Origin: Deltaproteobacteria bacterium
GTDB taxonomy: Bacteria > Desulfobacterota > Desulfuromonadia > Desulfuromonadales > BM103
Length of the DNA stretch: 64,000 nt
NCBI GenBank assembly: GCA_024279915.1
Contig: JAJRRB010000064.1
Span: 1 to 64,000, forward strand
Reading direction: 5' to 3'
The number at the start of each line of letters is the position of its first letter. Position 1 is the first letter of the stretch. Under the pieces are notes generated by a model. The model made no database searches. It saw only the letters and a program-made list of their open reading frames with translations, and was not told the DNA's origin. The translations under genes and the position numbers were made by a program. Shown here piece after piece: positions 1-64,000 of the stretch.

Positions 1-56
1 AACTCCTCTTACCTGCAAACTCTTATCATCTGAACATAATGCGTGAGAGAATGATT

Positions 57-581
57 ATGAAAGAGATAGACTCGGATATTTCAGAAGATCATCTGAAGTT
101 ATCAGAAGAACTTGCTGTATTGACCAAACAACGCAAAAAAAATGACGTTGATGCGGGGTTCACTCTGATTGAGTTGCTTATGGTGATCGCCATTCTGGGG
201 GTTTTGACAATTCTTGTTGTCCCATCTTTCAATAGATTAGTGCTCAAAGCTAGGATAGGTCGAGCTGTTGCTGAAATTCGTACTGTTGAAAAAGATATCT
301 TAGCAAAGATGATTGATTCGAATGCTCTGCCAAACTCCTTGAATGACATTGGACGTGGGGCACTACTCGACCCTTGGGGAAACCCTTACCAATACTTGAA
401 TATTGCTAACGGTGGAGCGCCAAGACAAGACACGTTTTTTGGTGATCTGAACACAGACTTTGACCTTTACAGCTTGGGTCCCGATGGTTTGACCCAACAG
501 GTTATTACCGATGCGAATGGTTTGGACGATATTGTGCGTGCCACAGATGGTAGTTGGGTTGGGATGGGGAAGAACTTCTAG
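57..581 (+). CDS. Type IV pilin-like / type II secretion pseudopilin (GspG-like)
   Basis: Prepilin-type protein, probably a pseudopilin of a type II secretion or pilus-like fibre in the inner membrane and periplasm. The prepilin peptidase motif is clear: a leader ending in Gly34, then Phe-Thr-Leu-Ile-Glu, so Glu39 is the conserved Glu+5, followed by one hydrophobic helix. The C-terminal half contains DPWGNPYQY and YSLGPDG, typical of GspG-class major pseudopilins. ATGs at 39, 51 and 57 are possible; 57 is chosen because GAGAGA (45-50) sits 6 nt upstream. Even so, the leader of about 34 residues is much longer and more charged than the usual 6-15. The zinc-ribbon gene follows 88 bp downstream. 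No other secretion gene is visible, and the rest of the locus may lie upstream of the window. Confidence 0.82.
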   Translation: MKEIDSDISEDHLKLSEELAVLTKQRKKNDVDAGFTLIELLMVIAILGVLTILVVPSFNRLVLKARIGRAVAEIRTVEKDILAKMIDSNALPNSLNDIGRGALLDPWGNPYQYLNIANGGAPRQDTFFGDLNTDFDLYSLGPDGLTQQVITDANGLDDIVRATDGSWVGMGKNF

Positions 582-669
582 TGAAGTCTAGCCTATCTTC
601 TAGGGAAATAAAATTAATAATGAAAGAGCGGACCCATCTAGGGATCCCCTTTATAAAGGTGGTTGAATC

Positions 670-1632
670 ATGAGGTGCCCTTGTCCTAAATGTGACGCCA
701 TAATAGAGATCCGTGAGCAGGATATTTCTGCAGATAGCGGCTCTCAGAAGTGCTCTGAGTGTAATGATAAGTACTGGTTCCGCCAGGAAAAGTTCATGAT
801 GAGGGCTTTCAAGAAACAGGGTAGAATCTATTGTTTCGGCTGTGGCCATGAACTTGGCAACGAAATGCTCTGTTTGCATTGCGGTGGTTTGTGCCCCGAT
901 TATTGTGTTGTGCAATCTTCCAAGTTTGTGGCTCACAAGCAGAAGAAAGCCAGCACCGGCATTGGTTTTGCCAGGCGCCCTAAAGCTGCTAAGCAGGTAG
1001 TCGCTCCCCAAGGTGTTTCTGAGCAGAAATCCCATGATGATGCAGAACCGCAAACTAAAGATACATCTGAGCAACAAACCGATAAAAATTTGTTGAGTTA
1101 TGTTGCTCTTGCTGTGTTTATACTTATTTTGACTGGTGGTATAGCCAAATTTTATCTGGACCACAAAGCGACTCAAGAGTATTCAAAAAAATTCATTGTT
1201 GCTCTCTACGGTATCAAGTCAGGAACAGACTTAAGTTTGAAGTATATTGATGCGATATCATCCGGGTGGACCGATCCATCAAATACGGCGAAGATCGCTC
1301 CGCGAACGGATAAGAAGGACCTGGACAAGTTGGTTAAGGTCAAGGTGAGAATAGAGCAGGCGATGGCCACTCTGAACGAGACACCGGAAAAGTTTGCCGA
1401 GGCAAGAGGGAAGTTGATCAGACTTCATGGCATTTATGAGGAGATTTATGCCCTGAATATTTCTACCCCGGACACGCATGATATTTTTGCCGATTCAGTT
1501 GATGAGTTGAATACCAAATTCTTTAAGGCTGCAGGCGATCTTAAGGGCACCATGCCAGAAGAATTAATCGAAGCCCTTGAGGGTTCGGTTGCTAAGTACA
1601 GGAACCTTAGTTTTATGGTCAAAGGTTCTTAA
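670..1632 (+). CDS. Zinc-ribbon membrane protein of unknown function
   Basis: Not assigned to a characterised family. The first 80 residues hold several CxxC knuckles (CPCPKC, CSEC, CFGC, CLHCGGLC), consistent with two or more zinc ribbons. A charged, Gln/Lys-rich linker follows, then one transmembrane helix at about residues 140-160 (LLSYVALAVFILILTGG) and a C-terminal helical region of about 155 residues. The predicted topology is a cytoplasmic zinc-ribbon head with an external helical domain. The start has a good ribosome site (AAAGGTGG, 7 nt upstream). It lies just behind a pseudopilin gene and could be cotranscribed with it, so a role in assembling or regulating that fibre is possible but unproven. 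The stop codon is followed directly by a run of nine C residues (1633-1641). Confidence 0.7.
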   Translation: MRCPCPKCDAIIEIREQDISADSGSQKCSECNDKYWFRQEKFMMRAFKKQGRIYCFGCGHELGNEMLCLHCGGLCPDYCVVQSSKFVAHKQKKASTGIGFARRPKAAKQVVAPQGVSEQKSHDDAEPQTKDTSEQQTDKNLLSYVALAVFILILTGGIAKFYLDHKATQEYSKKFIVALYGIKSGTDLSLKYIDAISSGWTDPSNTAKIAPRTDKKDLDKLVKVKVRIEQAMATLNETPEKFAEARGKLIRLHGIYEEIYALNISTPDTHDIFADSVDELNTKFFKAAGDLKGTMPEELIEALEGSVAKYRNLSFMVKGS

Positions 1633-1800
1633 CCCCCCCCCTCGAAAACGTTTTTAACCAGAGCTTTGAAGGGGTAACTCTTTTTGTGATAGACGAAAAT
1701 TGTCGCCTTCGGCTGACAATTGCTGTCACAATATCCTCTAGCGTCTCGTATTTAGTGTTAATTTTGTGACCTACTACATCAAAAGATAGAACGAAAAGAA

Positions 1801-1835
1801 AACAGGGACTCAGCCAATCTGGCTGGGTCCCTGTT
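1801..1835 (-). terminator. Intrinsic terminator behind tRNA-Leu
   Basis: Inverted repeat with 15-nt arms (AACAGGGACTCAGCC / GGCTGGGTCCCTGTT, one mismatch) and a 5-nt loop. It lies just past the 3' CCA of the tRNA on the minus strand and is followed there by a U-rich stretch (TTTTCTTTTC). The plus side is also T-rich, so it may work in both directions and end the zinc-ribbon transcript too. Confidence 0.75.
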
Positions 1836-1842
1836 TTTATTT

Positions 1843-1928
1843 TGGTACCGAAGGCCGGAATCGAACCGGCACGAGCAAAGCCCATCGGTTTTTGAGACCG
1901 ACGTGTCTACCAATTCCACCACTTCGGC
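1843..1928 (-). tRNA. tRNA-Leu (anticodon CAA)
   Basis: An 86-nt gene read on the minus strand. The 5' acceptor strand GCCGAAG pairs with CTTCGGT, a T arm GCCGG-TTCGAAT-CCGGC is present, and CCA is encoded. The anticodon stem TCGGT/ACCGA closes a 7-nt loop CTCAAAA, giving anticodon CAA (reads UUG). The long variable region (about 14 nt) fits a class II tRNA-Leu. Confidence 0.95.
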
Positions 1929-1972
1929 AAAGCGGATTGCATTATAGAGTTTCATTTCGGTGTGGTCAAGAG

Positions 1973-3697
1973 CTAACAGGATTTCATTTGGTCTGCTGCT
2001 AGCAACGTGATTGTAACAGTCGTTCCCTTACCTAAAGAACTCGTGATACTCACCTGTCCAGACTGCGCTTCCACAAGGTGCTTGACGATCGTCATGCCTA
2101 ATCCTGTCCCGGAAATCGCTGTATTCGTCGCATCTGCTCGGTAAAATTTGTCGTAAATCCGCAACACTTGCTCTGATGTCATACCTATGCCCTGGTCACT
2201 GATTGCTAGAAGACAAATGCCATTTTCAAGCTGACAGGAGATGCGAATCTCGCCACCATTTGGAGAATATTTCACGGCATTGCTGAGCAGGTTCTCAATA
2301 ATCTGCATCATCGCAAAACGATCGAAAGACACGGTAACACCAGAAGGCCGCGGGGATTCCAGTACGAAGTTGTGATCATTTGTCTGTAACTGAAAGTTTT
2401 TGATGACCTCTTTACAAAGTTGGTCGAATCGATGAGGTTTCAGCTCAAGAGATACACCCTCCCCAGACTCAATACGACTGATATCAAGCAGGTTACTGAC
2501 AATGTCTCCCAGTCGCACCGCTTTCTTTTGAATTTGGTGAATAAACTCGGTCTTCTGCTCAGCGCTAAAATCATTTTCCATCATCATAAGGTCGGTATAA
2601 CCAATGATTGTCGCCAAAGGTGTGCGCAGTTCATGGGCCGCCGTTGAAACGAATTCGTTCTTCATGCGATCAATCGTTCGTTGTTCAGTCACATCGTGCA
2701 GTAGCATCACACAGCCGTTAAACTTGTTCTCCGCGGATTTGATAACCGTAACCCTTACTTGACAAATACACGGGGAGTGTCCTGCTGGCTGAAAGGTGAG
2801 GTCTTCAGTGAACGTTTCCTGCTCTCTTCTCGGAGCCTGCCGCAACAGTTGAACCAGCTCCTTGTGGGGTATATGATCAATTTGAATGGTGGAGTCTTGA
2901 CGGGAGAGACAGTAACCAATCAGTTCTTCAGCTCGGCGGTTGATAAGAACTATATTGTCACTGGAGTCAGTCACTATAATACCGTCAGCCGCAGAACGTA
3001 GAATGCCATGGATCTTGGCATTCGCCTCCTGTGTTGCGTTGAGAGCCTGCAACAACGAACTTTGTGCATCTCGACGCGCAGAAACATCCTGATAAGCTAT
3101 GACAACATGAGTGATGTTGCCAGTCTCATCCAACATGGGACGACCAATCACATCAAAGCTGCGTCCATCGAGCTCCCAGTCATACAGATGCTGCTCACGG
3201 CGAGCCAGCATGACGCATTCAAAAATGCACCTCTCATTATCGATACCTGTGTGGCAAATATTGTCCTTGCACCTTTTGCCAAGGAAATCAACATCGCCGC
3301 CAAGCATCAGGTCACGAATCTTCTGGTTGTAGGAAACGACTTTACCCTGAGGGCTTAAGACTAGAAGTGCGGCACCGACTGTTTCAAAAACTGTCTGGAT
3401 CTCATCATGGGCAAAATGTAGCTTCTGATTGGTCTCCTGCAGGTTTTCCAGTATGTGCTGAAAGGTTTGGGCAACAATGCCGATCGGGTCAAATTCAATC
3501 AGACTGTGATCATCCAGTTCCTCAGGGCGCAGGTTCTTTGTGCCAACAACTTCAAGTAAACAATTAACCTTGCTGCGAATATAGTCAAAAGCTTCACGGT
3601 TGATATTTTTCAGGCGTGCATTCTCTTCGGTCAATAGCTCAAGTTCACTCGGTTCCTCAGGTTTTCTAATAATTTCTTGGTTCTGTGGCTGCATCAT
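1973..3697 (-). CDS. PAS-domain sensor histidine kinase
   Basis: Cytoplasmic histidine kinase without an obvious transmembrane segment. Order: an N-terminal coiled-coil-like stretch, a PAS domain at about residues 100-215 (VFETVGAALLVLSPQGKVVSYN), a second PAS at about 230-345 (GILRSAADGIIVTDSSDNIVLIN), HisKA with the phosphoacceptor in STAAHELRTPLATIIGY, and HATPase_c with the N box (IIENLLSNAVKYSPNGG) and G boxes (SDQGIGM, GTGLGMTIV). The first PAS region has several cysteines (CKDNICHTGIDNERCIFEC) that could bind a metal or Fe-S cluster; this is inference. It starts 21 bp after the TusA-like gene in the same direction, so it probably belongs to the transporter operon and may sense a sulfur- or redox-related signal. 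No partner response regulator is adjacent. Confidence 0.88.
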   Translation of the reverse strand: MMQPQNQEIIRKPEEPSELELLTEENARLKNINREAFDYIRSKVNCLLEVVGTKNLRPEELDDHSLIEFDPIGIVAQTFQHILENLQETNQKLHFAHDEIQTVFETVGAALLVLSPQGKVVSYNQKIRDLMLGGDVDFLGKRCKDNICHTGIDNERCIFECVMLARREQHLYDWELDGRSFDVIGRPMLDETGNITHVVIAYQDVSARRDAQSSLLQALNATQEANAKIHGILRSAADGIIVTDSSDNIVLINRRAEELIGYCLSRQDSTIQIDHIPHKELVQLLRQAPRREQETFTEDLTFQPAGHSPCICQVRVTVIKSAENKFNGCVMLLHDVTEQRTIDRMKNEFVSTAAHELRTPLATIIGYTDLMMMENDFSAEQKTEFIHQIQKKAVRLGDIVSNLLDISRIESGEGVSLELKPHRFDQLCKEVIKNFQLQTNDHNFVLESPRPSGVTVSFDRFAMMQIIENLLSNAVKYSPNGGEIRISCQLENGICLLAISDQGIGMTSEQVLRIYDKFYRADATNTAISGTGLGMTIVKHLVEAQSGQVSITSSLGKGTTVTITLLAADQMKSC

Positions 3698-3718
3698 TCA
3701 GGTTGTCCTGTAAAAAGA

Positions 3719-3961
3719 TCAGTCGCTCTGTTGTTTTGTTGTTATGCGATAATAACCATCCATTTTTTCAACGAAAGCTTCAATTCCCATGTTACGGACA
3801 GCATCAGGAATTGTGCCCGTTGCATCACGGTTATCTGTGAGAACCTCAATAGAGAGGTTCCCCCTTACCAGCTCTTGATGATGCAGATTCATTTCTCGTA
3901 GCACCAGAAGCAGACTAGACGGACAGATTTGACCGCGAATATCCATCTTTAGGACCTTCAT
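3719..3961 (-). CDS. TusA/SirA-family sulfur carrier protein
   Basis: Small protein of the TusA/YeeD/YedF fold (80 residues, usual TusA size). The active-site cysteine is in GQICPSSLL, where the family usually has CPxP, so the second proline is replaced here by serine. The typical beta-alpha-beta-alpha pattern is visible through residue 75. Its start overlaps the stop of the YeeE/YedE-type transporter by 4 nt (ATGA), indicating translational coupling. In such pairs the TusA-like partner accepts sulfur (thiosulfate uptake by YeeE/YeeD, also called TsuA/TsuB) or acts in selenium metabolism (YedE/YedF). The sequence alone does not decide between these. Confidence 0.85.
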   Translation of the reverse strand: MKVLKMDIRGQICPSSLLLVLREMNLHHQELVRGNLSIEVLTDNRDATGTIPDAVRNMGIEAFVEKMDGYYRITTKQQSD

Positions 3962-5112
3962 GAATTTATCCTTTTCAACGGCACATCAGAAATCAGAATT
4001 CGTTGCAGGACTATCCCACCAAGCCATGCACCCGGGACCAGTCCAATAACAAACAGTACGCTTTGTATCGTCAGTAAAGGAAGCCCTCCCCACAGATGCC
4101 AGACATTGCATCCTGGAGATATTCTGGCGCCAAGAGCCATAATGACGCCCCCGGAAAAAACCATGATGACCTGATTGAGTGGAACTTTCCAGATCACCCT
4201 GAATTCACCAAGCAAATGTGCCGACAGCCAGGCTCCGCCGACAATACCTAGAATCAGAGGTGCTTGCACTATCGCGACGATATCAAAATTTGGACCAGCA
4301 CCGCCACTGCGCAGCACGCCATCAATCGGCAAGGCATAGTGAACCGGCGTAGCCATAAAGTAGGGTAAGTTGGCAAGATGGTCGGGGATGATCCATAACT
4401 CTAGAAGAGCTGCCCCCTTGGCATAAGAAGTCGACACTCCCATGGGAACACCGCACAGAAGAACTGTCAGTACGCCGAGAACAGCTAATCCGATGCCCGT
4501 AAACCACAGGGGGATGAATCCTTCTGCAGTATTTCGGTTGACCCAGAGCTCGGTTTGTTGCCATCGCCAGCAGAGAAACCCTCCAAGAGAAACGAGCAGA
4601 AGAACCGGAACTGTCGAAGAGACCCTGAGCCATTGTGGCAAGGTTATGGCTTCTGTCGAAAAGTTCGTTTGCTTTGCCAACGGTATCCACCATGTGTGAA
4701 TTTCCGCGTAGAGAGCGCTACCGACCAAGAGACCCAGAAAGGCAAACAGGGCCATCAGGTTGCCGCCCCCCATCTTGTAAAGGACTCCAACAACACAGCC
4801 CCCAGCCAGCACCATGCCAAGACCGAACACCATGCCACCAAAGATGTTGACCCCTGATGGTGGAGCAAACCACGAGAAGGGATACGTTGGCAAAACTCCC
4901 GCAAGACGGCAGAGCTCGAACATTAATGCACTCAGAGTGAGCAGAAGAACAAGTGGACGAATGTGCTTGTAGCTGTTGAATAAAAAGACATCGCGAAACG
5001 CGCCAGCCATGCAAAAGTCAGATCGATGCATCAGAACACCGGCGGTTAGACCGATAACCAGCAATCCAGACATAACGACCCAGACAGAGAAATCCACAAC
5101 GGCTACTCCCAT
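3958..5112 (-). CDS. YeeE/YedE-family membrane transporter (thiosulfate or selenium type)
   Basis: Polytopic inner-membrane protein with about ten hydrophobic helices, matching the YeeE/YedE (sulf_transp) family. Conserved cysteine sites are visible: SDFCMAGAFRD near the N-terminus, GGCVVGVLYKMG, and SPGCNVWHLWGGLPL near the C-terminus; in characterised YeeE such cysteines relay thiosulfate through the membrane. It is translationally coupled to the TusA-like gene downstream, the classic transporter plus sulfur-carrier pair. The start is uncertain. A TTG at 5124 has no ribosome site. The ATG at 5112 has AAGGGA almost touching it, and an in-frame GTG at about 5100 has a better-spaced GGGAG. Substrate specificity (thiosulfate or a selenium species) is not resolved. 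Confidence 0.82.
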   Translation of the reverse strand: MGVAVVDFSVWVVMSGLLVIGLTAGVLMHRSDFCMAGAFRDVFLFNSYKHIRPLVLLLTLSALMFELCRLAGVLPTYPFSWFAPPSGVNIFGGMVFGLGMVLAGGCVVGVLYKMGGGNLMALFAFLGLLVGSALYAEIHTWWIPLAKQTNFSTEAITLPQWLRVSSTVPVLLLVSLGGFLCWRWQQTELWVNRNTAEGFIPLWFTGIGLAVLGVLTVLLCGVPMGVSTSYAKGAALLELWIIPDHLANLPYFMATPVHYALPIDGVLRSGGAGPNFDIVAIVQAPLILGIVGGAWLSAHLLGEFRVIWKVPLNQVIMVFSGGVIMALGARISPGCNVWHLWGGLPLLTIQSVLFVIGLVPGAWLGGIVLQRILISDVPLKRINS

Positions 5113-5321
5113 TCCCTTCAGCAAGAAACATTAACGAACACCCATTAATATAGTCGGAATAGAATAAAACAACAAACAAAATATTCCCGCATAATTGAGG
5201 TGGTATTGCTCCGGTTCAATACCGCAAATAAAGAGGCCAAGTTCCGGGCGGGGTGGGGGAATGTAAGGACCGTAAATAATTATAGTATGGAGAGGGTGAG
5301 GGCAAGGTGCAGAAACAGAAA

Positions 5322-5354
5322 AAGGGCTCACAAGATTAATTCTTGTAAGCCCTT
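5322..5354 (-). terminator. Intrinsic terminator behind tRNA-Ala
   Basis: Stem with 14-nt arms (AAGGGCTCACAAGA / TCTTGTAAGCCCTT, one mismatch) and a 5-nt AT loop. It sits 9 nt past the tRNA 3' end on the minus strand, where TTTTTCTGTTTC follows. Confidence 0.75.
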
Positions 5355-5363
5355 GATTTTGTT

Positions 5364-5439
5364 TGGTGGAGCTAAGCGGGATCGAACCGCTGACCTCCTG
5401 AATGCCATTCAGGCGCTCTCCCAGCTGAGCTATAGCCCC
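5364..5439 (-). tRNA. tRNA-Ala (anticodon GGC)
   Basis: A 76-nt cloverleaf on the minus strand. The acceptor GGGGCTA/TAGCTCC gives the G3-U70 pair that identifies alanine tRNAs. The anticodon stem CCTGA/TCAGG encloses ATGGCAT, so the anticodon is GGC. The T loop is TTCGATC and CCA is encoded. Confidence 0.96.
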
Positions 5440-5593
5440 AATCAGGTGCAGATTTATAACAGAGCGATACAGGAGTGTCAACAGCTTTTTGCGTTAAACG
5501 GCGATTCTGAATCGGTAGATTCTTTGTTGCCTTTTCTCACATTCGCTGTTGGTTCCTGAAGTGCTGCGGGAAAGGATGGTTTCCGTACAGGCA

Positions 5594-6271
5594 CTAATTG
5601 ATCTCCTGCCAGAGTTGTTCAATATCACGAATCAGGCCAAGGTGCTCGGCATTGTTAATCGAATAATAGAGTGAACCAAAGGTGTTCTTCTCATCTTCGA
5701 GTTTCAAGTAAACCAGAGCGGCATGGTAAAGGAGGAGGGCTTTCTGATCGGCGCTTCTGACCCGTTCCAATGCTGTATTCAGCAGTTTGATTGACTCATC
5801 ATACTGACTGGCCTGGTAATAAAGAAATGCTGCTGTGTCGTATCTTTCGATACTCGATCCAGGCATCCGTTGCAGAAGTTCTTCGGCTTCGTCCAACTTA
5901 TAAAGGTGGTTCGCGTCGATCAACGCCAGACGATGCATGATCTCGAGATGGTCCGGATCATCCTCGGAAACCATCTTCATGGCTTGTTCGTAGGTGCGGT
6001 AGGCGTCCTTGTCTTCGTCGATCCGTTCGAGGACTTCTGCACGACGGAGGTAGTAGCGTCCTACGGTAGGATCTTTAGTGATAGCAATTGCATATTGATG
6101 TGCTGCTGCGGCATAAGCCTTGCTCTGAATCAGCTGTTCCGCCCGGTTGACCACTTCCCCGACCGGGCGCGGATCGTCTTTCCCCGGTGTTCCAGCGCAA
6201 CCGCCAAGCAACAGGACAAGTGTACAGCCGAGGAGAATAGTCGCTTTGGTTATATGTAAAATACGGGGCAC
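5594..6271 (-). CDS. TPR-repeat lipoprotein
   Basis: Secreted lipoprotein: a type II signal peptide with lipobox LLGGC (Cys about residue 25), followed by about 200 residues of helix-turn-helix pairs resembling tetratricopeptide repeats (for example QLIQSKAYAAAAHQYAIAITKDP and RAEVLERIDEDKDAYRTYEQAM). TPR lipoproteins usually scaffold envelope protein complexes. No closer family is recognised. It is the last gene of a minus-strand run behind ppiD and purC, 29 bp after purC. The role of the product is unknown. Confidence 0.75.
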   Translation of the reverse strand: MPRILHITKATILLGCTLVLLLGGCAGTPGKDDPRPVGEVVNRAEQLIQSKAYAAAAHQYAIAITKDPTVGRYYLRRAEVLERIDEDKDAYRTYEQAMKMVSEDDPDHLEIMHRLALIDANHLYKLDEAEELLQRMPGSSIERYDTAAFLYYQASQYDESIKLLNTALERVRSADQKALLLYHAALVYLKLEDEKNTFGSLYYSINNAEHLGLIRDIEQLWQEIN

Positions 6272-6300
6272 TGCAGTCCCTTCAGTTGGAGGTCGCTTAC

Positions 6301-7194
6301 TTAAAGTTTGATGCCGGTCAGTTGGAAAAGTGCATCCTGATACTTCTCTGCAGTCTTGGCAACGATCTCGGTTGGCAACGGTGGCGGTGGTGCCTGCTTG
6401 TTCCAGTCGAGGGTCTCTAGATAGTTGCGCACAAACTGCTTGTCAAAGCTCGGCTGTGGACCGCCTGGCTTGTAGAGTTCCTTCGGCCAGAAGCGTGATG
6501 AGTCGGGCGACATTGCTTCGTCGATCCAGATCAGGCTGCCGTCGGGCATGATGCCGAATTCAATCTTGGTGTCGGCAATAATGATACCTTTGTCCCAGGC
6601 AAAGTCACGTGCACGACTGTAAATTTCCAGGGTCTTGTCACGAACCTGCTCGGCTATCTCCTGACCGCAGAGCTTGATGGTCTCTTCAAAGGAGATGTTC
6701 TCATCGTGCTCACCGAGCTCCGCCTTTGTTGAAGGCGTATAGATCGGTTTTTCCAGTCGCTCGCTTTCGAGCAGTCCCTCCGGCAAAGTAATACCGCAGA
6801 TGCTGCCATTTTTTTGATAATCTTTCCACCCTGAGCCGGAAACATAACCGCGAACGATGCATTCAACCAGTAGTGGCTTGGCTTTTTTGACCAGCATGCT
6901 GCGACCTTCGAGTTGGGCACGGTAGATGTGGGTTTCAGCCGGGTAGTCATTTACATCGGTGGCAATGATGTGATTTGGAACAATGTCGGACATCTGGTTG
7001 AACCAGAAGACCGAAAACTGGTTGAGGACCTGGCCCTTTTTCGGAATGCCTTCATTCATGATGACATCAAAGGCGGAGAGGCGGTCTGAGGTTACAATCA
7101 GCAGGTGCTCGCCAAGATCATAGATGTCGCGTACTTTGCCGCGATTGACCATTTTCAGGCCGGGCATATTGGTTTCGAGAACGATAACACTCAC
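6301..7194 (-). CDS. purC: Phosphoribosylaminoimidazole-succinocarboxamide synthase (SAICAR synthetase)
   Basis: Purine biosynthesis enzyme that ligates aspartate to CAIR using ATP to give SAICAR. At 297 residues it is the longer eukaryote-like bacterial form. Family motifs are visible: [11 protein letters not shown] (ATP site), [36 protein letters not shown], and DTKIEFG with [15 protein letters not shown] near the C-terminus. It begins 3 bp after ppiD on the same strand, so the two are probably cotranscribed although functionally unrelated. The start ATG fits the family N-terminus. Confidence 0.97.
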
Positions 7195-7197
7195 TGT

Positions 7198-9141
7198 TTA
7201 CTTCTCCTTGTCCAGCATGTCTTGGGTGCGAGAGGCAATCTGAATCGTTGCCGCACTACGGAGTGCTTCCAGGCGCTGTTCGGTTGCCTCATTCTGTTTG
7301 CGACTCATGATCGATTTCTGTAGCTCTTCGCGTTTGGCTTCATCTAACTGAGTAAAATCAGCAGCAATGCGTTCCTTAATCTCAGTGACGATAAAGCGAT
7401 TCTGGATTTCGAAGAGTTGGTCAATGGTTGTCTGCTCTCCGCTCAAGGCAAACGCTGCTGTAGATAACTCCTCAGAAGAGCCGATACGCGGCACAAAGGG
7501 GCTATAAACTCGGGTAAACTCACCGGTTTCTTCAACCTTGTATTTAGCTTTCTTGGCCAGCTTTGTCAGCTTATCGCCAGCGCCTAAGTCAGCGAGAAGT
7601 TGCTCGGCAGCAGCCTTAGCCAGCTGGGTCGATTCGGCAGCCCGATAAGCTGCTGTAACCATATCCTTGACCTCGGAGAGTTCCGGGATATGACTGGCAA
7701 TCCGTTCCTTCAGACCGAAAAGGATGACCCCGTCATCCGTGATGACCGGCTTGGCCAGTTTGTTCTCTTCAAGCAGAAGTGCAGCATTGATGATCACTTC
7801 ATTACGGCCAATGCCATCGATATAACCGTCACGAGCAAAGGGACCCGTTTCTTTCAGGCCTAATTCGTTGCTTGTTGCCGCTGTTTCCAGGTCGCCAGTC
7901 TTGCGATTGATGTTGAAAGCGTCCATCGCTTTTTCGAAAGCAAGCTGCTGGGCTTTCTCAGCACGTAGCCCTTCCTTGACTTCTTCCAGAGCTTCTGCCT
8001 GAGAACGGACGCCTGGTTCGGTGTACTCTTCCACTTTGATGATGTGGTAGCCGAAGGTGGTTTCCACCAGATCACTGATGTCGCCAGGATTCATACCAAA
8101 TACTGCATCTTCGAAAGGTTTAACCATTGAACCACGGGTGAAGTAGCCGAGGTTGCCACCTTTGACCGCGCTGGCTTTGTCGTCGGAGTTGACTCTGGCC
8201 AGTTCGGCAAAATCTTTTCCGGTTTTAGCCTCTTCCAGAAGTTTCTCGGCAAAGGCGCGTTTTTCCTCACGATTTTTATCATCTGTACCTTCATCAATTT
8301 TGATCAGAATATGTGAGGCTTTGATTTTTTCAAGAATTTCGAACTGGTCGAGATGTCGGCGATAGTATCTCTCCAATTCGCTCTCTTCGAAAGTTACCTC
8401 TGCAAGGTATCTCTGTGGCTCAAATTGCAGATAACGCAGGGCGACCATGTCCGGGGTGCGAAAGGTCTCCTGTTGTTCTGTGAAATAGGTGCCCAGTGCC
8501 TCATCCGAGACCTTGACTTTACTTTCGAAGGATGCCGGAGTCAGGCTGATAAAGTTGAGATTGACCTTCTCGTTGTTATTGCGAAATTCTTCATCAATGT
8601 CAGCATCAGTGACGGTGACGCCGGACTGGAGTTGCTCACGGACCTTGTTGATGATCAACTCGCTACGCTGCATGGCCTCAAATTCATCGCTGTTCATACG
8701 CTGATAGGCCAGGACCTGGAGATAACGGTCTTTGCTGAAGACACCGTTTTCCTGAAAAGCTGGAATCCGCGCAATTGCTTCGACCAGCTCCTTGCCGCTG
8801 ACGTCAATCTGGAGACGCTCTGCTTCATCCTGCAGTAACGCCTGGTCGATCAGGCTGTTAATCGATTTCTCTGCGAGTTTCAGCTGCTTCTCCAAAGCCG
8901 GAGTGAACTGATCCTGGTAGATGTTCTGGTAGAGCTGGTAGAGGTTGCTGTAGGTGCTCTGAAAGTCATTGTAGGAGATCGCCTTACCGTTGACCAGCGC
9001 AGCTTCTGCGTTTGGATCTTCACCACCTGGTCCGCCGGGGGAAGAGAGCATGGCATAGCCGATGACGAAGCTGAGAATGATGATGGCAAAAGCCAATTTG
9101 ATGATGATTGATTTCTGTTTGTTACGGACAAAATCGAGCAT
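7198..9141 (-). CDS. ppiD: PpiD/SurA-type membrane-anchored peptidyl-prolyl isomerase
   Basis: Periplasmic chaperone and prolyl isomerase tethered to the inner membrane. The N-terminus has a short cytoplasmic stretch (MLDFVRNKQKS), then one transmembrane helix (about residues 12-33), then a SurA_N-like chaperone region. One parvulin domain follows at about residues 270-370 (KASHILIKIDEG, GGNLGYFTRGSMVKPFEDAVF, VETTFGYHIIKVEE), then a long C-terminal region including a degenerate second PPIase-like segment. Length 647 and architecture match PpiD (E. coli about 620). It is the first gene of the ppiD-purC-TPR lipoprotein unit and is divergent from mreB. It probably helps envelope proteins fold as they leave SecYEG. 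Confidence 0.9.
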   Translation of the reverse strand: MLDFVRNKQKSIIIKLAFAIIILSFVIGYAMLSSPGGPGGEDPNAEAALVNGKAISYNDFQSTYSNLYQLYQNIYQDQFTPALEKQLKLAEKSINSLIDQALLQDEAERLQIDVSGKELVEAIARIPAFQENGVFSKDRYLQVLAYQRMNSDEFEAMQRSELIINKVREQLQSGVTVTDADIDEEFRNNNEKVNLNFISLTPASFESKVKVSDEALGTYFTEQQETFRTPDMVALRYLQFEPQRYLAEVTFEESELERYYRRHLDQFEILEKIKASHILIKIDEGTDDKNREEKRAFAEKLLEEAKTGKDFAELARVNSDDKASAVKGGNLGYFTRGSMVKPFEDAVFGMNPGDISDLVETTFGYHIIKVEEYTEPGVRSQAEALEEVKEGLRAEKAQQLAFEKAMDAFNINRKTGDLETAATSNELGLKETGPFARDGYIDGIGRNEVIINAALLLEENKLAKPVITDDGVILFGLKERIASHIPELSEVKDMVTAAYRAAESTQLAKAAAEQLLADLGAGDKLTKLAKKAKYKVEETGEFTRVYSPFVPRIGSSEELSTAAFALSGEQTTIDQLFEIQNRFIVTEIKERIAADFTQLDEAKREELQKSIMSRKQNEATEQRLEALRSAATIQIASRTQDMLDKEK

Positions 9142-9194
9142 GGGTCAGGGTTTCTCCTCAGAGGTGTTTTTGGGTCTTTTAGCAACAGGGCCGA

Positions 9195-9223
9195 ATGTTA
9201 GACAATCACATGTATAAATGCAA
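9195..9223 (-). promoter_or_regulatory. Possible sigma-70 promoter for ppiD
   Basis: On the minus strand TTGCAT and TAACAT are separated by 17 bp, giving a start site near 9188, about 47 nt before the ppiD ATG. The hexamers match the consensus only partly (3/6 and 4/6), so this is tentative. Confidence 0.3.
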
Positions 9224-9314
9224 CAGTTTTTCCTTTTATCTCTTGAAATGAGAGGGGTCTTTTGCTAGTGTTAACAACATTTTCCTGGCTTTAATCAGTC
9301 TACTTTCACTCTAA

Positions 9315-10397
<1,083 letters not shown>

Positions 10398-10490
10398 TTG
10401 GCTCCGGGAAGCACTGTCGTATACACTGTCATATATGGCCTGGGTTTCTCCAGGATAAAGTCTGTGGCAGCTATAATTCTGCAGCATCGA

Positions 10491-10515
10491 AAGAGGGCCT
10501 TAAGCCCTCTTTTTT
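10491..10515 (+). terminator. Intrinsic terminator between mreB and mreC
   Basis: AAGAGGGC / GCCCTCTT arms with a 5-nt loop, followed by a run of six T. It lies in the 132-bp gap after mreB and only 14 nt before the mreC start, so it should cap most mreB transcripts and leave mreCD-mrdA-rodA dependent on readthrough or on an internal promoter. Confidence 0.8.
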
Positions 10516-10529
10516 CGTAGGTAGAATCC

Positions 10530-11348
10530 ATGTGGGAATGGTGGCGTAAAAATAAACCTCTATTACTTGGTGGCGTACTCCTGCTGGTCGCGCTGCTCTG
10601 GTATTCGGTCAATCTGCGGCAACAGGATGAGACGAACTTCCTGGAGAATGTCGTATTGCGCGTAACCGGTCCGATACAGTCTGGTCTTGACGAGATGATT
10701 AACGGTACTGCAGATACCTGGGGTCATTATCTTTACCTTATAGACACTGCCGAAGATAATCGGCAACTGATCGACGAAAACCGTACTTTGCGTGCTGTAT
10801 TGACAGAGAGCGATGAGGTGCGCCTGGAAAACGAACGTCTGCGCCGGCTGCTTGAGTTTAAGGAAACGCAGGAGATTGCCACGTTGCCAGCCCTGGTTAT
10901 TGCCGAGGACGCTTCCAGTTGGTTCCGTACTGTCACAATTGACAAGGGCAGTGATCAGGGTGTCACAGAAGGATTGCCGGTAGTTGTGGCTGAAGGTGTT
11001 GTTGGCCGTGTCGTACGTAGCAGCCCGCGATATTCCAGGGTCTTGCTGATAACTGATGCCTCCTCAGCCGTTGCGAGTCTGCTACAGGATAATCGTGCCC
11101 GCGGTGTTTGTCGGGGACAAGGCGAGCAATTGGTCTTCGATTTCGTGCTGCGCCTGGAAGATGTGAAGATAGGTGACCGGGTAGTGACCAGCGGCATGGG
11201 CGGTATTTTCCCGAAGGGGCTGGTAATTGGTCAAATTAAAAGTGTTGTTCGACAGGAATTTGGTCTTTTTCAGGAGATCAAAGTGGATCCAGCGGTTGAC
11301 TTTTCTCACCTTGAAGAAGTTCTGGTGCTATTGCGGAGCCCTCAATGA
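10530..11348 (+). CDS. mreC: Rod shape-determining protein MreC
   Basis: Bitopic periplasmic scaffold of the elongasome. There is one N-terminal transmembrane helix (about residues 9-27, LLLGGVLLLVALLWYSV), a coiled coil (about 65-112, including ENRTLRAVLTESDEVRLENERLRRLLEF), and the beta-barrel MreC core (VTIDKGSDQGVTEGLPVV, GVVGRVVRSSPRYSRVLLITDASSAV cut into strands). Length 272 is typical. Its stop overlaps the mreD start by 4 nt. The terminator after mreB suggests partly separate expression from mreB. Confidence 0.95.
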   Translation: MWEWWRKNKPLLLGGVLLLVALLWYSVNLRQQDETNFLENVVLRVTGPIQSGLDEMINGTADTWGHYLYLIDTAEDNRQLIDENRTLRAVLTESDEVRLENERLRRLLEFKETQEIATLPALVIAEDASSWFRTVTIDKGSDQGVTEGLPVVVAEGVVGRVVRSSPRYSRVLLITDASSAVASLLQDNRARGVCRGQGEQLVFDFVLRLEDVKIGDRVVTSGMGGIFPKGLVIGQIKSVVRQEFGLFQEIKVDPAVDFSHLEEVLVLLRSPQ

Positions 11349-11881
11349 GCCGGACTTTAATCTATCTTGCCATGGCGGGTGTTGCTGTTGTATTGCAGAC
11401 CGTAGTTTTCCCCGTGCTGTTACAAGGATATTATAAGCCGGATCTTCTCCTGATTCTGGTGGTCTATCTCGGCCTGCATGAAGAGTCCCGCCGTGGCGGA
11501 CTGCTGGTTTACCTGCTGGGCTGGGCTTACGACGGTGTTGCTGGAGGCTATCCGGGGCTCAACGGATTTGTCTTGTTTGGTGTTTTTCTGGCGGTTCGTG
11601 GCATTGTAAGCCGGGTCAACACCGAAAGCTCACCGCTGCTACTGTTGTTGGTGCTTGCCGGTACTGCTCTACAGTTTGTTATGATGGCATTCGCGCTTGA
11701 TTTTTTCAGTCAGACGACACAGATATGGTCACAAATGACCTGGCAGTTGCCTGTGCAATTAATGTTGAATTTTATTGCAGCCCTGATCCTCTTGCGCTTG
11801 GTCCTCTGGCTTCAGCGTACATTTATGCCGCGCAAGACCCTGCCCGGCTTGCGTAAGCTTGATAGCCGTTATGAGTCTTAA
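11345..11881 (+). CDS. mreD: Rod shape-determining protein MreD
   Basis: Small polytopic inner-membrane protein (178 residues, about five or six hydrophobic helices) of the elongasome. The family pattern of an acidic/glycine motif after the second helix (GWAYDGVAGGYPGLNGFVLF) is visible. The start overlaps the mreC stop (ATGA) and its 3' end overlaps the mrdA start, so mreC, mreD and mrdA are translationally coupled. Assignment rests mainly on position and membrane pattern, both characteristic. Confidence 0.92.
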   Translation: MSRTLIYLAMAGVAVVLQTVVFPVLLQGYYKPDLLLILVVYLGLHEESRRGGLLVYLLGWAYDGVAGGYPGLNGFVLFGVFLAVRGIVSRVNTESSPLLLLLVLAGTALQFVMMAFALDFFSQTTQIWSQMTWQLPVQLMLNFIAALILLRLVLWLQRTFMPRKTLPGLRKLDSRYES

Positions 11882-13748
11882 CCCGTCTCCAGAAGAAACT
11901 CCTGGCCTGCGTCGGCGCTTTATCATTTCTTCGTTACTCGTCGTCGGCATCTTCTTTGTATTGGCTCTGCGTCTGTGGTATCTGCAGATTCTTGGTGTTG
12001 ATCATTACCGTAATCTATCCGAACGCAACCGAATTCGCCATGTTGCCATTCGGGCACCGCGCGGTGCCATCTTTGATCGTCACGGGATTTTGCTGGTGGA
12101 TAACCGTCCAGCATTTACTGTCTCAGCTCTGCGTCAGGGAGTCGATGATCGCAAACAGCTCTTTTCCCGCCTGGGAGGGTTGCTCGAAATTGATAATGAG
12201 CAGCTTGAGGAGCGTTGGCAGGCAGGGCAAGGCTTGCCGCGTTATCGACCGCTCCCTCTGCTTGAAGATGTCGGTCGTCAAGCGATGGAAAAGGTGCAGG
12301 AGAATTCTGTCGATCTCCCAGGCATCATGGTCGAAGTGAAACCGCTTCGAGATTATCCTTTCGGTGAGATGGCGGCCCACCTGTTCGGCTATCTCGGCGA
12401 AGTGACGGAAGACGAACTGCGGCAGTCAGCATATTCAAGTTATCATTCGGGAGAAATGGTCGGCAAGACTGCTCTGGAGCGCATGTTTGAAGAGAAGTTG
12501 CGAGGTACTGCCGGGCAGAAACGCATTGAAGTCAATGTGCGGGGCCGTGAATTGCGTCAGCTGACCACACGCAATCCTCTTCCTGGACAGCGTCTGTACC
12601 TGACTATTGATGCCAGACTCCAGCAAGCCGCTGAAACGGCTCTTACCGACAAAGCTGGAGCCGTTGTCGTCCTTGATGTAAACAATGGAGAAGTTTTGGC
12701 CTTTGTCAGTAAACCTACATTTGATCCCGCCTGGTTTGCACGCGGAGTCAGTGGTGATGAGTGGCGGGAATTGATCAACAATCCGCGGCATCCGATGACC
12801 AACAAGGTCTTGCGCGGCCAGTATCCACCAGGGTCAACGTTCAAAATGGTTGTGGCCCTTGCGGCTCTTGAAACCGGATCTGTGACCCCTTCGACTACGT
12901 TCCAGTGCAACGGCATCTTCAAACTCGGCAAGAGTTATGAATACCGCTGCTGGAAGAAAAGAGGTCATGGAACTGTCGATCTGCATAAAGCCATTAAGGA
13001 AAGCTGTGATGTCTGGTTTTACCAAGCCGGGCTTGAAACCGGTATCGATCAGATCGCCAGTGCCGCACAGCGATTTGGTCTTGGCAAAAAAACCGGATTT
13101 CTGTTTGGTGGGGAACGCTCAGGATTGATTCCGACACGATCGTGGAAGAAAAAACGATTCGGTACCAGCTGGTACAATGGTGAAACGGTGATTACCTCAA
13201 TCGGCCAGGGTTTTGTGCTGGCAACCCCATTGCAACTGGCGTCGATGACTGCTGCCATAGCCAATGGTGGTACCGTCTGGAAGCCACAGATTGTCCAGAA
13301 AATTGTCAATCTTGAGGGCGATGCCGACTGGCTGCTCACACCGGAAAAACTCATTGAAACGGCCTGGTCTGAAAAATCGCTGCAGGCGGTGCGAGGTGCC
13401 ATGGAGTCAGTTGTCAATGATGTCGGTGGCACGGCATGGCGCAGTCAATTGAAAAATGTCCGGTTTGCAGGCAAGACGGGTACGGCCCAGGTTGTCAAAC
13501 GCAAATCTGACGAAGAGGGAGAACAAGCCAAGGATGACGAGGTAATCCCCTATCAATACCGGGATCATGCTCTCTTTGTCTCCTATGCACCGGCGGATAA
13601 ACCACAAATCGCTGTTGCTGTGGTTGTTGAACATGGTGGTCACGGTTCAAGTGCCGCCGCACCCGTTGCCAAAGCCGTGTATGAAGCTTATTTCGCCAAT
13701 ACCACTGTTAACAACGACACTGTACGGAAAGTCGCTAGCGGAGACTGA
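11871..13748 (+). CDS. mrdA: Penicillin-binding protein 2 (elongation transpeptidase)
   Basis: Class B PBP that cross-links lateral-wall peptidoglycan with RodA. N-terminal transmembrane anchor (about residues 20-40), dimerisation/pedestal domain (RAPRGAIFDRHGILLVDNRPAF), then transpeptidase motifs in order: SXXK as PPGSTFKMV, SXN as KESCDVWF (SCD), and KTG as GKTGTAQV. Length (about 625) matches PBP2. An in-frame TTG at 11859 exists, but ATG 11871 gives the usual short cytoplasmic tail; it overlaps the mreD 3' end. rodA follows after 3 bp. Confidence 0.96.
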   Translation: MSLNPSPEETPGLRRRFIISSLLVVGIFFVLALRLWYLQILGVDHYRNLSERNRIRHVAIRAPRGAIFDRHGILLVDNRPAFTVSALRQGVDDRKQLFSRLGGLLEIDNEQLEERWQAGQGLPRYRPLPLLEDVGRQAMEKVQENSVDLPGIMVEVKPLRDYPFGEMAAHLFGYLGEVTEDELRQSAYSSYHSGEMVGKTALERMFEEKLRGTAGQKRIEVNVRGRELRQLTTRNPLPGQRLYLTIDARLQQAAETALTDKAGAVVVLDVNNGEVLAFVSKPTFDPAWFARGVSGDEWRELINNPRHPMTNKVLRGQYPPGSTFKMVVALAALETGSVTPSTTFQCNGIFKLGKSYEYRCWKKRGHGTVDLHKAIKESCDVWFYQAGLETGIDQIASAAQRFGLGKKTGFLFGGERSGLIPTRSWKKKRFGTSWYNGETVITSIGQGFVLATPLQLASMTAAIANGGTVWKPQIVQKIVNLEGDADWLLTPEKLIETAWSEKSLQAVRGAMESVVNDVGGTAWRSQLKNVRFAGKTGTAQVVKRKSDEEGEQAKDDEVIPYQYRDHALFVSYAPADKPQIAVAVVVEHGGHGSSAAAPVAKAVYEAYFANTTVNNDTVRKVASGD

Positions 13749-13751
13749 TCG

Positions 13752-14849
13752 ATGTTTGATAGACGTCTTATCACACACTTCAACTGGATCTACCTGCTGC
13801 TGATTCTACTGATTTCAGCCATCGGCATTGCCAACATGTTCAGTGCCACTTCATCCTGGACCACGGCAGTGCAGCCGGTTTACATCAAACAACTCTACTG
13901 GCTGGGGCTTGGTGTGCTGATTGTTGCCTTGGTCTGTGTCTTCGACTACCGTCATCTGGAGTACCTGAGCTTTTCCTTGTACGGCGGCAATCTATTGCTC
14001 CTGGTGCTGGTGCTGGCTATTGGCAAAACCAGTATGGGGGCCACCCGCTGGATCAGTCTGGCCGGATTTAATGTGCAGCCGAGCGAGATCATGGAGATCG
14101 TGATCATTATCGCTCTGGCACGTTATCTCAGCGAGACAGAACATCTGCGCGGCTTCTCTTTACGTGAGTTGATCATCCCCGGATTGATCCTTGGCGTTCC
14201 GGCTCTGTTGATTATGAAACAGCCGGATCTGGGCACTGCCCTGTTGGTATTGTGTATCGGTGGCACTATGGCCCTGTTTGCCGGGATACGGCGTTCCTCC
14301 CTGCTCTTTCTGGCGGCCTCTGGACTTGCCGCAGTTGGTGGTGGTTGGTTCTTGTTGCATGACTACCAGAAACGACGGATTCTGACCTTTCTTGATCCGG
14401 AGCGGGACCCCCTTGGTGCCGGGTACCACATTATTCAGTCAAAAATCGCAGTGGGTAGTGGTGGTTTCAAAGGCTTGGGTTTCATGAAGGGAACTCAATC
14501 ACAGCTTTCCTTCCTGCCGGAACGTCATACTGATTTCGCCTTCTCGGTTTTTGCCGAGGAGTGGGGCTTGGCTGGCTGTCTACTCCTCTTGGGACTCTAC
14601 TGCCTGATTGTGCTCTGGGGGCTGCACATCGCCCTGCGTTCCAATGATCGCTTCGGCATGTACCTCGCCATCGGTGTCTCAGCCATGCTTTTCTGGCACA
14701 TCGTAGTTAACCTCGGCATGGTTATTGGCTTGTTGCCGGTTGTTGGCGTCCCTTTACCGCTCTTCTCATATGGCGGGACGAGTATGATTACGACGATGAC
14801 TGGGATTGGCATACTTATGAATGTGGAGTTGCGGCGGTTTATGTTTTAA
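13752..14849 (+). CDS. rodA: Peptidoglycan glycosyltransferase RodA (SEDS family)
   Basis: SEDS-family polymerase of the elongasome with about ten transmembrane helices. Family signatures are present: KTSMGATRWISLAGFNVQPSE (periplasmic loop, split here), KQPDLGTALLVL, FLPERHTDFAFSVFAEEWG and PVVGVPLPLFSYGGTSM. Length 365 is normal. It is directly downstream of mrdA, its obligate partner, and ends the shape cluster. Confidence 0.96.
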   Translation: MFDRRLITHFNWIYLLLILLISAIGIANMFSATSSWTTAVQPVYIKQLYWLGLGVLIVALVCVFDYRHLEYLSFSLYGGNLLLLVLVLAIGKTSMGATRWISLAGFNVQPSEIMEIVIIIALARYLSETEHLRGFSLRELIIPGLILGVPALLIMKQPDLGTALLVLCIGGTMALFAGIRRSSLLFLAASGLAAVGGGWFLLHDYQKRRILTFLDPERDPLGAGYHIIQSKIAVGSGGFKGLGFMKGTQSQLSFLPERHTDFAFSVFAEEWGLAGCLLLLGLYCLIVLWGLHIALRSNDRFGMYLAIGVSAMLFWHIVVNLGMVIGLLPVVGVPLPLFSYGGTSMITTMTGIGILMNVELRRFMF

Positions 14850-14896
14850 ACCCCAGTTGTCAGCCTCCAGCCATATAGTCTGATATACTCTCATTT

Positions 14897-15931
14897 ATGA
14901 ATTCCCATCCAGCAAAATTCTGGGAAGCAACCGGAAATGATAAGGTGCGTTGTAACCTGTGTCGCTTTCACTGCCTGATAGCTGACGGTCGACGTGGCCG
15001 TTGCGGTGTTCGGGAGAATCGAAGAGGGCTACTCTATTCTCTGGTTTATGGACACACTGTCGCCGAGAACATTGACCCGATCGAGAAAAAGCCGCTCTAT
15101 CATTTCCATCCAGGTTCTAAAAGCCTGTCGCTTGCCACCGTCGGTTGCAACTTCCGTTGTCTGCACTGTCAAAACCACCAGATCTCCCAGTGGCCGCACG
15201 AGCATGATGGTGTCCCCGGCACGGAACTCTCGCCTCAAGAGGTTGTTCGACATGCCGTAGAGAGCGGTTCGGCAAGTATCGCCTATACTTATACTGAACC
15301 GACCATCTATTTTGAATACGCTTTCGATACCGCGGTTCTGGCCAGAGCGGCCGGAATTAAAAACGTTTTTGTGACTAATGGCTATATAACCACCGAAGCG
15401 CTTGAGTCTATTGCCCCATATCTAGATGCAGCTAATGTCGATCTCAAAGGTTTTTCGGACAAGGCTTATCGAGAGGTTACCGGTGCTTCACTCAACGGTG
15501 TCCTTGATTGCTTGCGCGATTATCGTCGGCTGGGTATCTGGCTCGAAGTGACCACCCTTGTGATTCCGGGTCATAATGACAGTGAGGAAGAGTTACAACA
15601 GATTGCGACTTTTATTGCAGATGAACTCGGTCGCGATGTCCCTTGGCATATTTCTGCGTTCTACCCGACCTACAAAATGCTCGATCGGCCACCGACGGCA
15701 GCTGTAACTTTGTCCTTGGCTCGCGATCTTGGCCGACAGGCTGGCTTGAAGTATGTCTACCTGGGTAATGTTGATCAGGCTGGTGGTGGGGATACGATCT
15801 GTCCAGGTTGTGGACAGACGGTTATTCGACGTCAGCGTCTGCAATTTATAGCGACGGAATTGACAGGTAATTGCTGCAAATATTGCCAGTATGAGATTGC
15901 TGGCGTTCGCTTGTCTGAACCTTTATGCTAA
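14897..15931 (+). CDS. amrS: AmmeMemoRadiSam-system radical SAM protein (AmrS)
   Basis: Radical SAM enzyme of the family formerly annotated as PflA-like. The cluster motif is CNFRCLHC (CxxxCxxC, residues about 80-87). An N-terminal zinc-type cysteine group is seen (CNLCRFHC plus GRCGVREN), and further cysteines near the C-terminus (CPGCGQTV, CCKYCQYEI) match this family. The system is defined by co-occurrence with AMMECR1 and MEMO proteins; neither is encoded nearby. The substrate is not established. It starts 47 bp after rodA in the same direction; no clear ribosome site is seen. Confidence 0.87.
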   Translation: MNSHPAKFWEATGNDKVRCNLCRFHCLIADGRRGRCGVRENRRGLLYSLVYGHTVAENIDPIEKKPLYHFHPGSKSLSLATVGCNFRCLHCQNHQISQWPHEHDGVPGTELSPQEVVRHAVESGSASIAYTYTEPTIYFEYAFDTAVLARAAGIKNVFVTNGYITTEALESIAPYLDAANVDLKGFSDKAYREVTGASLNGVLDCLRDYRRLGIWLEVTTLVIPGHNDSEEELQQIATFIADELGRDVPWHISAFYPTYKMLDRPPTAAVTLSLARDLGRQAGLKYVYLGNVDQAGGGDTICPGCGQTVIRRQRLQFIATELTGNCCKYCQYEIAGVRLSEPLC

Positions 15932-16011
15932 ATTCATTTATCTGACCTTCTCTCTGGTTTTACACGTATTCAATTGCATTCCCGAAACACCACCGCTAAC
16001 ATCCCACCACT

Positions 16012-16821
16012 ATGACCACTGATTTTCTCGAATACCTCATGGAAGACCCACTGGAGATTGAACGCCAGGAGCGTAAGACCGATCCGGGTGCGGTGCTGGC
16101 ACAAGCACAATGGGCTGGGATTTCTGCCGGGATGCGTGTTGCTGATATCGGTTGCGGGCCAGGTCTGACATCAAGCATCCTGCTGGATGCAGTTCAGCCT
16201 GGGGGGCAGGTGGTTGGCGTCGATTTCTCGGCAGAGCGTATCCAACATGCTAAAAATAGATACCAGCGGGATGGGCTGTTTTTTCAACAAGAGGATTTTT
16301 TTGGTGATCTTACAGAACTGGGTACTTTTGATTTTGTCTGGGCCCGTTTTGTACTCGAGTTCCACCGCAGTCGCGCAGCTGAGCTGGTCGCAAAGCTTAG
16401 CCGTCTGGTTCGCTCTGGGGGGGTACTCTGTCTTGTCGATCTTGATTATAACTGCCTGAGTCATGCCGGATTGCCTGAACGGGTGAATGCAACCATTCAG
16501 GATGTTGTCAAAGGATTGGAGACAAACTCTGATTTCGACCCCTATGCGGGACGTTATCTGTATGAACACCTCTTTGATCTTGGCTACCAGGATATTTGTC
16601 TTGATATGACCAGTCACCACCTTATCTATGGTGAGCTGGATGAGGTGGAACGCTACAACTGGGAGCGTAAGGTGCTCGTTGCCGCCAAACGCTCCGGTTG
16701 TGATTTTAACCGTTACCAGGGTGATTTCGATGCGTTTGCCAAAGAATTTACCACTTCATTCAAAAAATCCCGTCGCTTTACCTACACACCTCTCATTTCC
16801 TGTTGCGGGAAAAAACCTTAA
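16012..16821 (+). CDS. Class I SAM-dependent methyltransferase, substrate unknown
   Basis: Rossmann-fold methyltransferase of about 269 residues. Motif I is VADIGCGPGLTS, followed by the acidic strand-2 end VVGVDFS, motif for strand 4 FDFVWARFVLEF, and the strand-5 LVDLDYN. The methyl acceptor cannot be inferred. It lies between amrS (same strand) and the convergent HD-GYP gene, whose 3' end is 39 bp away. Confidence 0.8.
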   Translation: MTTDFLEYLMEDPLEIERQERKTDPGAVLAQAQWAGISAGMRVADIGCGPGLTSSILLDAVQPGGQVVGVDFSAERIQHAKNRYQRDGLFFQQEDFFGDLTELGTFDFVWARFVLEFHRSRAAELVAKLSRLVRSGGVLCLVDLDYNCLSHAGLPERVNATIQDVVKGLETNSDFDPYAGRYLYEHLFDLGYQDICLDMTSHHLIYGELDEVERYNWERKVLVAAKRSGCDFNRYQGDFDAFAKEFTTSFKKSRRFTYTPLISCCGKKP

Positions 16822-16860
16822 GATTCAGCCTTCAGCTTACTGATAACTGATCACTGTTTC

Positions 16861-19134
16861 CTAGTGAAGAAGTCCATCCTCAACTTGCTCTATAAAGTTA
16901 TGCAATGTTTCTTCCGTTGGCTTATCCATCTTGGTAAAGAGCAGCCCATTGCCAGAAGGGAAGTCCGGTTTGGACTTCTTGCAACCGTTGTTGGTCCAGA
17001 CCACCTTCGCCAGCGCTTCAATCGGAGGCATGTCCAAACCTGGCAGAGTGAAATGCAATTTGATCAAAGTGCCTTCCTGAACAGGCTGCGCAACACTTAC
17101 AAACATCCCACTGGTACTCAGATCTTCCGATAAGCCGTTGGTCGCATGATTATTGCTATGTAAGGAAACATTGGTGCGACAGGCGACTCTGCGTGGCCGG
17201 CTGGTCTCGTTATCGTGCTGCGGACCCTGTTGTTTCTGATGGTAACGGATGAAGGATTCAACAATCTGGGAGTCAAAGCGGGTGCCGCTATGTTGCCGGA
17301 GTAACTGGTAGGCAATTTCCGTAGGCATGGGCTCACGATAGTGGCGCTTGGATGTAATCGCTTCGAAGAAATCGGCAACCGAGATGATCAATGCTCCGAG
17401 TGGGATGTCGTCACCTTTCAGTCCCCATGGGTAACCACTGCCGTCGATGTTTTCGTGGTGGGCGCCAGCAATCGCTGGGATGTTGTGGTAAATCCCTTCA
17501 AAATTGATTCCTTCGAGGATGCTTTGCGTCTTTAGCGTATGGGTTTTGACGATGTCGTATTCCTCTTCAGTCAGCGGGCCTTCTTTTTTGAGGATGGCAT
17601 CCGGCACGCCAATTTTGCCATAATCGTGGAGCAGTGCTGCGACCCGGATTCGTTCGGTCTCCTCTTCGCTGACATTGAGGGCTTCGCAGATACCAACAGC
17701 GTATTCAGTGACCTTGATACTATGACCTGCGGTCAGTGGATCGCGGGCGTCAATGGTTGCAGCCAGAACTTCCAGGGTTGAATGGAACTGGCGCTCCTTG
17801 GTATTCAGCAAGTCGGCGTTGCGGATGCTGATCCCCAGCATCGGGGCAATCCCCATCAATAAACTGACATCACTTTGCTGGAGTTGCCGCTGCGATTTGA
17901 GGTTGTCGACTGCAAGCAGACCAATCGATTTGCCTTCGCAGATAATTGGACAACAGATAAACGAATGGGCACCGAGTTTTTCAATTAAAGAGTAACTACG
18001 CTGGGAAAGCTTGCCTTGCAGATCCTTGACATCGTCGATCAAAAACGGACGCTGGTCGTGGAAAGCGACTACGAAAACTCCGCGTGAGCTCGGTTTGTTG
18101 AGGTCGAATGCGATGCTGTTGAGCATCTGCAGTTGATCGCTGGAGTATCCAAAACCGGTGCGATAGAACAATTTGTCGCATTCCTGATTGGTCAGCATGA
18201 TCATGCCACGGTCGCAATCAAGGCGGTTTTCCAGAACCTGGAGGACATTGGCAAGGATCTCATCTACCTCGGTAGGGGCACTGATGGCCTGGCCAATTTC
18301 ATTGTTCATCAGGGAGTTGCTGTAGTTGATATTCATCTGTTCGATCAACTTCTCGCTTGAATCGAACAAATTGTCGAGACTGCGACGCAGTTCCAGGGCC
18401 TCTTTGGTCCGTGCCACATAGGCCAGGGAGGCAAAGATCGCCACGGATGCAGGTAGCAGAGTTTGTGTCGCAATCAACGGGTTCCAGAAGGCCGTTGCAA
18501 CGTATGCGCCGGTCAGGGCGAAGGCAGAGATGTCGCGGGTTCTCCCCCAGCGGTCGGCCGCTGAAAGCTGCCAGCTGATGACATAGCGACAATGTCGACC
18601 ACCATCGAAAAGGCATTCCGTGTGTTCGATAACCGGCATGTTGTTGTTAAACATCATGCAGATGGCTTCAAAAAACCCCATGCGGTTTTCGCATTGAAAT
18701 AACTGTTCTTCTATGCCCGGATTAGGTGTGACGATGATTTCGACGCTGTTGTCAGTGAGTCGGTGGGATGTATACAGGGAAGATCGGGTAAACTTGCTCG
18801 ATGCGTTGCGGATCAGGCCGAAGGCGTGGGCAGGGCCAACCAGACCGAGAATATACTGACGCATGGCACCAATCGCCTCTGGTGATGCCGAATATCTGCC
18901 TGCTTCACGGGCAATCTGGACATTGCCAGTGATCTCAACTGCCTTTTCATAGAAACGATTGATTTGTAACTGAGTGAACCAGTGTGACTGGTCAGCAACC
19001 TCGTAACCTTGCATGTCAGCATATCCCAGTGCTATGCCTGCATCGATATCAGGGTGCTGTTTTTTTAGCAGCTTGATGTAGGTGTCGATAATCCGGCTGT
19101 TGTACAGCAGGTCTTTAGAAAATTTTGGGGTCAT
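16861..19134 (-). CDS. V4R-like / GAF / HD-GYP / PilZ protein (c-di-GMP phosphodiesterase)
   Basis: Multidomain signalling protein predicted to hydrolyse cyclic di-GMP. The N-terminal region (about 1-195) ends in CLFDGGRHCRYVISW, similar to V4R/XylR_N-type sensor domains. Two hydrophobic segments lie at about 205-245, a GAF domain at about 285-440, and HD-GYP at about 455-620, with HD at 503-504 (LLHDYGKIG) and GYP at 567-569 (DGSGYPWG). A C-terminal PilZ-like domain (RPRRVACRTNVSLHSNN, LSEDLSTSGMFV) could bind the same nucleotide as a feedback input. Its start overlaps the stop of the large PilZ gene upstream by 4 nt, so the pair is translationally coupled. Confidence 0.88.
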   Translation of the reverse strand: MTPKFSKDLLYNSRIIDTYIKLLKKQHPDIDAGIALGYADMQGYEVADQSHWFTQLQINRFYEKAVEITGNVQIAREAGRYSASPEAIGAMRQYILGLVGPAHAFGLIRNASSKFTRSSLYTSHRLTDNSVEIIVTPNPGIEEQLFQCENRMGFFEAICMMFNNNMPVIEHTECLFDGGRHCRYVISWQLSAADRWGRTRDISAFALTGAYVATAFWNPLIATQTLLPASVAIFASLAYVARTKEALELRRSLDNLFDSSEKLIEQMNINYSNSLMNNEIGQAISAPTEVDEILANVLQVLENRLDCDRGMIMLTNQECDKLFYRTGFGYSSDQLQMLNSIAFDLNKPSSRGVFVVAFHDQRPFLIDDVKDLQGKLSQRSYSLIEKLGAHSFICCPIICEGKSIGLLAVDNLKSQRQLQQSDVSLLMGIAPMLGISIRNADLLNTKERQFHSTLEVLAATIDARDPLTAGHSIKVTEYAVGICEALNVSEEETERIRVAALLHDYGKIGVPDAILKKEGPLTEEEYDIVKTHTLKTQSILEGINFEGIYHNIPAIAGAHHENIDGSGYPWGLKGDDIPLGALIISVADFFEAITSKRHYREPMPTEIAYQLLRQHSGTRFDSQIVESFIRYHQKQQGPQHDNETSRPRRVACRTNVSLHSNNHATNGLSEDLSTSGMFVSVAQPVQEGTLIKLHFTLPGLDMPPIEALAKVVWTNNGCKKSKPDFPSGNGLLFTKMDKPTEETLHNFIEQVEDGLLH

Positions 19135-21236
19135 GATGAAGACTCTTTTTTAGGGCGGTTCATGCGCTTAAAGTAATTACTGCAAAATTCAAAATATGGA
19201 TCAAGGTGCTGACAATCGAGCACCCAGAGATTGTACTGTTTCTCGACTTCAATCGACTGGCTTGCTGCGTAATCGGGTGGGTAGGTCAATACCGGTATCT
19301 CATCATGTGGGTACTCGGACGCCAACATGGAAACCGCGGTAAAAAAAGCCTCACGGGGGAGAGCCTTATTGTCGAGCACGAGCGCGGTGATGGCGTTTGT
19401 CAGATTGGAAAGGTTGAGACCTACTTCTGTGCGCAGGAGCATGAAGATAGCAAGTGTTCTGCCCTCTTTCTGTAAGGCAAAGAGTGACCGCTGTCGTTGG
19501 AAACCAGCCCTCTGATAGCACTCCTGAATGGAAGTGTCTTCCTGCTGTTGCGGTGTCAGATCCATCCCTTGCAGCATCAGACCTGCCGACTTGTTACCGT
19601 AGAAGGCCTCCAGGTCGAGAAGATCCTCTTCTTTGGCTGGTACCAGTTCCCAGACTCCACCATCCCGCCATTTCAGGTCATATTCTTTGCGGTAATGAAA
19701 GTAGTCGAAAGTGTCCACCGAACAGAGGGATGGGTCGTCATAATGGTTGGCAACTCCACCAAAGACTCTTTGTGGAAACCTGTTCTCTGGACGGAAGAAG
19801 CACATGACGTAATCCATGTGCGAAGAGTAGAGGGCCTGGGCTTCGTTGACAGCCTCTCCGACGAGTTGCAGGGTCTCCAGACCGGCTGTCGGCGAGGGAG
19901 TTCGGTCTGCCGCATGATGATGGATTAACCAGGAATTACTGAACTGGCGGAGCATGGCCATGTGGCCAACGATTCTGCTGTTCTCCTGGTAAATGAAGTG
20001 TCTGGCAATCTCTGGTGCGGAGTCGTAGAGCTTGGCATAAGTGGCCTTGAATTCTTCCCGGTATTCTTTCAGAGACTGGTATTTCTGTGGATAGATAAAT
20101 CCGCTAGAAAAAAAGAATTCCCAGAGCTGATCGAGGTCGATCCTGGGGCAAACCCCTTTGCTGCGGTCATCGGCACGATGTAGCAGAGCCATCAGGCGGG
20201 TATGGTCAGAGACATCCATGTCGAGAATTGCCAGTCCACAACGCAGAGGCGCGGCTTCGTCTGAGTCGTCCAGGCTTTGACAGTAGACGACCTGTGCCTG
20301 GCAATTCAAGCTGAATGAGTCCGCCAGACGCAGTTCCAGCGAGTCGATCTGCATGCCTGGCAAGAGCTGTGCTTCCTGGGGAGCTTCTGCAATGGCCATA
20401 CCTGCCCCGGATAAATCGGTAACATCGAGCCGGATCAGGTTCTGCGTCAATGGGTGGGTGAAAACAGCTTCAGGGGCCGGGCTCAGTTCAAGACGCCGGT
20501 TGCGGTGCTTTTTCGGTGGGAACCGACGCTGTTGGGTCAGGGACGGAGCAACCACAACCGTATGCTGATCACGTTTGCCGAAACTGCGCAACAGATGCCC
20601 GGGGGTCGATAGAAGTGTTTGTCCGGATCGAGTGAAAATGACAGTCAGGGGTTCGTCCATTTTCAACCACTGGAAGGTTTGCGGAGGCTTTGCCTGTAAT
20701 TCAAGTCGGAAGGCTGCTGCACTGAAATCTTCCAGTGTTCCAGTAAAGACAGCTCCATTCTGAATGACACTGGCCTCGATATCCGTGCAAAAATGTCTCC
20801 TGATACGGCGTGACGTCAGCTGGTGGCAGACTTCCGGGAGCTGACAGCGCAAACCACCTTCAGTCAATTGCGGATCGATAAGCTCGACTTGCAGAATGTG
20901 GTGGCCATGAGGGATTTCGAGATGGCGCATTGCAAAATCTCCCCGGTCGATACCGGGGGGGAGAGGAACTGTCCAAAAGCAGGTGAAGTTCTCGTCAACG
21001 CAAGCTTCCGGGGTGGCCAGCAGTCGCAGGTGACGACCGTTCTGACGATGCGTTAGCAGTACGGTCAATGTTGCCGATTGAAAGTGTAAGTAGTTAAGGC
21101 GGTTGATCAGGGTTTCGCGACTGATCTTGCGAGCAGCCTGGCTGGCTGGAGTGACAGGTGCTTCGGATGCATCGTCCGAACGGCGATGCGACTTTCTTGG
21201 TTTACGGGCGGTGGGTGTCAGCTCAACGCTTTGCAC
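19131..21236 (-). CDS. Large PilZ-domain protein with C-terminal acyltransferase-like region
   Basis: A 701-residue protein with no signal peptide or transmembrane helix. The middle third has PilZ-type features (RNRRLELSPAPEAVF, VTDLSGAGMAIAEA), preceded by a YcgR-N-like beta-rich region; the first about 30 residues are basic and probably disordered. The C-terminal half (about 360-700; IVGHMAMLRQFSNSWLIHH, GRTLAIFMLLRTEVGLNLS) resembles a GNAT/N-acyltransferase fold, which is a guess from pattern only. The start is GTG with AGGGA upstream. It is coupled to the HD-GYP gene, suggesting a c-di-GMP-controlled output. The 280 bp upstream are AT-rich and probably hold its promoter. Confidence 0.65.
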   Translation of the reverse strand: MQSVELTPTARKPRKSHRRSDDASEAPVTPASQAARKISRETLINRLNYLHFQSATLTVLLTHRQNGRHLRLLATPEACVDENFTCFWTVPLPPGIDRGDFAMRHLEIPHGHHILQVELIDPQLTEGGLRCQLPEVCHQLTSRRIRRHFCTDIEASVIQNGAVFTGTLEDFSAAAFRLELQAKPPQTFQWLKMDEPLTVIFTRSGQTLLSTPGHLLRSFGKRDQHTVVVAPSLTQQRRFPPKKHRNRRLELSPAPEAVFTHPLTQNLIRLDVTDLSGAGMAIAEAPQEAQLLPGMQIDSLELRLADSFSLNCQAQVVYCQSLDDSDEAAPLRCGLAILDMDVSDHTRLMALLHRADDRSKGVCPRIDLDQLWEFFFSSGFIYPQKYQSLKEYREEFKATYAKLYDSAPEIARHFIYQENSRIVGHMAMLRQFSNSWLIHHHAADRTPSPTAGLETLQLVGEAVNEAQALYSSHMDYVMCFFRPENRFPQRVFGGVANHYDDPSLCSVDTFDYFHYRKEYDLKWRDGGVWELVPAKEEDLLDLEAFYGNKSAGLMLQGMDLTPQQQEDTSIQECYQRAGFQRQRSLFALQKEGRTLAIFMLLRTEVGLNLSNLTNAITALVLDNKALPREAFFTAVSMLASEYPHDEIPVLTYPPDYAASQSIEVEKQYNLWVLDCQHLDPYFEFCSNYFKRMNRPKKESSS

Positions 21237-21444
21237 AGATATCCCTGGAGCGAAGCCAAAGTAGGCAGTCCCTCATGTCTGCCGAGCAAAAACTTGCATA
21301 AAATGTGTACGATTGTCTATATAATTGCAGCATAGTTTAGTAAAATTATGCACAATTATATGTATATTAAAATAATTGTCAAGAACTTATGTATAAGTTG
21401 TGTGTAAGTGTATGTATGTATTATGCGGGGCGTTGGGAGGTTGG

Positions 21445-21473
21445 AGGCTTGATTGAGGCTTGATTGAGGCTTG
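21445..21473. repeat. Short tandem repeat, 11-bp unit
   Basis: About 2.6 copies of AGGCTTGATTG in the intergenic stretch between rarA and the PilZ gene. It resembles the GGAGGCTGGAGGCTGTAA-type repeats found beside ltaE (49071-49100). Confidence 0.5.
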
Positions 21474-21516
21474 AGGCTGAGAACCGAAAACAGGAGCTTT
21501 TACCAGCGACCATTCC

Positions 21517-22839
21517 CTAGTCTCCGTCTCCCTCACGTCTCTTACGCTGCTCCGCCCACCAGTCAAGACGTTCGCAGATCATTTTTTCATAACCCGAATC
21601 TTTGGGCCGATAAAACCTGGTGCCGTCAAGAGCCTCGGGTAGATGAGTTTGAGTGACTACGCTTTCCGTTTGATTGTGGGCGTACTGGTAGTCTTTGCCG
21701 TAACCGAGATCTTTCATCAGGCCGGTCGGAGCGTTGCGCAGATGGTGCGGAACCGGTAATGCCCCACTCTGGCGAACCTCCTTCTGGGCTTCACCAACCG
21801 CAACATAGGCGGCATTGCTCTTGGGAGCGGTTGCCAGGTAGGTGACTGCCTGTGCCAGTGGAATCCGCCCTTCGGGCATGCCGATGAAATGAACTGCCTG
21901 TTGAGTCGCGATGGCCATCTGTAGGGCGCGTGGATCAGCATTGCCGACATCTTCCGAGGCAAAGATGACCATGCGACGGGCGATGAAAAGCGGATCCTCG
22001 CCAGCCTCGATCATGCGTGCCAGCCAGTAGATGGCGGCATCCGGGTCAGAGCCGCGCATGCTTTTTATAAAGGCTGAAATGACGTTGTAGTGCTCTTCAG
22101 CGCCCTTGTCATAAAGCAGAGGGGCTTTCTGCATGGCGGCGCTAGCGTCACTCAGTGTGATAGTCTTGTTGGTAGCCGTGGCTGCGGCGATTTCCAGGGT
22201 GTTAAGCGCAGAGCGTGCATCGCCATGCGCCTGCTCAGCAATGAATTCAAGCGCTTTTTCTTCGATTTTGAGTTGTTGCGAGCCAAGCCCTTCCTGTGCG
22301 GCGAGGGCGCGATTGAGAAGTTGTTGAATATCTTCTCTGGCAAGAGGCTCAAGCACAAAGACCCGAGAGCGGGAAAGCAGGGCGGAATTGACCTCAAAAG
22401 AAGGGTTCTCAGTGGTCGCGCCGATCAGAGTAATATCACCGTTTTCCACTGATGGTAGAAGGGCGTCCTGCTGGGCCTTGTTGAAGCGGTGAATTTCGTC
22501 GATAAAGAGTACTGTCCGTCGTCCGTAGTAGCTTCTCTCCTGTTGCGCCTTGGCAACCACTTCGCGGATATCTTTGACTCCTTGCAGAACAGCGGAAAAA
22601 GCCACAAAATGACTGCGGGTGGTTTGGGCTATGACTCTGGCCAGGGTGGTTTTGCCAGTACCTGGTGGCCCCCAGAAGAGGGCAGATGTGAGCTTGTCCT
22701 GTTCGATCAGACGACGTAGGATACCTTCTTCGCCAAGCAGGTGCTGTTGGCCGACCATCTCGTCAAGACGATGCGGACGCAGTCGCTCGGCCAGTGGTGC
22801 CGGTGCTTTATCAGAGGGTGCTGAAGAAAAAAGATTCAT
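21517..22839 (-). CDS. rarA: Replication-associated recombination protein A (RarA/MgsA AAA ATPase)
   Basis: Clamp-loader-like AAA+ ATPase acting at stalled replication forks. The N-terminal [16 protein letters not shown] box, Walker [10 protein letters not shown], Walker [11 protein letters not shown], sensor 1 [13 protein letters not shown] and the C-terminal tetramerisation domain ([36 protein letters not shown]) are all present. Length about 440 is usual. An in-frame TTG at 22848 exists, but ATG 22839 is favoured. It is divergent from nadK. Confidence 0.95.
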
Positions 22840-22919
22840 CTTTACCAAGTGGGTGTAGGGTTATGTGCGAAGAGTATCACAAGGGGATGGTAAGAACAAG
22901 CACGAGGTGCCGTAAGTCA

Positions 22920-22948
22920 TTGATAGGCATAGACTTTGACGATATGCT
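22920..22948 (+). promoter_or_regulatory. Possible sigma-70 promoter for nadK
   Basis: TTGATA and TATGCT separated by 17 bp, placing a start near 22955, about 30 nt before the nadK ATG. Each hexamer matches about 4/6 of consensus; tentative. Confidence 0.3.
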
Positions 22949-22984
22949 GTGATAAAGTCAGCGCGATTTGGAGGAAGTGTTTCT

Positions 22985-23839
22985 ATGAAGCGTATCGGGA
23001 TTTTTGCTAAACGTCACAACACGGATGCTGTTCGCTTGGCTGAAGAAGTCGTTGCCTGGTTAGTCGAACGAAAAATAGAAGTCTTTGTTGACGAACCTTT
23101 GGCTAATGACATGCCCGATATGCGTGGCTATCCGGGGCAGGCCATTCCACCTCTGGTTGATATGGTTGTTGTCCTTGGTGGCGATGGCACCCTGCTTTCT
23201 GTTGCTCGTCTGGTTGGTGACCTACGGACCCCCATTCTCGGTGTTAACCTCGGCAGCCTCGGTTTCTTAACCGAAATAACCCGCCCGGAACTCTTCCCCA
23301 TTTTAGAACAGGTCATTAAGGGAAACTTTACTGTCTCCGAGCGGATGCGTCTGTTGGCTGTTATTCGCCGCAAGGGAGAAGAGGTTGCGCGTTACCATGT
23401 CCTCAATGACGTCGTTATTAACAAGGGTGCCTTAGCTCGGATTATCGATATGGAAGCCTGGGTTGATGATGATTACCTGACGACTTTCAAGGCGGATGGC
23501 CTGATTGTTTCGACGCCGACGGGGTCGACCGGCTACAACTTGGCCGCAGGGGGACCTATTGTTTATCCCGGCAATCACTGTCACGTTATCTCGCCGATCT
23601 GTCCGCATACCTTGACGAATCGACCGATCGTTGTCTCTGACGAAGCGACGATCCGGGTTGAAGTTAAATCTCATGATGAGGATGTGGTCTTTACTGCTGA
23701 CGGCCAGGAGGGGATGCCTCTTCAGGGCGGTGATGTCGTTGAACTGCGTAAATCCAATCACTGTACTCTCTTGATAAAAAGCCCGAGTAAAGATTATTTC
23801 CAGGTTCTCCGCACCCAGTTGCGTTGGGGAGAACGTTGA
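22985..23839 (+). CDS. nadK: NAD kinase
   Basis: Phosphorylates NAD+ to NADP+. Diagnostic motifs: GGDGTLLSVAR (GGDGT), NLGSLGFLTE, and the NE/D-type region HVLNDVVINKGALARIID, then STPTGSTGYNLAAGGPIV. ATG 22985 is chosen because GGAGGAAG sits just upstream and the family N-terminus (MKRIGIFAKRH) starts there; a GTG at 22949 would add 12 unsupported residues. First gene of a likely nadK-recN-argA-peptidase series. Confidence 0.97.
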   Translation: MKRIGIFAKRHNTDAVRLAEEVVAWLVERKIEVFVDEPLANDMPDMRGYPGQAIPPLVDMVVVLGGDGTLLSVARLVGDLRTPILGVNLGSLGFLTEITRPELFPILEQVIKGNFTVSERMRLLAVIRRKGEEVARYHVLNDVVINKGALARIIDMEAWVDDDYLTTFKADGLIVSTPTGSTGYNLAAGGPIVYPGNHCHVISPICPHTLTNRPIVVSDEATIRVEVKSHDEDVVFTADGQEGMPLQGGDVVELRKSNHCTLLIKSPSKDYFQVLRTQLRWGER

Positions 23840-23979
23840 GCCCGTAGCGTGGGACGAGTGACACGGAAAGTTTTTAACTTCAACTCAACGTCACCTTCCG
23901 ACCTATTTGTTCTATTGGCTCAGAAGTCTTCACTCATAGTTTTCTGTAACCCTTAAGTTGTTATCGTGTCTCGGATCTT

Positions 23980-25647
23980 ATGCTCCTCAGCCTGACTATC
24001 ACTAACTTTGCCATCATTGATCGTCTCGAAGTGCAATTTGACGAGGGGTTCAATGTGCTCACCGGGGAAACCGGTGCCGGCAAATCGATAATCCTTGATG
24101 CCTTTGGTCTGTTGCTGGGTGACCGGGCACGTCCAGATCTGGTTCGTGCTGGTGCCAACGAAGCGACCGTTGAGGCCCTGTTCGATTGGTCAGGACAAGA
24201 GAATATCCGTCAATCATTTGCCGAGTCTGGTTTTTGTGTTGGTGAGGAACTTGTTCTCAGACGGGTGGTGCAGAGCGGTGGTCGCAGCCGGGCTTATATC
24301 AATGGCAGTCTGGCGACTCTCTCGCAATTGCAGCCCCTCTCAGAACAACTGGTAACAGTTTGTGGCCAGCACGAGCATCAGTCTCTGCTACAAAGAGGTG
24401 TGCATCAGGCCATCCTTGACCGCTATGGTGCCCTTGATAAACAGGTCGGTGTTTATCGCGATTCATATCGGGCTATGCAGAATGTAGCTCAGCGACTTGA
24501 GTGCCTGGAAGACGCGGAACGAGATCGCCAGCAGCGGCTCGATTTTTTGCGTCATCAGTCTGATGAAATCGATGCGGCGCAGTTGTCTCCTGACGAGGAA
24601 GAAGTGCTCATGGCAGAGCGCCTTCTGCTGCAGAACGCAGAGCGCTTGACGGTCATCACTCGTACTGGTTACGAAGCACTGTATGATGGTGATGGAGCCG
24701 TCTGTGAAGTGCTGGGTGAGTTGACCTCAGAGCTCCGCTCGGTTGCCGAAATCGATAAGAATTTGGGAGCTCTTGCTGAGACCGTTCAGCGCAGCCTTTT
24801 TGAACTTGAAGATGCCGCGACGCAGTTACGCTCTTACCTTGATCGCATCGCTTTCGAACCTGATCGTCTTGAAACTATTGAGGAACGACTCTCTGTCCTG
24901 ACCCGTCTCAAACGTAAATATGCGCCTAACTTGAGTGATGTTTTGAGTTTGAAAGATGATATTGATCATGAAATTGAAGCGCTGGAGAATGCTGGCGCAA
25001 CCAGGGGCACACTTGCCGACGAACTTGTCTCTCTCTCTGGCAAGACTCATATGCTGGGTGAAAGGCTTTCTGTTGCCCGCCAGCAAGCTACAAAACAACT
25101 TGTGACAACTCTTGTCGATGAGTTAGGCGATCTGGCCATGACCGGAGCCTCTTTTGATGTCGCTTTCACGGCTTTGGACCGCCCTGGTTATGATGGACTT
25201 GAGCGTATCGAATTCATGGTCAGCTTGAATCCAGGAGAACCTCTCATGCCTCTGGCCAAGGTTGCTTCGGGTGGAGAACTCTCCCGGTTGATGCTGGCTC
25301 TCAAGCGTCTCGCGCCGGAGGCCAGCAGCGTTCCAACAGTCATCTTTGATGAAGTGGATGCCGGAATTGGCGGCGCGGCTGCAACCGCTGTCGGGCGTAA
25401 ATTACAGGCTGTGAGCCAGTTGTCACAAATCCTTTGTGTGACACATTTACCACAGGTCGCGGCCTTTGCTGATCACCACCATCGTGTTATAAAACATGAA
25501 GTTGAGGGGCGAACTTTGACGGCAATGGAATGTCTCAATGGTGACGAGAGGGTGCAGGAGATGGCGCGTATGCTTGGCGGAGCACAGGTGACTGACCAGA
25601 CTCTACTGCACGCGAAGGAATTGATTTCGACTTCGGCTGCTGTCTGA
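23980..25647 (+). CDS. recN: DNA repair protein RecN
   Basis: SMC-like ATPase for recombinational double-strand break repair. N-terminal LTITNFAIIDRLEVQF and Walker A GETGAGKSI, a central coiled coil (about residues 150-380), and C-terminal signature KVASGGELSRLMLALK with Walker B TVIFDEVDAGIGGAAA and the CVTHLPQVAAFADHH switch. Length 555 is normal. It lies 140 bp after nadK; the pairing nadK-recN is common. Confidence 0.97.
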   Translation: MLLSLTITNFAIIDRLEVQFDEGFNVLTGETGAGKSIILDAFGLLLGDRARPDLVRAGANEATVEALFDWSGQENIRQSFAESGFCVGEELVLRRVVQSGGRSRAYINGSLATLSQLQPLSEQLVTVCGQHEHQSLLQRGVHQAILDRYGALDKQVGVYRDSYRAMQNVAQRLECLEDAERDRQQRLDFLRHQSDEIDAAQLSPDEEEVLMAERLLLQNAERLTVITRTGYEALYDGDGAVCEVLGELTSELRSVAEIDKNLGALAETVQRSLFELEDAATQLRSYLDRIAFEPDRLETIEERLSVLTRLKRKYAPNLSDVLSLKDDIDHEIEALENAGATRGTLADELVSLSGKTHMLGERLSVARQQATKQLVTTLVDELGDLAMTGASFDVAFTALDRPGYDGLERIEFMVSLNPGEPLMPLAKVASGGELSRLMLALKRLAPEASSVPTVIFDEVDAGIGGAAATAVGRKLQAVSQLSQILCVTHLPQVAAFADHHHRVIKHEVEGRTLTAMECLNGDERVQEMARMLGGAQVTDQTLLHAKELISTSAAV

Positions 25648-25678
25648 ATTAGCTATTGTAGATTTTTCTGGAGTATTT

Positions 25679-26128
25679 ATGATTCGTAAGGCAACTCTGC
25701 AGGATGCTCGTCAAATCCACCAGTTATTATTGGTTTACGTTGAGGATGGGCTGGTACTGCCGAGATCGCTCATGGATATTTTCGAAGCGATTCGAGATTT
25801 TTATGTGTTTGTTGAAGGTGATCAGGTTGTTGGTGCCGCCGCCCTTAATATCTACTGGGAAGACCTTGCTGAAGTGCGCTCGTTGGTGGTACATGAAGGT
25901 TATGGTGGCCGTGGTATCGGCAGCTATCTGGTTGAGGCCTGTATCTCTGAAGCACGTCAGTTAGGTATTGGCAGGGTTTTTGCTCTAACCTACCAACAGG
26001 TCTTTTTTGAAAAACTTGGTTTTGGGGTGATCGAAAAATCAGAACTGCCCCAGAAGATCTGGGGGGCCTGTATTAAATGTGCAAAATTCCCGGAATGTGA
26101 CGAAATTGCTCTTATTTTGTCTCTCTGA
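25679..26128 (+). CDS. GNAT acetyltransferase, short N-acetylglutamate synthase type
   Basis: Single-domain GNAT protein of 149 residues. The acetyl-CoA loop is visible (VRSLVVHEGYGGRGIGSYLVEA, R/QxxGxG/A as YGGRGIG), and the C-terminal segment KIWGACIKCAKFPECDEIAL with its CxxC-x5-C cysteines is typical of the short NAGS (ArgA-like) enzymes annotated in Desulfuromonadales, which acetylate glutamate at the first step of arginine synthesis. argJ is also in this window (34160). Cotranscription with recN is likely (31-bp gap). Other GNAT substrates cannot be excluded. Confidence 0.72.
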   Translation: MIRKATLQDARQIHQLLLVYVEDGLVLPRSLMDIFEAIRDFYVFVEGDQVVGAAALNIYWEDLAEVRSLVVHEGYGGRGIGSYLVEACISEARQLGIGRVFALTYQQVFFEKLGFGVIEKSELPQKIWGACIKCAKFPECDEIALILSL

Positions 26129-26258
26129 TGATTCGTTGCACTGATGCAGTAACATGGGTTGTCTAAATGTCAAGTTTAACCTTGACAGTGTGCTTGACAA
26201 TCCTTTATTACTAACCGTTGAAATCCAGTAAATATAGGGTCTTTGGGAGGGTCCAATC

Positions 26259-27134
26259 TTGCCTGCAAAGCGTTTTACCATATTGATCATACCGGAAGGC
26301 TCTCATCAGGTGCGCCGTTTTGGCGTACGCAGAACAGTCGTTAAGACGGTTCTGGCTGTGTCTGTTGTTCTGGCTCTGGGGCTCGCCGGATTAATTGCCG
26401 ATTACGTAATGACTAATCTTGATCGCAATGAACTACAGCGTCTGCAGGTTGAAAACCTTGCGCAGCGCGAAGAATTGCATCTACTGGTCGTCAAGCTTGA
26501 AGACTTGCGCCAGGAAATGGTTGTCCTGGCACAGAATGATGCCAAAGTGCGTGTCATGGCAAAGCTCTCGGCACCAAAGGGTGACAGCATTGCTGGCGTT
26601 GGTGGTCCGGCAAGAGTAGATGATGTCAGTCGGGAATTCAACGAGATTCAACAGCGTATAGACGAAGTCCGTCGCCAGATTGATCTGCGTCGTGAGAGTC
26701 AGGAGGAAATCCAGGGTATCCTTAATGATCAGCGTTCGTTACTTGCAGCCAAACCCTTGGGTTGGCCGATTAAAGGTTGGTTGACCTCCAGTTTCGGCAT
26801 GCGTCGCGATCCTTTCAACGGCAGGCGCAAAATTCACGAAGGGCTTGATATCGCAGCACGGACCGGCACTCCTGTGATTGCTACAGCAGATGGTATCGTC
26901 AGCAGTGTTAAGACAGAAGCTGGTTACGGCAAGATGGTGACAATTGACCATGGCTATGGTTATCGGACCCTTTACGGGCACAACTCCCGATATAACGTTA
27001 AGGTCGGCCAACGGGTCAGACGTGGGGACCGCATTGCATCTGTTGGCAATACCGGTCGTTCAACCGGTTCTCACGTGCATTACGAGATTCGTCTCAATGG
27101 TGTGCCTGTCAATCCTTCTAAATACAATAATTAA
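26259..27134 (+). CDS. M23-family metallopeptidase, membrane-anchored
   Basis: Probable cell-wall endopeptidase or EnvC/MepM-like activator. A basic N-terminus is followed by one transmembrane helix (about residues 29-50), a coiled coil (about 55-150) and a LytM/peptidase_M23 domain at about 165-288. Zinc ligands are present in HEGLDIAAR (HxxxD) and HVHYEIR (HxH), so the domain looks active. The start is a TTG preceded by GGGAGG at 8 nt, the best ribosome site near the 5' end; no ATG fits. It is followed by a weak terminator, a palindromic repeat and a stronger terminator. Confidence 0.9.
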   Translation: MPAKRFTILIIPEGSHQVRRFGVRRTVVKTVLAVSVVLALGLAGLIADYVMTNLDRNELQRLQVENLAQREELHLLVVKLEDLRQEMVVLAQNDAKVRVMAKLSAPKGDSIAGVGGPARVDDVSREFNEIQQRIDEVRRQIDLRRESQEEIQGILNDQRSLLAAKPLGWPIKGWLTSSFGMRRDPFNGRRKIHEGLDIAARTGTPVIATADGIVSSVKTEAGYGKMVTIDHGYGYRTLYGHNSRYNVKVGQRVRRGDRIASVGNTGRSTGSHVHYEIRLNGVPVNPSKYNN

Positions 27135-27135
27135 T

Positions 27136-27160
27136 CCCTCGGTTTTGAAGAGGGGCTTTT
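27136..27160 (+). terminator. Weak stem-loop after the M23 peptidase gene
   Basis: CCCTC and GAGGG separated by 9 nt, then GCTTTT. A short stem; probably a weak or partial terminator. Confidence 0.4.
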
Positions 27161-27193
27161 AACAACCGATAAGCAAAAATTAGATAAAGTCAT

Positions 27194-27361
27194 CTAGGAG
27201 GCTGTCGGGCTATCCATGACCCGGCTGCAAACCCGGCTGTTTGGCCCAGATTTAAGCTCCTTTTCGACAAATAGCTACGGCTATTACTCTCAAACGAGCC
27301 AAAATCTGGTCTCAAACTTCCGAATTTTCGCTTCGGCCCGTATAGTCCAACAGCCTCCTAG
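27194..27361. repeat. 168-bp MITE-like palindromic element
   Basis: Terminal inverted repeats CTAGGAGGCTGTCGGGCTAT and, inverted at the other end, CTAGGAGGCTGTTGGACTAT. Inside, CCAGATTT/AAATCTGG and the central AATAGC-TACG-GCTATT pair, so the whole element can fold into one long imperfect hairpin. No ORF of its own. It sits between the peptidase gene and the downstream terminator. Architecture suggests a non-autonomous mobile or REP-type repeat; no transposase is in the window. Confidence 0.7.
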
Positions 27362-27362
27362 A

Positions 27363-27387
27363 GATCCGGCCTTGCCGGGTCTTTTTT
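27363..27387 (+). terminator. Intrinsic terminator
   Basis: GATCCGGC / GCCGGGTC arms (one G-T-type mismatch), 3-nt loop CTT, then six T. It starts next to the palindromic element and probably ends transcripts from the nadK-peptidase unit. The remaining 225 bp before the next gene show no other clear element. Confidence 0.75.
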
Positions 27388-27612
27388 GCGTCTCAAGCTA
27401 ATCCGTCGGACTGTCTGCAACCGTCTTGATACCACATTGTTTCTGTCACTCACGCCGATTCTCTGATTATCAAATCGTCTCCTGTAACTTTAGTCTGTTC
27501 AGTCACTTGACTAATAGTAGACTTCCGTTAACCTTTATTTTAACTGACGTGAACTCATGATCCGTTCAGGGTCTTTATTCAACAATAACTTAAAGGAATA
27601 AGGAGTCGTTCC

Positions 27613-28653
27613 ATGAAACAGATATGCAGGTTGTCGTTAACTGTCACTTCCCTTGTGTTGGCCCTTACATTGACTCTACCTTTCGTTACCTCTGCGCACC
27701 TGTTGGAAAAGGTTGATAATTTTATTGTCTTCATGGACCAGTCCGGTTCAATGGCCTATGCCAAAGCACAACCCGGACAGCAGAAGTTTGATAAGGCTTT
27801 AGCGGCAGCTAATCGCTTGGACAAGGCTCTTCCCGAGCTTGGCTATACCGGTGCTGTTGCTCTCTTTGCACCTTACAAAACCCTTACGGCTTCAGCCCCG
27901 TACAAAAATGGCTCGCTCAGTTCCACTGTTGCCGGGGTTACCCCGCCCTTCAACAATAAGACGACGATGGGTGATGGCCTGGCTAATATTGGTCCTGCTA
28001 TTGGTCAGCTTTCCGGTACAACAGCCTTGATCCTGTTTACTGATGGTGTCTCGAACGAAGGTAGCGATCCAGTCGCCGCTGCCAGGTCTCTTTACGACAA
28101 ATTTGCGCCAAATCTTTGTATCCATGTCATCAGTTATGCTGACACCTCAAAGGGCCAGAAGACCATAGAAGCGATTCGCGCGCTTTCTGGTTGTAGTGTG
28201 GTTGCAACTGATGCTGATATGGAAAAATTCGCTAAAGATGTGCTTTATGACGACTCTCACATCAAGCATGCTCCACCACCAAAGGTCGCGCCTAAGCCAG
28301 CACCAATTCCAATGGCCAAGGAAGTGATCCCCTTTAACCTGTTGTTCGGTTTTGACAAGTCGGTCATCACGGATGACATGGTTCCTGTTCTGGAACAGAC
28401 CAAGATGATCCTGGCCGAAGATTCTGGTACTGACTTTGTCCTTTCCGGTCATACTGATGCGACAGGCACAGAAGAATATAACCAGGGTCTCTCTGAACGA
28501 CGTGCGGACTCTGTGAAAAGCTGGCTTGTCAGTAACGGCATTGCCGCCTCGCGACTGAAGACTGCTGGTTATGGTGAGACTCGCGCGAAGTATGATAATG
28601 ACACTAAAGATGGCCGTAAGCTCAACCGGCGTGTCGAGTTGCAATCCAAGTAA
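27613..28653 (+). CDS. Secreted von Willebrand A / OmpA-domain protein
   Basis: Envelope protein with a Sec signal peptide (cleavage near SA-HLL, about residue 29). A vWA domain follows (about 35-205) with an intact MIDAS start DQSGS and a later FTDGVS, so it probably binds a divalent cation. A proline-rich hinge (PPPKVAPKPAPIPMAKE) leads to a C-terminal OmpA-like domain (about 240-345; LLFGFDKSVI, SGHTDATGTEEYNQGLSERRA cut, LNRRVEL) that should bind peptidoglycan. The ligand is unknown. Ribosome site AAGGAG lies upstream of the ATG. Monocistronic, with a strong terminator behind it. Confidence 0.88.
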   Translation: MKQICRLSLTVTSLVLALTLTLPFVTSAHLLEKVDNFIVFMDQSGSMAYAKAQPGQQKFDKALAAANRLDKALPELGYTGAVALFAPYKTLTASAPYKNGSLSSTVAGVTPPFNNKTTMGDGLANIGPAIGQLSGTTALILFTDGVSNEGSDPVAAARSLYDKFAPNLCIHVISYADTSKGQKTIEAIRALSGCSVVATDADMEKFAKDVLYDDSHIKHAPPPKVAPKPAPIPMAKEVIPFNLLFGFDKSVITDDMVPVLEQTKMILAEDSGTDFVLSGHTDATGTEEYNQGLSERRADSVKSWLVSNGIAASRLKTAGYGETRAKYDNDTKDGRKLNRRVELQSK

Positions 28654-28690
28654 CTAACTAGCTGTTGACTGACTGAGAGATCATGTATAC

Positions 28691-28728
28691 ACGGCCAGGT
28701 GCTTGAGAGCACCTGGCCGTTCTTTTTT
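28691..28728 (+). terminator. Strong intrinsic terminator after the vWA-OmpA gene
   Basis: Perfect 13-nt arms ACGGCCAGGTGCT / AGCACCTGGCCGT with a 4-nt loop, followed by TCTTTTTT. Confidence 0.92.
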
Positions 28729-28970
28729 GAAGAAGAGAGCTGGCATCTTGATACGATTCAACAACTGGAATGCAGGTTTTATTTGACGAGGTTACTTGAC
28801 GTAGAATGTCACATAAAGGTTAGAACCAACCATCCTTTTTTCTTTGAAATACACTGGACGTTTTGTTTTGTTTCATGAAATCAGGAGGTTAATCTCATGT
28901 AGTTGCTTTTGGTATGGTCATTGCTAAATAGATTGGTCAAACTGAAATATTCTACAGGAGGTCTCTTGTG
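28729..28970 (+). promoter_or_regulatory. Intergenic leader with a start-stop codon pair
   Basis: This 242-bp stretch should hold the promoter of the next gene, but no convincing -35/-10 pair was found. It contains an extra AGGAGG (28883-28888) followed at 8 nt by ATG-TAG (28897-28902), and an overlapping five-codon frame ATG AAA TCA GGA GGT TAA from 28875. Neither encodes a real protein. They may be chance or a small leader element. Confidence 0.3.
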
Positions 28971-29459
28971 ATGAATGTCATCCTCAAAACCGCAGTTATT
29001 GCTGCCGCCATTGTCATGTTTGCTTTGCCAGCCTTGGCTGAAGGGACAGCTTCGGTCAAAGTTAGCTTTGTGGACATTGACCCGGCTGCCGCTCAGGCAA
29101 AGGTTCTCAAGACTCAAGCTCTGGCTCTTAAGCGTCTTGAATTTGAACAATTTGCCAAAACGAAAGTACGACAGTTGAATAAAAATCACATATTTTCCCG
29201 TTCTAGTATGGAGATCACCAAGCAGTCAGATGGCACATATCGTGCTCGTTATCATCAAATTGACGATGCCACAATGGCTGTCAAGGTGCGACGTTCACAG
29301 TCTGGTGCGATTCCTTATGTTGGTGTTCTTTCCTACCAGGAGAAGATTCTTGAATCCACTGCCAGCACTCTTGAGCAATTAGATAAGGGCTCGTTTGCCG
29401 TCGTGAAAATTATTCCTAACAGACATATCTTCAGCTACCAGAAAGGTTCTTGGAAATAG
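28971..29459 (+). CDS. Small secreted protein of unknown function
   Basis: A clear Sec signal peptide (LKTAVIAAAIVMFALPALA, cleavage before EGT, about residue 23) leads to a mature protein of about 140 residues with no cysteine or known motif. The mature part has an Ala/Leu/Lys-rich helix, then a beta-rich half with basic residues (VKVRRSQSGAIPYVGVLSYQEKILEST cut). I do not recognise the family. ATG 28971 has a full AGGAGGT 8 nt upstream; a GTG three bases earlier is also possible. Followed by two stem-loops. Confidence 0.7.
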   Translation: MNVILKTAVIAAAIVMFALPALAEGTASVKVSFVDIDPAAAQAKVLKTQALALKRLEFEQFAKTKVRQLNKNHIFSRSSMEITKQSDGTYRARYHQIDDATMAVKVRRSQSGAIPYVGVLSYQEKILESTASTLEQLDKGSFAVVKIIPNRHIFSYQKGSWK

Positions 29460-29493
29460 CAAAAGAACGCGTGGCTGTTAAGCCACAAGTCGT

Positions 29494-29551
29494 AAACCAT
29501 AAACGTCGAAACCCCGAAGATAATCTCCGGGGTTTCGACGTTTATGGTTTT
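29494..29551 (+). terminator. Long perfect hairpin, probable terminator
   Basis: Two perfectly complementary 23-nt arms (29494-29516 and 29528-29550) with an 11-nt loop. The stem end is A/T-rich (AAACC...GGTTT) and only a short TTTT-A follows. A smaller stem GTGGCT-GTTA-AGCCAC lies at 29471-29486. The stem is unusually long for a terminator. Confidence 0.65.
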
Positions 29552-29597
29552 ATGTCCTCTTGGGTACAACACCTCTCCAATGAGGCCTCCTTTAACC

Positions 29598-29627
29598 TTG
29601 TGAGTGCTCTCTCTGCTGTGTTAAAAT
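29598..29627 (+). promoter_or_regulatory. Possible sigma-70 promoter for secA
   Basis: TTGTGA and TAAAAT separated by 18 bp (4/6 and 5/6 matches), with the secA start about 75 nt downstream. Confidence 0.4.
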
Positions 29628-29704
29628 CCGCGATTCCGGCTGTCTGTTCAGCCAGATCATATTATTAAATATCAACGTCAATGTAGACGTCCATGGAGTT
29701 ATAC

Positions 29705-32395
29705 ATGATCGGAAATATTCTGAAAAAAATCGTTGGCAGCAAGAATGATCGTGAGCTGAAACGGTTGCAGCAGGCAGTTGAACAGATCAATGCTTTGGAG
29801 CCGGAGATTAAGGAACTGTCAGATTCTGCTCTGGTAGAAAAAACTGTTGAATTTCGTGCACGCTTGCAAAAAGGTGAAACGCTCGACGATCTGTTAGCCG
29901 AAGCATTTGCTGTCGTTCGTGAGGCTGCGATTCGGGTTCTGGGAATGCGCCATTTTGATGTTCAGATGATTGGTGGCGTGGTGCTGCATTCCGGCAAAAT
30001 CGCCGAAATGAAAACCGGTGAAGGTAAAACTCTTATGGCGACCCTGCCGGTCTATCTCAATGCTTTGGCCGGTAAAGGCGTCCATGTCATTACGGTCAAC
30101 GATTATCTGGCCACGCGTGATGCTGAATGGATGGGGCAGGTCTATAACTTCCTCGGCCTGGAGGTTGATTGCGTTGTGCACGGTTTGAGTGATGATGAGC
30201 GAAAAGCTGCCTATCGGGCCGACATCACATATGGCACGAATAACGAGTTTGGTTTTGATTATCTTCGCGACAACATGAAATTTGCTCTCGAGGACTATGT
30301 GCAACGTGATCTCTACTACGCCATTGTTGACGAGGTCGACTCGATCCTGATTGATGAAGCCAGGACTCCCTTGATTATTTCCGGGCCAAGCAATGTGACC
30401 AGCGAGCTTTATTACACTGCAGAAAAGGTAATCCCCCGTTTGAAAAAGGGCGAGATGACCGAGGACCGTGATGGCGCGATCGGTCGGTCGATGAAAACTT
30501 ACACCGGCGATTACACTGTGGATGAAAAATCAAAAACAGCGACCCTCACCGAAGAGGGTGTTCTGAATCTCGAAAAGCTGTTAGCAATCGACAACCTGTA
30601 CGAGCCCGGCAATATGGCGATACTTCACCATGTTAATCAGGCCTTAAGAGCTCACGCTATTTTCAAGCGTGATGTTGATTACGTGGTCAAGGACGGTGAG
30701 GTGATCATCGTTGATGAGTTTACCGGGCGGCTGATGCCTGGCCGACGCTGGAGTGACGGTCAGCACCAGGCAATCGAGGCGAAGGAAGGTTTAAAAATCG
30801 AGAAGGAGAACCAGACCCTTGCGACGATAACTTTCCAGAATTATTTTCGTATGTACGAGAAACTATCAGGAATGACCGGTACGGCTGATACTGAAGCCGC
30901 CGAATTTAACGAAATATATAAGCTTGATGTTGTCGTGATGCCGACCAACAAACCGATGATTCGTATTGATCAGGCTGATGTGATTTATAAAACCGGCAAG
31001 GAAAAATTTCGGGCGGTCATTGAAGATATCATTGCCAGTCATGAGACAGGTCAACCGGTTCTGGTTGGTACCATCACCATTGAGGATTCAGAAGAACTCT
31101 CCGAGATGCTGAAAAAACGAGGTATTAAGCATAATGTACTGAATGCCAAACAGCATGAGCGGGAAGCCGAAATTGTTGCCCAGGCTGGCCGCAAGGGTGC
31201 CCTCACTATTGCAACCAATATGGCTGGTCGCGGTACGGATATTGTGCTCGGAGGAAACCCCGAGATGATGGCCAAGCGCGAGGTAGCTAATGCCGATGAC
31301 CCGGAGCAAGCGTATACTCTGGCCCTGAAGAAGTATGCAGAGCTTTGTGCTGCAGAAAAACAGGAAGTCCTCGATGCTGGTGGACTGTATATCCTGGGTA
31401 CAGAACGTCACGAGTCACGACGCATCGATAACCAGTTGCGTGGTCGTTCCGGGCGTCAGGGTGATCCGGGCGAGAGTCGTTTCTTTATGAGCCTTGAGGA
31501 TGATTTGTTGCGCATCTTTGGTTCTCACCGGGTCTCTTTTGTGATGGAAAAACTTAAAGTCCCTGAGAACGAGGCGATTGAGCATGGCATGATTTCCAAG
31601 GCCATCGAAGGTGCCCAGAAAAAGGTCGAAGCACACGACTTTGAGATCCGTAAACACCTGATCGACTACGACGATGTCATGAACCGTCAGCGTGAGGTCA
31701 TTTATCGCCAACGTAAAGAAGTGCTATCTGGTGAGAATATTAAGGAAACCATTGAGACTATTCTCGATGAGATGGTTGAGGATATGGTGGCGACTTTCTG
31801 TCCTGATAAGGCCGCTCCAGCCGAATGGAACTGGGAGAGCCTGACTGCTGATTTTGTCAGCCAGTTTAACTTTGTGGCTGAGATGCCGGATCCTGATAGA
31901 GGCCTTAAACCCGTTGATCTTGAAGACGATCTCAAAGAACAGGTTGCAAAACGTCTGGCAGAGCGGACAGAAACGTTCACACCGCCAGTTATGGAACACC
32001 TGATGAAGGTCCTGCTGCTGCAGACCATAGACAGCAAGTGGAAAGACCATCTGTTGTCGATCGACCATCTCAAAGAGGGGATCGGCATGCGTGCTTATGC
32101 ACAGAAAAACCCCAAAGAAGAGTACAAGCGTGAAGCTTACGCACTCTTTATGGAGATGATGGGACGTATTCGTCAGGAGGTTGCGCAGAAGCTGTTCCGC
32201 GTCCAGTTGGCTCGTGAGGAAGAAGTTGCTGAAATGGAAGCTGCTCAGCGTCGTGAACGACTGGCCCTCGCTCGTCAGTCTGGGCCGCAGGCAGTAGCTC
32301 AGGGACCGATCAAACGTGAGACTGCCAAGGTTGGCCGTAACGATGATTGCCCATGTGGCAGTGGCAAAAAATACAAGAAATGCTGTGGACAATAG
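29705..32395 (+). CDS. secA: Preprotein translocase ATPase SecA
   Basis: Motor of the Sec pathway, cycling between cytosol and SecYEG. The first nucleotide-binding fold has [14 protein letters not shown] (Walker A) and the DEVD box ([20 protein letters not shown] region). A preprotein cross-linking domain follows, then the second fold ([25 protein letters not shown]), the helical scaffold, and a C-terminal zinc tail [13 protein letters not shown] that binds SecB or ribosomes. Length about 896 is usual. ATG 29705 is chosen over 29693 because GGAG is 6 nt upstream. Confidence 0.98.
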
Positions 32396-32475
32396 CTTGA
32401 ACCCGCCAGTTACTCCCGGGCTCAGGAATATGCCCGATTGGCAGGGATTGCATGACCATTGTCAGGAGGGATTAC

Positions 32476-34167
32476 ATGGCAGGTTCTGATGTGTCGATCT
32501 GTTTCAAGCTGCTGCTCCTGGAAGCTAAACCAGAGAGTCTTGCGACCGTTCGCAATGTTTGGTCGAATGCAGAAGTCTTTGCGCAAAACCTTGTTCAGGC
32601 ACAGGGCGTAGCCGATCAGATCTCCCGAGAAAAAGTTCAGCTGGTTCTCTGTGACCTGGTGGGAACTGATTGCCTTGGTCTTGAAGTATTACAGCAGATT
32701 CGTCGCGTCCACCCACACTTACCATTGGTTGCCGTTTTGCCATGCCAGGACTTTGCTCTGGCCCTCTCTGCTTTTCGTAATGGTGTTGATGATGTTCTCA
32801 TTTATCCTCTCGATAAAGAAGCTCTTCTCAACTCCTGGGACTATGTCTCAACTCGGACTAAGATTAATACGCAATTGGCGCATACCCAGCAAGCCGCCAA
32901 GCGTTCTCTGGATGACCTGATTCTTCTCAAGGCGGTCGGCGAGACCACGCGTAGCGCCGAAGACCTCCAGAAATTGCTCGATCGCATTGTCGATTTGATT
33001 CAATCTGCCCTTGATGTGGAGATAGTCTCCTTGATGCTCGCCGATGATGAGGGTGACCTGAGGATTCGTTCCGCATGTGGGTTACCTGTCAATGTGTTAG
33101 AGAATGTTACGATCGCACCTGGCGAAGGGGTCTCCGGTCATGTCCTGGTACATGGGGAACCGGTACTGATCGACGATTTGTCAACCGACGGGCGCTTTCC
33201 TCTCCGAAGTGGTGTTGCTCGTTATCGAACCGGTTCACTGCTTTCGGTGCCGATTCGTTATCAACAGCGTACGATGGGAGTGTTGAATGTCAACAACAAG
33301 CGCAATGGTGAAGCCTTTACCGGCGTTGATCAGGAACTGTTGCTGACGATTGCTCACCAGACTGCTCTGGCGATTGAAAATATGAAGCTGGTTGGCCGTT
33401 TGCAGGGGAAGAATCTGGAAATTGAACACGCCCATGCCGATCTGATGAAGCTTCATCAGGACCGGACTCGTTTTGTCTGCAACCTGTCTCACGAATTAAA
33501 GACACCACTGACATCTGTGCTCGGTTTCTCGGATCTTCTGCTTAACTTTTTTGATCAGATAGAGGCGCCAAAAATGCGCGAATACATTTCAGGAATCTAT
33601 ACAGAGGGCAAGCATCTTGAACATTTATTGACCGGTATGCTGCGTCTCTTCTCGATTGATTCCGGTAGCGAGGACTGGCATTGGCAAAGCCTGTCACTCA
33701 GTGAATGTTTCGCACGTGTATTGCGTGCCCATGAAGTTGAAATAGCGGAGGTGAACCTGGAGTTACAAGTTGATTTCCCCTCAAATCTCATGCAGGTCTG
33801 GGGGGATCAGGATAAACTGGAATTACTACTTGAAGCCCTGGTTGATAATGCGATCAAATTCAATTGTCAGGGCGGTCACTTGTCGATCAGTGCCGCAAAT
33901 CTGACTCTGCATGGTAAACCAGCCGTCTACCTGCAGATTACCAACCAGGGTCAATCGGTGCCAAGAGAGAGTGCATACGATATTTTCCAGGAATATTCGC
34001 AACTTGGAGAGTTGGATGCCGGAAAACCCAGCGGCGTCGGTATTGGTCTGGCAACCTGTCGGGCAATCCTGCGTCAGATGCATGGTGAAATTTTTCTCGA
34101 ACCTGTCGAAAATGAAGGGACTTCTATCGGTCTCCTTCTGCCTACCACGGAGTTGACTCATGACTGA
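32476..34167 (+). CDS. Hybrid receiver-GAF-histidine kinase
   Basis: Soluble signalling protein of about 563 residues. The N-terminus resembles a receiver domain (LLLEAKPESLATVRNVW, VQLVLCDLVGTDCLGLEVLQQIR), with CDLVG at the expected phospho-aspartate strand. A GAF domain follows (about 155-310; DLIQSALDVEIVSLMLADDEG, APGEGVSGHVL), then HisKA with His in NLSHELKTPLTSVLGFSDL and a HATPase with DNAIKFN, but a less canonical G1 (TNQGQSV) and GVGIGLATCRAILRQMHG. ATG 32476 has AGGAGGG at 5 nt; an ATG at 32452 lies before that site. Its 3' end overlaps argJ by 8 bp. The signal is unknown. Confidence 0.85.
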   Translation: MAGSDVSICFKLLLLEAKPESLATVRNVWSNAEVFAQNLVQAQGVADQISREKVQLVLCDLVGTDCLGLEVLQQIRRVHPHLPLVAVLPCQDFALALSAFRNGVDDVLIYPLDKEALLNSWDYVSTRTKINTQLAHTQQAAKRSLDDLILLKAVGETTRSAEDLQKLLDRIVDLIQSALDVEIVSLMLADDEGDLRIRSACGLPVNVLENVTIAPGEGVSGHVLVHGEPVLIDDLSTDGRFPLRSGVARYRTGSLLSVPIRYQQRTMGVLNVNNKRNGEAFTGVDQELLLTIAHQTALAIENMKLVGRLQGKNLEIEHAHADLMKLHQDRTRFVCNLSHELKTPLTSVLGFSDLLLNFFDQIEAPKMREYISGIYTEGKHLEHLLTGMLRLFSIDSGSEDWHWQSLSLSECFARVLRAHEVEIAEVNLELQVDFPSNLMQVWGDQDKLELLLEALVDNAIKFNCQGGHLSISAANLTLHGKPAVYLQITNQGQSVPRESAYDIFQEYSQLGELDAGKPSGVGIGLATCRAILRQMHGEIFLEPVENEGTSIGLLLPTTELTHD

Positions 34168-35359
34168 ATCTGTTCTTGCGATACCTAAGGGGTTTAAGGC
34201 TGCAGCTTATAGCTCGGGGATCAAGAAGTCCGGGAAACTTGATCTGGCACTGATCTGTGCTGACAAGCCGGTGGAGGGTGCCGGAGTTTTTACCACCAAC
34301 AAGGTCGTTGCAGCACCGGTCAAGATTACTGAATCCAGGGTGCGTCAAGGGCTCTGTCAGGCGATTCTGATTAATAGTGGCAATGCTAATGCGTGTACCG
34401 GTGCTGCAGGTCTTCAGGATGCGCGCCGTTGTGGTGATCTTGTTGCGGAAAGCCTCGATATTGCACCAGAGATGGTCGCTGTCTCCTCTACTGGGGTGAT
34501 CGGTGTCCCTTTGCCGATGCACTGTTTCGAAGAACATGTGCCAAATCTCTGTAGAATGTTGAGTCATGATCAGTTTGATGGCGTGGCCAGAGCCATGATG
34601 ACAACTGATGCCTTTCCGAAAATGTGTAGTCGCGCTATCCAGGTCGATGGTCAGGAAGTTCGCCTGCTGGGCCTGGCCAAGGGAGCCGGGATGATTCATC
34701 CTGATATGGCAACCATGCTGGCCTATGTCGTTACTGATGCAGTGCTGGCCGATGGCTTACTCGAGGAATCTTTGCGGCAGGCTGTGAATGGTTCTTTTAA
34801 TCGGATTACCGTCGACCGCGATACTTCAACAAATGATACGGTCTTGTTATTGGCCAGTGGTGATGCCGAAAATCTGGAGATTGCCAGGGACTCTTCTGCG
34901 TTGGAGCAGTTCAATGACGCCCTGAATGAAATCATGCTGGCACTGGCAAAAATGATTGTTCGTGATGGCGAAGGTGCGACAAAACTGGTGCGTGTGCAAA
35001 TCAACAGTGCGGCAAACGATACTGATGCCCTGATTGCTGCCCGCAGTGTCGCAACGTCACAACTGGTCAAAACCGCTTTCTTTGGCGAGGATGCCAACTG
35101 GGGGCGGATTATTGCTGCAGTCGGTTATTCTGGAGCCGATGTGGACCCTGATCAGGTGAGTATCCTGTTTGACGATGTCGCTATGGTTGCTAAAGGTCTT
35201 GGCCTCGGTCCCGAACAGGAGGCCAAGGCTAGCGAGATACTGAAGAAACCGGAGTTTACAGTGACGGTCGAGCTTGCTCTGGGCGAAGGCCAAGCCTACT
35301 ACTATACATCCGACTTAACCTACGATTATGTAAAGATCAACGCTGATTACCGTTCCTGA
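34160..35359 (+). CDS. argJ: Glutamate N-acetyltransferase / amino-acid acetyltransferase ArgJ
   Basis: Arginine biosynthesis enzyme of the cyclic pathway, transferring acetyl from N-acetylornithine to glutamate (often also using acetyl-CoA). It self-cleaves into alpha and beta chains; the cleavage site MIHPDMA-TML is present with the nucleophile Thr185. GVFTTNKVVAAPV near the N-terminus, NSGNANACTG and the C-terminal DYVKINADYRS are family hallmarks. Length 399 is usual. The start overlaps the kinase stop by 8 bp and has CGGAG upstream. deoB follows directly. Confidence 0.97.
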   Translation: MTESVLAIPKGFKAAAYSSGIKKSGKLDLALICADKPVEGAGVFTTNKVVAAPVKITESRVRQGLCQAILINSGNANACTGAAGLQDARRCGDLVAESLDIAPEMVAVSSTGVIGVPLPMHCFEEHVPNLCRMLSHDQFDGVARAMMTTDAFPKMCSRAIQVDGQEVRLLGLAKGAGMIHPDMATMLAYVVTDAVLADGLLEESLRQAVNGSFNRITVDRDTSTNDTVLLLASGDAENLEIARDSSALEQFNDALNEIMLALAKMIVRDGEGATKLVRVQINSAANDTDALIAARSVATSQLVKTAFFGEDANWGRIIAAVGYSGADVDPDQVSILFDDVAMVAKGLGLGPEQEAKASEILKKPEFTVTVELALGEGQAYYYTSDLTYDYVKINADYRS

Positions 35360-35388
35360 TAATGATCTCTGAGAAGTATAGAGCTACC

Positions 35389-36570
35389 ATGACGATGGAT
35401 GGAAGGAGGGCAGTTTGGATTGTTCTTGACGGTGTCGGGCTTGGTGCTTTGCCGGATGCGAAGGACTACGGTGATGAAGATGCCGCTACCTTGCCCCATG
35501 TGGCAAAGGCATGCGGTGGTTTGAACTTACCGAACATGCAGCGACTCGGAATGGGGAATTTGGCGGATATTGAGGGTGTGCCGCCCCTTGCGAAACCTAG
35601 TGGTGCTTATGGTCGGCTTGCCGAGCGTTCTGCAGGCAAGGATAGCATTGTTGGCCACTGGGAACTTGCCGGAGTCGTTCTTGATCAGCCCTTTGCAACT
35701 TACCCACAAGGCTTTCCTGAGAAACTGGTCGCAGAATTTGCTAAAATTGCTGGAGTCCAACCTCTCGGTAATGTACCTGCCGGCGGCATTTCTGTTCTCA
35801 AGGAGTATGGTGCCGAGCATGTCAAAACAGCTCGGCCGATACTCTATACCAGCGTTGCCTCAGTGTTCCAGATTGCTGCACATGAAGAGGTCATACCACC
35901 GGAGAGTCTATATAAGCTGTGCCAAGCCGCTAAAACCCTGACTGATGAATACAATATTGCCAGAGTAATTGCCAGGCCCTTTACCGGCAGTGAACAACAA
36001 GGTTTTCGCCGCACTCCCCGCCGCAAGGATTTCCCCACGCCGCCACCCCAAGCGACTCTCCTCGAATGTATGACTGCCAAAGACTATACGGTCTCAACGG
36101 TGGGCAAAATTTATGATCTATTTGCCGGCCGAGGAATTTCTCGCAGCACGACAACTGTCGATAATTCCGATGGTATGAGTAAGACCCTGGCAGAATTGGA
36201 TGCTCTGGATAAGGGACTATTGATGGTCAATCTGATTGATTTTGATATGGCTTACGGACATCGTAATGATGTTGTTGGCTTTGGTCGTGCTCTTGAGGAG
36301 TTTGATGCCTGGTTGCCGCGCTTATACGGGAGAATGCGGCCAGACGATCTTTTGGTGATCAGTGCCGATCATGGCTGTGATCCGACGACTCCGGGGAGTG
36401 ATCATACCCGTGAGTACGTTCCTGCTCTGGTCTGGTCAAAATCGATGCAGGTCGGGGCTGAACTGGGCGATCGGCAGTCTTTTGCCGATCTGGCTGCAAC
36501 TCTGGCTGCATATTTCACTGTTCCTGGAGTGGTTTCTGGGGCGAGTTTTATTGATGAGCTAAGGCTCTGA
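35389..36570 (+). CDS. deoB: Phosphopentomutase
   Basis: Alkaline-phosphatase-superfamily enzyme interconverting (deoxy)ribose 1-phosphate and 5-phosphate in nucleoside salvage. Metal and catalytic motifs: IVLDGVGLGALPDA, GKDSIVGHWE (Thr/Ser nucleophile region), VGKIYDLFAGRG, NLIDFDMAYGHRND and SADHGCDPTTPGSDHTRE. Start alternatives are 35362, 35389 and 35395; 35389 is preferred because the family begins about ten residues before IVLDG, but none has a strong ribosome site. It is convergent with the REC-PilZ gene (19-bp gap). Confidence 0.93.
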   Translation: MTMDGRRAVWIVLDGVGLGALPDAKDYGDEDAATLPHVAKACGGLNLPNMQRLGMGNLADIEGVPPLAKPSGAYGRLAERSAGKDSIVGHWELAGVVLDQPFATYPQGFPEKLVAEFAKIAGVQPLGNVPAGGISVLKEYGAEHVKTARPILYTSVASVFQIAAHEEVIPPESLYKLCQAAKTLTDEYNIARVIARPFTGSEQQGFRRTPRRKDFPTPPPQATLLECMTAKDYTVSTVGKIYDLFAGRGISRSTTTVDNSDGMSKTLAELDALDKGLLMVNLIDFDMAYGHRNDVVGFGRALEEFDAWLPRLYGRMRPDDLLVISADHGCDPTTPGSDHTREYVPALVWSKSMQVGAELGDRQSFADLAATLAAYFTVPGVVSGASFIDELRL

Positions 36571-36589
36571 CGGGGCCGGGATGATGAGC

Positions 36590-37327
36590 TCAGCTTTTGA
36601 GTTGTGCTTCGGTAAAATCGCCGACACCGCTGTGACTGGATGAGCCCTCTCTGAGAAAATGCTCCCTGATAAATTTCTGCAAATGTACCTTGTGATCATC
36701 AGAGATATCGTCAAAGCCGACACCAAAACCCTGAAAATAATTATTCTCAGCTTCGGGTCGAATCGTATAAAGAACGGTTGATTTAACTTCGATTTCCTTA
36801 CAATGACCAAGTAGCGGGAAGACTACGGTCACCTGATCTCCTTTTTTGATTTTTGTTGGTGCTCTAAAGAAAAGACCACGCATACTAAGGCTTAAGACGT
36901 CTGCTAGGATGAATTCATCCTTCTCAATGCTGTACATCCCAGGAAGTTTTAAGCGAAGACGAAGGTTCTGTCGAGGATGCTTTTCAACGTGGAGCTGGAT
37001 GAGGGAGAAAAGCTCAAAAAGTTCGACAGGAACTTCCAGCGTTTCAATGGGAGTAAATTTAGCAATTCCCGTACCGCCCTGCTTGAGAGCGATGACGGGT
37101 AAGTCCCCTGATTTGATTCTTTGTATTGTGTCTTTATCAAGAGACAGGTCTGGATCGGCAAAAATATCTTCGCCAATAATCAACAGGCAAGGTGCACTTT
37201 CCTGGAGAAATGCCATGGCCTGGTTAGTTTTGCGGGCAGACAAGACGCGATAGCCCCAATGCTTGAGAATCGGTTCCAAAGTCGCCAATAGATCGGAACG
37301 GTTGTCAGCTACTAAAATACTTTTCAT
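36590..37327 (-). CDS. Receiver-like / PilZ domain protein
   Basis: A protein of 245 residues. The N-terminal half resembles a receiver (MKSILVADNRSDLLATLEPIL with an acidic pocket residue, then ALKQGGTGIAKFTPIETLEVPV ending like the conserved Lys/Pro region, cut here), although the phospho-aspartate position reads IIGEDIF, so phosphorylation is doubtful. The C-terminal half is PilZ-like: RQNLRLRLKLPG (RxxxR-type) and DVLSLSMRGLFF (DxSxxG-type), expected to bind c-di-GMP. It probably converts c-di-GMP levels into a protein interaction. Single gene on the minus strand. Confidence 0.78.
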   Translation of the reverse strand: MKSILVADNRSDLLATLEPILKHWGYRVLSARKTNQAMAFLQESAPCLLIIGEDIFADPDLSLDKDTIQRIKSGDLPVIALKQGGTGIAKFTPIETLEVPVELFELFSLIQLHVEKHPRQNLRLRLKLPGMYSIEKDEFILADVLSLSMRGLFFRAPTKIKKGDQVTVVFPLLGHCKEIEVKSTVLYTIRPEAENNYFQGFGVGFDDISDDHKVHLQKFIREHFLREGSSSHSGVGDFTEAQLKS

Positions 37328-37583
37328 GATTCAGTTCAGCTTCTCTACAGGTTGTTCTCTGATGTTGCCATTTATGTTGCAGATATTACTGTTAAGCTGT
37401 GTGCAATTTAACGTATTCACCCATTTGAGCAAAGAAGAAAGTTGCATGTTGCGTAAATCTCTGACGGCAATGAGTGTAATGGTTCAGGAAGAGAGAAGAT
37501 GTTTATCTTAACTAATCAGATCATTCTCTTGTAGAATGACTAAACGACTGGATCTTTATCTGTGTAAATAAGCGGAGTTGAGA

Positions 37584-38624
37584 ATGATTATAAGAAAGGT
37601 CATTGAATCAACAGAAAGCAGTCTGCTTTGTGAATTTGCTTGTCACAGTCAGGCCTCAAAAGGGCGGCAGATTGAGGAAGACGCTTGTCCGGTTCGTACC
37701 ATTTTCCAGGTTGATCGTGATCGTGTTCTGCATAGTAAAGCTTTTCGGCGGCTGAAATACAAAACTCAGGTGTTTCTCTCTCCGGAGGGAGACCATTATC
37801 GTACTCGTCTCACTCATACTCTCGAAGTCAGTCAGGTTGCCAGAACCATGGCTCGGGCTCTACGACTCAATGAAGATCTCACCGAAGCTATCGCTTTGGG
37901 CCACGATCTTGGTCATACACCATTTGGGCACGCTGGTGAGCGTGCTCTTGCTCAATTGTTGCCAGATGGATTCCACCATGTGAATCAGAGCCTGAGAGTT
38001 GTTGATCAGCTTGAAAAAAATGGTGCAGGCCTCAACCTTTCATGGGAAGTCCGCGACGGAATTCTGCTGCATTCAAAAGGGCAGGGGCCCTTGCTTGGAA
38101 GGGCTCTCAAGGAGCTTCCTGCAACGCTTGAGGGGCAACTCGTTCGCCTCTCAGATGTGATTGCTTATGTTAATCACGACTTGGATGATGCCATACGTGG
38201 GGGAGTTGTCAGCAATGCCGATGTCCCTTCAGCCCTACGTCGTGCTCTAGGAGAAAACTCTTCACAACGCTTGAATACCATGATCACAGATTTAATCGAG
38301 ACGACTATGGCAGGCAATTATACTGCCGTGCAAATTTCTGCACCTGTTGCTGATCATTTGTCCGAGCTCCGTCACTGGCTACATGAAAATGTTTATCGCG
38401 CGGACATTGTTGAAGACGAATTTCGCAAGGCCAGTCGGGTTCTGCGTGAATTGTTTGCATATTTTGTTGAAAAACCTCAAGAAATAGTTGCGTATGGCGG
38501 CCATTGTGAAGTTGATGACCCCGATGAGATTATCATTGCTGATTTCCTTGCCGGGATGACGGATCGCTATGCCATGAACCTTTACCAAAAGCTTTTTTTC
38601 CCGCAACCGTGGAAAACCCTATAG
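37584..38624 (+). CDS. Deoxyguanosinetriphosphate triphosphohydrolase-like protein
   Basis: HD-domain dNTPase family (dGTPase-like), which removes triphosphate from dNTPs. Motifs: RTIFQVDRDRVLHSKAFRRLKYKTQVF (dGTPase N-terminal signature, cut), RLTHTLEVSQVARTMARAL, and the HD metal site in ALGHDLGHTPFGHAGE. Length about 346 matches the family's shorter bacterial form. ATG 37584 has GGAG 6 nt upstream; a TTG at 37578 also exists. The substrate nucleotide is not determined from sequence. Confidence 0.93.
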   Translation: MIIRKVIESTESSLLCEFACHSQASKGRQIEEDACPVRTIFQVDRDRVLHSKAFRRLKYKTQVFLSPEGDHYRTRLTHTLEVSQVARTMARALRLNEDLTEAIALGHDLGHTPFGHAGERALAQLLPDGFHHVNQSLRVVDQLEKNGAGLNLSWEVRDGILLHSKGQGPLLGRALKELPATLEGQLVRLSDVIAYVNHDLDDAIRGGVVSNADVPSALRRALGENSSQRLNTMITDLIETTMAGNYTAVQISAPVADHLSELRHWLHENVYRADIVEDEFRKASRVLRELFAYFVEKPQEIVAYGGHCEVDDPDEIIIADFLAGMTDRYAMNLYQKLFFPQPWKTL

Positions 38625-38740
38625 TTGAGTGTTGAGAAAAGCTGTTTCATCTGCCTGGATGCTTGACACCTGAGAAGGCAATATGATAGTTTTTTAGCGC
38701 CTTTACAGCTATTTCCAAGCTCTGTGAACCGGAGAAAAAG

Positions 38741-39193
38741 ATGGTTGATGCCGACCACTTGCGTATCGTTTTTCAGGTGAACGACGTCGAATTTGTTATG
38801 CCGGTCGCTGATTTGCTGGCAATCCGGGGTGTGGATGAGGACGATTTGACACCGTTGGGCCAGTCTTCGGAGTCCTTCCAGCTCGGTTCTCTGACTTATA
38901 GAGAAACAGATGTTCGCGTCTATGACTTGGCATTGCTGTTTAATCTGATGGCAGAAAATAGTTGTGAAGAAGGACCGTTGCTGATATTCGCAGGTTCCAA
39001 TTGCCCTTGGGCTGTCAGAGTGAATCATATAGTGGGTGTTTTTGACGTTATGCACTTTGAATTCCAGGACTTGCCAGCATATATGTTTCATGATGAGTTT
39101 GTCCCTTACCATCAAGTTGCGTTGCACGACGGGAAGTTGCTGGTGAGTGTTGATTCACAGAAGATAGACCAGGTCTGGCAACGGGATGCATGA
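38741..39193 (+). CDS. CheW-like domain protein (first of pair)
   Basis: A single CheW-like domain of 150 residues. The SH3-like beta pattern is recognisable (LRIVFQVNDVEFVMPVADLLAIRGV, YRETDVRVYDLALLFNL, WAVRVNHIVGVFDV). CheW-like proteins couple receptors to a CheA kinase, but no CheA or receptor gene is nearby. It overlaps the next CheW-like gene by 4 nt (ATGA), and a receiver protein follows, so the three probably form one operon. GGAG precedes the ATG. Confidence 0.75.
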   Translation: MVDADHLRIVFQVNDVEFVMPVADLLAIRGVDEDDLTPLGQSSESFQLGSLTYRETDVRVYDLALLFNLMAENSCEEGPLLIFAGSNCPWAVRVNHIVGVFDVMHFEFQDLPAYMFHDEFVPYHQVALHDGKLLVSVDSQKIDQVWQRDA

Positions 39194-39618
39194 TGCGTTT
39201 GGCTCTGTTTGAAACTTCAGAGGTCCCTGGTTCGATAGTGCTGGATAAGGTGCTACATGTTTTGACCTCCCCGCATCTGTTCAGGTTGCCGTTGTTGCGT
39301 TCCACTTTTGCCGGGGTAATTGTTTATCAGGGCCAGGTCGTGCCGCTGTTGGCTGAGGAATCTTCTGAAAAACAAGACGGAAAGATAGATCAGCAGCCTG
39401 CTTTTGCCCTTGTTTGTGAGGCAGAATACGGGTTAGTGGCAGTGCCAGCGGACAGGATTGTACGTATTACCAAAATCGGTGAGGTCTGTTCCCGTACTAT
39501 CTCTGAATGTGACCCTCAGAGTGAAATCTGTGAAATCGATGGCCGTGGCTATCATCTGCTGGATCTAAACCGGGTACTGGAAGACCCGGATTTTAAGATT
39601 TGTGGGCTGAAGAACTAA
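39190..39618 (+). CDS. CheW-like domain protein (second of pair)
   Basis: A second, divergent CheW-like domain (142 residues): GSIVLDKVLHVLTSPHLFRLPLL, FAGVIVYQGQVVPLLAEES, FALVCEAEYGLVAVPADRIVRI. The N-terminus is shorter than in its neighbour. Translational coupling to the upstream CheW-like gene and a receiver gene 10 bp downstream suggest that the three products act together. Confidence 0.72.
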   Translation: MMRLALFETSEVPGSIVLDKVLHVLTSPHLFRLPLLRSTFAGVIVYQGQVVPLLAEESSEKQDGKIDQQPAFALVCEAEYGLVAVPADRIVRITKIGEVCSRTISECDPQSEICEIDGRGYHLLDLNRVLEDPDFKICGLKN

Positions 39619-39628
39619 GGAGATTGGC

Positions 39629-41041
39629 ATGAGCAAAAAGCTGCTGTTGGCCGACGACAGTATCACGATCCAAAAGGTTATTCAGATTACCTTTGCGCAT
39701 GAAGACTATGAACTGACTATTACAGATAATGGTGATGCAGCTCTGGTCAAGGCTCAGGAAATCAAACCTGATCTGGTTATGACTGATATTTATATGCCGG
39801 GTAAAAACGGCTACGAGTTGACCAGTGCCATCAAACAGGACCCAGCTCTCCAGCATGTGCCTGTGTTGCTGTTGGCTGGTTCATTCGAACCCTTTGATGA
39901 AAACAAGGCCCGGAGCTGCAAGGCTGATGCCTGGATAGAAAAACCTTTCGAGTCACAGAGCCTGATTGACAAGGTTGCCGAACTGCTCAGTGCAGCACAA
40001 GCTGCACCAGCCATCGTTCCTGAACCAGTACCCGTTGCTGAACCGGAACCCGTTGTTGAACCCGCTCCTGTTGCTGAACCGGAACCGCTTGCCGCTGTTG
40101 AGGAAACACCACTGGCGGCTTTTGATGAACCTGTCAGTCCCGAACCAGAGATGACAGCAGCATCAGATGATCCTTTTGGTGATATCTCCTTTGAAGAAGA
40201 GGCGCCAGTTGTTAAGCCTGAGCCAGTTACAGCAGCAGATGACTGGAGTGACGTTGTCTCAGAACCAACCGTTACAGAGCCAGCAGCCGTGGTGCCAGCG
40301 GTTGAAGAACCTGTGGTGGAAGATGCTTTTTCTGCTGATCACGTTGAAGATATTGCTGAAGATTTCAGCTTTGCCGAAGTGGAACCAGTCGCTGCTGTGA
40401 TCTCTCCACCTGTTGAGGAAACCCCGGTTGCGGATGTTGATCTCGATGTTTTTGACATGGGTGATGACGAGATTATGCCACTTGGTGACGATGATATCCT
40501 GGGTGAAGAAGACCTTGAGCCGGCCATGCCGGAACAGACTCTTGCCGCCTGGTCGCGTGATGATTCGGGTGATGATGTTTTTGCAGAAACGCTTAGCGAG
40601 GCACCTTCTGTTGAGGATGAGGATGTCTTCGCTGTTAGTGAGCCTGCGGTAGAAATATCTTCTGCTTTTGAAGAACCCGTTGCTACGGTGCCGGTAGTGG
40701 AACCTGTTGTGGAACCTGTTGTGGAACCTGTTGTGGAACCTGTTGTGGAACCTGTTGTGGAACCTGTTGTGGAACCTGCACGGGTGGATGAGACTACCGT
40801 CGCTATTGAGGCGCCAGAAGCTGAGCCTGTTGCTGTCGCCGCTGTGATGGCGGATGTTGAAGCAAAAGCTTCTGCCTTAAGTGAAGAAGATCTTGAACAG
40901 ATCATTGAGAAAGTTGTGACGAAGGTGGTGGAAAAACTGGCTGGATCGATTCTCGAGCGAGTCGCTTGGGATGTTGTCCCTGATCTCGCTGAAAATCTGA
41001 TTCGCGAAGAGATCCGCAAGATTAAGGATGCTGCTGCTTGA
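39629..41041 (+). CDS. Response regulator with acidic Pro/Val/Glu linker and helical C-terminus
   Basis: Residues 1-120 form a canonical receiver (LLLADDSITIQKVIQITF, phospho-Asp in PDLVMTDIYMPGKNG, Lys in DAWIEKPFE). Residues about 125-410 are a low-complexity acidic linker rich in Glu, Pro, Val and Ala, including seven tandem VVEP units. The last about 55 residues are predicted amphipathic helices (EEDLEQIIEKVVTKVVEKL, ILERVAWDVVPDLAENLI). Such a layout suggests a scaffold or polar-localisation protein rather than a DNA-binding regulator. The ribosome site is AAGGAG. Last gene of the CheW-CheW-REC operon, with a terminator 30 bp behind it. Confidence 0.82.
   Translation: MSKKLLLADDSITIQKVIQITFAHEDYELTITDNGDAALVKAQEIKPDLVMTDIYMPGKNGYELTSAIKQDPALQHVPVLLLAGSFEPFDENKARSCKADAWIEKPFESQSLIDKVAELLSAAQAAPAIVPEPVPVAEPEPVVEPAPVAEPEPLAAVEETPLAAFDEPVSPEPEMTAASDDPFGDISFEEEAPVVKPEPVTAADDWSDVVSEPTVTEPAAVVPAVEEPVVEDAFSADHVEDIAEDFSFAEVEPVAAVISPPVEETPVADVDLDVFDMGDDEIMPLGDDDILGEEDLEPAMPEQTLAAWSRDDSGDDVFAETLSEAPSVEDEDVFAVSEPAVEISSAFEEPVATVPVVEPVVEPVVEPVVEPVVEPVVEPVVEPARVDETTVAIEAPEAEPVAVAAVMADVEAKASALSEEDLEQIIEKVVTKVVEKLAGSILERVAWDVVPDLAENLIREEIRKIKDAAA
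40694..40777 (+). repeat. In-frame 12-bp tandem repeat (VVEP x7)
   Basis: Six perfect copies of GTTGTGGAACCT preceded by one copy with a single change (GTAGTGGAACCT). The unit is a multiple of three, so copy-number change would alter linker length without a frameshift. Confidence 0.95.
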
Positions 41042-41071
41042 CAGTAAGTTGCAAGCAATAGATTGACGTGT

Positions 41072-41106
41072 GAAATGGGGATTGTAGAGATCCCCATTTC
41101 CTTTTG
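41072..41106 (+). terminator. Intrinsic terminator after the receiver gene
   Basis: Perfect 10-nt arms GAAATGGGGA / TCCCCATTTC with a 9-nt loop, then CTTTTG. It ends the CheW-CheW-REC operon just ahead of valS. Confidence 0.8.
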
Positions 41107-41159
41107 TCAGTTGTCTAAAAACAATGCCCAACCACCCGTTTTGGAAGGATGCGCCACCG

Positions 41160-43817
41160 ATGGAAGAAAAGTTGAATAAGGGGTATGAACCTCATGATGT
41201 TGAACGCAAGTGGTATCAGACGTGGGAAGAAAACGGACATTTCTGTGCCGACGAGAAATCTGCAAAGCCGCATTACTCGATTGTAATTCCGCCGCCTAAC
41301 GTTACTGGCGTGTTGCATATGGGGCATGCCCTTAACAATACTTTGCAAGACATTTTGGCCCGTTGGAAAAGGATGTCCGGTTGTGAAGTCCTCTGGATGC
41401 CGGGCACAGACCATGCTGGAATCGCCACTCAGAATGTTGTTGAGAAGCAACTGGCCGCAGAAGGGCTTGATCGTCATGCTATCGGTCGTGAAGACTTTAT
41501 CAAGCGCGTCTGGACCTGGCGTGAGGAATCCGGCGGGAAAATTATTGAACAACTCAAGCGTCTGGGTGCTTCCTGTGATTGGGAGCGTGAGCGCTTTACC
41601 ATGGATGAAGGCCTCTCCAAGTCTGTGCGAGAAGTTTTTGTTCGGCTTTATGATGATGGCCTGATCTACCGGGCGAATCGTCTGATCAACTGGTGTCCGT
41701 GTTGTCATACGGCACTTTCCGATCTTGAAGTTGAACATGAAGACAAGAAGGGCCATCTCTGGCATCTGCGTTACCCTGTTGCCGGTACTGATCGTACTCT
41801 GGTTGTAGCGACTACCCGTCCTGAGACCATGCTTGGTGATACCGCTGTTGCTGTGCATCCTGAAGATGAACGGTATCAGGACCTGATCGGTAAAAAGGTC
41901 CTTTTGCCACTGGTAAACCGTGAAATTCCAATTATTGCTGACGATTACGTCGATAAGGAATTCGGCAGTGGTGCGGTGAAAATTACTCCGGCCCATGATT
42001 TCAACGACTTTGAACTTGGCAAACGACACGACCTGGAGAAGATCAATATTCTTGATGAGTCGGGTATTATCAACGAGAATGGCGGCCCGTACCAGGGCCA
42101 GGAGCGCTATGAAGCGCGCGCTAATATTGTCGCCGACCTGGAAAGCCAGGGTTTGCTCGACAAAGTTGATAATTACTCAAATTCGGTTGGCGAATGTTAT
42201 CGCTGCAAGACTGTGATTGAGCCCTACTTGTCGCTGCAATGGTATGTCAAGGTTGGTCCTCTGGCAGAAGAGGCGATCAAGGCAGTACAAAATGGCGATA
42301 CCCGTATCGTTCCCAAACAATGGGAAAAAACCTATTTCGAATGGATGTTCAATCTTCAGGACTGGTGTGTCAGTCGACAGATCTGGTGGGGGCACCGCAT
42401 CCCGGTCTGGTACTGTGACGCTTGTGACGAATTAACCGTCAGTCGTGAAGATGCGACTGCTTGCGCCCACTGCGGCAGCACCGATATCCGCCAGGAAACC
42501 GATGTTCTTGACACTTGGTTCTCGTCAGCTCTCTGGCCATTTTCGACCATGGGCTGGCCTGATCAGACCGAAACCCTGAGCAAATTTTACCCGACCTCCT
42601 GCCTGGTGACCGGTTTCGATATCCTCTTCTTCTGGGTGGCCCGCATGATGATGATGGGTCTCAAGTTTATGGATCAGGTCCCCTTTAAGGATGTTTATAT
42701 CCATGCTCTGGTTCGTGATGCTCAGGGCCAGAAGATGAGCAAGAGCAAGGGCAATGTCATTGATCCGTTACACATTATTGACGAGTACGGTGCTGACGCC
42801 TTCCGGTTTACCCTGACTTCTTTTGCTGCCATGGGCCGTGATGTTAAGCTCTCCACGGACCGTATTGGTGGTTACCGTAACTTCTGTAACAAGCTCTGGA
42901 ATGCCAGCCGTTTCACGATGATGAACCTCGAAGGGTTTGATCCCTCGGGAATCAATCTGGATGATCTTGATCTCTCTGATGCTGATCGCTGGATTCTGAC
43001 GAGACTTGAAGAAGCTATTGGCCAGACCGTTCAGGCTCTTGAAAGTTATAAGTTCAACGAGGCTGCCAGCACGCTCTACGCCTTTACCTGGCACAATTTC
43101 TGCGACTGGTATATCGAAATGGCCAAGGATGATCTCTACGGTGACGATCTTCAGGCCAAGGCCCGTGTGCAAAGTGTGCTCTTTACCGTGCTTGAGCAGT
43201 TACTGCGTCTATTGCATCCGATCATGCCTTTTATTACCGAGGAGATCTGGCAGGCCTTGCCCGGTGAGCGTCCATGTGCATCGATCATGCAGGCCGCTTA
43301 CCCGGATGGTGGCGGACTGCCAACTGATGCCGTTGGTGCTGAACGGATGGAGTTGGTCATGGATGTCATCCGTGCGATTCGTAATATTCGTGGCGAGATG
43401 GATGTGCCGCCCGGCAAAAAGATTACTGCATTGTTAGATTGCAAATCTAACAAAGATCAACAAGTTCTCGAGAAAGGGGCCGCGGCTATTCGGGTGCTTG
43501 GCAAAGTTGGCGAAATGACTATTGGTCAGGGCCTTGATCGCCCGGAGCAATCGGCCACTCAGGTTGCTGGTGATGTGGAGATCTCTCTGCCTTTGGCTGG
43601 TTTGGTCGATATTGCCGAGGAAGAGAAGCGCCTGCAGAAAGAGATCGCAAAGGTACAGAAGGATGTTGACCTTTTTACGAAGAAGCTCTCAAATGAAAAA
43701 TTTATAGCTAACGCTCCGGCCCATGTATTAGAAAAAGATCGTGGCAAGTTGAAAGATGCAGGTGAGAAGCTTACGGTTCTTCAGGAGAGTTTGAAGAAGA
43801 TTCAGGCTTTGAAGTAG
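41160..43817 (+). CDS. valS: Valyl-tRNA synthetase
   Basis: Class Ia synthetase charging tRNA-Val. HIGH-type motif PPPNVTGVLHMGHALN, the editing domain (ATTRPETMLGDTAVAVHPED cut), the KMSKS motif as QKMSKSKGNVIDP, the anticodon-binding domain (HNFCDWYIEMAK) and the C-terminal coiled coil (EEEKRLQKEIAKVQKDV) are all present. Total about 885 residues. ATG 41160 is preferred over 41124: GGAAGGA lies 10 nt upstream and the family begins near LNKGYEPHDVE. A terminator lies just upstream and another just downstream, so it is probably monocistronic. Confidence 0.97.
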   Translation: MEEKLNKGYEPHDVERKWYQTWEENGHFCADEKSAKPHYSIVIPPPNVTGVLHMGHALNNTLQDILARWKRMSGCEVLWMPGTDHAGIATQNVVEKQLAAEGLDRHAIGREDFIKRVWTWREESGGKIIEQLKRLGASCDWERERFTMDEGLSKSVREVFVRLYDDGLIYRANRLINWCPCCHTALSDLEVEHEDKKGHLWHLRYPVAGTDRTLVVATTRPETMLGDTAVAVHPEDERYQDLIGKKVLLPLVNREIPIIADDYVDKEFGSGAVKITPAHDFNDFELGKRHDLEKINILDESGIINENGGPYQGQERYEARANIVADLESQGLLDKVDNYSNSVGECYRCKTVIEPYLSLQWYVKVGPLAEEAIKAVQNGDTRIVPKQWEKTYFEWMFNLQDWCVSRQIWWGHRIPVWYCDACDELTVSREDATACAHCGSTDIRQETDVLDTWFSSALWPFSTMGWPDQTETLSKFYPTSCLVTGFDILFFWVARMMMMGLKFMDQVPFKDVYIHALVRDAQGQKMSKSKGNVIDPLHIIDEYGADAFRFTLTSFAAMGRDVKLSTDRIGGYRNFCNKLWNASRFTMMNLEGFDPSGINLDDLDLSDADRWILTRLEEAIGQTVQALESYKFNEAASTLYAFTWHNFCDWYIEMAKDDLYGDDLQAKARVQSVLFTVLEQLLRLLHPIMPFITEEIWQALPGERPCASIMQAAYPDGGGLPTDAVGAERMELVMDVIRAIRNIRGEMDVPPGKKITALLDCKSNKDQQVLEKGAAAIRVLGKVGEMTIGQGLDRPEQSATQVAGDVEISLPLAGLVDIAEEEKRLQKEIAKVQKDVDLFTKKLSNEKFIANAPAHVLEKDRGKLKDAGEKLTVLQESLKKIQALK

Positions 43818-43840
43818 TAAGCAATATAATAGATATTAAA

Positions 43841-43874
43841 AAGGGCGACAGAAATGAATCTGTCGCCCTTTTTT
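43841..43874 (+). terminator. Bidirectional intrinsic terminator between valS and ptsP
   Basis: Perfect 12-nt arms AAGGGCGACAGA / TCTGTCGCCCTT with a 6-nt loop, flanked by A-run and T-run, so it can serve both convergent genes. Confidence 0.92.
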
Positions 43875-43898
43875 GCTGTAAAGCCCTAAAGCCTTGCT

Positions 43899-46244
43899 CT
43901 AATACCCCAAGTCAACTTCTTCAAGAACCTCTGCCAGGTGCTTGCGAATCTGAACGCTGCTATCCAGTTTGCGGATTTCTGTATAACGTCGATGGGCGAT
44001 CTCCATGGAGACACCTTTCAGGAATGCTTTGGTGCGTGGGATGAAGGGGGCTGGCATGGAGAATTCGCGTAACCCCATGCCGATTAGCAGCAGCAGGGTC
44101 AGCGGATCGGTCGCCATCTCACCACAGAGGCTGACACCTTTGCCCATCGATAGTGCCGTATCCGTGACTTCGTACAGTACCTGTAAGACCGCAGGATGTA
44201 GCGGGTCGTAATACTTGCTGACCAGTGGGTTGTTACGGTCGGCGGCCAACAGATATTTAACCAGGTCGTTAGTGCCAAGGGCGAAGAAGTCAACGACATT
44301 GGCCAGTTGTGGCACCAGACGGACAGCTGCTGGGACCTCGATCATGACGCCGACAGGGATGTTGTCCGGGCAGTCAAGATTCTCTTTACTCAGATTCTCC
44401 CGGGCTTCTTTGACGACCTCCAGGCAGTCGCGTATCTCATCCATACTGGAGATCATTGGAAAGAGTAGTTTCACCGGTCCGTGAATGCCTGCCATGAGGA
44501 TTGCTTCGATCTGGGTTCGGAATATATCCCGATTGTCGAGCGACACTCTCACAGAGCGCCAGCCCATGAATGGGTTGTCTTCCTTGGGTGGACTGAAGTA
44601 AGGCAAAGCCTTGTCACCGCCGATGTCCAGAGTGCGAATGGTTACTGGTTGTCCTTCAAATTCCTTGACCACCCGACTGTAGAGCTCGTACTGGTCATTG
44701 CGGCTGGGGAAATCACCGCGAGCCATGTAAGGGAACTCGGTCCGATAAAGTCCAACACCTTCGGCGCCAAATCGCTTGGCAACGTTAATATCACTGATCA
44801 AGCCGATGTTGGCGCGCAATATGATGCGTACACCATCAGATGTCATAGCCGGTTGATCTCGGTATTCATCAAGACGGCATAATTCACGGGTCTGGTCCAG
44901 TTGCAGGCGTTGGTACTCTTCTTTGATTGTCTCTACCGGGTTGATGTAGATGCGCCCGGTGTTTGCATCAATGATCAGGCTATCTTCCGGAGCAATGTGT
45001 TTGAGAGCACCACGTACAGCAACAATCGCGGGAATCCCCATTGATTTCGCCATGATGACAGCATGAGAATTCTGCTCTCCCACTTCAGTAATGATGCCCA
45101 GAATCTGTTCGTTATCCAGTGTCGCCATATCTGACGGCAGAATTTGTCTGGCAACCAGGATACCTGGATGCTTCAGATGTAAAGTCTGTTCTGGCGCATC
45201 GTCAACCAGGTTGGCGAGGATGCGTCGTCCAATATCTTCCATGTCGGAGGCGCGTTCACGAAGATAGGGGTCATCCATCTTACGGAATACTTCAATGTAA
45301 TCAGCGACGGTTTTTTCCAGTGCGTAAGCAGCACTGTGCCCGTTTGATATCTCTTTCTGGAGTTTCTTGATAAAACTGCGATCGTCAAGAATCATCAGGT
45401 GGGTATGAAAAATCGCTGCATCGTTCTCACTGAGCCTTTCTGCGACTCGTTTCTCAAGGAAGATCGTTTGGATGCAGGTTTTTTCCAGAGCACTTTCAAG
45501 GTTTTTCAATTCTACTTCGGTGTCAACTTCTTCTTCGTGGAGAATATCGGCAAACCCGAGTCGTTCTTCGAGGATTGCAGCCGGTCCGATGGCAACTCCG
45601 GGGTAGGCAACTTGACCTGAGAGGACATCCTGCTGAGAGGTTTCGGCTGCTTTTTCAGCCTCTGTCAAGGTCTGCTGTGCCTGGACAAGAGCTTCGTTGA
45701 CGCGTTGGCTCTCCTCCTGGTGCAAGCGAATAGAGTCAAGAAGACGGGCGTTTACGACAATAGAGGTGATTTGAAAAGCAATTGTCGACAGGGCGCTGAT
45801 CTCTTCTTTGTTGAATTGTCGGGGAGCCTTGGTTTGCAGGACAATGACGCCAAGAGGATTATTACGATCAAAGAGAGGTATGCCCAGGAATGAATGAAAG
45901 CGTTCTTCGCCGGTCTCCTTGAAGTAACGATAGCTGGGGTGCTCCTGTGGCTCTTCAATAGCTATAGCATGACGCTTCAGAGCTGCCATGCCAGTCAGGC
46001 CTTCACCGATGCGCAAGGTGACTTTGCCTACAGCTTTACGGGAAAGCCCCTTGGAGGCTTGCAGCCGTAAGGTTTCGTTGTCCGATTCAAGGAGGTAGAT
46101 AGAGCAGACATCCGTGTGCATGCGACGTGCAACAAGGTTGACAATGTTACTCAGGGTCTCTTTGAGGTCGTGTGACTGGAGAATCAGCGCACTGATATCT
46201 TCAAGGGTGGTAACGCCTATTTTGGAGTTAAGTTTGCGTGGCAT
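43899..46244 (-). CDS. ptsP: PTS-Ntr enzyme I (phosphoenolpyruvate-protein phosphotransferase with GAF domain)
   Basis: First kinase of the nitrogen-type phosphotransferase system. An N-terminal GAF domain (about 1-170; LVARRMHTDVCSIYLLE) precedes the PEP-utilising N-terminal region, with the phosphohistidine at His394 (QNSHAVIMAKSMGIP). The TIM-barrel PEP-binding domain carries GVGLYRTEFPYM, GGDKALPYF, GWRSVRVSLD and the C-terminal LFALGTNDLVKY/CGEMATDP motifs. Length 781 is typical of PtsP. No ptsO or ptsN gene is adjacent. The sigma-54-type small transcript in the upstream gap terminates about 130 bp before this start, so ptsP must use another promoter or readthrough. Confidence 0.95.
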   Translation of the reverse strand: MPRKLNSKIGVTTLEDISALILQSHDLKETLSNIVNLVARRMHTDVCSIYLLESDNETLRLQASKGLSRKAVGKVTLRIGEGLTGMAALKRHAIAIEEPQEHPSYRYFKETGEERFHSFLGIPLFDRNNPLGVIVLQTKAPRQFNKEEISALSTIAFQITSIVVNARLLDSIRLHQEESQRVNEALVQAQQTLTEAEKAAETSQQDVLSGQVAYPGVAIGPAAILEERLGFADILHEEEVDTEVELKNLESALEKTCIQTIFLEKRVAERLSENDAAIFHTHLMILDDRSFIKKLQKEISNGHSAAYALEKTVADYIEVFRKMDDPYLRERASDMEDIGRRILANLVDDAPEQTLHLKHPGILVARQILPSDMATLDNEQILGIITEVGEQNSHAVIMAKSMGIPAIVAVRGALKHIAPEDSLIIDANTGRIYINPVETIKEEYQRLQLDQTRELCRLDEYRDQPAMTSDGVRIILRANIGLISDINVAKRFGAEGVGLYRTEFPYMARGDFPSRNDQYELYSRVVKEFEGQPVTIRTLDIGGDKALPYFSPPKEDNPFMGWRSVRVSLDNRDIFRTQIEAILMAGIHGPVKLLFPMISSMDEIRDCLEVVKEARENLSKENLDCPDNIPVGVMIEVPAAVRLVPQLANVVDFFALGTNDLVKYLLAADRNNPLVSKYYDPLHPAVLQVLYEVTDTALSMGKGVSLCGEMATDPLTLLLLIGMGLREFSMPAPFIPRTKAFLKGVSMEIAHRRYTEIRKLDSSVQIRKHLAEVLEEVDLGY

Positions 46245-46376
46245 GGACTTATTGAGGCTCGCAGCTTGTCGAACTCATTGTTGATGTTGATAATATGATA
46301 ACGGACATGTCAGGTTTTGGCGAACGAAAAATATTGAGGTGTTGTCTGGACTGCGGATAAAAAAGGACTGGAAGAT

Positions 46377-46416
46377 AAAAAAACGCCGCCCGGGGGAGAG
46401 AGATCCCGTGGCGGCG
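46377..46416 (-). terminator. Strong intrinsic terminator of the predicted sRNA
   Basis: On the minus strand CGCCGCCACGGG and CCCGGGCGGCG form a GC-rich stem with a mismatch or bulge and a pyrimidine-rich loop, followed by seven T. Confidence 0.88.
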
Positions 46417-46471
46417 CAAACAAGGGAACAGGAATCCTTAGAGTGGAAGCTGCTATCCCTAGACAGTTGTC
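46377..46471 (-). ncRNA. Predicted sigma-54-dependent small RNA (about 95 nt)
   Basis: Inferred transcript between a near-perfect -24/-12 promoter (start about 46471) and a strong intrinsic terminator. It has no plausible ORF (only ATG ACA ACT GTC TAG). The 3' hairpin loop reads AUCUCUCUCC, complementary to Shine-Dalgarno-type GGAGAGA sequences, a common feature of regulatory RNAs. It lies in the 436-bp gap between the hydrogenase-like activator gene and ptsP, with two palindromic sites upstream at about -120 and -190. Alternatives are a leader for ptsP with attenuation, or a 3' UTR of the activator mRNA. Neither would require the promoter match. Confidence 0.5.
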
Positions 46472-46481
46472 ATGTTGTATG

Positions 46482-46497
46482 AGCAACTACTGTGCCA
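46482..46497 (-). promoter_or_regulatory. Sigma-54 (-24/-12) promoter
   Basis: Minus strand reads TGGCACAGTAGTTGCT against the consensus TGGCACR-N4-TTGCW: both GG and GC elements are present at the correct spacing. The predicted start is near 46471. It is upstream only of the terminator-bounded 95-nt stretch. Confidence 0.72.
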
Positions 46498-46583
46498 AAA
46501 CTGGAAAATATCTAGGAATGGTTTTAACCTCGGTGTTTAAGGGCGGTTGAGTGACTTTTCGTCGGGTGAGGTTTTGTGAGAAA

Positions 46584-46601
46584 TGTGTCATTTGTGGCAC
46601 A
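46584..46601. promoter_or_regulatory. Palindromic operator / UAS 1
   Basis: TGTGTCA-TTTG-TGGCACA, one mismatch from a perfect palindrome. Its centre is about 120 bp upstream of the predicted sigma-54 start, where enhancer-binding proteins usually bind. Confidence 0.6.
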
Positions 46602-46650
46602 CCGTGCTGGGGCGAATGGGGAAAACGCTGTAATATAGGGCGAAATGACT

Positions 46651-46668
46651 GTGCCACGATTGGCACAG
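46651..46668. promoter_or_regulatory. Palindromic operator / UAS 2
   Basis: TGTGCCA-CGAT-TGGCACA, a perfect palindrome (eight paired bases per arm if flanking C/G are counted) about 190 bp upstream of the predicted sigma-54 start and 12 bp past the activator stop codon. Same motif as 46584-46601 and 49023-49040. Confidence 0.68.
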
Positions 46669-46680
46669 TCAGGTGACAAT

Positions 46681-48990
46681 TTATGACGGTTTTTGTCTTA
46701 GAAAGCCTTCATCTTGTGAAGACGTTTTGAAGCTGGTGCCGTCAAGGCCATTGCGATTCAACATTCGGTAAAAGGTGCGTCTCGGTATCTCGGCCAGGCG
46801 TGCAGCCGCAGATACGTTACCTTCTGCTTCACGCAGATACCGTATCAAGAGGTTCTTCTCGACCTGGTTGACGTGTTTCTGACGTTGGCTGCGTAAACTG
46901 TCATGGTTCGATTCCTCTGGGGCCTGAAGGATAAGTTCGCCAATAATAACAGGCAGGTTTTCAAGCCTGATGATTTCGTCGTGAGTCAGCACCGCGGCAC
47001 GTTCGATAATATTTTGCAATTCACGAATGTTCCCGGGCCAATGGTACTGACGCATGGCATGAACTGCGCGATCTTCTATGCCCGTCAGGGGTTTGTTGAC
47101 GCGTGTGCTGGCCTTGGCTATAAAGATCTGCAGTAGTTCGTCCAGTGAATCAAGCCTGTTACGCAGTGGTGGCATGGTGATAGTGAAGACGTTCAGTCGA
47201 TAAAAAAGGTCTTCTCGAAACCACCCTTCTGTAACTCCTTCTTCGAGGTTCCTGTTGGTTGCTGCAATCAGGCGTACATCTACTTTGGTCGATGCGTTGC
47301 CGCCGACTGACCTGATCTCGCCGCTATCGAGAACACGTAGGAGCTCTGCCTGGAGCTTGGGAGTGATGTCGCCGATTTCATCGAGAAAGATTGTGCCACC
47401 GTCGGCGGCTTCGAAGAGCCCGCGCTTCTCGTTGATTGCACCTGTGAAGGCGCCTTTTTTGTGACCAAAGAGTTCACTTTCAAGTAGGCTGTCTGTCAAG
47501 GTTGTGCAGTTAACTGTGACCAGGGGCTTGTCGGACCGTTGACTCTGTGCATGTATGGCACGCGCAGTCAACTCCTTGCCAGTACCGCTTTCGCCACGAA
47601 TTAGGACCGTTGTTGGGGTTGGTCCGACCTGATGAATCAGTTTGATCACGTCCTTGGTGCGCTGGTCGTTACCAATAATAGATGTTTCGCCAAATTCCTG
47701 TTTCAGGGCATGTTGGGCAAGCTCGTATTTCTGAGTAAGCTTGATGTGCTCTTCTTCGAGACGTTTCAATGAGTAGGGCAGGCACATATTGTTTACTGCA
47801 AGCTCGCGGTACACGGCAACGGCGTGTTCACGGCAGGTTGTGTAGCCACAGGCACCACAGTTAAGCTCATCCTTGGTTTTGTATTTATCAGTTGCCTGGA
47901 GTATTTGCCTTAACCGCTCACTGCTTGGTGTTTTAGGTCGTTTGTGCTTATTGGAAAATGTATTGGAAAAGTCAGGTAGTGGTAAATCGGCAAGGTAAGT
48001 CGACTTGGTTCGATAGTAAAGATGATGGTCCAGGTGTTGTTCGATAATCAGATTGCGCTTTGAGAAGGTGGTTAGACGGTTGTTCTTGCCTGGTCCCCCG
48101 ATGCAGCCGCCGTTGCAGAAACGTATATCAACCACTTTCGGCGAAATTCGGCCAGCGGCGAGATCCTTGATGATCTCCATGGCGTTTTCTTCACCTTCAG
48201 TCTCCAGATAATCCTGATTGATGATTTCGCTATCGATATCAAAAGCTTTGAATGGACCTCCACTGATGGCAAAAAGACGGCCACGTTGCGGCGAGATGCC
48301 GTCAAAGGCGGTTTCGCCAAGTCTTTTCAGATCGAGATTGTGGCCCTTGAACATTTGACTGAGTTCCTGATAGGAGACAACACAGTCTATAGCTCCCTCG
48401 GTTTGCTCAGCGGTGATTTCGAACTTTCCCGCAATGCAGGAGCTGATGTAGACAATCGGGGTGTCGACTGTGGTTCTGCTTTTGATAAAGCGGCCGATGG
48501 CAACCATCGGTGAGACAATACCGATAAGATTCTTGAGTAGTTGCGGATAATGCTTTTCGATCAGGTCGACAATTGTTGGGCAATGCGTTGTTATGAGTGG
48601 GTAGCTTTGGTCCTTTTCCAGACTTTCGCGGTAACTGTCCCGTAGCAGGTCGACACCTGCAGCCCCTTCATGGACTTCGGCAAAGCCGAGTCTTCGCAGG
48701 CCAGTGACCAGTTGTCCAGAACGAAGATCGTGGAAAAATGCGGGATGTGAACAGCCGAGAATAGCTATCGGCGTGTTGTCGGCAGCCAGAAGTCGGCGGC
48801 ATTCACCGACATGGTCGGCAATTACTTTGGCTTTTTGTGAGCAGATTTTGACGCAATTGCCACAACCGATGCAGCGATCATCAATAACTTCCGCATAGTT
48901 GCTATGGACACGAATCGCCTTGACTGGGCAATTACGAACACAGGCATAGCATTTTCGACAGTTTTCCTTAATTGTAATGATTGAGCCCAT
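46681..48990 (-). CDS. Sigma-54 activator with ferredoxin and [FeFe]-hydrogenase-like sensor domains
   Basis: Enhancer-binding protein of about 769 residues. N-terminal 2x[4Fe-4S] ferredoxin (C11, C14, C17, C21; C40, C43, C46, C50) is followed by an [FeFe]-hydrogenase large-subunit-like domain (about 70-330). The H-cluster motifs are TTHCP (134-138), SSCIAGKFE (Cys185) and FCNGGCIGGPG (Cys292, Cys296). The four cluster cysteines are kept, but the proton-relay cysteine of TSCCP is His136. A CGACGYTTC Fe-S motif (378-386), AAA+ domain (GESGTGKE, GAFTGA, FLDEIGD) and Fis-type helix-turn-helix (NVSAAARLAEIPRRTFYRML) follow. ATG 48990 is chosen for AAGGAG at 5 nt. Probably a redox or H2 sensor controlling sigma-54 transcription. 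Confidence 0.88.
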   Translation of the reverse strand: MGSIITIKENCRKCYACVRNCPVKAIRVHSNYAEVIDDRCIGCGNCVKICSQKAKVIADHVGECRRLLAADNTPIAILGCSHPAFFHDLRSGQLVTGLRRLGFAEVHEGAAGVDLLRDSYRESLEKDQSYPLITTHCPTIVDLIEKHYPQLLKNLIGIVSPMVAIGRFIKSRTTVDTPIVYISSCIAGKFEITAEQTEGAIDCVVSYQELSQMFKGHNLDLKRLGETAFDGISPQRGRLFAISGGPFKAFDIDSEIINQDYLETEGEENAMEIIKDLAAGRISPKVVDIRFCNGGCIGGPGKNNRLTTFSKRNLIIEQHLDHHLYYRTKSTYLADLPLPDFSNTFSNKHKRPKTPSSERLRQILQATDKYKTKDELNCGACGYTTCREHAVAVYRELAVNNMCLPYSLKRLEEEHIKLTQKYELAQHALKQEFGETSIIGNDQRTKDVIKLIHQVGPTPTTVLIRGESGTGKELTARAIHAQSQRSDKPLVTVNCTTLTDSLLESELFGHKKGAFTGAINEKRGLFEAADGGTIFLDEIGDITPKLQAELLRVLDSGEIRSVGGNASTKVDVRLIAATNRNLEEGVTEGWFREDLFYRLNVFTITMPPLRNRLDSLDELLQIFIAKASTRVNKPLTGIEDRAVHAMRQYHWPGNIRELQNIIERAAVLTHDEIIRLENLPVIIGELILQAPEESNHDSLRSQRQKHVNQVEKNLLIRYLREAEGNVSAAARLAEIPRRTFYRMLNRNGLDGTSFKTSSQDEGFLRQKPS

Positions 48991-49020
48991 GATGCTCCTT
49001 CGGTTGCGGAATAATCTGGA

Positions 49021-49050
49021 ATTGTGCCACTCTTGGCACGGCTGTGTCAA
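49021..49050 (-). promoter_or_regulatory. Probable sigma-70 promoter of the activator gene
   Basis: On the minus strand a perfect TTGACA is followed after 18 bp by CACAAT (4/6 of the -10 consensus). The predicted start near 49014 gives a 24-nt leader containing the AAGGAG ribosome site. The palindromic operator fills the spacer and touches the -10, which fits repression by the gene's own product. Confidence 0.5.
49023..49040. promoter_or_regulatory. Palindromic operator 3, in the activator's own promoter
   Basis: TGTGCCA-CTCT-TGGCACG, same motif as the two sites behind the gene with one end base different. It lies between the -35 and -10, so binding should block transcription. Confidence 0.62.
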
Positions 49051-49070
49051 TGGAGGAAGGACGGCTAGAA

Positions 49071-49100
49071 GGCTGTAAGGTTGGAGGCTGGAGGCTGTAA
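49071..49100. repeat. GGCTGTAAGG-type short repeat
   Basis: GGCTGTAAGG, GGAGGCT, GGAGGCTGTAA in tandem. Related words occur at 50204-50249, about 50850 and 62940, always between genes. Confidence 0.45.
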
Positions 49101-49196
49101 AATTTGAAGATTTTACTTTAGAGCATTATCGCTTTACAATTTTTTCATGCTATCTTGAGCGTTCAATAGATCAACTGACTTGGAGAGATGACGACA

Positions 49197-50216
49197 ATGA
49201 GAATGATAGATTTGCGTAGCGACACAGTCACCAAACCTGGCGATGCCATGCGTCAGGCCATGCTTGAGGCCGAAGTGGGCGATGATGTCTACGGTGAGGA
49301 TCCGACCGTTAATCGCTTGCAGAAACTGGCCGCTGAGATGGCTGACAAAGAGGCTGCTTTATTCGTGCCCACCGGTACACAGGGCAACCTGTTAGCAATA
49401 TTGGCACATTGCCAGCGAGGTGAAGAGTATATTGCCGGGCAGCAGGCGCATTGTTATCGCTATGAAGCTGGTGGAGCGGCAGTCTTTGGTGGTGTGCAGC
49501 CGCAGCCAATCGAGTTTGAGGACGACGGCAGGCTTGATCTGACAAAAGTCGCAGCAATGATCAAGCCAGACGACGATCATTTTGCGATCACTCGTTTGAT
49601 CTGTCTTGAAAATACCCAGGGCGGCAAGGCCTTACCTCTCGATTATCAGAGTGACGCGGCGGCTTTTGCTCGCGAGTACGGACTGAGGCTACATCTTGAC
49701 GGCGCCCGTGTATTCAATGCTGCCGTTAGGCAACAGGTTCAGCTCTCCGAAATTACCCGCTATTATGACTCTATCTCTTTCTGCCTCTCCAAAGGGCTTG
49801 GTAGCCCGGTCGGTTCAATCCTGGTTGGTTCTCGCGAGTTTATAGAGCGGGCGCATCGCTGGCGCAAAATGGCTGGTGGCGGTATGCGGCAGGTCGGTAT
49901 TCTGGCGGCGGCGGGAATCTATGCTCTAAAGCACAACGTTGTGCGCTTGGCTGAAGATCATCAGAATGCCAGGCGGCTTGCAAAAGGCTTGTGCAACATA
50001 GAGGGGCTGGATGTTGAGCTGGACAAGGTTGATACCAATATGGTCTTTGTCTCCATGGCTCTGGAGAAACAACCTCAACTCGTCAACTCTCTCAAAGAGC
50101 AAGGCATCCTGATTGGCGGCTATGGTCAGTTAAGGTTGGTCACTCATCATGATATCGTGGCTGACGATGTACCCGTCGTTGTCGAGGCTTTTGAAAAGGC
50201 TGTAGCAGGGCTGTAA
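49197..50216 (+). CDS. ltaE: Low-specificity L-threonine aldolase
   Basis: PLP enzyme (fold type I) cleaving threonine or allo-threonine to glycine and acetaldehyde. N-terminal MIDLRSDTVTKPGDAMRQAM and GDDVYGEDPTVNRLQ are family signatures; the PLP lysine is in SISFCLSKGLGSPVGS, with HLDGARVFNAA supplying the aspartate. Length about 340 is usual. Candidate starts are 49188, 49197 and 49203; GGAGAG (49182-49187) is best spaced for 49197. The stop codon lies inside a palindrome shared with the convergent yajQ end. Confidence 0.93.
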   Translation: MRMIDLRSDTVTKPGDAMRQAMLEAEVGDDVYGEDPTVNRLQKLAAEMADKEAALFVPTGTQGNLLAILAHCQRGEEYIAGQQAHCYRYEAGGAAVFGGVQPQPIEFEDDGRLDLTKVAAMIKPDDDHFAITRLICLENTQGGKALPLDYQSDAAAFAREYGLRLHLDGARVFNAAVRQQVQLSEITRYYDSISFCLSKGLGSPVGSILVGSREFIERAHRWRKMAGGGMRQVGILAAAGIYALKHNVVRLAEDHQNARRLAKGLCNIEGLDVELDKVDTNMVFVSMALEKQPQLVNSLKEQGILIGGYGQLRLVTHHDIVADDVPVVVEAFEKAVAGL

Positions 50217-50249
50217 GGCTGTAAGGTTTAAACCCTATAGCCTTACAGC
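50210..50249. terminator. Inverted repeat between convergent ltaE and yajQ
   Basis: Perfect 11-nt arms GCTGTAAGGCT / AGCCTTACAGC with an 18-nt loop, the left arm containing the ltaE stop codon. No T-run, so terminator function is uncertain; built from the GGCTGTAAGG repeat word. Confidence 0.45.
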
Positions 50250-50271
50250 ATTCCAGCCTTATCGCTTTATT

Positions 50272-50754
50272 CTACCTCATATTAATGAACTGCAGGTCGA
50301 TGCCGAAATCTTTGCCTTTAAGCAGTTGAATGACTTCCTGCAGATTGTCGATTTTCTTACCGCTCACGCGTACCTGGTCTTCCATGATTTGTGCCTGCAC
50401 TTTGAGTTTGCTGTCCTTGATCGCCTTGACGATTTCCTTACCACTTTCCTTGTTTATACCTTGAAGAAGAGTGATGCGTTGACGCATGGCACCGAGTGAG
50501 GCTGGTTCTTTTTTGCCAAAGTCGAGGCAGGTGGGAGAGACGCTACGTCTAGCCAACTTGCCGCGCAAGATATCGACCACAGCAGTCAGCTTATAGTCAT
50601 TAGCGGCCAGTATGACGATACACTCGTTTTCCAGATCAATCTCATTGTGCGTCCCTTTAAAATCGTAACGTTGATTGATCTCTTTGCGTGCCTGGTTAAC
50701 AGCGTTGTCGACTTCCTGCATGTCAACTTTGAAAACAACATCAAAACTCGGCAT
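50272..50754 (-). CDS. yajQ: YajQ-family nucleotide-binding protein
   Basis: Small protein (160 residues) of the YajQ/UPF0234 family. Signatures are [36 protein letters not shown] and the C-terminal [20 protein letters not shown]. Some members bind c-di-GMP and control transcription in pathogens, but binding is not conserved across the family, so the role here is unknown. AGGAGAG precedes the ATG. It is convergent with ltaE; the peptide ABC ATPases lie upstream on the same strand after 133 bp. Confidence 0.95.
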
Positions 50755-50887
50755 GATAATCTCTCCTATTATTTAAGTAGTGTCTTTCACTCTTTGGTGA
50801 AAGTCGCTTATCTTTTCAGTGTCATCGACATTATAAGATTAGGCTCTACAGCCTTCAAACCTTATTACGCCTAACAATACAGTGCCA

Positions 50888-51873
50888 TTAGATTTTAAAA
50901 CGTCCTACTTCATCACTAAAATGACACGCTGCCTGGTGTCCCTCTATCTGTTCAGTTAGTTTCGGGTATTCTTGGCGACAAATCTCCTGCGCATAAGGAC
51001 AACGTGGATGAAAATGACATCCTTCAGGTGGGTTGATTGGCGAAGGTATTTCTCCGCTCAAAATCTGATGTTGCCGGACGTGCTGTGGATCAGGAACGGG
51101 CACGGAATTGAGCAGTGCCTCGGTATAGGGATGGCGTGGCTGCTTGTAAAGCTGTTCGACATCAGCGAGCTCAACGATTCTTCCCAGGTACATCACCGCG
51201 ACTCTGTCACAAATATGCTCAATAACGCCCAGGTCGTGAGAAATAAAGAGGTAGGTCAAACCGAATTCCTGCTGGAGATCTTTGAGCAGGTTGACTATTT
51301 GGGCTTGAATGGAGAGGTCGAGGGCCGAGACCGGCTCGTCGGCAACGACCAGGCGAGGTTGCACCGCCAAGGTGCGGGCGATGCCAATCCGCTGACGTTG
51401 TCCACCAGAGAATTCATGGGGGTAGCGGTCGTAATGCTCAGGGGCGAGGCCGACTTTCTTCATCAGGGTAAGAACCTGTTCGCGAATCTCCTTGCCGCGC
51501 GCCAGGCCGTGCACCACGAGAGGCTCACCGATGATATCACCGACCCGCATGCGTGGATTGAGCGATGAGTAGGGATCCTGAAAGATGATCTGCATCTCTC
51601 GTCGCATGGCTGTCATTTCACGCTTCGGCATGCCGGTTATGGTCTGACCATCAAAGCAGATAACCCCTTCGTCAGGTTCGATCAGACGCAGCAGCAGTTT
51701 ACCGATAGTCGACTTACCACAACCGGATTCACCAACCAGGCCAAGAGTCTCGCCAGTTTTAAGCTCAAAAGAGACGCCATCCACAGCTTTGAGCAACTGC
51801 TTCGCTGCGCCGGGGCGATTCGCGCTGACTTTGAAAGCTTTACGTAGATTTTGGACAGTAAGAAGATCCGCCA

Positions 51874-51877
<4 letters not shown>
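50888..51877 (-). CDS. dppF: Oligo/dipeptide ABC transporter ATP-binding protein (DppF/OppF type)
   Basis: ATPase of a peptide or nickel ABC importer. Walker [11 protein letters not shown]-loop [14 protein letters not shown], signature [13 protein letters not shown], Walker [13 protein letters not shown] and H-loop FISHDLGV are intact. The C-terminal oligopeptide domain includes cysteines ([14 protein letters not shown]) that may hold an Fe-S cluster or metal as in DppD/DppF. The start overlaps the upstream ATPase stop (ATGA), so the two form one translation unit and probably a heterodimer. Permease and binding-protein genes are not adjacent. Confidence 0.9.
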
Positions 51878-52836
<959 letters not shown>

Positions 52837-53033
52837 GGTGTCCTGATCAGGGACTGGCTCCGCAGGCGCCTGTCCCCAGCTTTCTGATTGAATAACAGTG
52901 TAAATGGAATCATGCTGGGGAAGGGATGTCAATCTATAAAGCTCTCCGTGTCGCTATCCTCAAGCCCTACAGCTTTAAAGCCAAGCTGTGCTAATATATC
53001 CAAACACGTCTAATCTAACAATTGGTGATAACC

Positions 53034-53894
53034 ATGCCCGGTCTGGTCGACCTCCATCTCCATAGCACATATTCCGATGGTGTGCTGACACCCACAGAGC
53101 TGGTTGCCGAAGCGGCATCCCTTGGTTTACGAGCGATTGCGTTGGCTGATCATGATAATGCTGATGGTATTCCCGAAGCTCTTGCAGCAGGACGAAAACA
53201 TGGTGTTGAGATTGTTACGGCTGTGGAACTTTCAGTCCTCCGGGAGGATTTGAGCGATATTCACCTGCTCGGATACGCGTTTGATCACAAAAATACTGCG
53301 TTGCAGAAGGCGCTTGGTGAATTCAGGGATTTCCGGGCCGGGCGCAGTGTGCGCATTCTTGCCAATATCAATCAACGACTGCTGGAGGAGGGGCGATTAC
53401 CTCTCGATTCAACCGACGTATCAAAGCGCGCTGGAGGCACTATTGGTCGTCCTCACATCGGTCAGGCTCTACTTGCTGCCGGTTATGTAAAAGATATGGA
53501 AGAAGCTTTTGTCCGCTATCTGGTACCCTGTAACGAGCCGAAGCGCTTCTTCCCTTTGCAGGAAGCGATCAACCTGATTCATGAGGCCGGTGGCTGTACG
53601 GTTCTCGCCCATCCAAACTTTATCGGTGTCAGCAATGGACGACTCGAAGAATTGCTGGATATTTTTATTGCAGCAGGTCTCGATGGTTTGGAAGCACACA
53701 GCTCCGGTGCCGGTAACGATGGCATCGATCGTTACATTACCATGGCGCGCAGGAAGAACTTGATAGTGACAGGCGGTTCTGATTTTCACCAGCCGATCAA
53801 GGGTGGTGTCGTCATGGGGACAGGGCGGGGCAATCTGAAAATTCCGTATCGGTGTGTGGAGGAGATCAGGGAGGCAAGCGAGGGAAATAAGTAG
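53034..53894 (+). CDS. PHP-domain phosphoesterase (RNase AM / YciV-like)
   Basis: Metal-dependent phosphoesterase of the PHP superfamily. Metal ligands are visible in LVDLHLHSTYSDG, ALADHDNADGIPEA, TAVELS, GRPHIGQALL, VLAHPNF, GLEAHSS and GGSDFHQP. Related proteins (YciV/RNase AM, TrpH) hydrolyse 3',5'-nucleoside bisphosphates or trim RNA 5' ends; specificity here is not shown. The ATG at 53034 is preferred to a GTG at 53022. Divergent from the ABC ATPases. Confidence 0.9.
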   Translation: MPGLVDLHLHSTYSDGVLTPTELVAEAASLGLRAIALADHDNADGIPEALAAGRKHGVEIVTAVELSVLREDLSDIHLLGYAFDHKNTALQKALGEFRDFRAGRSVRILANINQRLLEEGRLPLDSTDVSKRAGGTIGRPHIGQALLAAGYVKDMEEAFVRYLVPCNEPKRFFPLQEAINLIHEAGGCTVLAHPNFIGVSNGRLEELLDIFIAAGLDGLEAHSSGAGNDGIDRYITMARRKNLIVTGGSDFHQPIKGGVVMGTGRGNLKIPYRCVEEIREASEGNK

Positions 53895-53973
53895 CGCCGC
53901 TTGTTTTTTGCTATATGTATGATAATTTTTATCTTGTTTCCATAGAGACCCTCCTCTCATAGGAAGAATAGAT

Positions 53974-54774
53974 ATGAAAATAAATCATTTCGGGTTCCGG
54001 TTTCTCACCGTAACCACAACTCTCTTTTTTCTCCTTTGCGGCTCATCTTTTGACTCGGCCATGGCGGGAAAATCTGAAAAATCGAAAGTTGTCCTGCCTG
54101 AGGGTACTTTGCACGCTCCGCAAATTGAACAGCTCTTTACGGGCAAAACCGTGGCAGCATCGATCGAAGGCAAAAAACAGAATTTGGTCTTCTTTTTCGG
54201 CAGGGACGGCAAGCTGCAGCGGGTTCGTAGTGGCTGGCAGAAAGGCGGTACCTGGGAGACCCGAAAAGATGGCCGTCTCTGCGTCGAGCTTGAAGGGTCG
54301 CGTCGCGATTGCAGAATTATCGTTAAAGCGGGGGAGCAATATCGGCAATATGCCGTGAAGAAAGACGGCAATCATCGCTATGAGTTGACTTATACGACTT
54401 TTCTCGACGGCGAGCAGCTGGCAAAGCTGTCGAAGACGCCGATTTTGCCCAAAGGCACGCTGAAACGCAAGCAAGTCATCAAGCTTTTTTCGGGGCAGAC
54501 GGTGGAATCTGTGACCGCCCGTAAGAAGAGGGTCAGCCAGACTTATTACGACCCGAACGGTACGCTTGTGCAGCTTCGAAAAGGTGTGTCACGGCATGGT
54601 AAATGGCGGGTCAAGAAGGACGCCAGAATGTGCTTGCAGATGGAGAACCTTGAGGAAAAATGCCGGATTATTGTTGAGGAAAACGGTGAAATCAAGAAAT
54701 ATATTATCAAGAAAAATGGTCGACACCAGCACAGTGTGTCGTACCGGAACTTTTCGCCGGGCAAGAGGTTCTGA
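53974..54774 (+). CDS. Secreted protein with two copies of an unknown Cys-pair domain
   Basis: A signal peptide (about residues 1-32, ending SAMA-GKS) is followed by two tandem copies of one domain of about 110 residues. Each copy reads LPxGTL...L F x G x T V ... G x L ... R x G ... G x W x x K D x R x C, and ends C-R-I-I-V...Y...KK-G-x-H. The paired cysteines are LCVELEGSRRDC and MCLQMENLEEKC, probably a disulfide per domain. The overall look recalls DUF995-type periplasmic proteins, but I cannot assign it with confidence. AGGAAG precedes the ATG. Monocistronic, with a bidirectional terminator behind. Confidence 0.72.
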   Translation: MKINHFGFRFLTVTTTLFFLLCGSSFDSAMAGKSEKSKVVLPEGTLHAPQIEQLFTGKTVAASIEGKKQNLVFFFGRDGKLQRVRSGWQKGGTWETRKDGRLCVELEGSRRDCRIIVKAGEQYRQYAVKKDGNHRYELTYTTFLDGEQLAKLSKTPILPKGTLKRKQVIKLFSGQTVESVTARKKRVSQTYYDPNGTLVQLRKGVSRHGKWRVKKDARMCLQMENLEEKCRIIVEENGEIKKYIIKKNGRHQHSVSYRNFSPGKRF

Positions 54775-54791
54775 GAGTTGATGTTTATGCG

Positions 54792-54825
54792 AAAAGGCCC
54801 ATCCGGTGTTCCGGCTGGGCCTTTT
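54792..54825 (+). terminator. Bidirectional intrinsic terminator
   Basis: Arms AAAAGGCCCATCCGG / CCGGCTGGGCCTTTT with one mismatch and a 4-nt loop; A- and T-ends suit both converging genes. Confidence 0.82.
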
Positions 54826-54848
54826 GGGGTTTGCCTGGTCTTAGAATC

Positions 54849-55655
54849 TTATGCTTGGTCTTCGAACAGAAAGGCGAAAACCTGTTCGGCAAAAGACGGA
54901 TGGCCCATGTAACTCTCATAGGCGTGGCTGGCGTTCGGGATTCTTTCCAGCCGGAAGTCGGCGGAAAGATCATAAGAACGCGCCAGGTTGCGATTGGCAC
55001 CGACCCAGCGTTCGGCGCGCTCAATCCGGTTCAATCCTTGAAATGAATCGATTTCACGGGCCTTGTTGAGATCCTTGTCGCGCAGGTCATCCTCTTCTCC
55101 AATCATGACCATGGTTGGAATCTGCAGGAATTTCTCCAGGGAAAATGTCAGTTGTGGCCAAGCCTTGGTTGCCTTCAGGCCGAAGGGGTATTTGCGGTCG
55201 GGATCGGGAAAGGTGTACCAGCCGGGCGCGGCCAGGACTATCCTGGCAACCCGTTTCGGGTAGAACATGGCATAGCGGTGAACAAACTGACCACCTCCGG
55301 AAAACCCGAACATTCGCATTGGGGCCGGTGGTAATCCCAGCCACTCGTGAAGGTCCTGCAGGATATGGTCGAAAGCCATGTCGGCGCGTTGCTGTTGAAA
55401 GTTGGTGCCGAGCTGTTGATAACGTGGCGAGTTCTCTTTCAAAAAGAGCGGCGCAACCAGAATCGTTGCATGGCGTTCCGCTTGGGCGATAAAACCCTGA
55501 ATATGCTCTTCGGCATTGCGGGAAATACCGTGGATCGTGTGCAGAATTTTGTTGTCTCCCTGGTGAGACTCGGGGATATAAACAAAATAATCCATCTTCG
55601 ACATGCCCTCGATTGTGCGGCGATGAATCTTGCCCGATTGCAATGTGTTGACCAT
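54849..55655 (-). CDS. Alpha/beta-hydrolase (esterase-like)
   Basis: Cytoplasmic alpha/beta-hydrolase of 268 residues. The nucleophile elbow is GFSGGGQF (Ser in GxSxG), an acidic residue follows in MVMIGEEDDLRD, and the likely catalytic His is in IPNASHAYESYMGH. The oxyanion strand YIPESHQGDNKILHTIHG resembles esterase/PHB-depolymerase-like proteins. The substrate is unknown. It is 100 bp behind the ABC gene on the same strand and could be the last gene of that unit. Confidence 0.83.
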   Translation of the reverse strand: MVNTLQSGKIHRRTIEGMSKMDYFVYIPESHQGDNKILHTIHGISRNAEEHIQGFIAQAERHATILVAPLFLKENSPRYQQLGTNFQQQRADMAFDHILQDLHEWLGLPPAPMRMFGFSGGGQFVHRYAMFYPKRVARIVLAAPGWYTFPDPDRKYPFGLKATKAWPQLTFSLEKFLQIPTMVMIGEEDDLRDKDLNKAREIDSFQGLNRIERAERWVGANRNLARSYDLSADFRLERIPNASHAYESYMGHPSFAEQVFAFLFEDQA

Positions 55656-55755
55656 GTGCGAATCCCCTTATGAAATGTTGGTGTCAGCAGTGTTTATCGT
55701 GAATCGGCAGGTGCAAGATTCTTGACCACTCATGCAAGTTAGGCCGTGGCACTCT

Positions 55756-57483
55756 TTATTCATTGCTGACCCACGGATTCAGGCAGAAGCACTGTGGCAT
55801 GGTCGCCATCTTGTGGTTTTTTACTGCAGCCTTCAGCTTGCCATCAGAGAGATACCAGTAGTGGTCGGCCAGTGCCAGGCGTCCCTTAAAGCGACTGACC
55901 ATCAGGACGGTTCCGGCAAAATCTTTGATGACTTCCTCAAAGACTTTGATCGCCTGCTGATCGAGGTTGGCGTCGATTTCGTCAACAATCAAAATGGACG
56001 GTTGGCCAAGCAGGGCACGGGCGAGCGCCAGTTTGTGACGCGGGCCAAGAGAGAGATTCTCACCACCTTCCTTGAGACGAAAATCTTCACCGCCGGGTAA
56101 TTGGGACAACAGGTCATCGATTTTACAGAGTCGATAGACTCTCTCCAATTCTTCAGACGACGCATCCGGCTGCCGATAGCGCAGATTGTAGCGCACCGAT
56201 CCTGTGAGCAGCGGCAGATCCGGACTGACGATGCCGATGGCCTCGCGGACAGAGGACAGGTTGCAGCGTCTGATATCCTGGCCATCAATCAGTACCTTGC
56301 CTCGATCCGGGTCAACCAGTCTGGCAATCACCTGCAACAAAGTGGATGTGCCGGCACCATTGTCGCCGAGGATCGCCACACAGGCGCCACCAGGGATTGT
56401 GCCTGACAGGTTCTTAAATACACCGCGGATGCGGATCTTCTGTATTTCTATCTCCCCTGTGCTGAGTTGCAGAGAAGGGAGTTTTGAGGAGCGACCGCGA
56501 AGCTGCCTGGTGTCCATAAACTCAAGTATTTTCTGTTTCGATACCCGGTAAGCCTGCAGATATTCATGAACCCGGCCCAGATCACTGAAGGCCGTAGAAA
56601 GGAAACCGACCACTGCCATGGCGGCGACAACATTTCCTGCTGTGGTCAGGTTGCGAAAGACTTCCAGAGAACCGAGGGAGAGGATCGCTGCCATTGACAG
56701 TGCCGTGGCTCCTTCGTTGATAAGCCGCATTCCCGCCGATGCCCCGGCACGTTCAATCATTGCCTCACTCAAGTGTTTGCTCTGTTTTTTGAAGCGACGG
56801 CGTTCTCGTCGGCGTTGATTGAAAGCCTGGATGACAATATATGAACGAATCTTCTCATTAATATTCCCAGCCAGGTGACCTCTTCGACGTCGCGCCTCGA
56901 CAATGACGTGATGCATATATGGTCCCATCCTGAGGTTCCAGGCCAAGCCGAGAGAGAGGATGGCGATTGCACAGAGTGCCAGGTAGAGGTCGAGATAGGC
57001 GAGTACGCTGAGGGACGCTATTGTGACAATCAGAGAGACAACGATTCGCGCCAGGCCGAGGCTTACCCAACGGCGGATGGACGAGAGATCGCTGACAAAG
57101 CGCAGCATCGATGAGCCGGTGCTGCGGTTGCTGAGTGCGCGGGGTGAAAAGCGGCTCATGCGGTCAAAAACGGCCAAACGAACCTCGTGAATATAATTTT
57201 GGCCAAGCCGTTCCGCATCCACCTTTTCGGTATAACGCAACCATGCAGCCAGACCGGTGCAGCCCATCAGGCCCAGGGCAAAGAGGACTATTTCCCAGAC
57301 TTGTGAGGTGTCAAACATGTGGACTTCAGGATCGTCAAATTCCGAATTGAGCAGGACATTGAAGGCATGTCTGACCAGCAGCATTGAACCGATAATGGTC
57401 GCTGACTGCAGGGCGCCGTTGGCAATCAGTCGTACAAACAATCTGCGTCTGGATTCAGAAAAGATAGCGGGCAGTTGGCTCAT
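55756..57483 (-). CDS. ABC exporter with degenerate nucleotide-binding domain
   Basis: Fused membrane and ATPase protein of the type I exporter (MsbA-like) layout: six helices in residues 1-310, NBD in about 340-550. The NBD lacks key residues. Walker A is GDNGAGTST with Thr379 for the catalytic Lys, the Q-loop reads IVSPDLPLL with Pro for Gln, the signature is LSLGPRHK instead of LSGGQ, and the H-loop is MVSRFKG with no His. Walker B (ILIVDEID) remains. ATP hydrolysis by this chain alone is unlikely; a partner chain is not visible. Its start overlaps the P-loop gene stop by 4 nt (ATGA). Confidence 0.85.
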   Translation of the reverse strand: MSQLPAIFSESRRRLFVRLIANGALQSATIIGSMLLVRHAFNVLLNSEFDDPEVHMFDTSQVWEIVLFALGLMGCTGLAAWLRYTEKVDAERLGQNYIHEVRLAVFDRMSRFSPRALSNRSTGSSMLRFVSDLSSIRRWVSLGLARIVVSLIVTIASLSVLAYLDLYLALCAIAILSLGLAWNLRMGPYMHHVIVEARRRRGHLAGNINEKIRSYIVIQAFNQRRRERRRFKKQSKHLSEAMIERAGASAGMRLINEGATALSMAAILSLGSLEVFRNLTTAGNVVAAMAVVGFLSTAFSDLGRVHEYLQAYRVSKQKILEFMDTRQLRGRSSKLPSLQLSTGEIEIQKIRIRGVFKNLSGTIPGGACVAILGDNGAGTSTLLQVIARLVDPDRGKVLIDGQDIRRCNLSSVREAIGIVSPDLPLLTGSVRYNLRYRQPDASSEELERVYRLCKIDDLLSQLPGGEDFRLKEGGENLSLGPRHKLALARALLGQPSILIVDEIDANLDQQAIKVFEEVIKDFAGTVLMVSRFKGRLALADHYWYLSDGKLKAAVKNHKMATMPQCFCLNPWVSNE

Positions 57484-58094
57484 CCATGTCCCTCGTCGGC
57501 AGCAGCCAACTGGCTCTGACGCCTGAATTTAAGGCAGTTGTAGATGTAGTTGGAAACACTGGGGCGAGCCAGGGCCATCGTATGGTAGACGGGCAGACCA
57601 CAGATGTCTTCAGCTTCACGTTGTGCGAGAGGTGATGAGGTCAAAACGCCGGTAATGGCAAAAACCGGCAACTGACGTGCTGCCAACCAGGAAACGCCGG
57701 CCTGGGCTCCAAGCGCATCGTTGGCAGTAAAGATGACTCCGTCGATCCAGTTGGTGAATAAAGGTGTGGCAAAGAGACGGGCTGTTTCACGTTGCAGAAG
57801 ACCGTCGGCAACCTCAACTATAATGATCTCCGGCCGGGTTGTCGCCATCTGCGGACCGAGGGTCATGACGACATCTTGCAGTACGTCGCGGTTGACTCGG
57901 TAAGTTGAGACGTAACCGGCATCGATAAAATCAAAGACCGGGTTGGCACCGGCATCAACCAGGGCACGATAATCGGCACCGGCCCCGGTCCCGGTAAACT
58001 TGGCCGCAGCGACTTTGATCTTCTGACGAACAAAACCCTTGACCAGACTGGCACAGGCCGTCGTCTTGCCTGAGTTCATCGATGTTCCGGCCAC
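57480..58094 (-). CDS. P-loop NTPase, 3' part of a gene split by an in-frame stop
   Basis: A P-loop protein (GTSMNSGKTTACASLV) with later motifs AAAKFTGTGAGADYRALVDAG, VEVADGLLQRE and DGVIFTANDALGAQAG, resembling MobB / dethiobiotin-synthetase-like or DUF1611-like ATPases. As annotated from the first usable start (GTG at 58094), the first beta strand is lost. Reading upstream in the same frame gives PEPLVLVV and then a single TAA, beyond which the frame continues as the 58116-58571 gene. I infer one original protein of about 360 residues interrupted by a nonsense codon. It is coupled to the degenerate ABC gene downstream. Confidence 0.7.
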   Translation of the reverse strand: MAGTSMNSGKTTACASLVKGFVRQKIKVAAAKFTGTGAGADYRALVDAGANPVFDFIDAGYVSTYRVNRDVLQDVVMTLGPQMATTRPEIIIVEVADGLLQRETARLFATPLFTNWIDGVIFTANDALGAQAGVSWLAARQLPVFAITGVLTSSPLAQREAEDICGLPVYHTMALARPSVSNYIYNCLKFRRQSQLAAADEGHG

Positions 58095-58115
58095 GACCAG
58101 GACCAGCGGTTCCGG

Positions 58116-58571
58116 TTAGATCCGGTCCGCTTTCGGCAGGCGCGATGTACTTAAATTGATACGGTGTCCGTCCTGATCTGTAAGCAGTCCCAGGGGAGTG
58201 ATACGGGTTGCCGATTTGACTTTGTCGTGACGGTTCAGCAGGCGGGCAGCAACGCCACCGGCGGCGACCAGGCGGCAGGCACCAAGATGGTCGGGGACGA
58301 TCCCTTCAAACTGGTCCGGAGCGTAGCGGTTGCCGTAGACAACCACGATCTCGTCACCTTCAAAGAGGGTGGCCCGACGACTGGTGACCAGTTCCAGCTT
58401 CTTGTGCTGCCCCAATTCTTCTACGCGAGCCAGCACCAGGTCTCCAGCTTCCGGACAGAGTGAGCCCCGGAGAAGTTGCATCGGTTGTTGTTGTTTGATC
58501 CGGCGAGTCGTATAAGCCCACTTGGCTTGTTCGAGGCGCTCAGCCGATAAAGGTTCAAGCTGTAGATCCAT
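58116..58571 (-). CDS. 5' part of the split P-loop protein gene
   Basis: About 151 residues ending LPKADRI and TAA (58116-58118). Beta-rich N-terminal domain with GDLVLARVEELGQHKKLEL, GDEIVVVYGNRYAPDQFEG and ACRLVAAGGVAARLL, followed by TRITPLGLL. In related full-length proteins, as I recall, this domain is fused to the P-loop domain that here begins one codon after the stop, in the same frame. ATG 58571 has GGGGGAA upstream; an in-frame start at 58604 is less likely. mntP lies 134 bp upstream on the same strand. Confidence 0.65.
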   Translation of the reverse strand: MDLQLEPLSAERLEQAKWAYTTRRIKQQQPMQLLRGSLCPEAGDLVLARVEELGQHKKLELVTSRRATLFEGDEIVVVYGNRYAPDQFEGIVPDHLGACRLVAAGGVAARLLNRHDKVKSATRITPLGLLTDQDGHRINLSTSRLPKADRI

Positions 58572-58704
58572 TGATTCCCCCGAGATAGAAAGAGATCCGT
58601 GCAAAGGCTTGCGTGGAAAAGAGAGCTGACAAGTCAGCTTTATAAGGATACTATCTCATTTTATTGCGATGGCAAGATGATAGGGACTGGTTACGTCGAG
58701 AAAA

Positions 58705-59265
58705 TTAGATGGTAAGGTGTTCGATCAAAATTCTGGTGCCGATAAAAATGAGAACCCCTCCACCAAAAATTTCTACTCGTGATCCCCATCGATCACCAAT
58801 GCGGCCACCCAGCAACATACCGGCGACAGTGAGCGCACCAGCAACCAGACCAATCACCAGAGACGGCATCCAGATCGATACGCCGATCACACTCAGCGAA
58901 AAACCGACCGCCAGAGCATCAATGCTGGTCGCAATGGAGAGTAGAACCAGACTTGCTCCTCTGGTTGGATCGTGACCTTCATTCTTTTCTTCAGGGCTTA
59001 AGGCCTCGTGAATCATCCGACCACCGATAAAAGCCAGCAAGGCAAAGGCAATCCAGCGATCCCAGGTTTCAACCCACTGAATAATGGTTTGCCCGGCCAA
59101 CCAGCCGATCACCGGCATCAGTGCCTGAAAAAGACCGAAGTGGAAGCCGAGGCGAAAGAGATGCCGGCCGGTCAGGCGCGTTAGAATGGCCCCGGTGCCA
59201 AGGGCAACGGCAAAGGCGTCCATTGCCAGGGCCAAGGCCAGCCCGATTAAAGTTATGGCATCCAT
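58705..59265 (-). CDS. mntP: Manganese efflux pump MntP
   Basis: Six-helix inner-membrane Mn2+ exporter (about 187 residues). The family pattern is clear: ALALAMDAFAVALGTG in helix 1 and, in the internal repeat, SIATSIDALAVGFSLSV, with the acidic residues within the membrane that carry Mn. WLAGQTIIQWVETWDRWIAF and FIGGRMIHEAL are also typical. The ATG at 59265 fits the usual N-terminus; a GTG at 59304 would add 13 charged residues. No mntP-type riboswitch (yybP-ykoY) was recognised upstream. Confidence 0.93.
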   Translation of the reverse strand: MDAITLIGLALALAMDAFAVALGTGAILTRLTGRHLFRLGFHFGLFQALMPVIGWLAGQTIIQWVETWDRWIAFALLAFIGGRMIHEALSPEEKNEGHDPTRGASLVLLSIATSIDALAVGFSLSVIGVSIWMPSLVIGLVAGALTVAGMLLGGRIGDRWGSRVEIFGGGVLIFIGTRILIEHLTI

Positions 59266-59469
59266 TTTGCTTTCATCTCTTTTGGTCGCTTGTTTCTTTG
59301 CCACTTAATGCAGTACATGAGGCGAGTTATTACGAAAGATTGACCATGATGTCAATCATTTAGGACTTTCTACAATCCTGCTCTTGTCTAATGGTGGCAC
59401 TATTCGTTAGTATGCACTCTCATTGATGGCAAATAACTGCCGGTATCTTTTACGGAGAAAGACAAACTC

Positions 59470-60249
59470 ATGCGTTCTTTACTTATTCTTATCGTATCCC
59501 TTCTCTTTACCTATAATGCTTTTGCCATGTCGGCTGATGGCTGTGGTGCTGGCTCTTGTGCTGATTGTCATAGTCTTACCAAGAAAGAAACAATCACTCT
59601 GCTTGGTGATATGGTTGATAAGGTTAATCATGTGGAGTTTGCAGAAATTCCCGGGCTGTGGGTCGCTGAAGTGGAAAAGGGTCAGAACAAACTGCCCGTC
59701 TATATCGATTTTTCCAAGCAGTATCTGATCTCTGGTAATGTCATCCGTCTGAACGACAAGTCAAATCTTACGCGTGAGCGCAGTGCCCGAATGAACAGGG
59801 TTGATATCAGCAGAATCCCTTTGGAAGATGCTCTGATTCTTGGCAAGCCAACAGCCAAAACCAAGGTGATGGTCTTCACCGACCCGGAATGCCCCTATTG
59901 CAAAAAATTGCACGTAGAGCTTGAAAAAGTCGTCAAGCGTGATCCGGAGATTGCTTTTCTGATCAAACTCTTCCCTCTTAAGATGCATCCTAATGCTTAC
60001 GAAGCCTCCAGGAGCATTGTCTGTAACAATTCCATGGAGTTGCTCGAAATCAGCTTTGCTGGCAAGCCGGTGCCGCCTGCAAATTGTGATTCGAAAGCTG
60101 TAGATCAAACCCTGGCCCTTGTTGCTGAGCTGGGCATTCGGTCGACCCCGACTCTGGTTATGCCTGATGGGTTGGTTGTTCCTGGTTACAAAAAAGCAGA
60201 GGCTCTGCTGGCGTTAATCGGCGAAGCCACGGCACAAACTGCCAAATAA
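59470..60249 (+). CDS. DsbC-like thiol:disulfide interchange protein with N-terminal CXXCH
   Basis: Periplasmic thioredoxin-fold protein (259 residues, signal peptide about 1-19). The catalytic motif DPECPYCKKLH and the cis-Pro region RSTPTLVMPDG are DsbC/DsbG-like, preceded by a DsbC-type dimerisation domain. Just after the signal is CGAGSCADCHSLTKKE, whose C-A-D-C-H is a c-type haem attachment motif (CXXCH); haem loading is not proven. A second Cys pair (VCNNS, PPANC) may form a disulfide. Likely substrates are multi-cysteine exported proteins such as c-type cytochromes. Confidence 0.88.
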   Translation: MRSLLILIVSLLFTYNAFAMSADGCGAGSCADCHSLTKKETITLLGDMVDKVNHVEFAEIPGLWVAEVEKGQNKLPVYIDFSKQYLISGNVIRLNDKSNLTRERSARMNRVDISRIPLEDALILGKPTAKTKVMVFTDPECPYCKKLHVELEKVVKRDPEIAFLIKLFPLKMHPNAYEASRSIVCNNSMELLEISFAGKPVPPANCDSKAVDQTLALVAELGIRSTPTLVMPDGLVVPGYKKAEALLALIGEATAQTAK

Positions 60250-60335
60250 TAAATGTTGCAGGGACTTGTCTTTATCTGATAAGACAGCTACCACAGATTT
60301 ATACCTGATTCAGGTTCACCTTTAGGAGGAAATTC

Positions 60336-61103
60336 ATGGGTTTGATGGATGGCAAGCGTGGCGTTATTTTTGGAGTCGCTAACAATAAGAGTATTGCCTG
60401 GGGCGTTGCCCAACAGTTACACGATGCGGGTGCCGAACTGGCGTTTACCTATTTGAATGAGGCTTTGGAAAGGCGTGTCCGCCCCTTGGCTGGCAGCTTG
60501 GGCTCCACGATCATCCTGCCGTGTGATGTCGGCTCTGATGATGAGATTGCATCTGTTTTTAAAGAACTTGAGCAGCAATGGGGAACAATTGATTTTGTCG
60601 TTCATGCGGTGGCCTTTGCCAATCGTGAAGATTTGAAAAGGCCATTTTCTCAGACCAGTCGCGAAGGTTTCAATCTGGCCATGGATATCAGCGCCTACTC
60701 CCTGGTCCCCATGACCCGTTATGCCATGCCCTTGATGTCGGCAGGTGGTAGTATTGTCACGATGAGCTACCTTGGAGCCATGCTGGCTGTGCCTGATTAC
60801 AACGTGATGGGTGTTGCCAAAGCGGCTTTGGAATCTTCAGTTCGTTACCTCGCTGCCGAACTTGGTCCCCAGAAGATCCGGGTCAACGCAGTCTCAGCCG
60901 GGCCGATTAAAACTTTGGCCGCTTCTGGAATCGGCAACTTCAAACAAAAGCTGCACACCATGGAAGAACGCAGTCCACTGCGGCGCACCGTCACCCAAGA
61001 GGAAGTTGGCAAAGCAAGCCTCTATCTGCTCTCTGATCTTTCTACTGGAGTCACTGGCGAGATTCATTATGTCGACGGTGGTTTCAATATCTCAGCATTG
61101 TGA
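60336..61103 (+). CDS. fabI: Enoyl-[acyl-carrier-protein] reductase (NADH)
   Basis: SDR-type reductase for the last step of the fatty-acid elongation cycle. Motifs: GVANNKSIAWGVA (NAD binding, FabI form), YLNEALERRVRPLA, HAVAFANREDLKRPF, the YX6K-type catalytic site in YNVMGVAKAALESSVRYLA, and AGPIKTLAASGI. Length 255 is normal. AGGAGG is well placed upstream. A terminator follows, so it is probably expressed alone. Confidence 0.97.
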   Translation: MGLMDGKRGVIFGVANNKSIAWGVAQQLHDAGAELAFTYLNEALERRVRPLAGSLGSTIILPCDVGSDDEIASVFKELEQQWGTIDFVVHAVAFANREDLKRPFSQTSREGFNLAMDISAYSLVPMTRYAMPLMSAGGSIVTMSYLGAMLAVPDYNVMGVAKAALESSVRYLAAELGPQKIRVNAVSAGPIKTLAASGIGNFKQKLHTMEERSPLRRTVTQEEVGKASLYLLSDLSTGVTGEIHYVDGGFNISAL

Positions 61104-61130
61104 TTGCTGCTTTTGTCCGTTGAGTTAACA

Positions 61131-61155
61131 AAAAAGGCCTCTGTAGGGCCTTTTT
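61131..61155 (+). terminator. Intrinsic terminator after fabI
   Basis: AAAAAGGCC / GGCCTTTTT arms around TCTGTAG, T-run within and after the stem. Confidence 0.8.
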
Positions 61156-61221
61156 GCGTATGGACGTAGGAGATGGAACGCAGAGTGCAGGGGGAGATAG
61201 CGATACCTTGGGCTAACCTAA

Positions 61222-61253
61222 GGGACTGTCCCCGGTGTTAAGGGGACTGTCCC
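61222..61253. repeat. Paired GGGACTGTCCC palindromes
   Basis: GGGACTGTCCC occurs twice in direct order (61222-61232 and 61243-61253), each itself palindromic, in the 193-bp gap between fabI and hflX. Dispersed short palindromes of this kind are frequent in related genomes; no function is evident. Confidence 0.55.
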
Positions 61254-61296
61254 AATCTTGTAAAAGCATCATAGTGACTGACATCTGGACACATCA

Positions 61297-62928
61297 ATGA
61301 TCCACGGCAGTACATCAGGGCTAAAATCCAGCCAAGTCAAGGCTCTCGAAAAAATCTACCAGCGTCGTCTGCCAGCAGGGGAGGTGATTACTCCTGAGTT
61401 GGCTCGCTATCTGACTGAGCAGTCGCGCGAATTACGTCGCCAGATCGGCTTGATTATAGACCGCAGCGGTACAGTGAAGTATGTCGTCCTCGGCGATGAT
61501 CGTGAAATTGTCATCCCCGATCTGACCGGTTTCGGCCTTGGTCGCAGCGGTCTGCGCGGCTTGCGTTGTATTCACACCCATCTCAAGGGTGAGCCTTTGT
61601 CCCAGGACGACCTCAACGACCTGGCGCTCTTGCGACTTGATATGATGGTTAGCCTCGCGGTGGGCGAGGACGGTCTCCCCGGTTCTGTAGAGTACGCTCA
61701 TCTGATTCCGCCGAACCCAGAAGGGCAGATTCACTTGCGGCAAGGGTTCCCGTCAATACACAGCTGGGACCTTGATTTTGCCACTTTTATTCGCGCACTT
61801 GATGCCGAGCTTGAACACTCACGTTCGGCATCGTTCGATCTGGGCGACAAACGGGAAAAGGCCATTCTACTCTCCGTGACTCAGGCACCGCTACGGGAAG
61901 CAGAAGATAGTATGGACGAGTTGTCTGAATTGGCTCGTACCGCCGACGTAGTCGTCCTTGACCGCATCATGCAGCGCTCGCGCAAGATGAATCCGCGCTC
62001 ACTGATGGGAGAGGGAAAACTCAAAGAAGTCGTCATAAGTGCTCTGCACAAAGGCGCCACCTTGCTGGTTTTCGACCAAGACCTCAGCCCGGTTCAGGCA
62101 CGCACGATTGCTGCCATGACCGATCTCAAGGTTATCGACCGAAGTCAGCTGATCCTGGATATCTTCGCTCGTCGGGCACATACTCTGGATGGTAAGGTCC
62201 AGGTTGAGCTGGCGCAGCTCAAGTACATTCTGCCGCGGCTGTCTGGCAAGGGCACAGCCATGTCACGTCTGATGGGAGGCATCGGTGGTCGTGGCCCAGG
62301 TGAAACCAAGCTGGAAACCGATCGGCGACGAATTCGTGATCGTATCACTCGTCTGGAAAAACAACTTACTTCTCTGAGTAAAGGACGCTTGCAGAGACGC
62401 CAGAGGCGGATCAAAACCGGCGTGCCAATTGTCTCGATTGTCGGCTATACCAATGCCGGCAAGTCAACTTTGCTCAACGCTTTAACCCAGAGTGAAGTTT
62501 TTACCGAGGATCTGCTCTTTGCTACTCTGGATACTTCGACCCGACGCTTACGCTTCCCCAAGGAGCGTGAGGTGATTATTACCGACACTGTTGGTTTTAT
62601 TAAGCAATTGCCAAAGAGCTTGATGGGAGCGTTCAAGGCGACTCTGGAAGAGTTGGTCGATGCACACTATCTTCTCCACGTCGTCGATATTTCCAATCCA
62701 CGTTTTGAAGAGCAGATTCGTGCTGTTGATCGCATTCTGCGGGATCTTGATCTGGAAGAAATTCCCCGAATACTGGTCTTTAATAAAATTGATCTGATCC
62801 CTGCTGAAGAAGTTGCTCCACTTAGCCGACGTTTTGACGCGATTGCGGTCAGCGCTCGTCAGCGTGGAACCTTTGACGATCTCCTCTGTGAGATGGAAGA
62901 GCGTTGCTGGGGCGGTGATGTTCGATAA
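61297..62928 (+). CDS. hflX: GTPase HflX with long N-terminal extension
   Basis: Ribosome-splitting GTPase of the HflX family. The C-terminal two thirds hold the HflX N-domain (DVVVLDRIMQRSRKMNPRSLMGEGK cut), the glycine-rich linker RLMGGIGGRGPGETKLETDRR and the G domain (G1 GYTNAGKST, G3 DTVGF, G4 NKID). It is 543 residues, over 100 more than E. coli HflX. The first about 190 residues form an added domain containing CIHTHLKGEPLSQDDLNDL, which resembles a JAMM/MPN metal motif (H-x-H...S-x-x-D) with a gap one residue short. Ribosome site is weak. Confidence 0.94.
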   Translation: MIHGSTSGLKSSQVKALEKIYQRRLPAGEVITPELARYLTEQSRELRRQIGLIIDRSGTVKYVVLGDDREIVIPDLTGFGLGRSGLRGLRCIHTHLKGEPLSQDDLNDLALLRLDMMVSLAVGEDGLPGSVEYAHLIPPNPEGQIHLRQGFPSIHSWDLDFATFIRALDAELEHSRSASFDLGDKREKAILLSVTQAPLREAEDSMDELSELARTADVVVLDRIMQRSRKMNPRSLMGEGKLKEVVISALHKGATLLVFDQDLSPVQARTIAAMTDLKVIDRSQLILDIFARRAHTLDGKVQVELAQLKYILPRLSGKGTAMSRLMGGIGGRGPGETKLETDRRRIRDRITRLEKQLTSLSKGRLQRRQRRIKTGVPIVSIVGYTNAGKSTLLNALTQSEVFTEDLLFATLDTSTRRLRFPKEREVIITDTVGFIKQLPKSLMGAFKATLEELVDAHYLLHVVDISNPRFEEQIRAVDRILRDLDLEEIPRILVFNKIDLIPAEEVAPLSRRFDAIAVSARQRGTFDDLLCEMEERCWGGDVR

Positions 62929-62950
62929 GGTTTGACTGTGCTGTAAGGCA

Positions 62951-63035
62951 GTCGTCATCCTCGTGAAAACGGGGATCCATCTTTTGATCATTCCAGTAAA
63001 CCTTTCTGGATTCCCGCATGCGCGAGAATGACGAC
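62951..63035. repeat. Intergenic palindromic repeat (REP-like, GTCATTCTCGC type)
   Basis: Begins GTCGTCATCCTCG and ends CGAGAATGACGAC; inside, GGGGATCCA pairs with TGGATTCCC. The two halves can form hairpins or one long stem. Sequence matches the widespread intergenic GTCATTCCCGCG...GGGAATCCA palindromes. Confidence 0.75.
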
Positions 63036-63103
63036 CAATGGATTTTACTTTGACTCCCAGAACGTTTTTCGTGTAATCTGTGCCCGCTTTCGGAGGTTAT
63101 TTT

Positions 63104-64000
63104 ATGCGGTTTTTCAAACAAATAAGCTACTTTCTGCCCGTTCTTGTGCTGGCAGGTTGCTTCTCAAATTCTCCCCCACTTCCGCCCACTATCCCTGTCA
63201 CTGTGCCATCACCGGGCCTACAGCAAGAGGATACAGAATCTCCAGTTGTTCCAACTTCTGAAGAGAACAGGGCTGAGGATCTGCTCGCCGATTTAAGTCT
63301 GCCTTCCCTTGATGAGAATGGTATTGATAGAAACGGCTCAACAGAGGTTGTGGTGCTTCTCGATGCAGAGACGCTGGCCGATAACCAACTGCTGCAGAAT
63401 AGTGATCAGATTCCACTGAAAGATTTGGGGCAAAGCCTTGATCATAAAGAACCGGTCTACGATTTCCCGATCGTGGAGAACGATAAAGTTCGATATTTTA
63501 TTGATTACTATACTGGCAGGGCTCACAAGACTTTCAAAATCTGGTTGGAGCGTTCTGGTCGTTACCTGCCGATGATGCGAAAAATCTTTGCTGAAGCAGG
63601 CCTGCCGCAGGACCTTGCCTACTTGGCGATGGTCGAATCCGGTTTCAACGACAAGGCCTACAGCTGGGCCCACGCCGCTGGACCCTGGCAGTTTATCGAG
63701 AGCACCGGGCGTCGTTACGGTCTGAAAAATGACTGGTGGCATGATGAACGCCGTGATCCGGAAAAATCGACGCGGGCCGCAGCTCATTTCCTCAGTGATC
63801 TTTATAAAAGTTTTGATGGCGACTGGTATCTGGCGGTGCCGTCTTACAATGCTGGTCCCGGTAAACTCCGTCAGGCGGTTAAACGTTATAAGACCAGAGA
63901 TTTCTGGGAACTTACTCGTGGCAAATACCTGAAAGCAGAGACCAAAAACTACCTGCCCAAACTTCTTGCTGTCATCATGATCGCTAAGCAACCGGAAAAG
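63104..64000 (+). CDS. Membrane-bound lytic transglycosylase MltD-like (3' end cut by window)
   Basis: The frame is open from ATG 63104 to the window end (299 codons). GGAGG lies at about 10 nt upstream. Lipoprotein signal peptide with lipobox VLAGC (Cys about 19), a Pro/Glu-rich linker, then a transglycosylase SLT domain from about residue 135. The catalytic Glu is in LAYLAMVESGFNDKAYS, followed by GPWQFIESTGRRYGL and VPSYNAGPGKL, all typical of family 1D (MltD). C-terminal LysM domains are expected past the window. It cleaves peptidoglycan glycan strands in the periplasm. Confidence 0.92.
   Translation, partial: MRFFKQISYFLPVLVLAGCFSNSPPLPPTIPVTVPSPGLQQEDTESPVVPTSEENRAEDLLADLSLPSLDENGIDRNGSTEVVVLLDAETLADNQLLQNSDQIPLKDLGQSLDHKEPVYDFPIVENDKVRYFIDYYTGRAHKTFKIWLERSGRYLPMMRKIFAEAGLPQDLAYLAMVESGFNDKAYSWAHAAGPWQFIESTGRRYGLKNDWWHDERRDPEKSTRAAAHFLSDLYKSFDGDWYLAVPSYNAGPGKLRQAVKRYKTRDFWELTRGKYLKAETKNYLPKLLAVIMIAKQPEK

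Follow-up and report, generated by a model that had tools for sequence, protein, structure and literature searches.

The stretch of DNA analysed here (hereafter the window, 64,000 nucleotides from a member of the Desulfuromonadales) carries what I interpret as a self-limiting redox switch. In this scheme, an iron-sulfur bacterial enhancer-binding protein (EBP) would activate the gene for a small RNA while repressing its own, and the RNA would lower translation of TCA-cycle mRNAs. On balance I favour the complete scheme, with some reserve, as there are no expression, binding or repression data, and its individual steps are not equally secure.

All genes and promoter elements of the circuit lie on the minus strand. 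The window contains three exact copies of the palindrome TGTGYCA-N4-TGGCACR, found by pattern scan with 0 mismatches and not assigned to a strand, and all other matched places have 2 or 3 mismatches. The proximal copy, TGTGTCA-TTTG-TGGCACA (46584-46601), is centred ∼121 bp upstream of the predicted RNA start and 66 bp from the distal copy, TGTGCCA-CGAT-TGGCACA (46650-46667), whose centre is ∼187 bp upstream of that start (186-198 in the window's clade, loci L005-L024). These are the inferred enhancer sites 2 and 1, respectively, and the third copy, TGTGCCA-CTCT-TGGCACG (49023-49040), is the inferred autorepression operator. A sequence-only reading of this DNA had reported three copies with the same arms and the same 4-bp centre. 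All three sites exist, but the middle one had been placed one position too far, at 46651-46668; the arms are near-identical, but the centres TTTG, CGAT and CTCT match in length only, so the claim of a shared centre is wrong if sequence was meant. That reading was correct in placing two of the sites at enhancer distance from the sigma-54 start, and the third within the activator's own promoter.

Frequency alone does not set this motif apart. When up to 3 mismatches are allowed, the window yields 29 matches against 19.2 ± 5.5 in shuffled sequences, with 6 of 100 shuffles as high, which is not clearly above background. In the whole genome (3.83 Mb, 99 contigs), TGTGYCAN4TGRCACR with at most 1 mismatch is found at 4 places, three of which are the window sites; the fourth (G000:C90:39494) is within the 3′ end of an ORF that, by eye, resembles ETF alpha. 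The corresponding 8 strand-matches (4+4) are not unusual compared with the 6 (4 forward, 2 reverse) of a reversed-pattern control. The unusual feature is the clustering, with three of the genomic places inside 2.5 kb. It had been proposed that a motif equally common at random positions would refute the regulatory interpretation; in this genome the total is indeed like that of the control, but the concentration of 3 of the 4 places is not what that outcome describes. Since the genome total is little above the control, the case rests on clustering and conservation. No further palindrome target is apparent at one mismatch in the window's genome, to which the motif scan was confined.

Conservation was assessed with loci from 58 genomes and from named records, many of the 101 loci being the same genome present in two collections. 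The RNA pattern matched 93 of these, giving 68 distinct RNAs. Among the unmatched loci, L094 has no downstream DNA, L047 runs into ptsP, and L089, L092 and L096 carry a gene for a ribbon-helix-helix (RHH) protein; L067, L069 and L071 also escaped the pattern, yet their terminator is visible by eye. A few record labels (Chloroflexi for L083, Desulfobacteraceae for L074 and L104) are probably binning or naming matters. Allowing at most 2 mismatches in the 14 arm positions, within 250 bp before the sigma-54 box or the activator, at least one palindrome precedes the box in 65 of the 68 loci (0.15% of dinucleotide shuffles) and at least two do so in 50 (0 in shuffles), while 59 loci, of the 64 whose upstream DNA is long enough, have one before the activator (0.16% of shuffles). 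In related genomes the site centres are mostly 96-230 bp from the predicted RNA start. The window's clade has two sites, 64-67 bp apart; other clades often have three, with spacings of ∼31-34 and 76-81 bp and variants of these. In L017 a further palindrome, TGTGTCACTTGTGGCACG, lies downstream of the RNA, 731 bases past the end of the activator match, and is a possible extra site.

The predicted sigma-54 promoter, TGGCACAGTAGTTGCT (-24/-12 elements, TGGCAC-N5-TTGCT), was located by sequence match at 46482-46497, and of the first 43 loci examined, 42 have a similar box downstream of the activator. The promoter of the activator itself, TTGACA-N18-CACAAT (49021-49050), holds the third palindrome in its spacer, where the palindrome also covers the first four bases of the -10 hexamer. 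Across the loci with upstream DNA, a palindrome with at most 3 mismatches lies between a TTGANN and a CACNNN hexamer with a spacing of 17-18 bp in 58 of 64, and the -10 hexamer is CACAAT itself in 44 of 64. In three loci (L007, L009 and L037), no palindrome within 3 mismatches was found upstream of the activator. Two other features of the window are recorded here: a short repeat, dispersed near an aldolase-like gene as direct and inverted copies around GGCTGTAAGG (49063-49108, 50202-50262 and 50847-50868), and, by eye, a response-regulator-like ORF with a long VVEP-type repeat (39629-41041).

The distribution of the activator and of the RNA across the 58 genomes links the two. A match to the activator with at least 62% identity is present in 42 genomes (in G005 for residues 2-610 only), and a covariance model of the RNA returned one strong match in each of 47, seven of them with an additional weak match; it should be noted that most RNAs of the 42 activator genomes also built the model. 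Both elements occur in 42 genomes, the RNA alone in 5, and 11 are without RNA. Not one of the 58 has an activator of this identity without the RNA; G024, which has no RNA, possesses an activator only 42% identical. Five RNA-bearing genomes (of 47) have no activator at the RNA locus (G028, G031, G045, G051 and G056; loci L148-L152); there the RNA and ptsP are kept and an ABC-transporter ATPase-like frame replaces the activator. The palindromes are gone in three of these loci, with one 2-mismatch and one 4-mismatch copy left in the other two, so loss of the activator tends to be accompanied by loss of the sites. Four of the five retain a sigma-54 box, G031 being without a recognisable one.

These observations bear on the identity of the protein that binds the palindromes. 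A regulator other than the activator, such as a member of the CRP/FNR family, could be envisaged, as TGTG...CACA resembles the CRP half-site. However, the spacing of the palindrome differs from that of a CRP site, one would not expect 3 of the 4 best sites of a multi-target regulator to fall at one locus, and the sites are lost in 3 of the 5 loci without activator, which makes this explanation very unlikely. The activator, on the other hand, fits as the binder: the sites, their loss together with the gene, and the AAA+ and Fis-type HTH domains described below all agree with it, with binding, transcription and repression remaining inferences. The earlier proposal that a single protein, the activator, both activates the RNA and represses its own gene is thus supported by site conservation, by the promoter overlap and by the activator-less loci, in the absence of binding data. 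In mechanistic terms, the iron-sulfur EBP would bind TGTGYCA-N4-TGRCACR palindromes, as inferred from their conservation. From 46650-46667 and 46584-46601 it would activate E-sigma-54 at 46497-46482 and so produce the ∼95-nt RNA, which is deduced from the promoter, the enhancer spacing and the terminator, and from 49023-49040 it would block the sigma-70 promoter of its own gene, as suggested by the operator position. I hold these three steps (palindrome binding, RNA activation and autorepression) with high confidence.

The activator (46681-48990, 769 amino acids) combines a 2x[4Fe-4S] ferredoxin, an [FeFe]-hydrogenase-like domain, an FeS module, a sigma-54 AAA+ domain and a Fis-type HTH, matching the Pfam domains ferredoxin, Fe_hyd_lg_C, FeS (PF04060), sigma-54 AAA+ (PF00158, E 4.7e-69) and HTH_8 (PF02954, E 1.5e-7). 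I aligned 71 orthologues, four of 75 having been dropped as partial. The Walker A motif GESGTGKE is nearly invariant, and the GAFTGA loop is present in the window activator, its second position being A in 49 and S in 22 of the 71 proteins. As far as its sequence allows, the protein is an NtrC-type EBP; that it binds enhancers and activates E-sigma-54 is inferred from site conservation only.

The N-terminal modules are also highly conserved, with 16 presumed cluster cysteines and H136 invariant in all 71 proteins: eight cysteines are in the ferredoxin, four at hydrogenase H-cluster positions, and four in the FeS module. The H-cluster positions (C137, C185, C292 and C296) were identified by alignment to solved hydrogenases, the last motif aligning as a separate weak stretch. 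In [FeFe] hydrogenases, the cysteine of the TSCCP motif acts as the proton relay, and the corresponding position is a histidine in 71 of 71 activators. Above the cut-off, HydG was found in 0 of the 42 activator genomes and in 4 of the 58 overall, with weaker matches below the cut-off in most genomes. Because of this lack of HydG above cut-off, of the histidine at the proton-relay position and of the invariant cysteines, the protein is probably no hydrogenase, and uses a hydrogenase-like domain as the scaffold of an iron-sulfur or redox sensor. One could still argue for a genuine [FeFe] hydrogenase that senses H2 and possesses a complete H-cluster, as the H-cluster cysteines align at all four positions and never vary, and as HgtR, a Geobacter protein discussed below, is induced by H2 (PMC7894505). 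The invariant histidine and the HydG counts oppose this, and I give it little credence. With the protein viewed as an iron-sulfur sensor, the signal would be the iron-sulfur or low-potential redox state, plausibly a surplus of reductant; this is an inference that I put forward only tentatively.

The predicted sigma-54-dependent small RNA is ∼95 nt long (46377-46471), its start being inferred from the spacing to the -12 element. The segment 46370-46478 folds better than its shuffles (z-score -3.99), largely through the terminator. Its locus is the only covariance-model match in the window's genome (E 3e-15), and is a member of the model's own alignment. No ORF of at least 20 codons is found inside the window RNA, and 66 of the 68 RNAs contain no complete one; a search against Rfam 15 returned no family at gathering score. 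The window therefore presents the features of a sigma-54-dependent EBP-sRNA pair, namely a -24/-12 promoter, upstream sites, a terminator and no protein, with the transcript and its dependence on the activator being inferred. It does not present an HgtR-type output, as the sigma-54 slot is occupied by a terminated RNA of ∼95 nt and not by an RHH protein.

The intrinsic terminator hairpin (46377-46417) possesses a G+C stem and a T7 tail, and its loop, AUCUCUCUCC (46395-46404), is complementary to GGAGAGAG(A) and is the inferred base-pairing seed. The loop sequence CUCUCUCC is found in 63 of 68 RNAs, as is CTCTCTCC, and CTCTCC is in all 68. The stem covaries, with 55 cells changed on both sides against 14.4 ± 3.0 in shuffles and 0-5 in slid controls; counted as pairs, changes on both sides exceed those in shuffles only modestly (6 vs 4.1, with 30 of 500 as high). 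Such covariation is expected of any terminator; what calls for an explanation is the conserved loop. From this comparison, the RNA is a conserved family. Judging by titles and the start of abstracts among the matches listed, no paper describes this RNA or the palindrome, with subscription papers mostly outside reach; small RNAs of Geobacter soli are the subject of PMC6013743. In 15 of the 68 RNAs (Malonomonas type; L080-L083, L085, L087, L088, L090, L095, L097-L100, L103 and L116), the 5′ half contains an identical hairpin, GUUCCCGCCCGAAC, whose C-rich loop is a possible second seed, and a CCCCC-rich stretch is present in the 5′ half in L045, L068, L072-L074, L079 and L104.

The next gene downstream is ptsP (GAF and EI-Ntr domains, 43899-46244), which is probably a neighbour and not part of the circuit. 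As ptsP begins 132 bp past the terminator and has the same orientation, the transcript might be only a leader or attenuator of ptsP. The ptsP N-terminal motif follows the RNA in at least 42 of 67 loci (a lower bound, obtained with a narrow regular expression), but a different gene follows in some, such as a YebC-like ORF, by eye, in L071. The strong terminator with its T7 tail also speaks against a leader, which would moreover leave the conserved loop unexplained, and I regard this as the faintest of prospects. A different role, sequestration of CsrA through GGA motifs, is hinted at by the AGGGAU, AAGGAU and CGGGAU contexts in the window RNA; PMC11934962 describes CsrA as a global regulator in G. 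sulfurreducens, with CsrB-like RNAs only predicted there. There are, however, only about three GGA motifs, two of them in the most variable 5′ region, whereas it is the CU-rich loop that is conserved, and 15 of the 68 RNAs have the C-rich 5′ hairpin instead. CsrA sequestration is accordingly improbable; the conserved loop is the inferred base-pairing seed.

Candidate targets of this loop were sought by searching for GGAGAGAG 3-12 nt before ATG in eight genomes. The matches were examined at gene level for five of these (G000, G002, G007, G012 and G014), with G001, G006 and G010 left out; in the five, 88 stretches listed correspond to at least 57 reading frames of at least 40 aa, some inside other genes. 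Among the matches listed, GGAGAGAG is at the ribosome site of citrate synthase (gltA), malate dehydrogenase (mdh) and one multihaem cytochrome in 5 of 5 genomes, of monomeric isocitrate dehydrogenase (icd) in at least 3, and of class I fumarase in at least 2. As a background, 0 of 49 ORFs in the window have this 8-mer, and 2 of 49 the 7-mer. None of these 49 ORFs gives a predicted duplex with the loop as strong as those of the gltA, mdh, icd and cytochrome leaders; that with the fumarase leader is not exceptional, 5 of the 49 being as low.

A wider test of gltA, mdh, fumarase and icd covered 30 chosen genomes (20 with the RNA and 10 without, by covariance model), plus 11 more for gltA, and genomes with no match to a gene were left out of the counts (G027, G047 and G064 for gltA, for example). 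At gltA, 20 of 27 RNA-bearing genomes have the 8-mer, and 26 of 27 have at least the 7-mer GGAGAGA, compared with 0 of 3 RHH-type genomes, where only GGAGAG is present, and 4 of 8 other RNA-less genomes (Fisher p 0.0002, uncorrected for relatedness). Within family f17, G051, which has the RNA, has the 7-mer at gltA, and G037, which does not, lacks it. In the RNA-bearing genomes, mdh has the 8-mer in 9 of 17, the 7-mer in 6 and neither in 2 (G029 and G036); for fumarase, the 8-mer is found in 7 of 19, the 7-mer in 8 and a shorter match in 4, and for icd these numbers are 4 of 19, 14 and 1. In RNA-less genomes the seed is at mdh in 3 of 10. G048 and G057 have no RNA above ptsP, nor any by covariance model, but retain GGAGAGAG at gltA, mdh and icd; G021 (87% complete) has no RNA at the ptsP locus and keeps the seed at gltA and mdh, and G049 (95% complete, with neither a ptsP match nor the RNA) has it at gltA only.

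The persistence of the seed in those four genomes leaves room for a different reading, according to which the circuit stands but GGAGAGAG at TCA genes is merely a lineage habit of ribosome-site sequence, the real targets of the RNA being others. GGAGAGA is itself close to an ordinary Shine-Dalgarno sequence, icd mostly has the 7-mer only, which is also found at icd of the RNA-less G037, and two permutation tests gave no significant sign that loop and target coevolve (857 of 5000 as good with loops truncated for G015 and G033, and 469 of 5000 when repeated with fixed windows). A mere habit, in contrast, does not account for the near-absence of the seed from the window's ORFs, nor for the fact that, among the matches listed, the genes common to the five genomes are two TCA enzymes and a cytochrome; the gltA seed is also absent in all 3 RHH-type genomes and in G024, G037, G044 and G055. 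I regard the lineage habit as unlikely, although it cannot be dismissed. In the scheme that I prefer, the loop CUCUCUCC would pair with GGAGAGAG at the ribosome-binding sites of the gltA, mdh, icd, fumarase and c-type cytochrome mRNAs, and lower their translation, probably with Hfq, which is encoded in 53 of the 58 genomes and in 43 of 43 of high quality. The sequence match and its pattern across genomes are observed, while pairing and repression are inferred. TCA-cycle mRNAs are the likely targets, but whether such pairing lowers the translation of TCA and cytochrome mRNAs appears evenly balanced at present.

A variant of the locus was identified in L089, L092 and L096, from records that bear the titles Geobacter sp., Geobacter sp. 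OR-1 and Geobacteraceae. These loci keep palindromes, a sigma-54-like box and an activator orthologue of 56-58% identity, followed by a gene for an RHH-like protein of 59-60 aa (in L092 at 6035-6214, plus strand), with RHH family scores below curated cut-offs in all three. GSU3364 of G. sulfurreducens lies downstream of an EBP gene, and an RpoN promoter is predicted for it (PMC2725144); it is HgtR, an H2-induced repressor of gltA, atpG and nuoA (PMC7726332, PMC7894505, PMC8691401). HgtR was also induced by cobalt, which is linked to iron-sulfur cluster disturbance (PMC7726332), and was undetected in one proteome study (PMC7894505). The RHH protein of the Geobacter-type slot is possibly HgtR. 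Should the L092 protein be HgtR, a protein would have taken the place of the RNA in this slot, with its action directed at the same enzyme, and HgtR, if encoded at the same locus, would constitute a parallel output on citrate synthase. I therefore suggest, as a possibility that falls short of an even chance, that the slot behind the iron-sulfur sensor has swapped its output, from a TCA-silencing sRNA in most of the Desulfuromonadales genomes examined to an RHH repressor of gltA transcription (probably HgtR) in Geobacter, with activator, palindromes and promoter kept.

The Desulfuromonadales oxidise acetate and play an important part in the respiration of iron, sulfur and electrodes. If the scheme is true, they gain a defined switch from iron-sulfur or redox state to TCA-cycle enzymes, and a clean example in which a small RNA and a protein repressor substitute for one another while the sensor stays the same. 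It would also add an RNA family without match in Rfam release 15, and what a hydrogenase-like regulator does in the absence of hydrogenase maturation becomes directly testable. What the present analysis adds to the earlier inference is a conserved RNA family, a putative iron-sulfur sensor without hydrogenase maturation, likely TCA mRNA targets and the replacement of the output in the Geobacter type; binding, activation, repression, pairing and signal all remain inferred.

By analogy, the proposed system works like CbrB-CrcZ or GlrR-GlmY, yet its RNA is outside known Rfam families. In GlrR-GlmY and LuxO-Qrr, a dedicated sigma-54 activator likewise drives sRNA genes, but does so in response to a two-component phospho-signal, as opposed to the iron-sulfur modules of the window activator, and the RNAs are unrelated. 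CbrB-CrcZ is RpoN-dependent, with the EBP gene adjacent to the sRNA gene. In Pseudomonas it similarly places an EBP-controlled sRNA in carbon metabolism, but with a different sensor, and CrcZ is reported to regulate Hfq, whereas the window RNA is inferred to act through a single base-pairing loop. C-rich loops suited to Shine-Dalgarno pairing are known in the ar7 and ar14 sRNAs, and are also reported for sX13. The window RNA is not a member of the sX13, ar7 or ar14 families, scoring 17.7, 16.8 and 16.8 bits against gathering scores of 50, 60 and 58.8. The sibling sRNAs of Neisseria and other TCA-directed sRNAs are also reported to place central metabolism under sRNA control; they depend on other regulators, and the window RNA is unrelated to them as far as Rfam shows. 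Finally, HgtR (GSU3364) resembles the window system in its upstream EBP gene, its predicted RpoN promoter and its repression of citrate synthase, but is a protein repressor where the window encodes an RNA.
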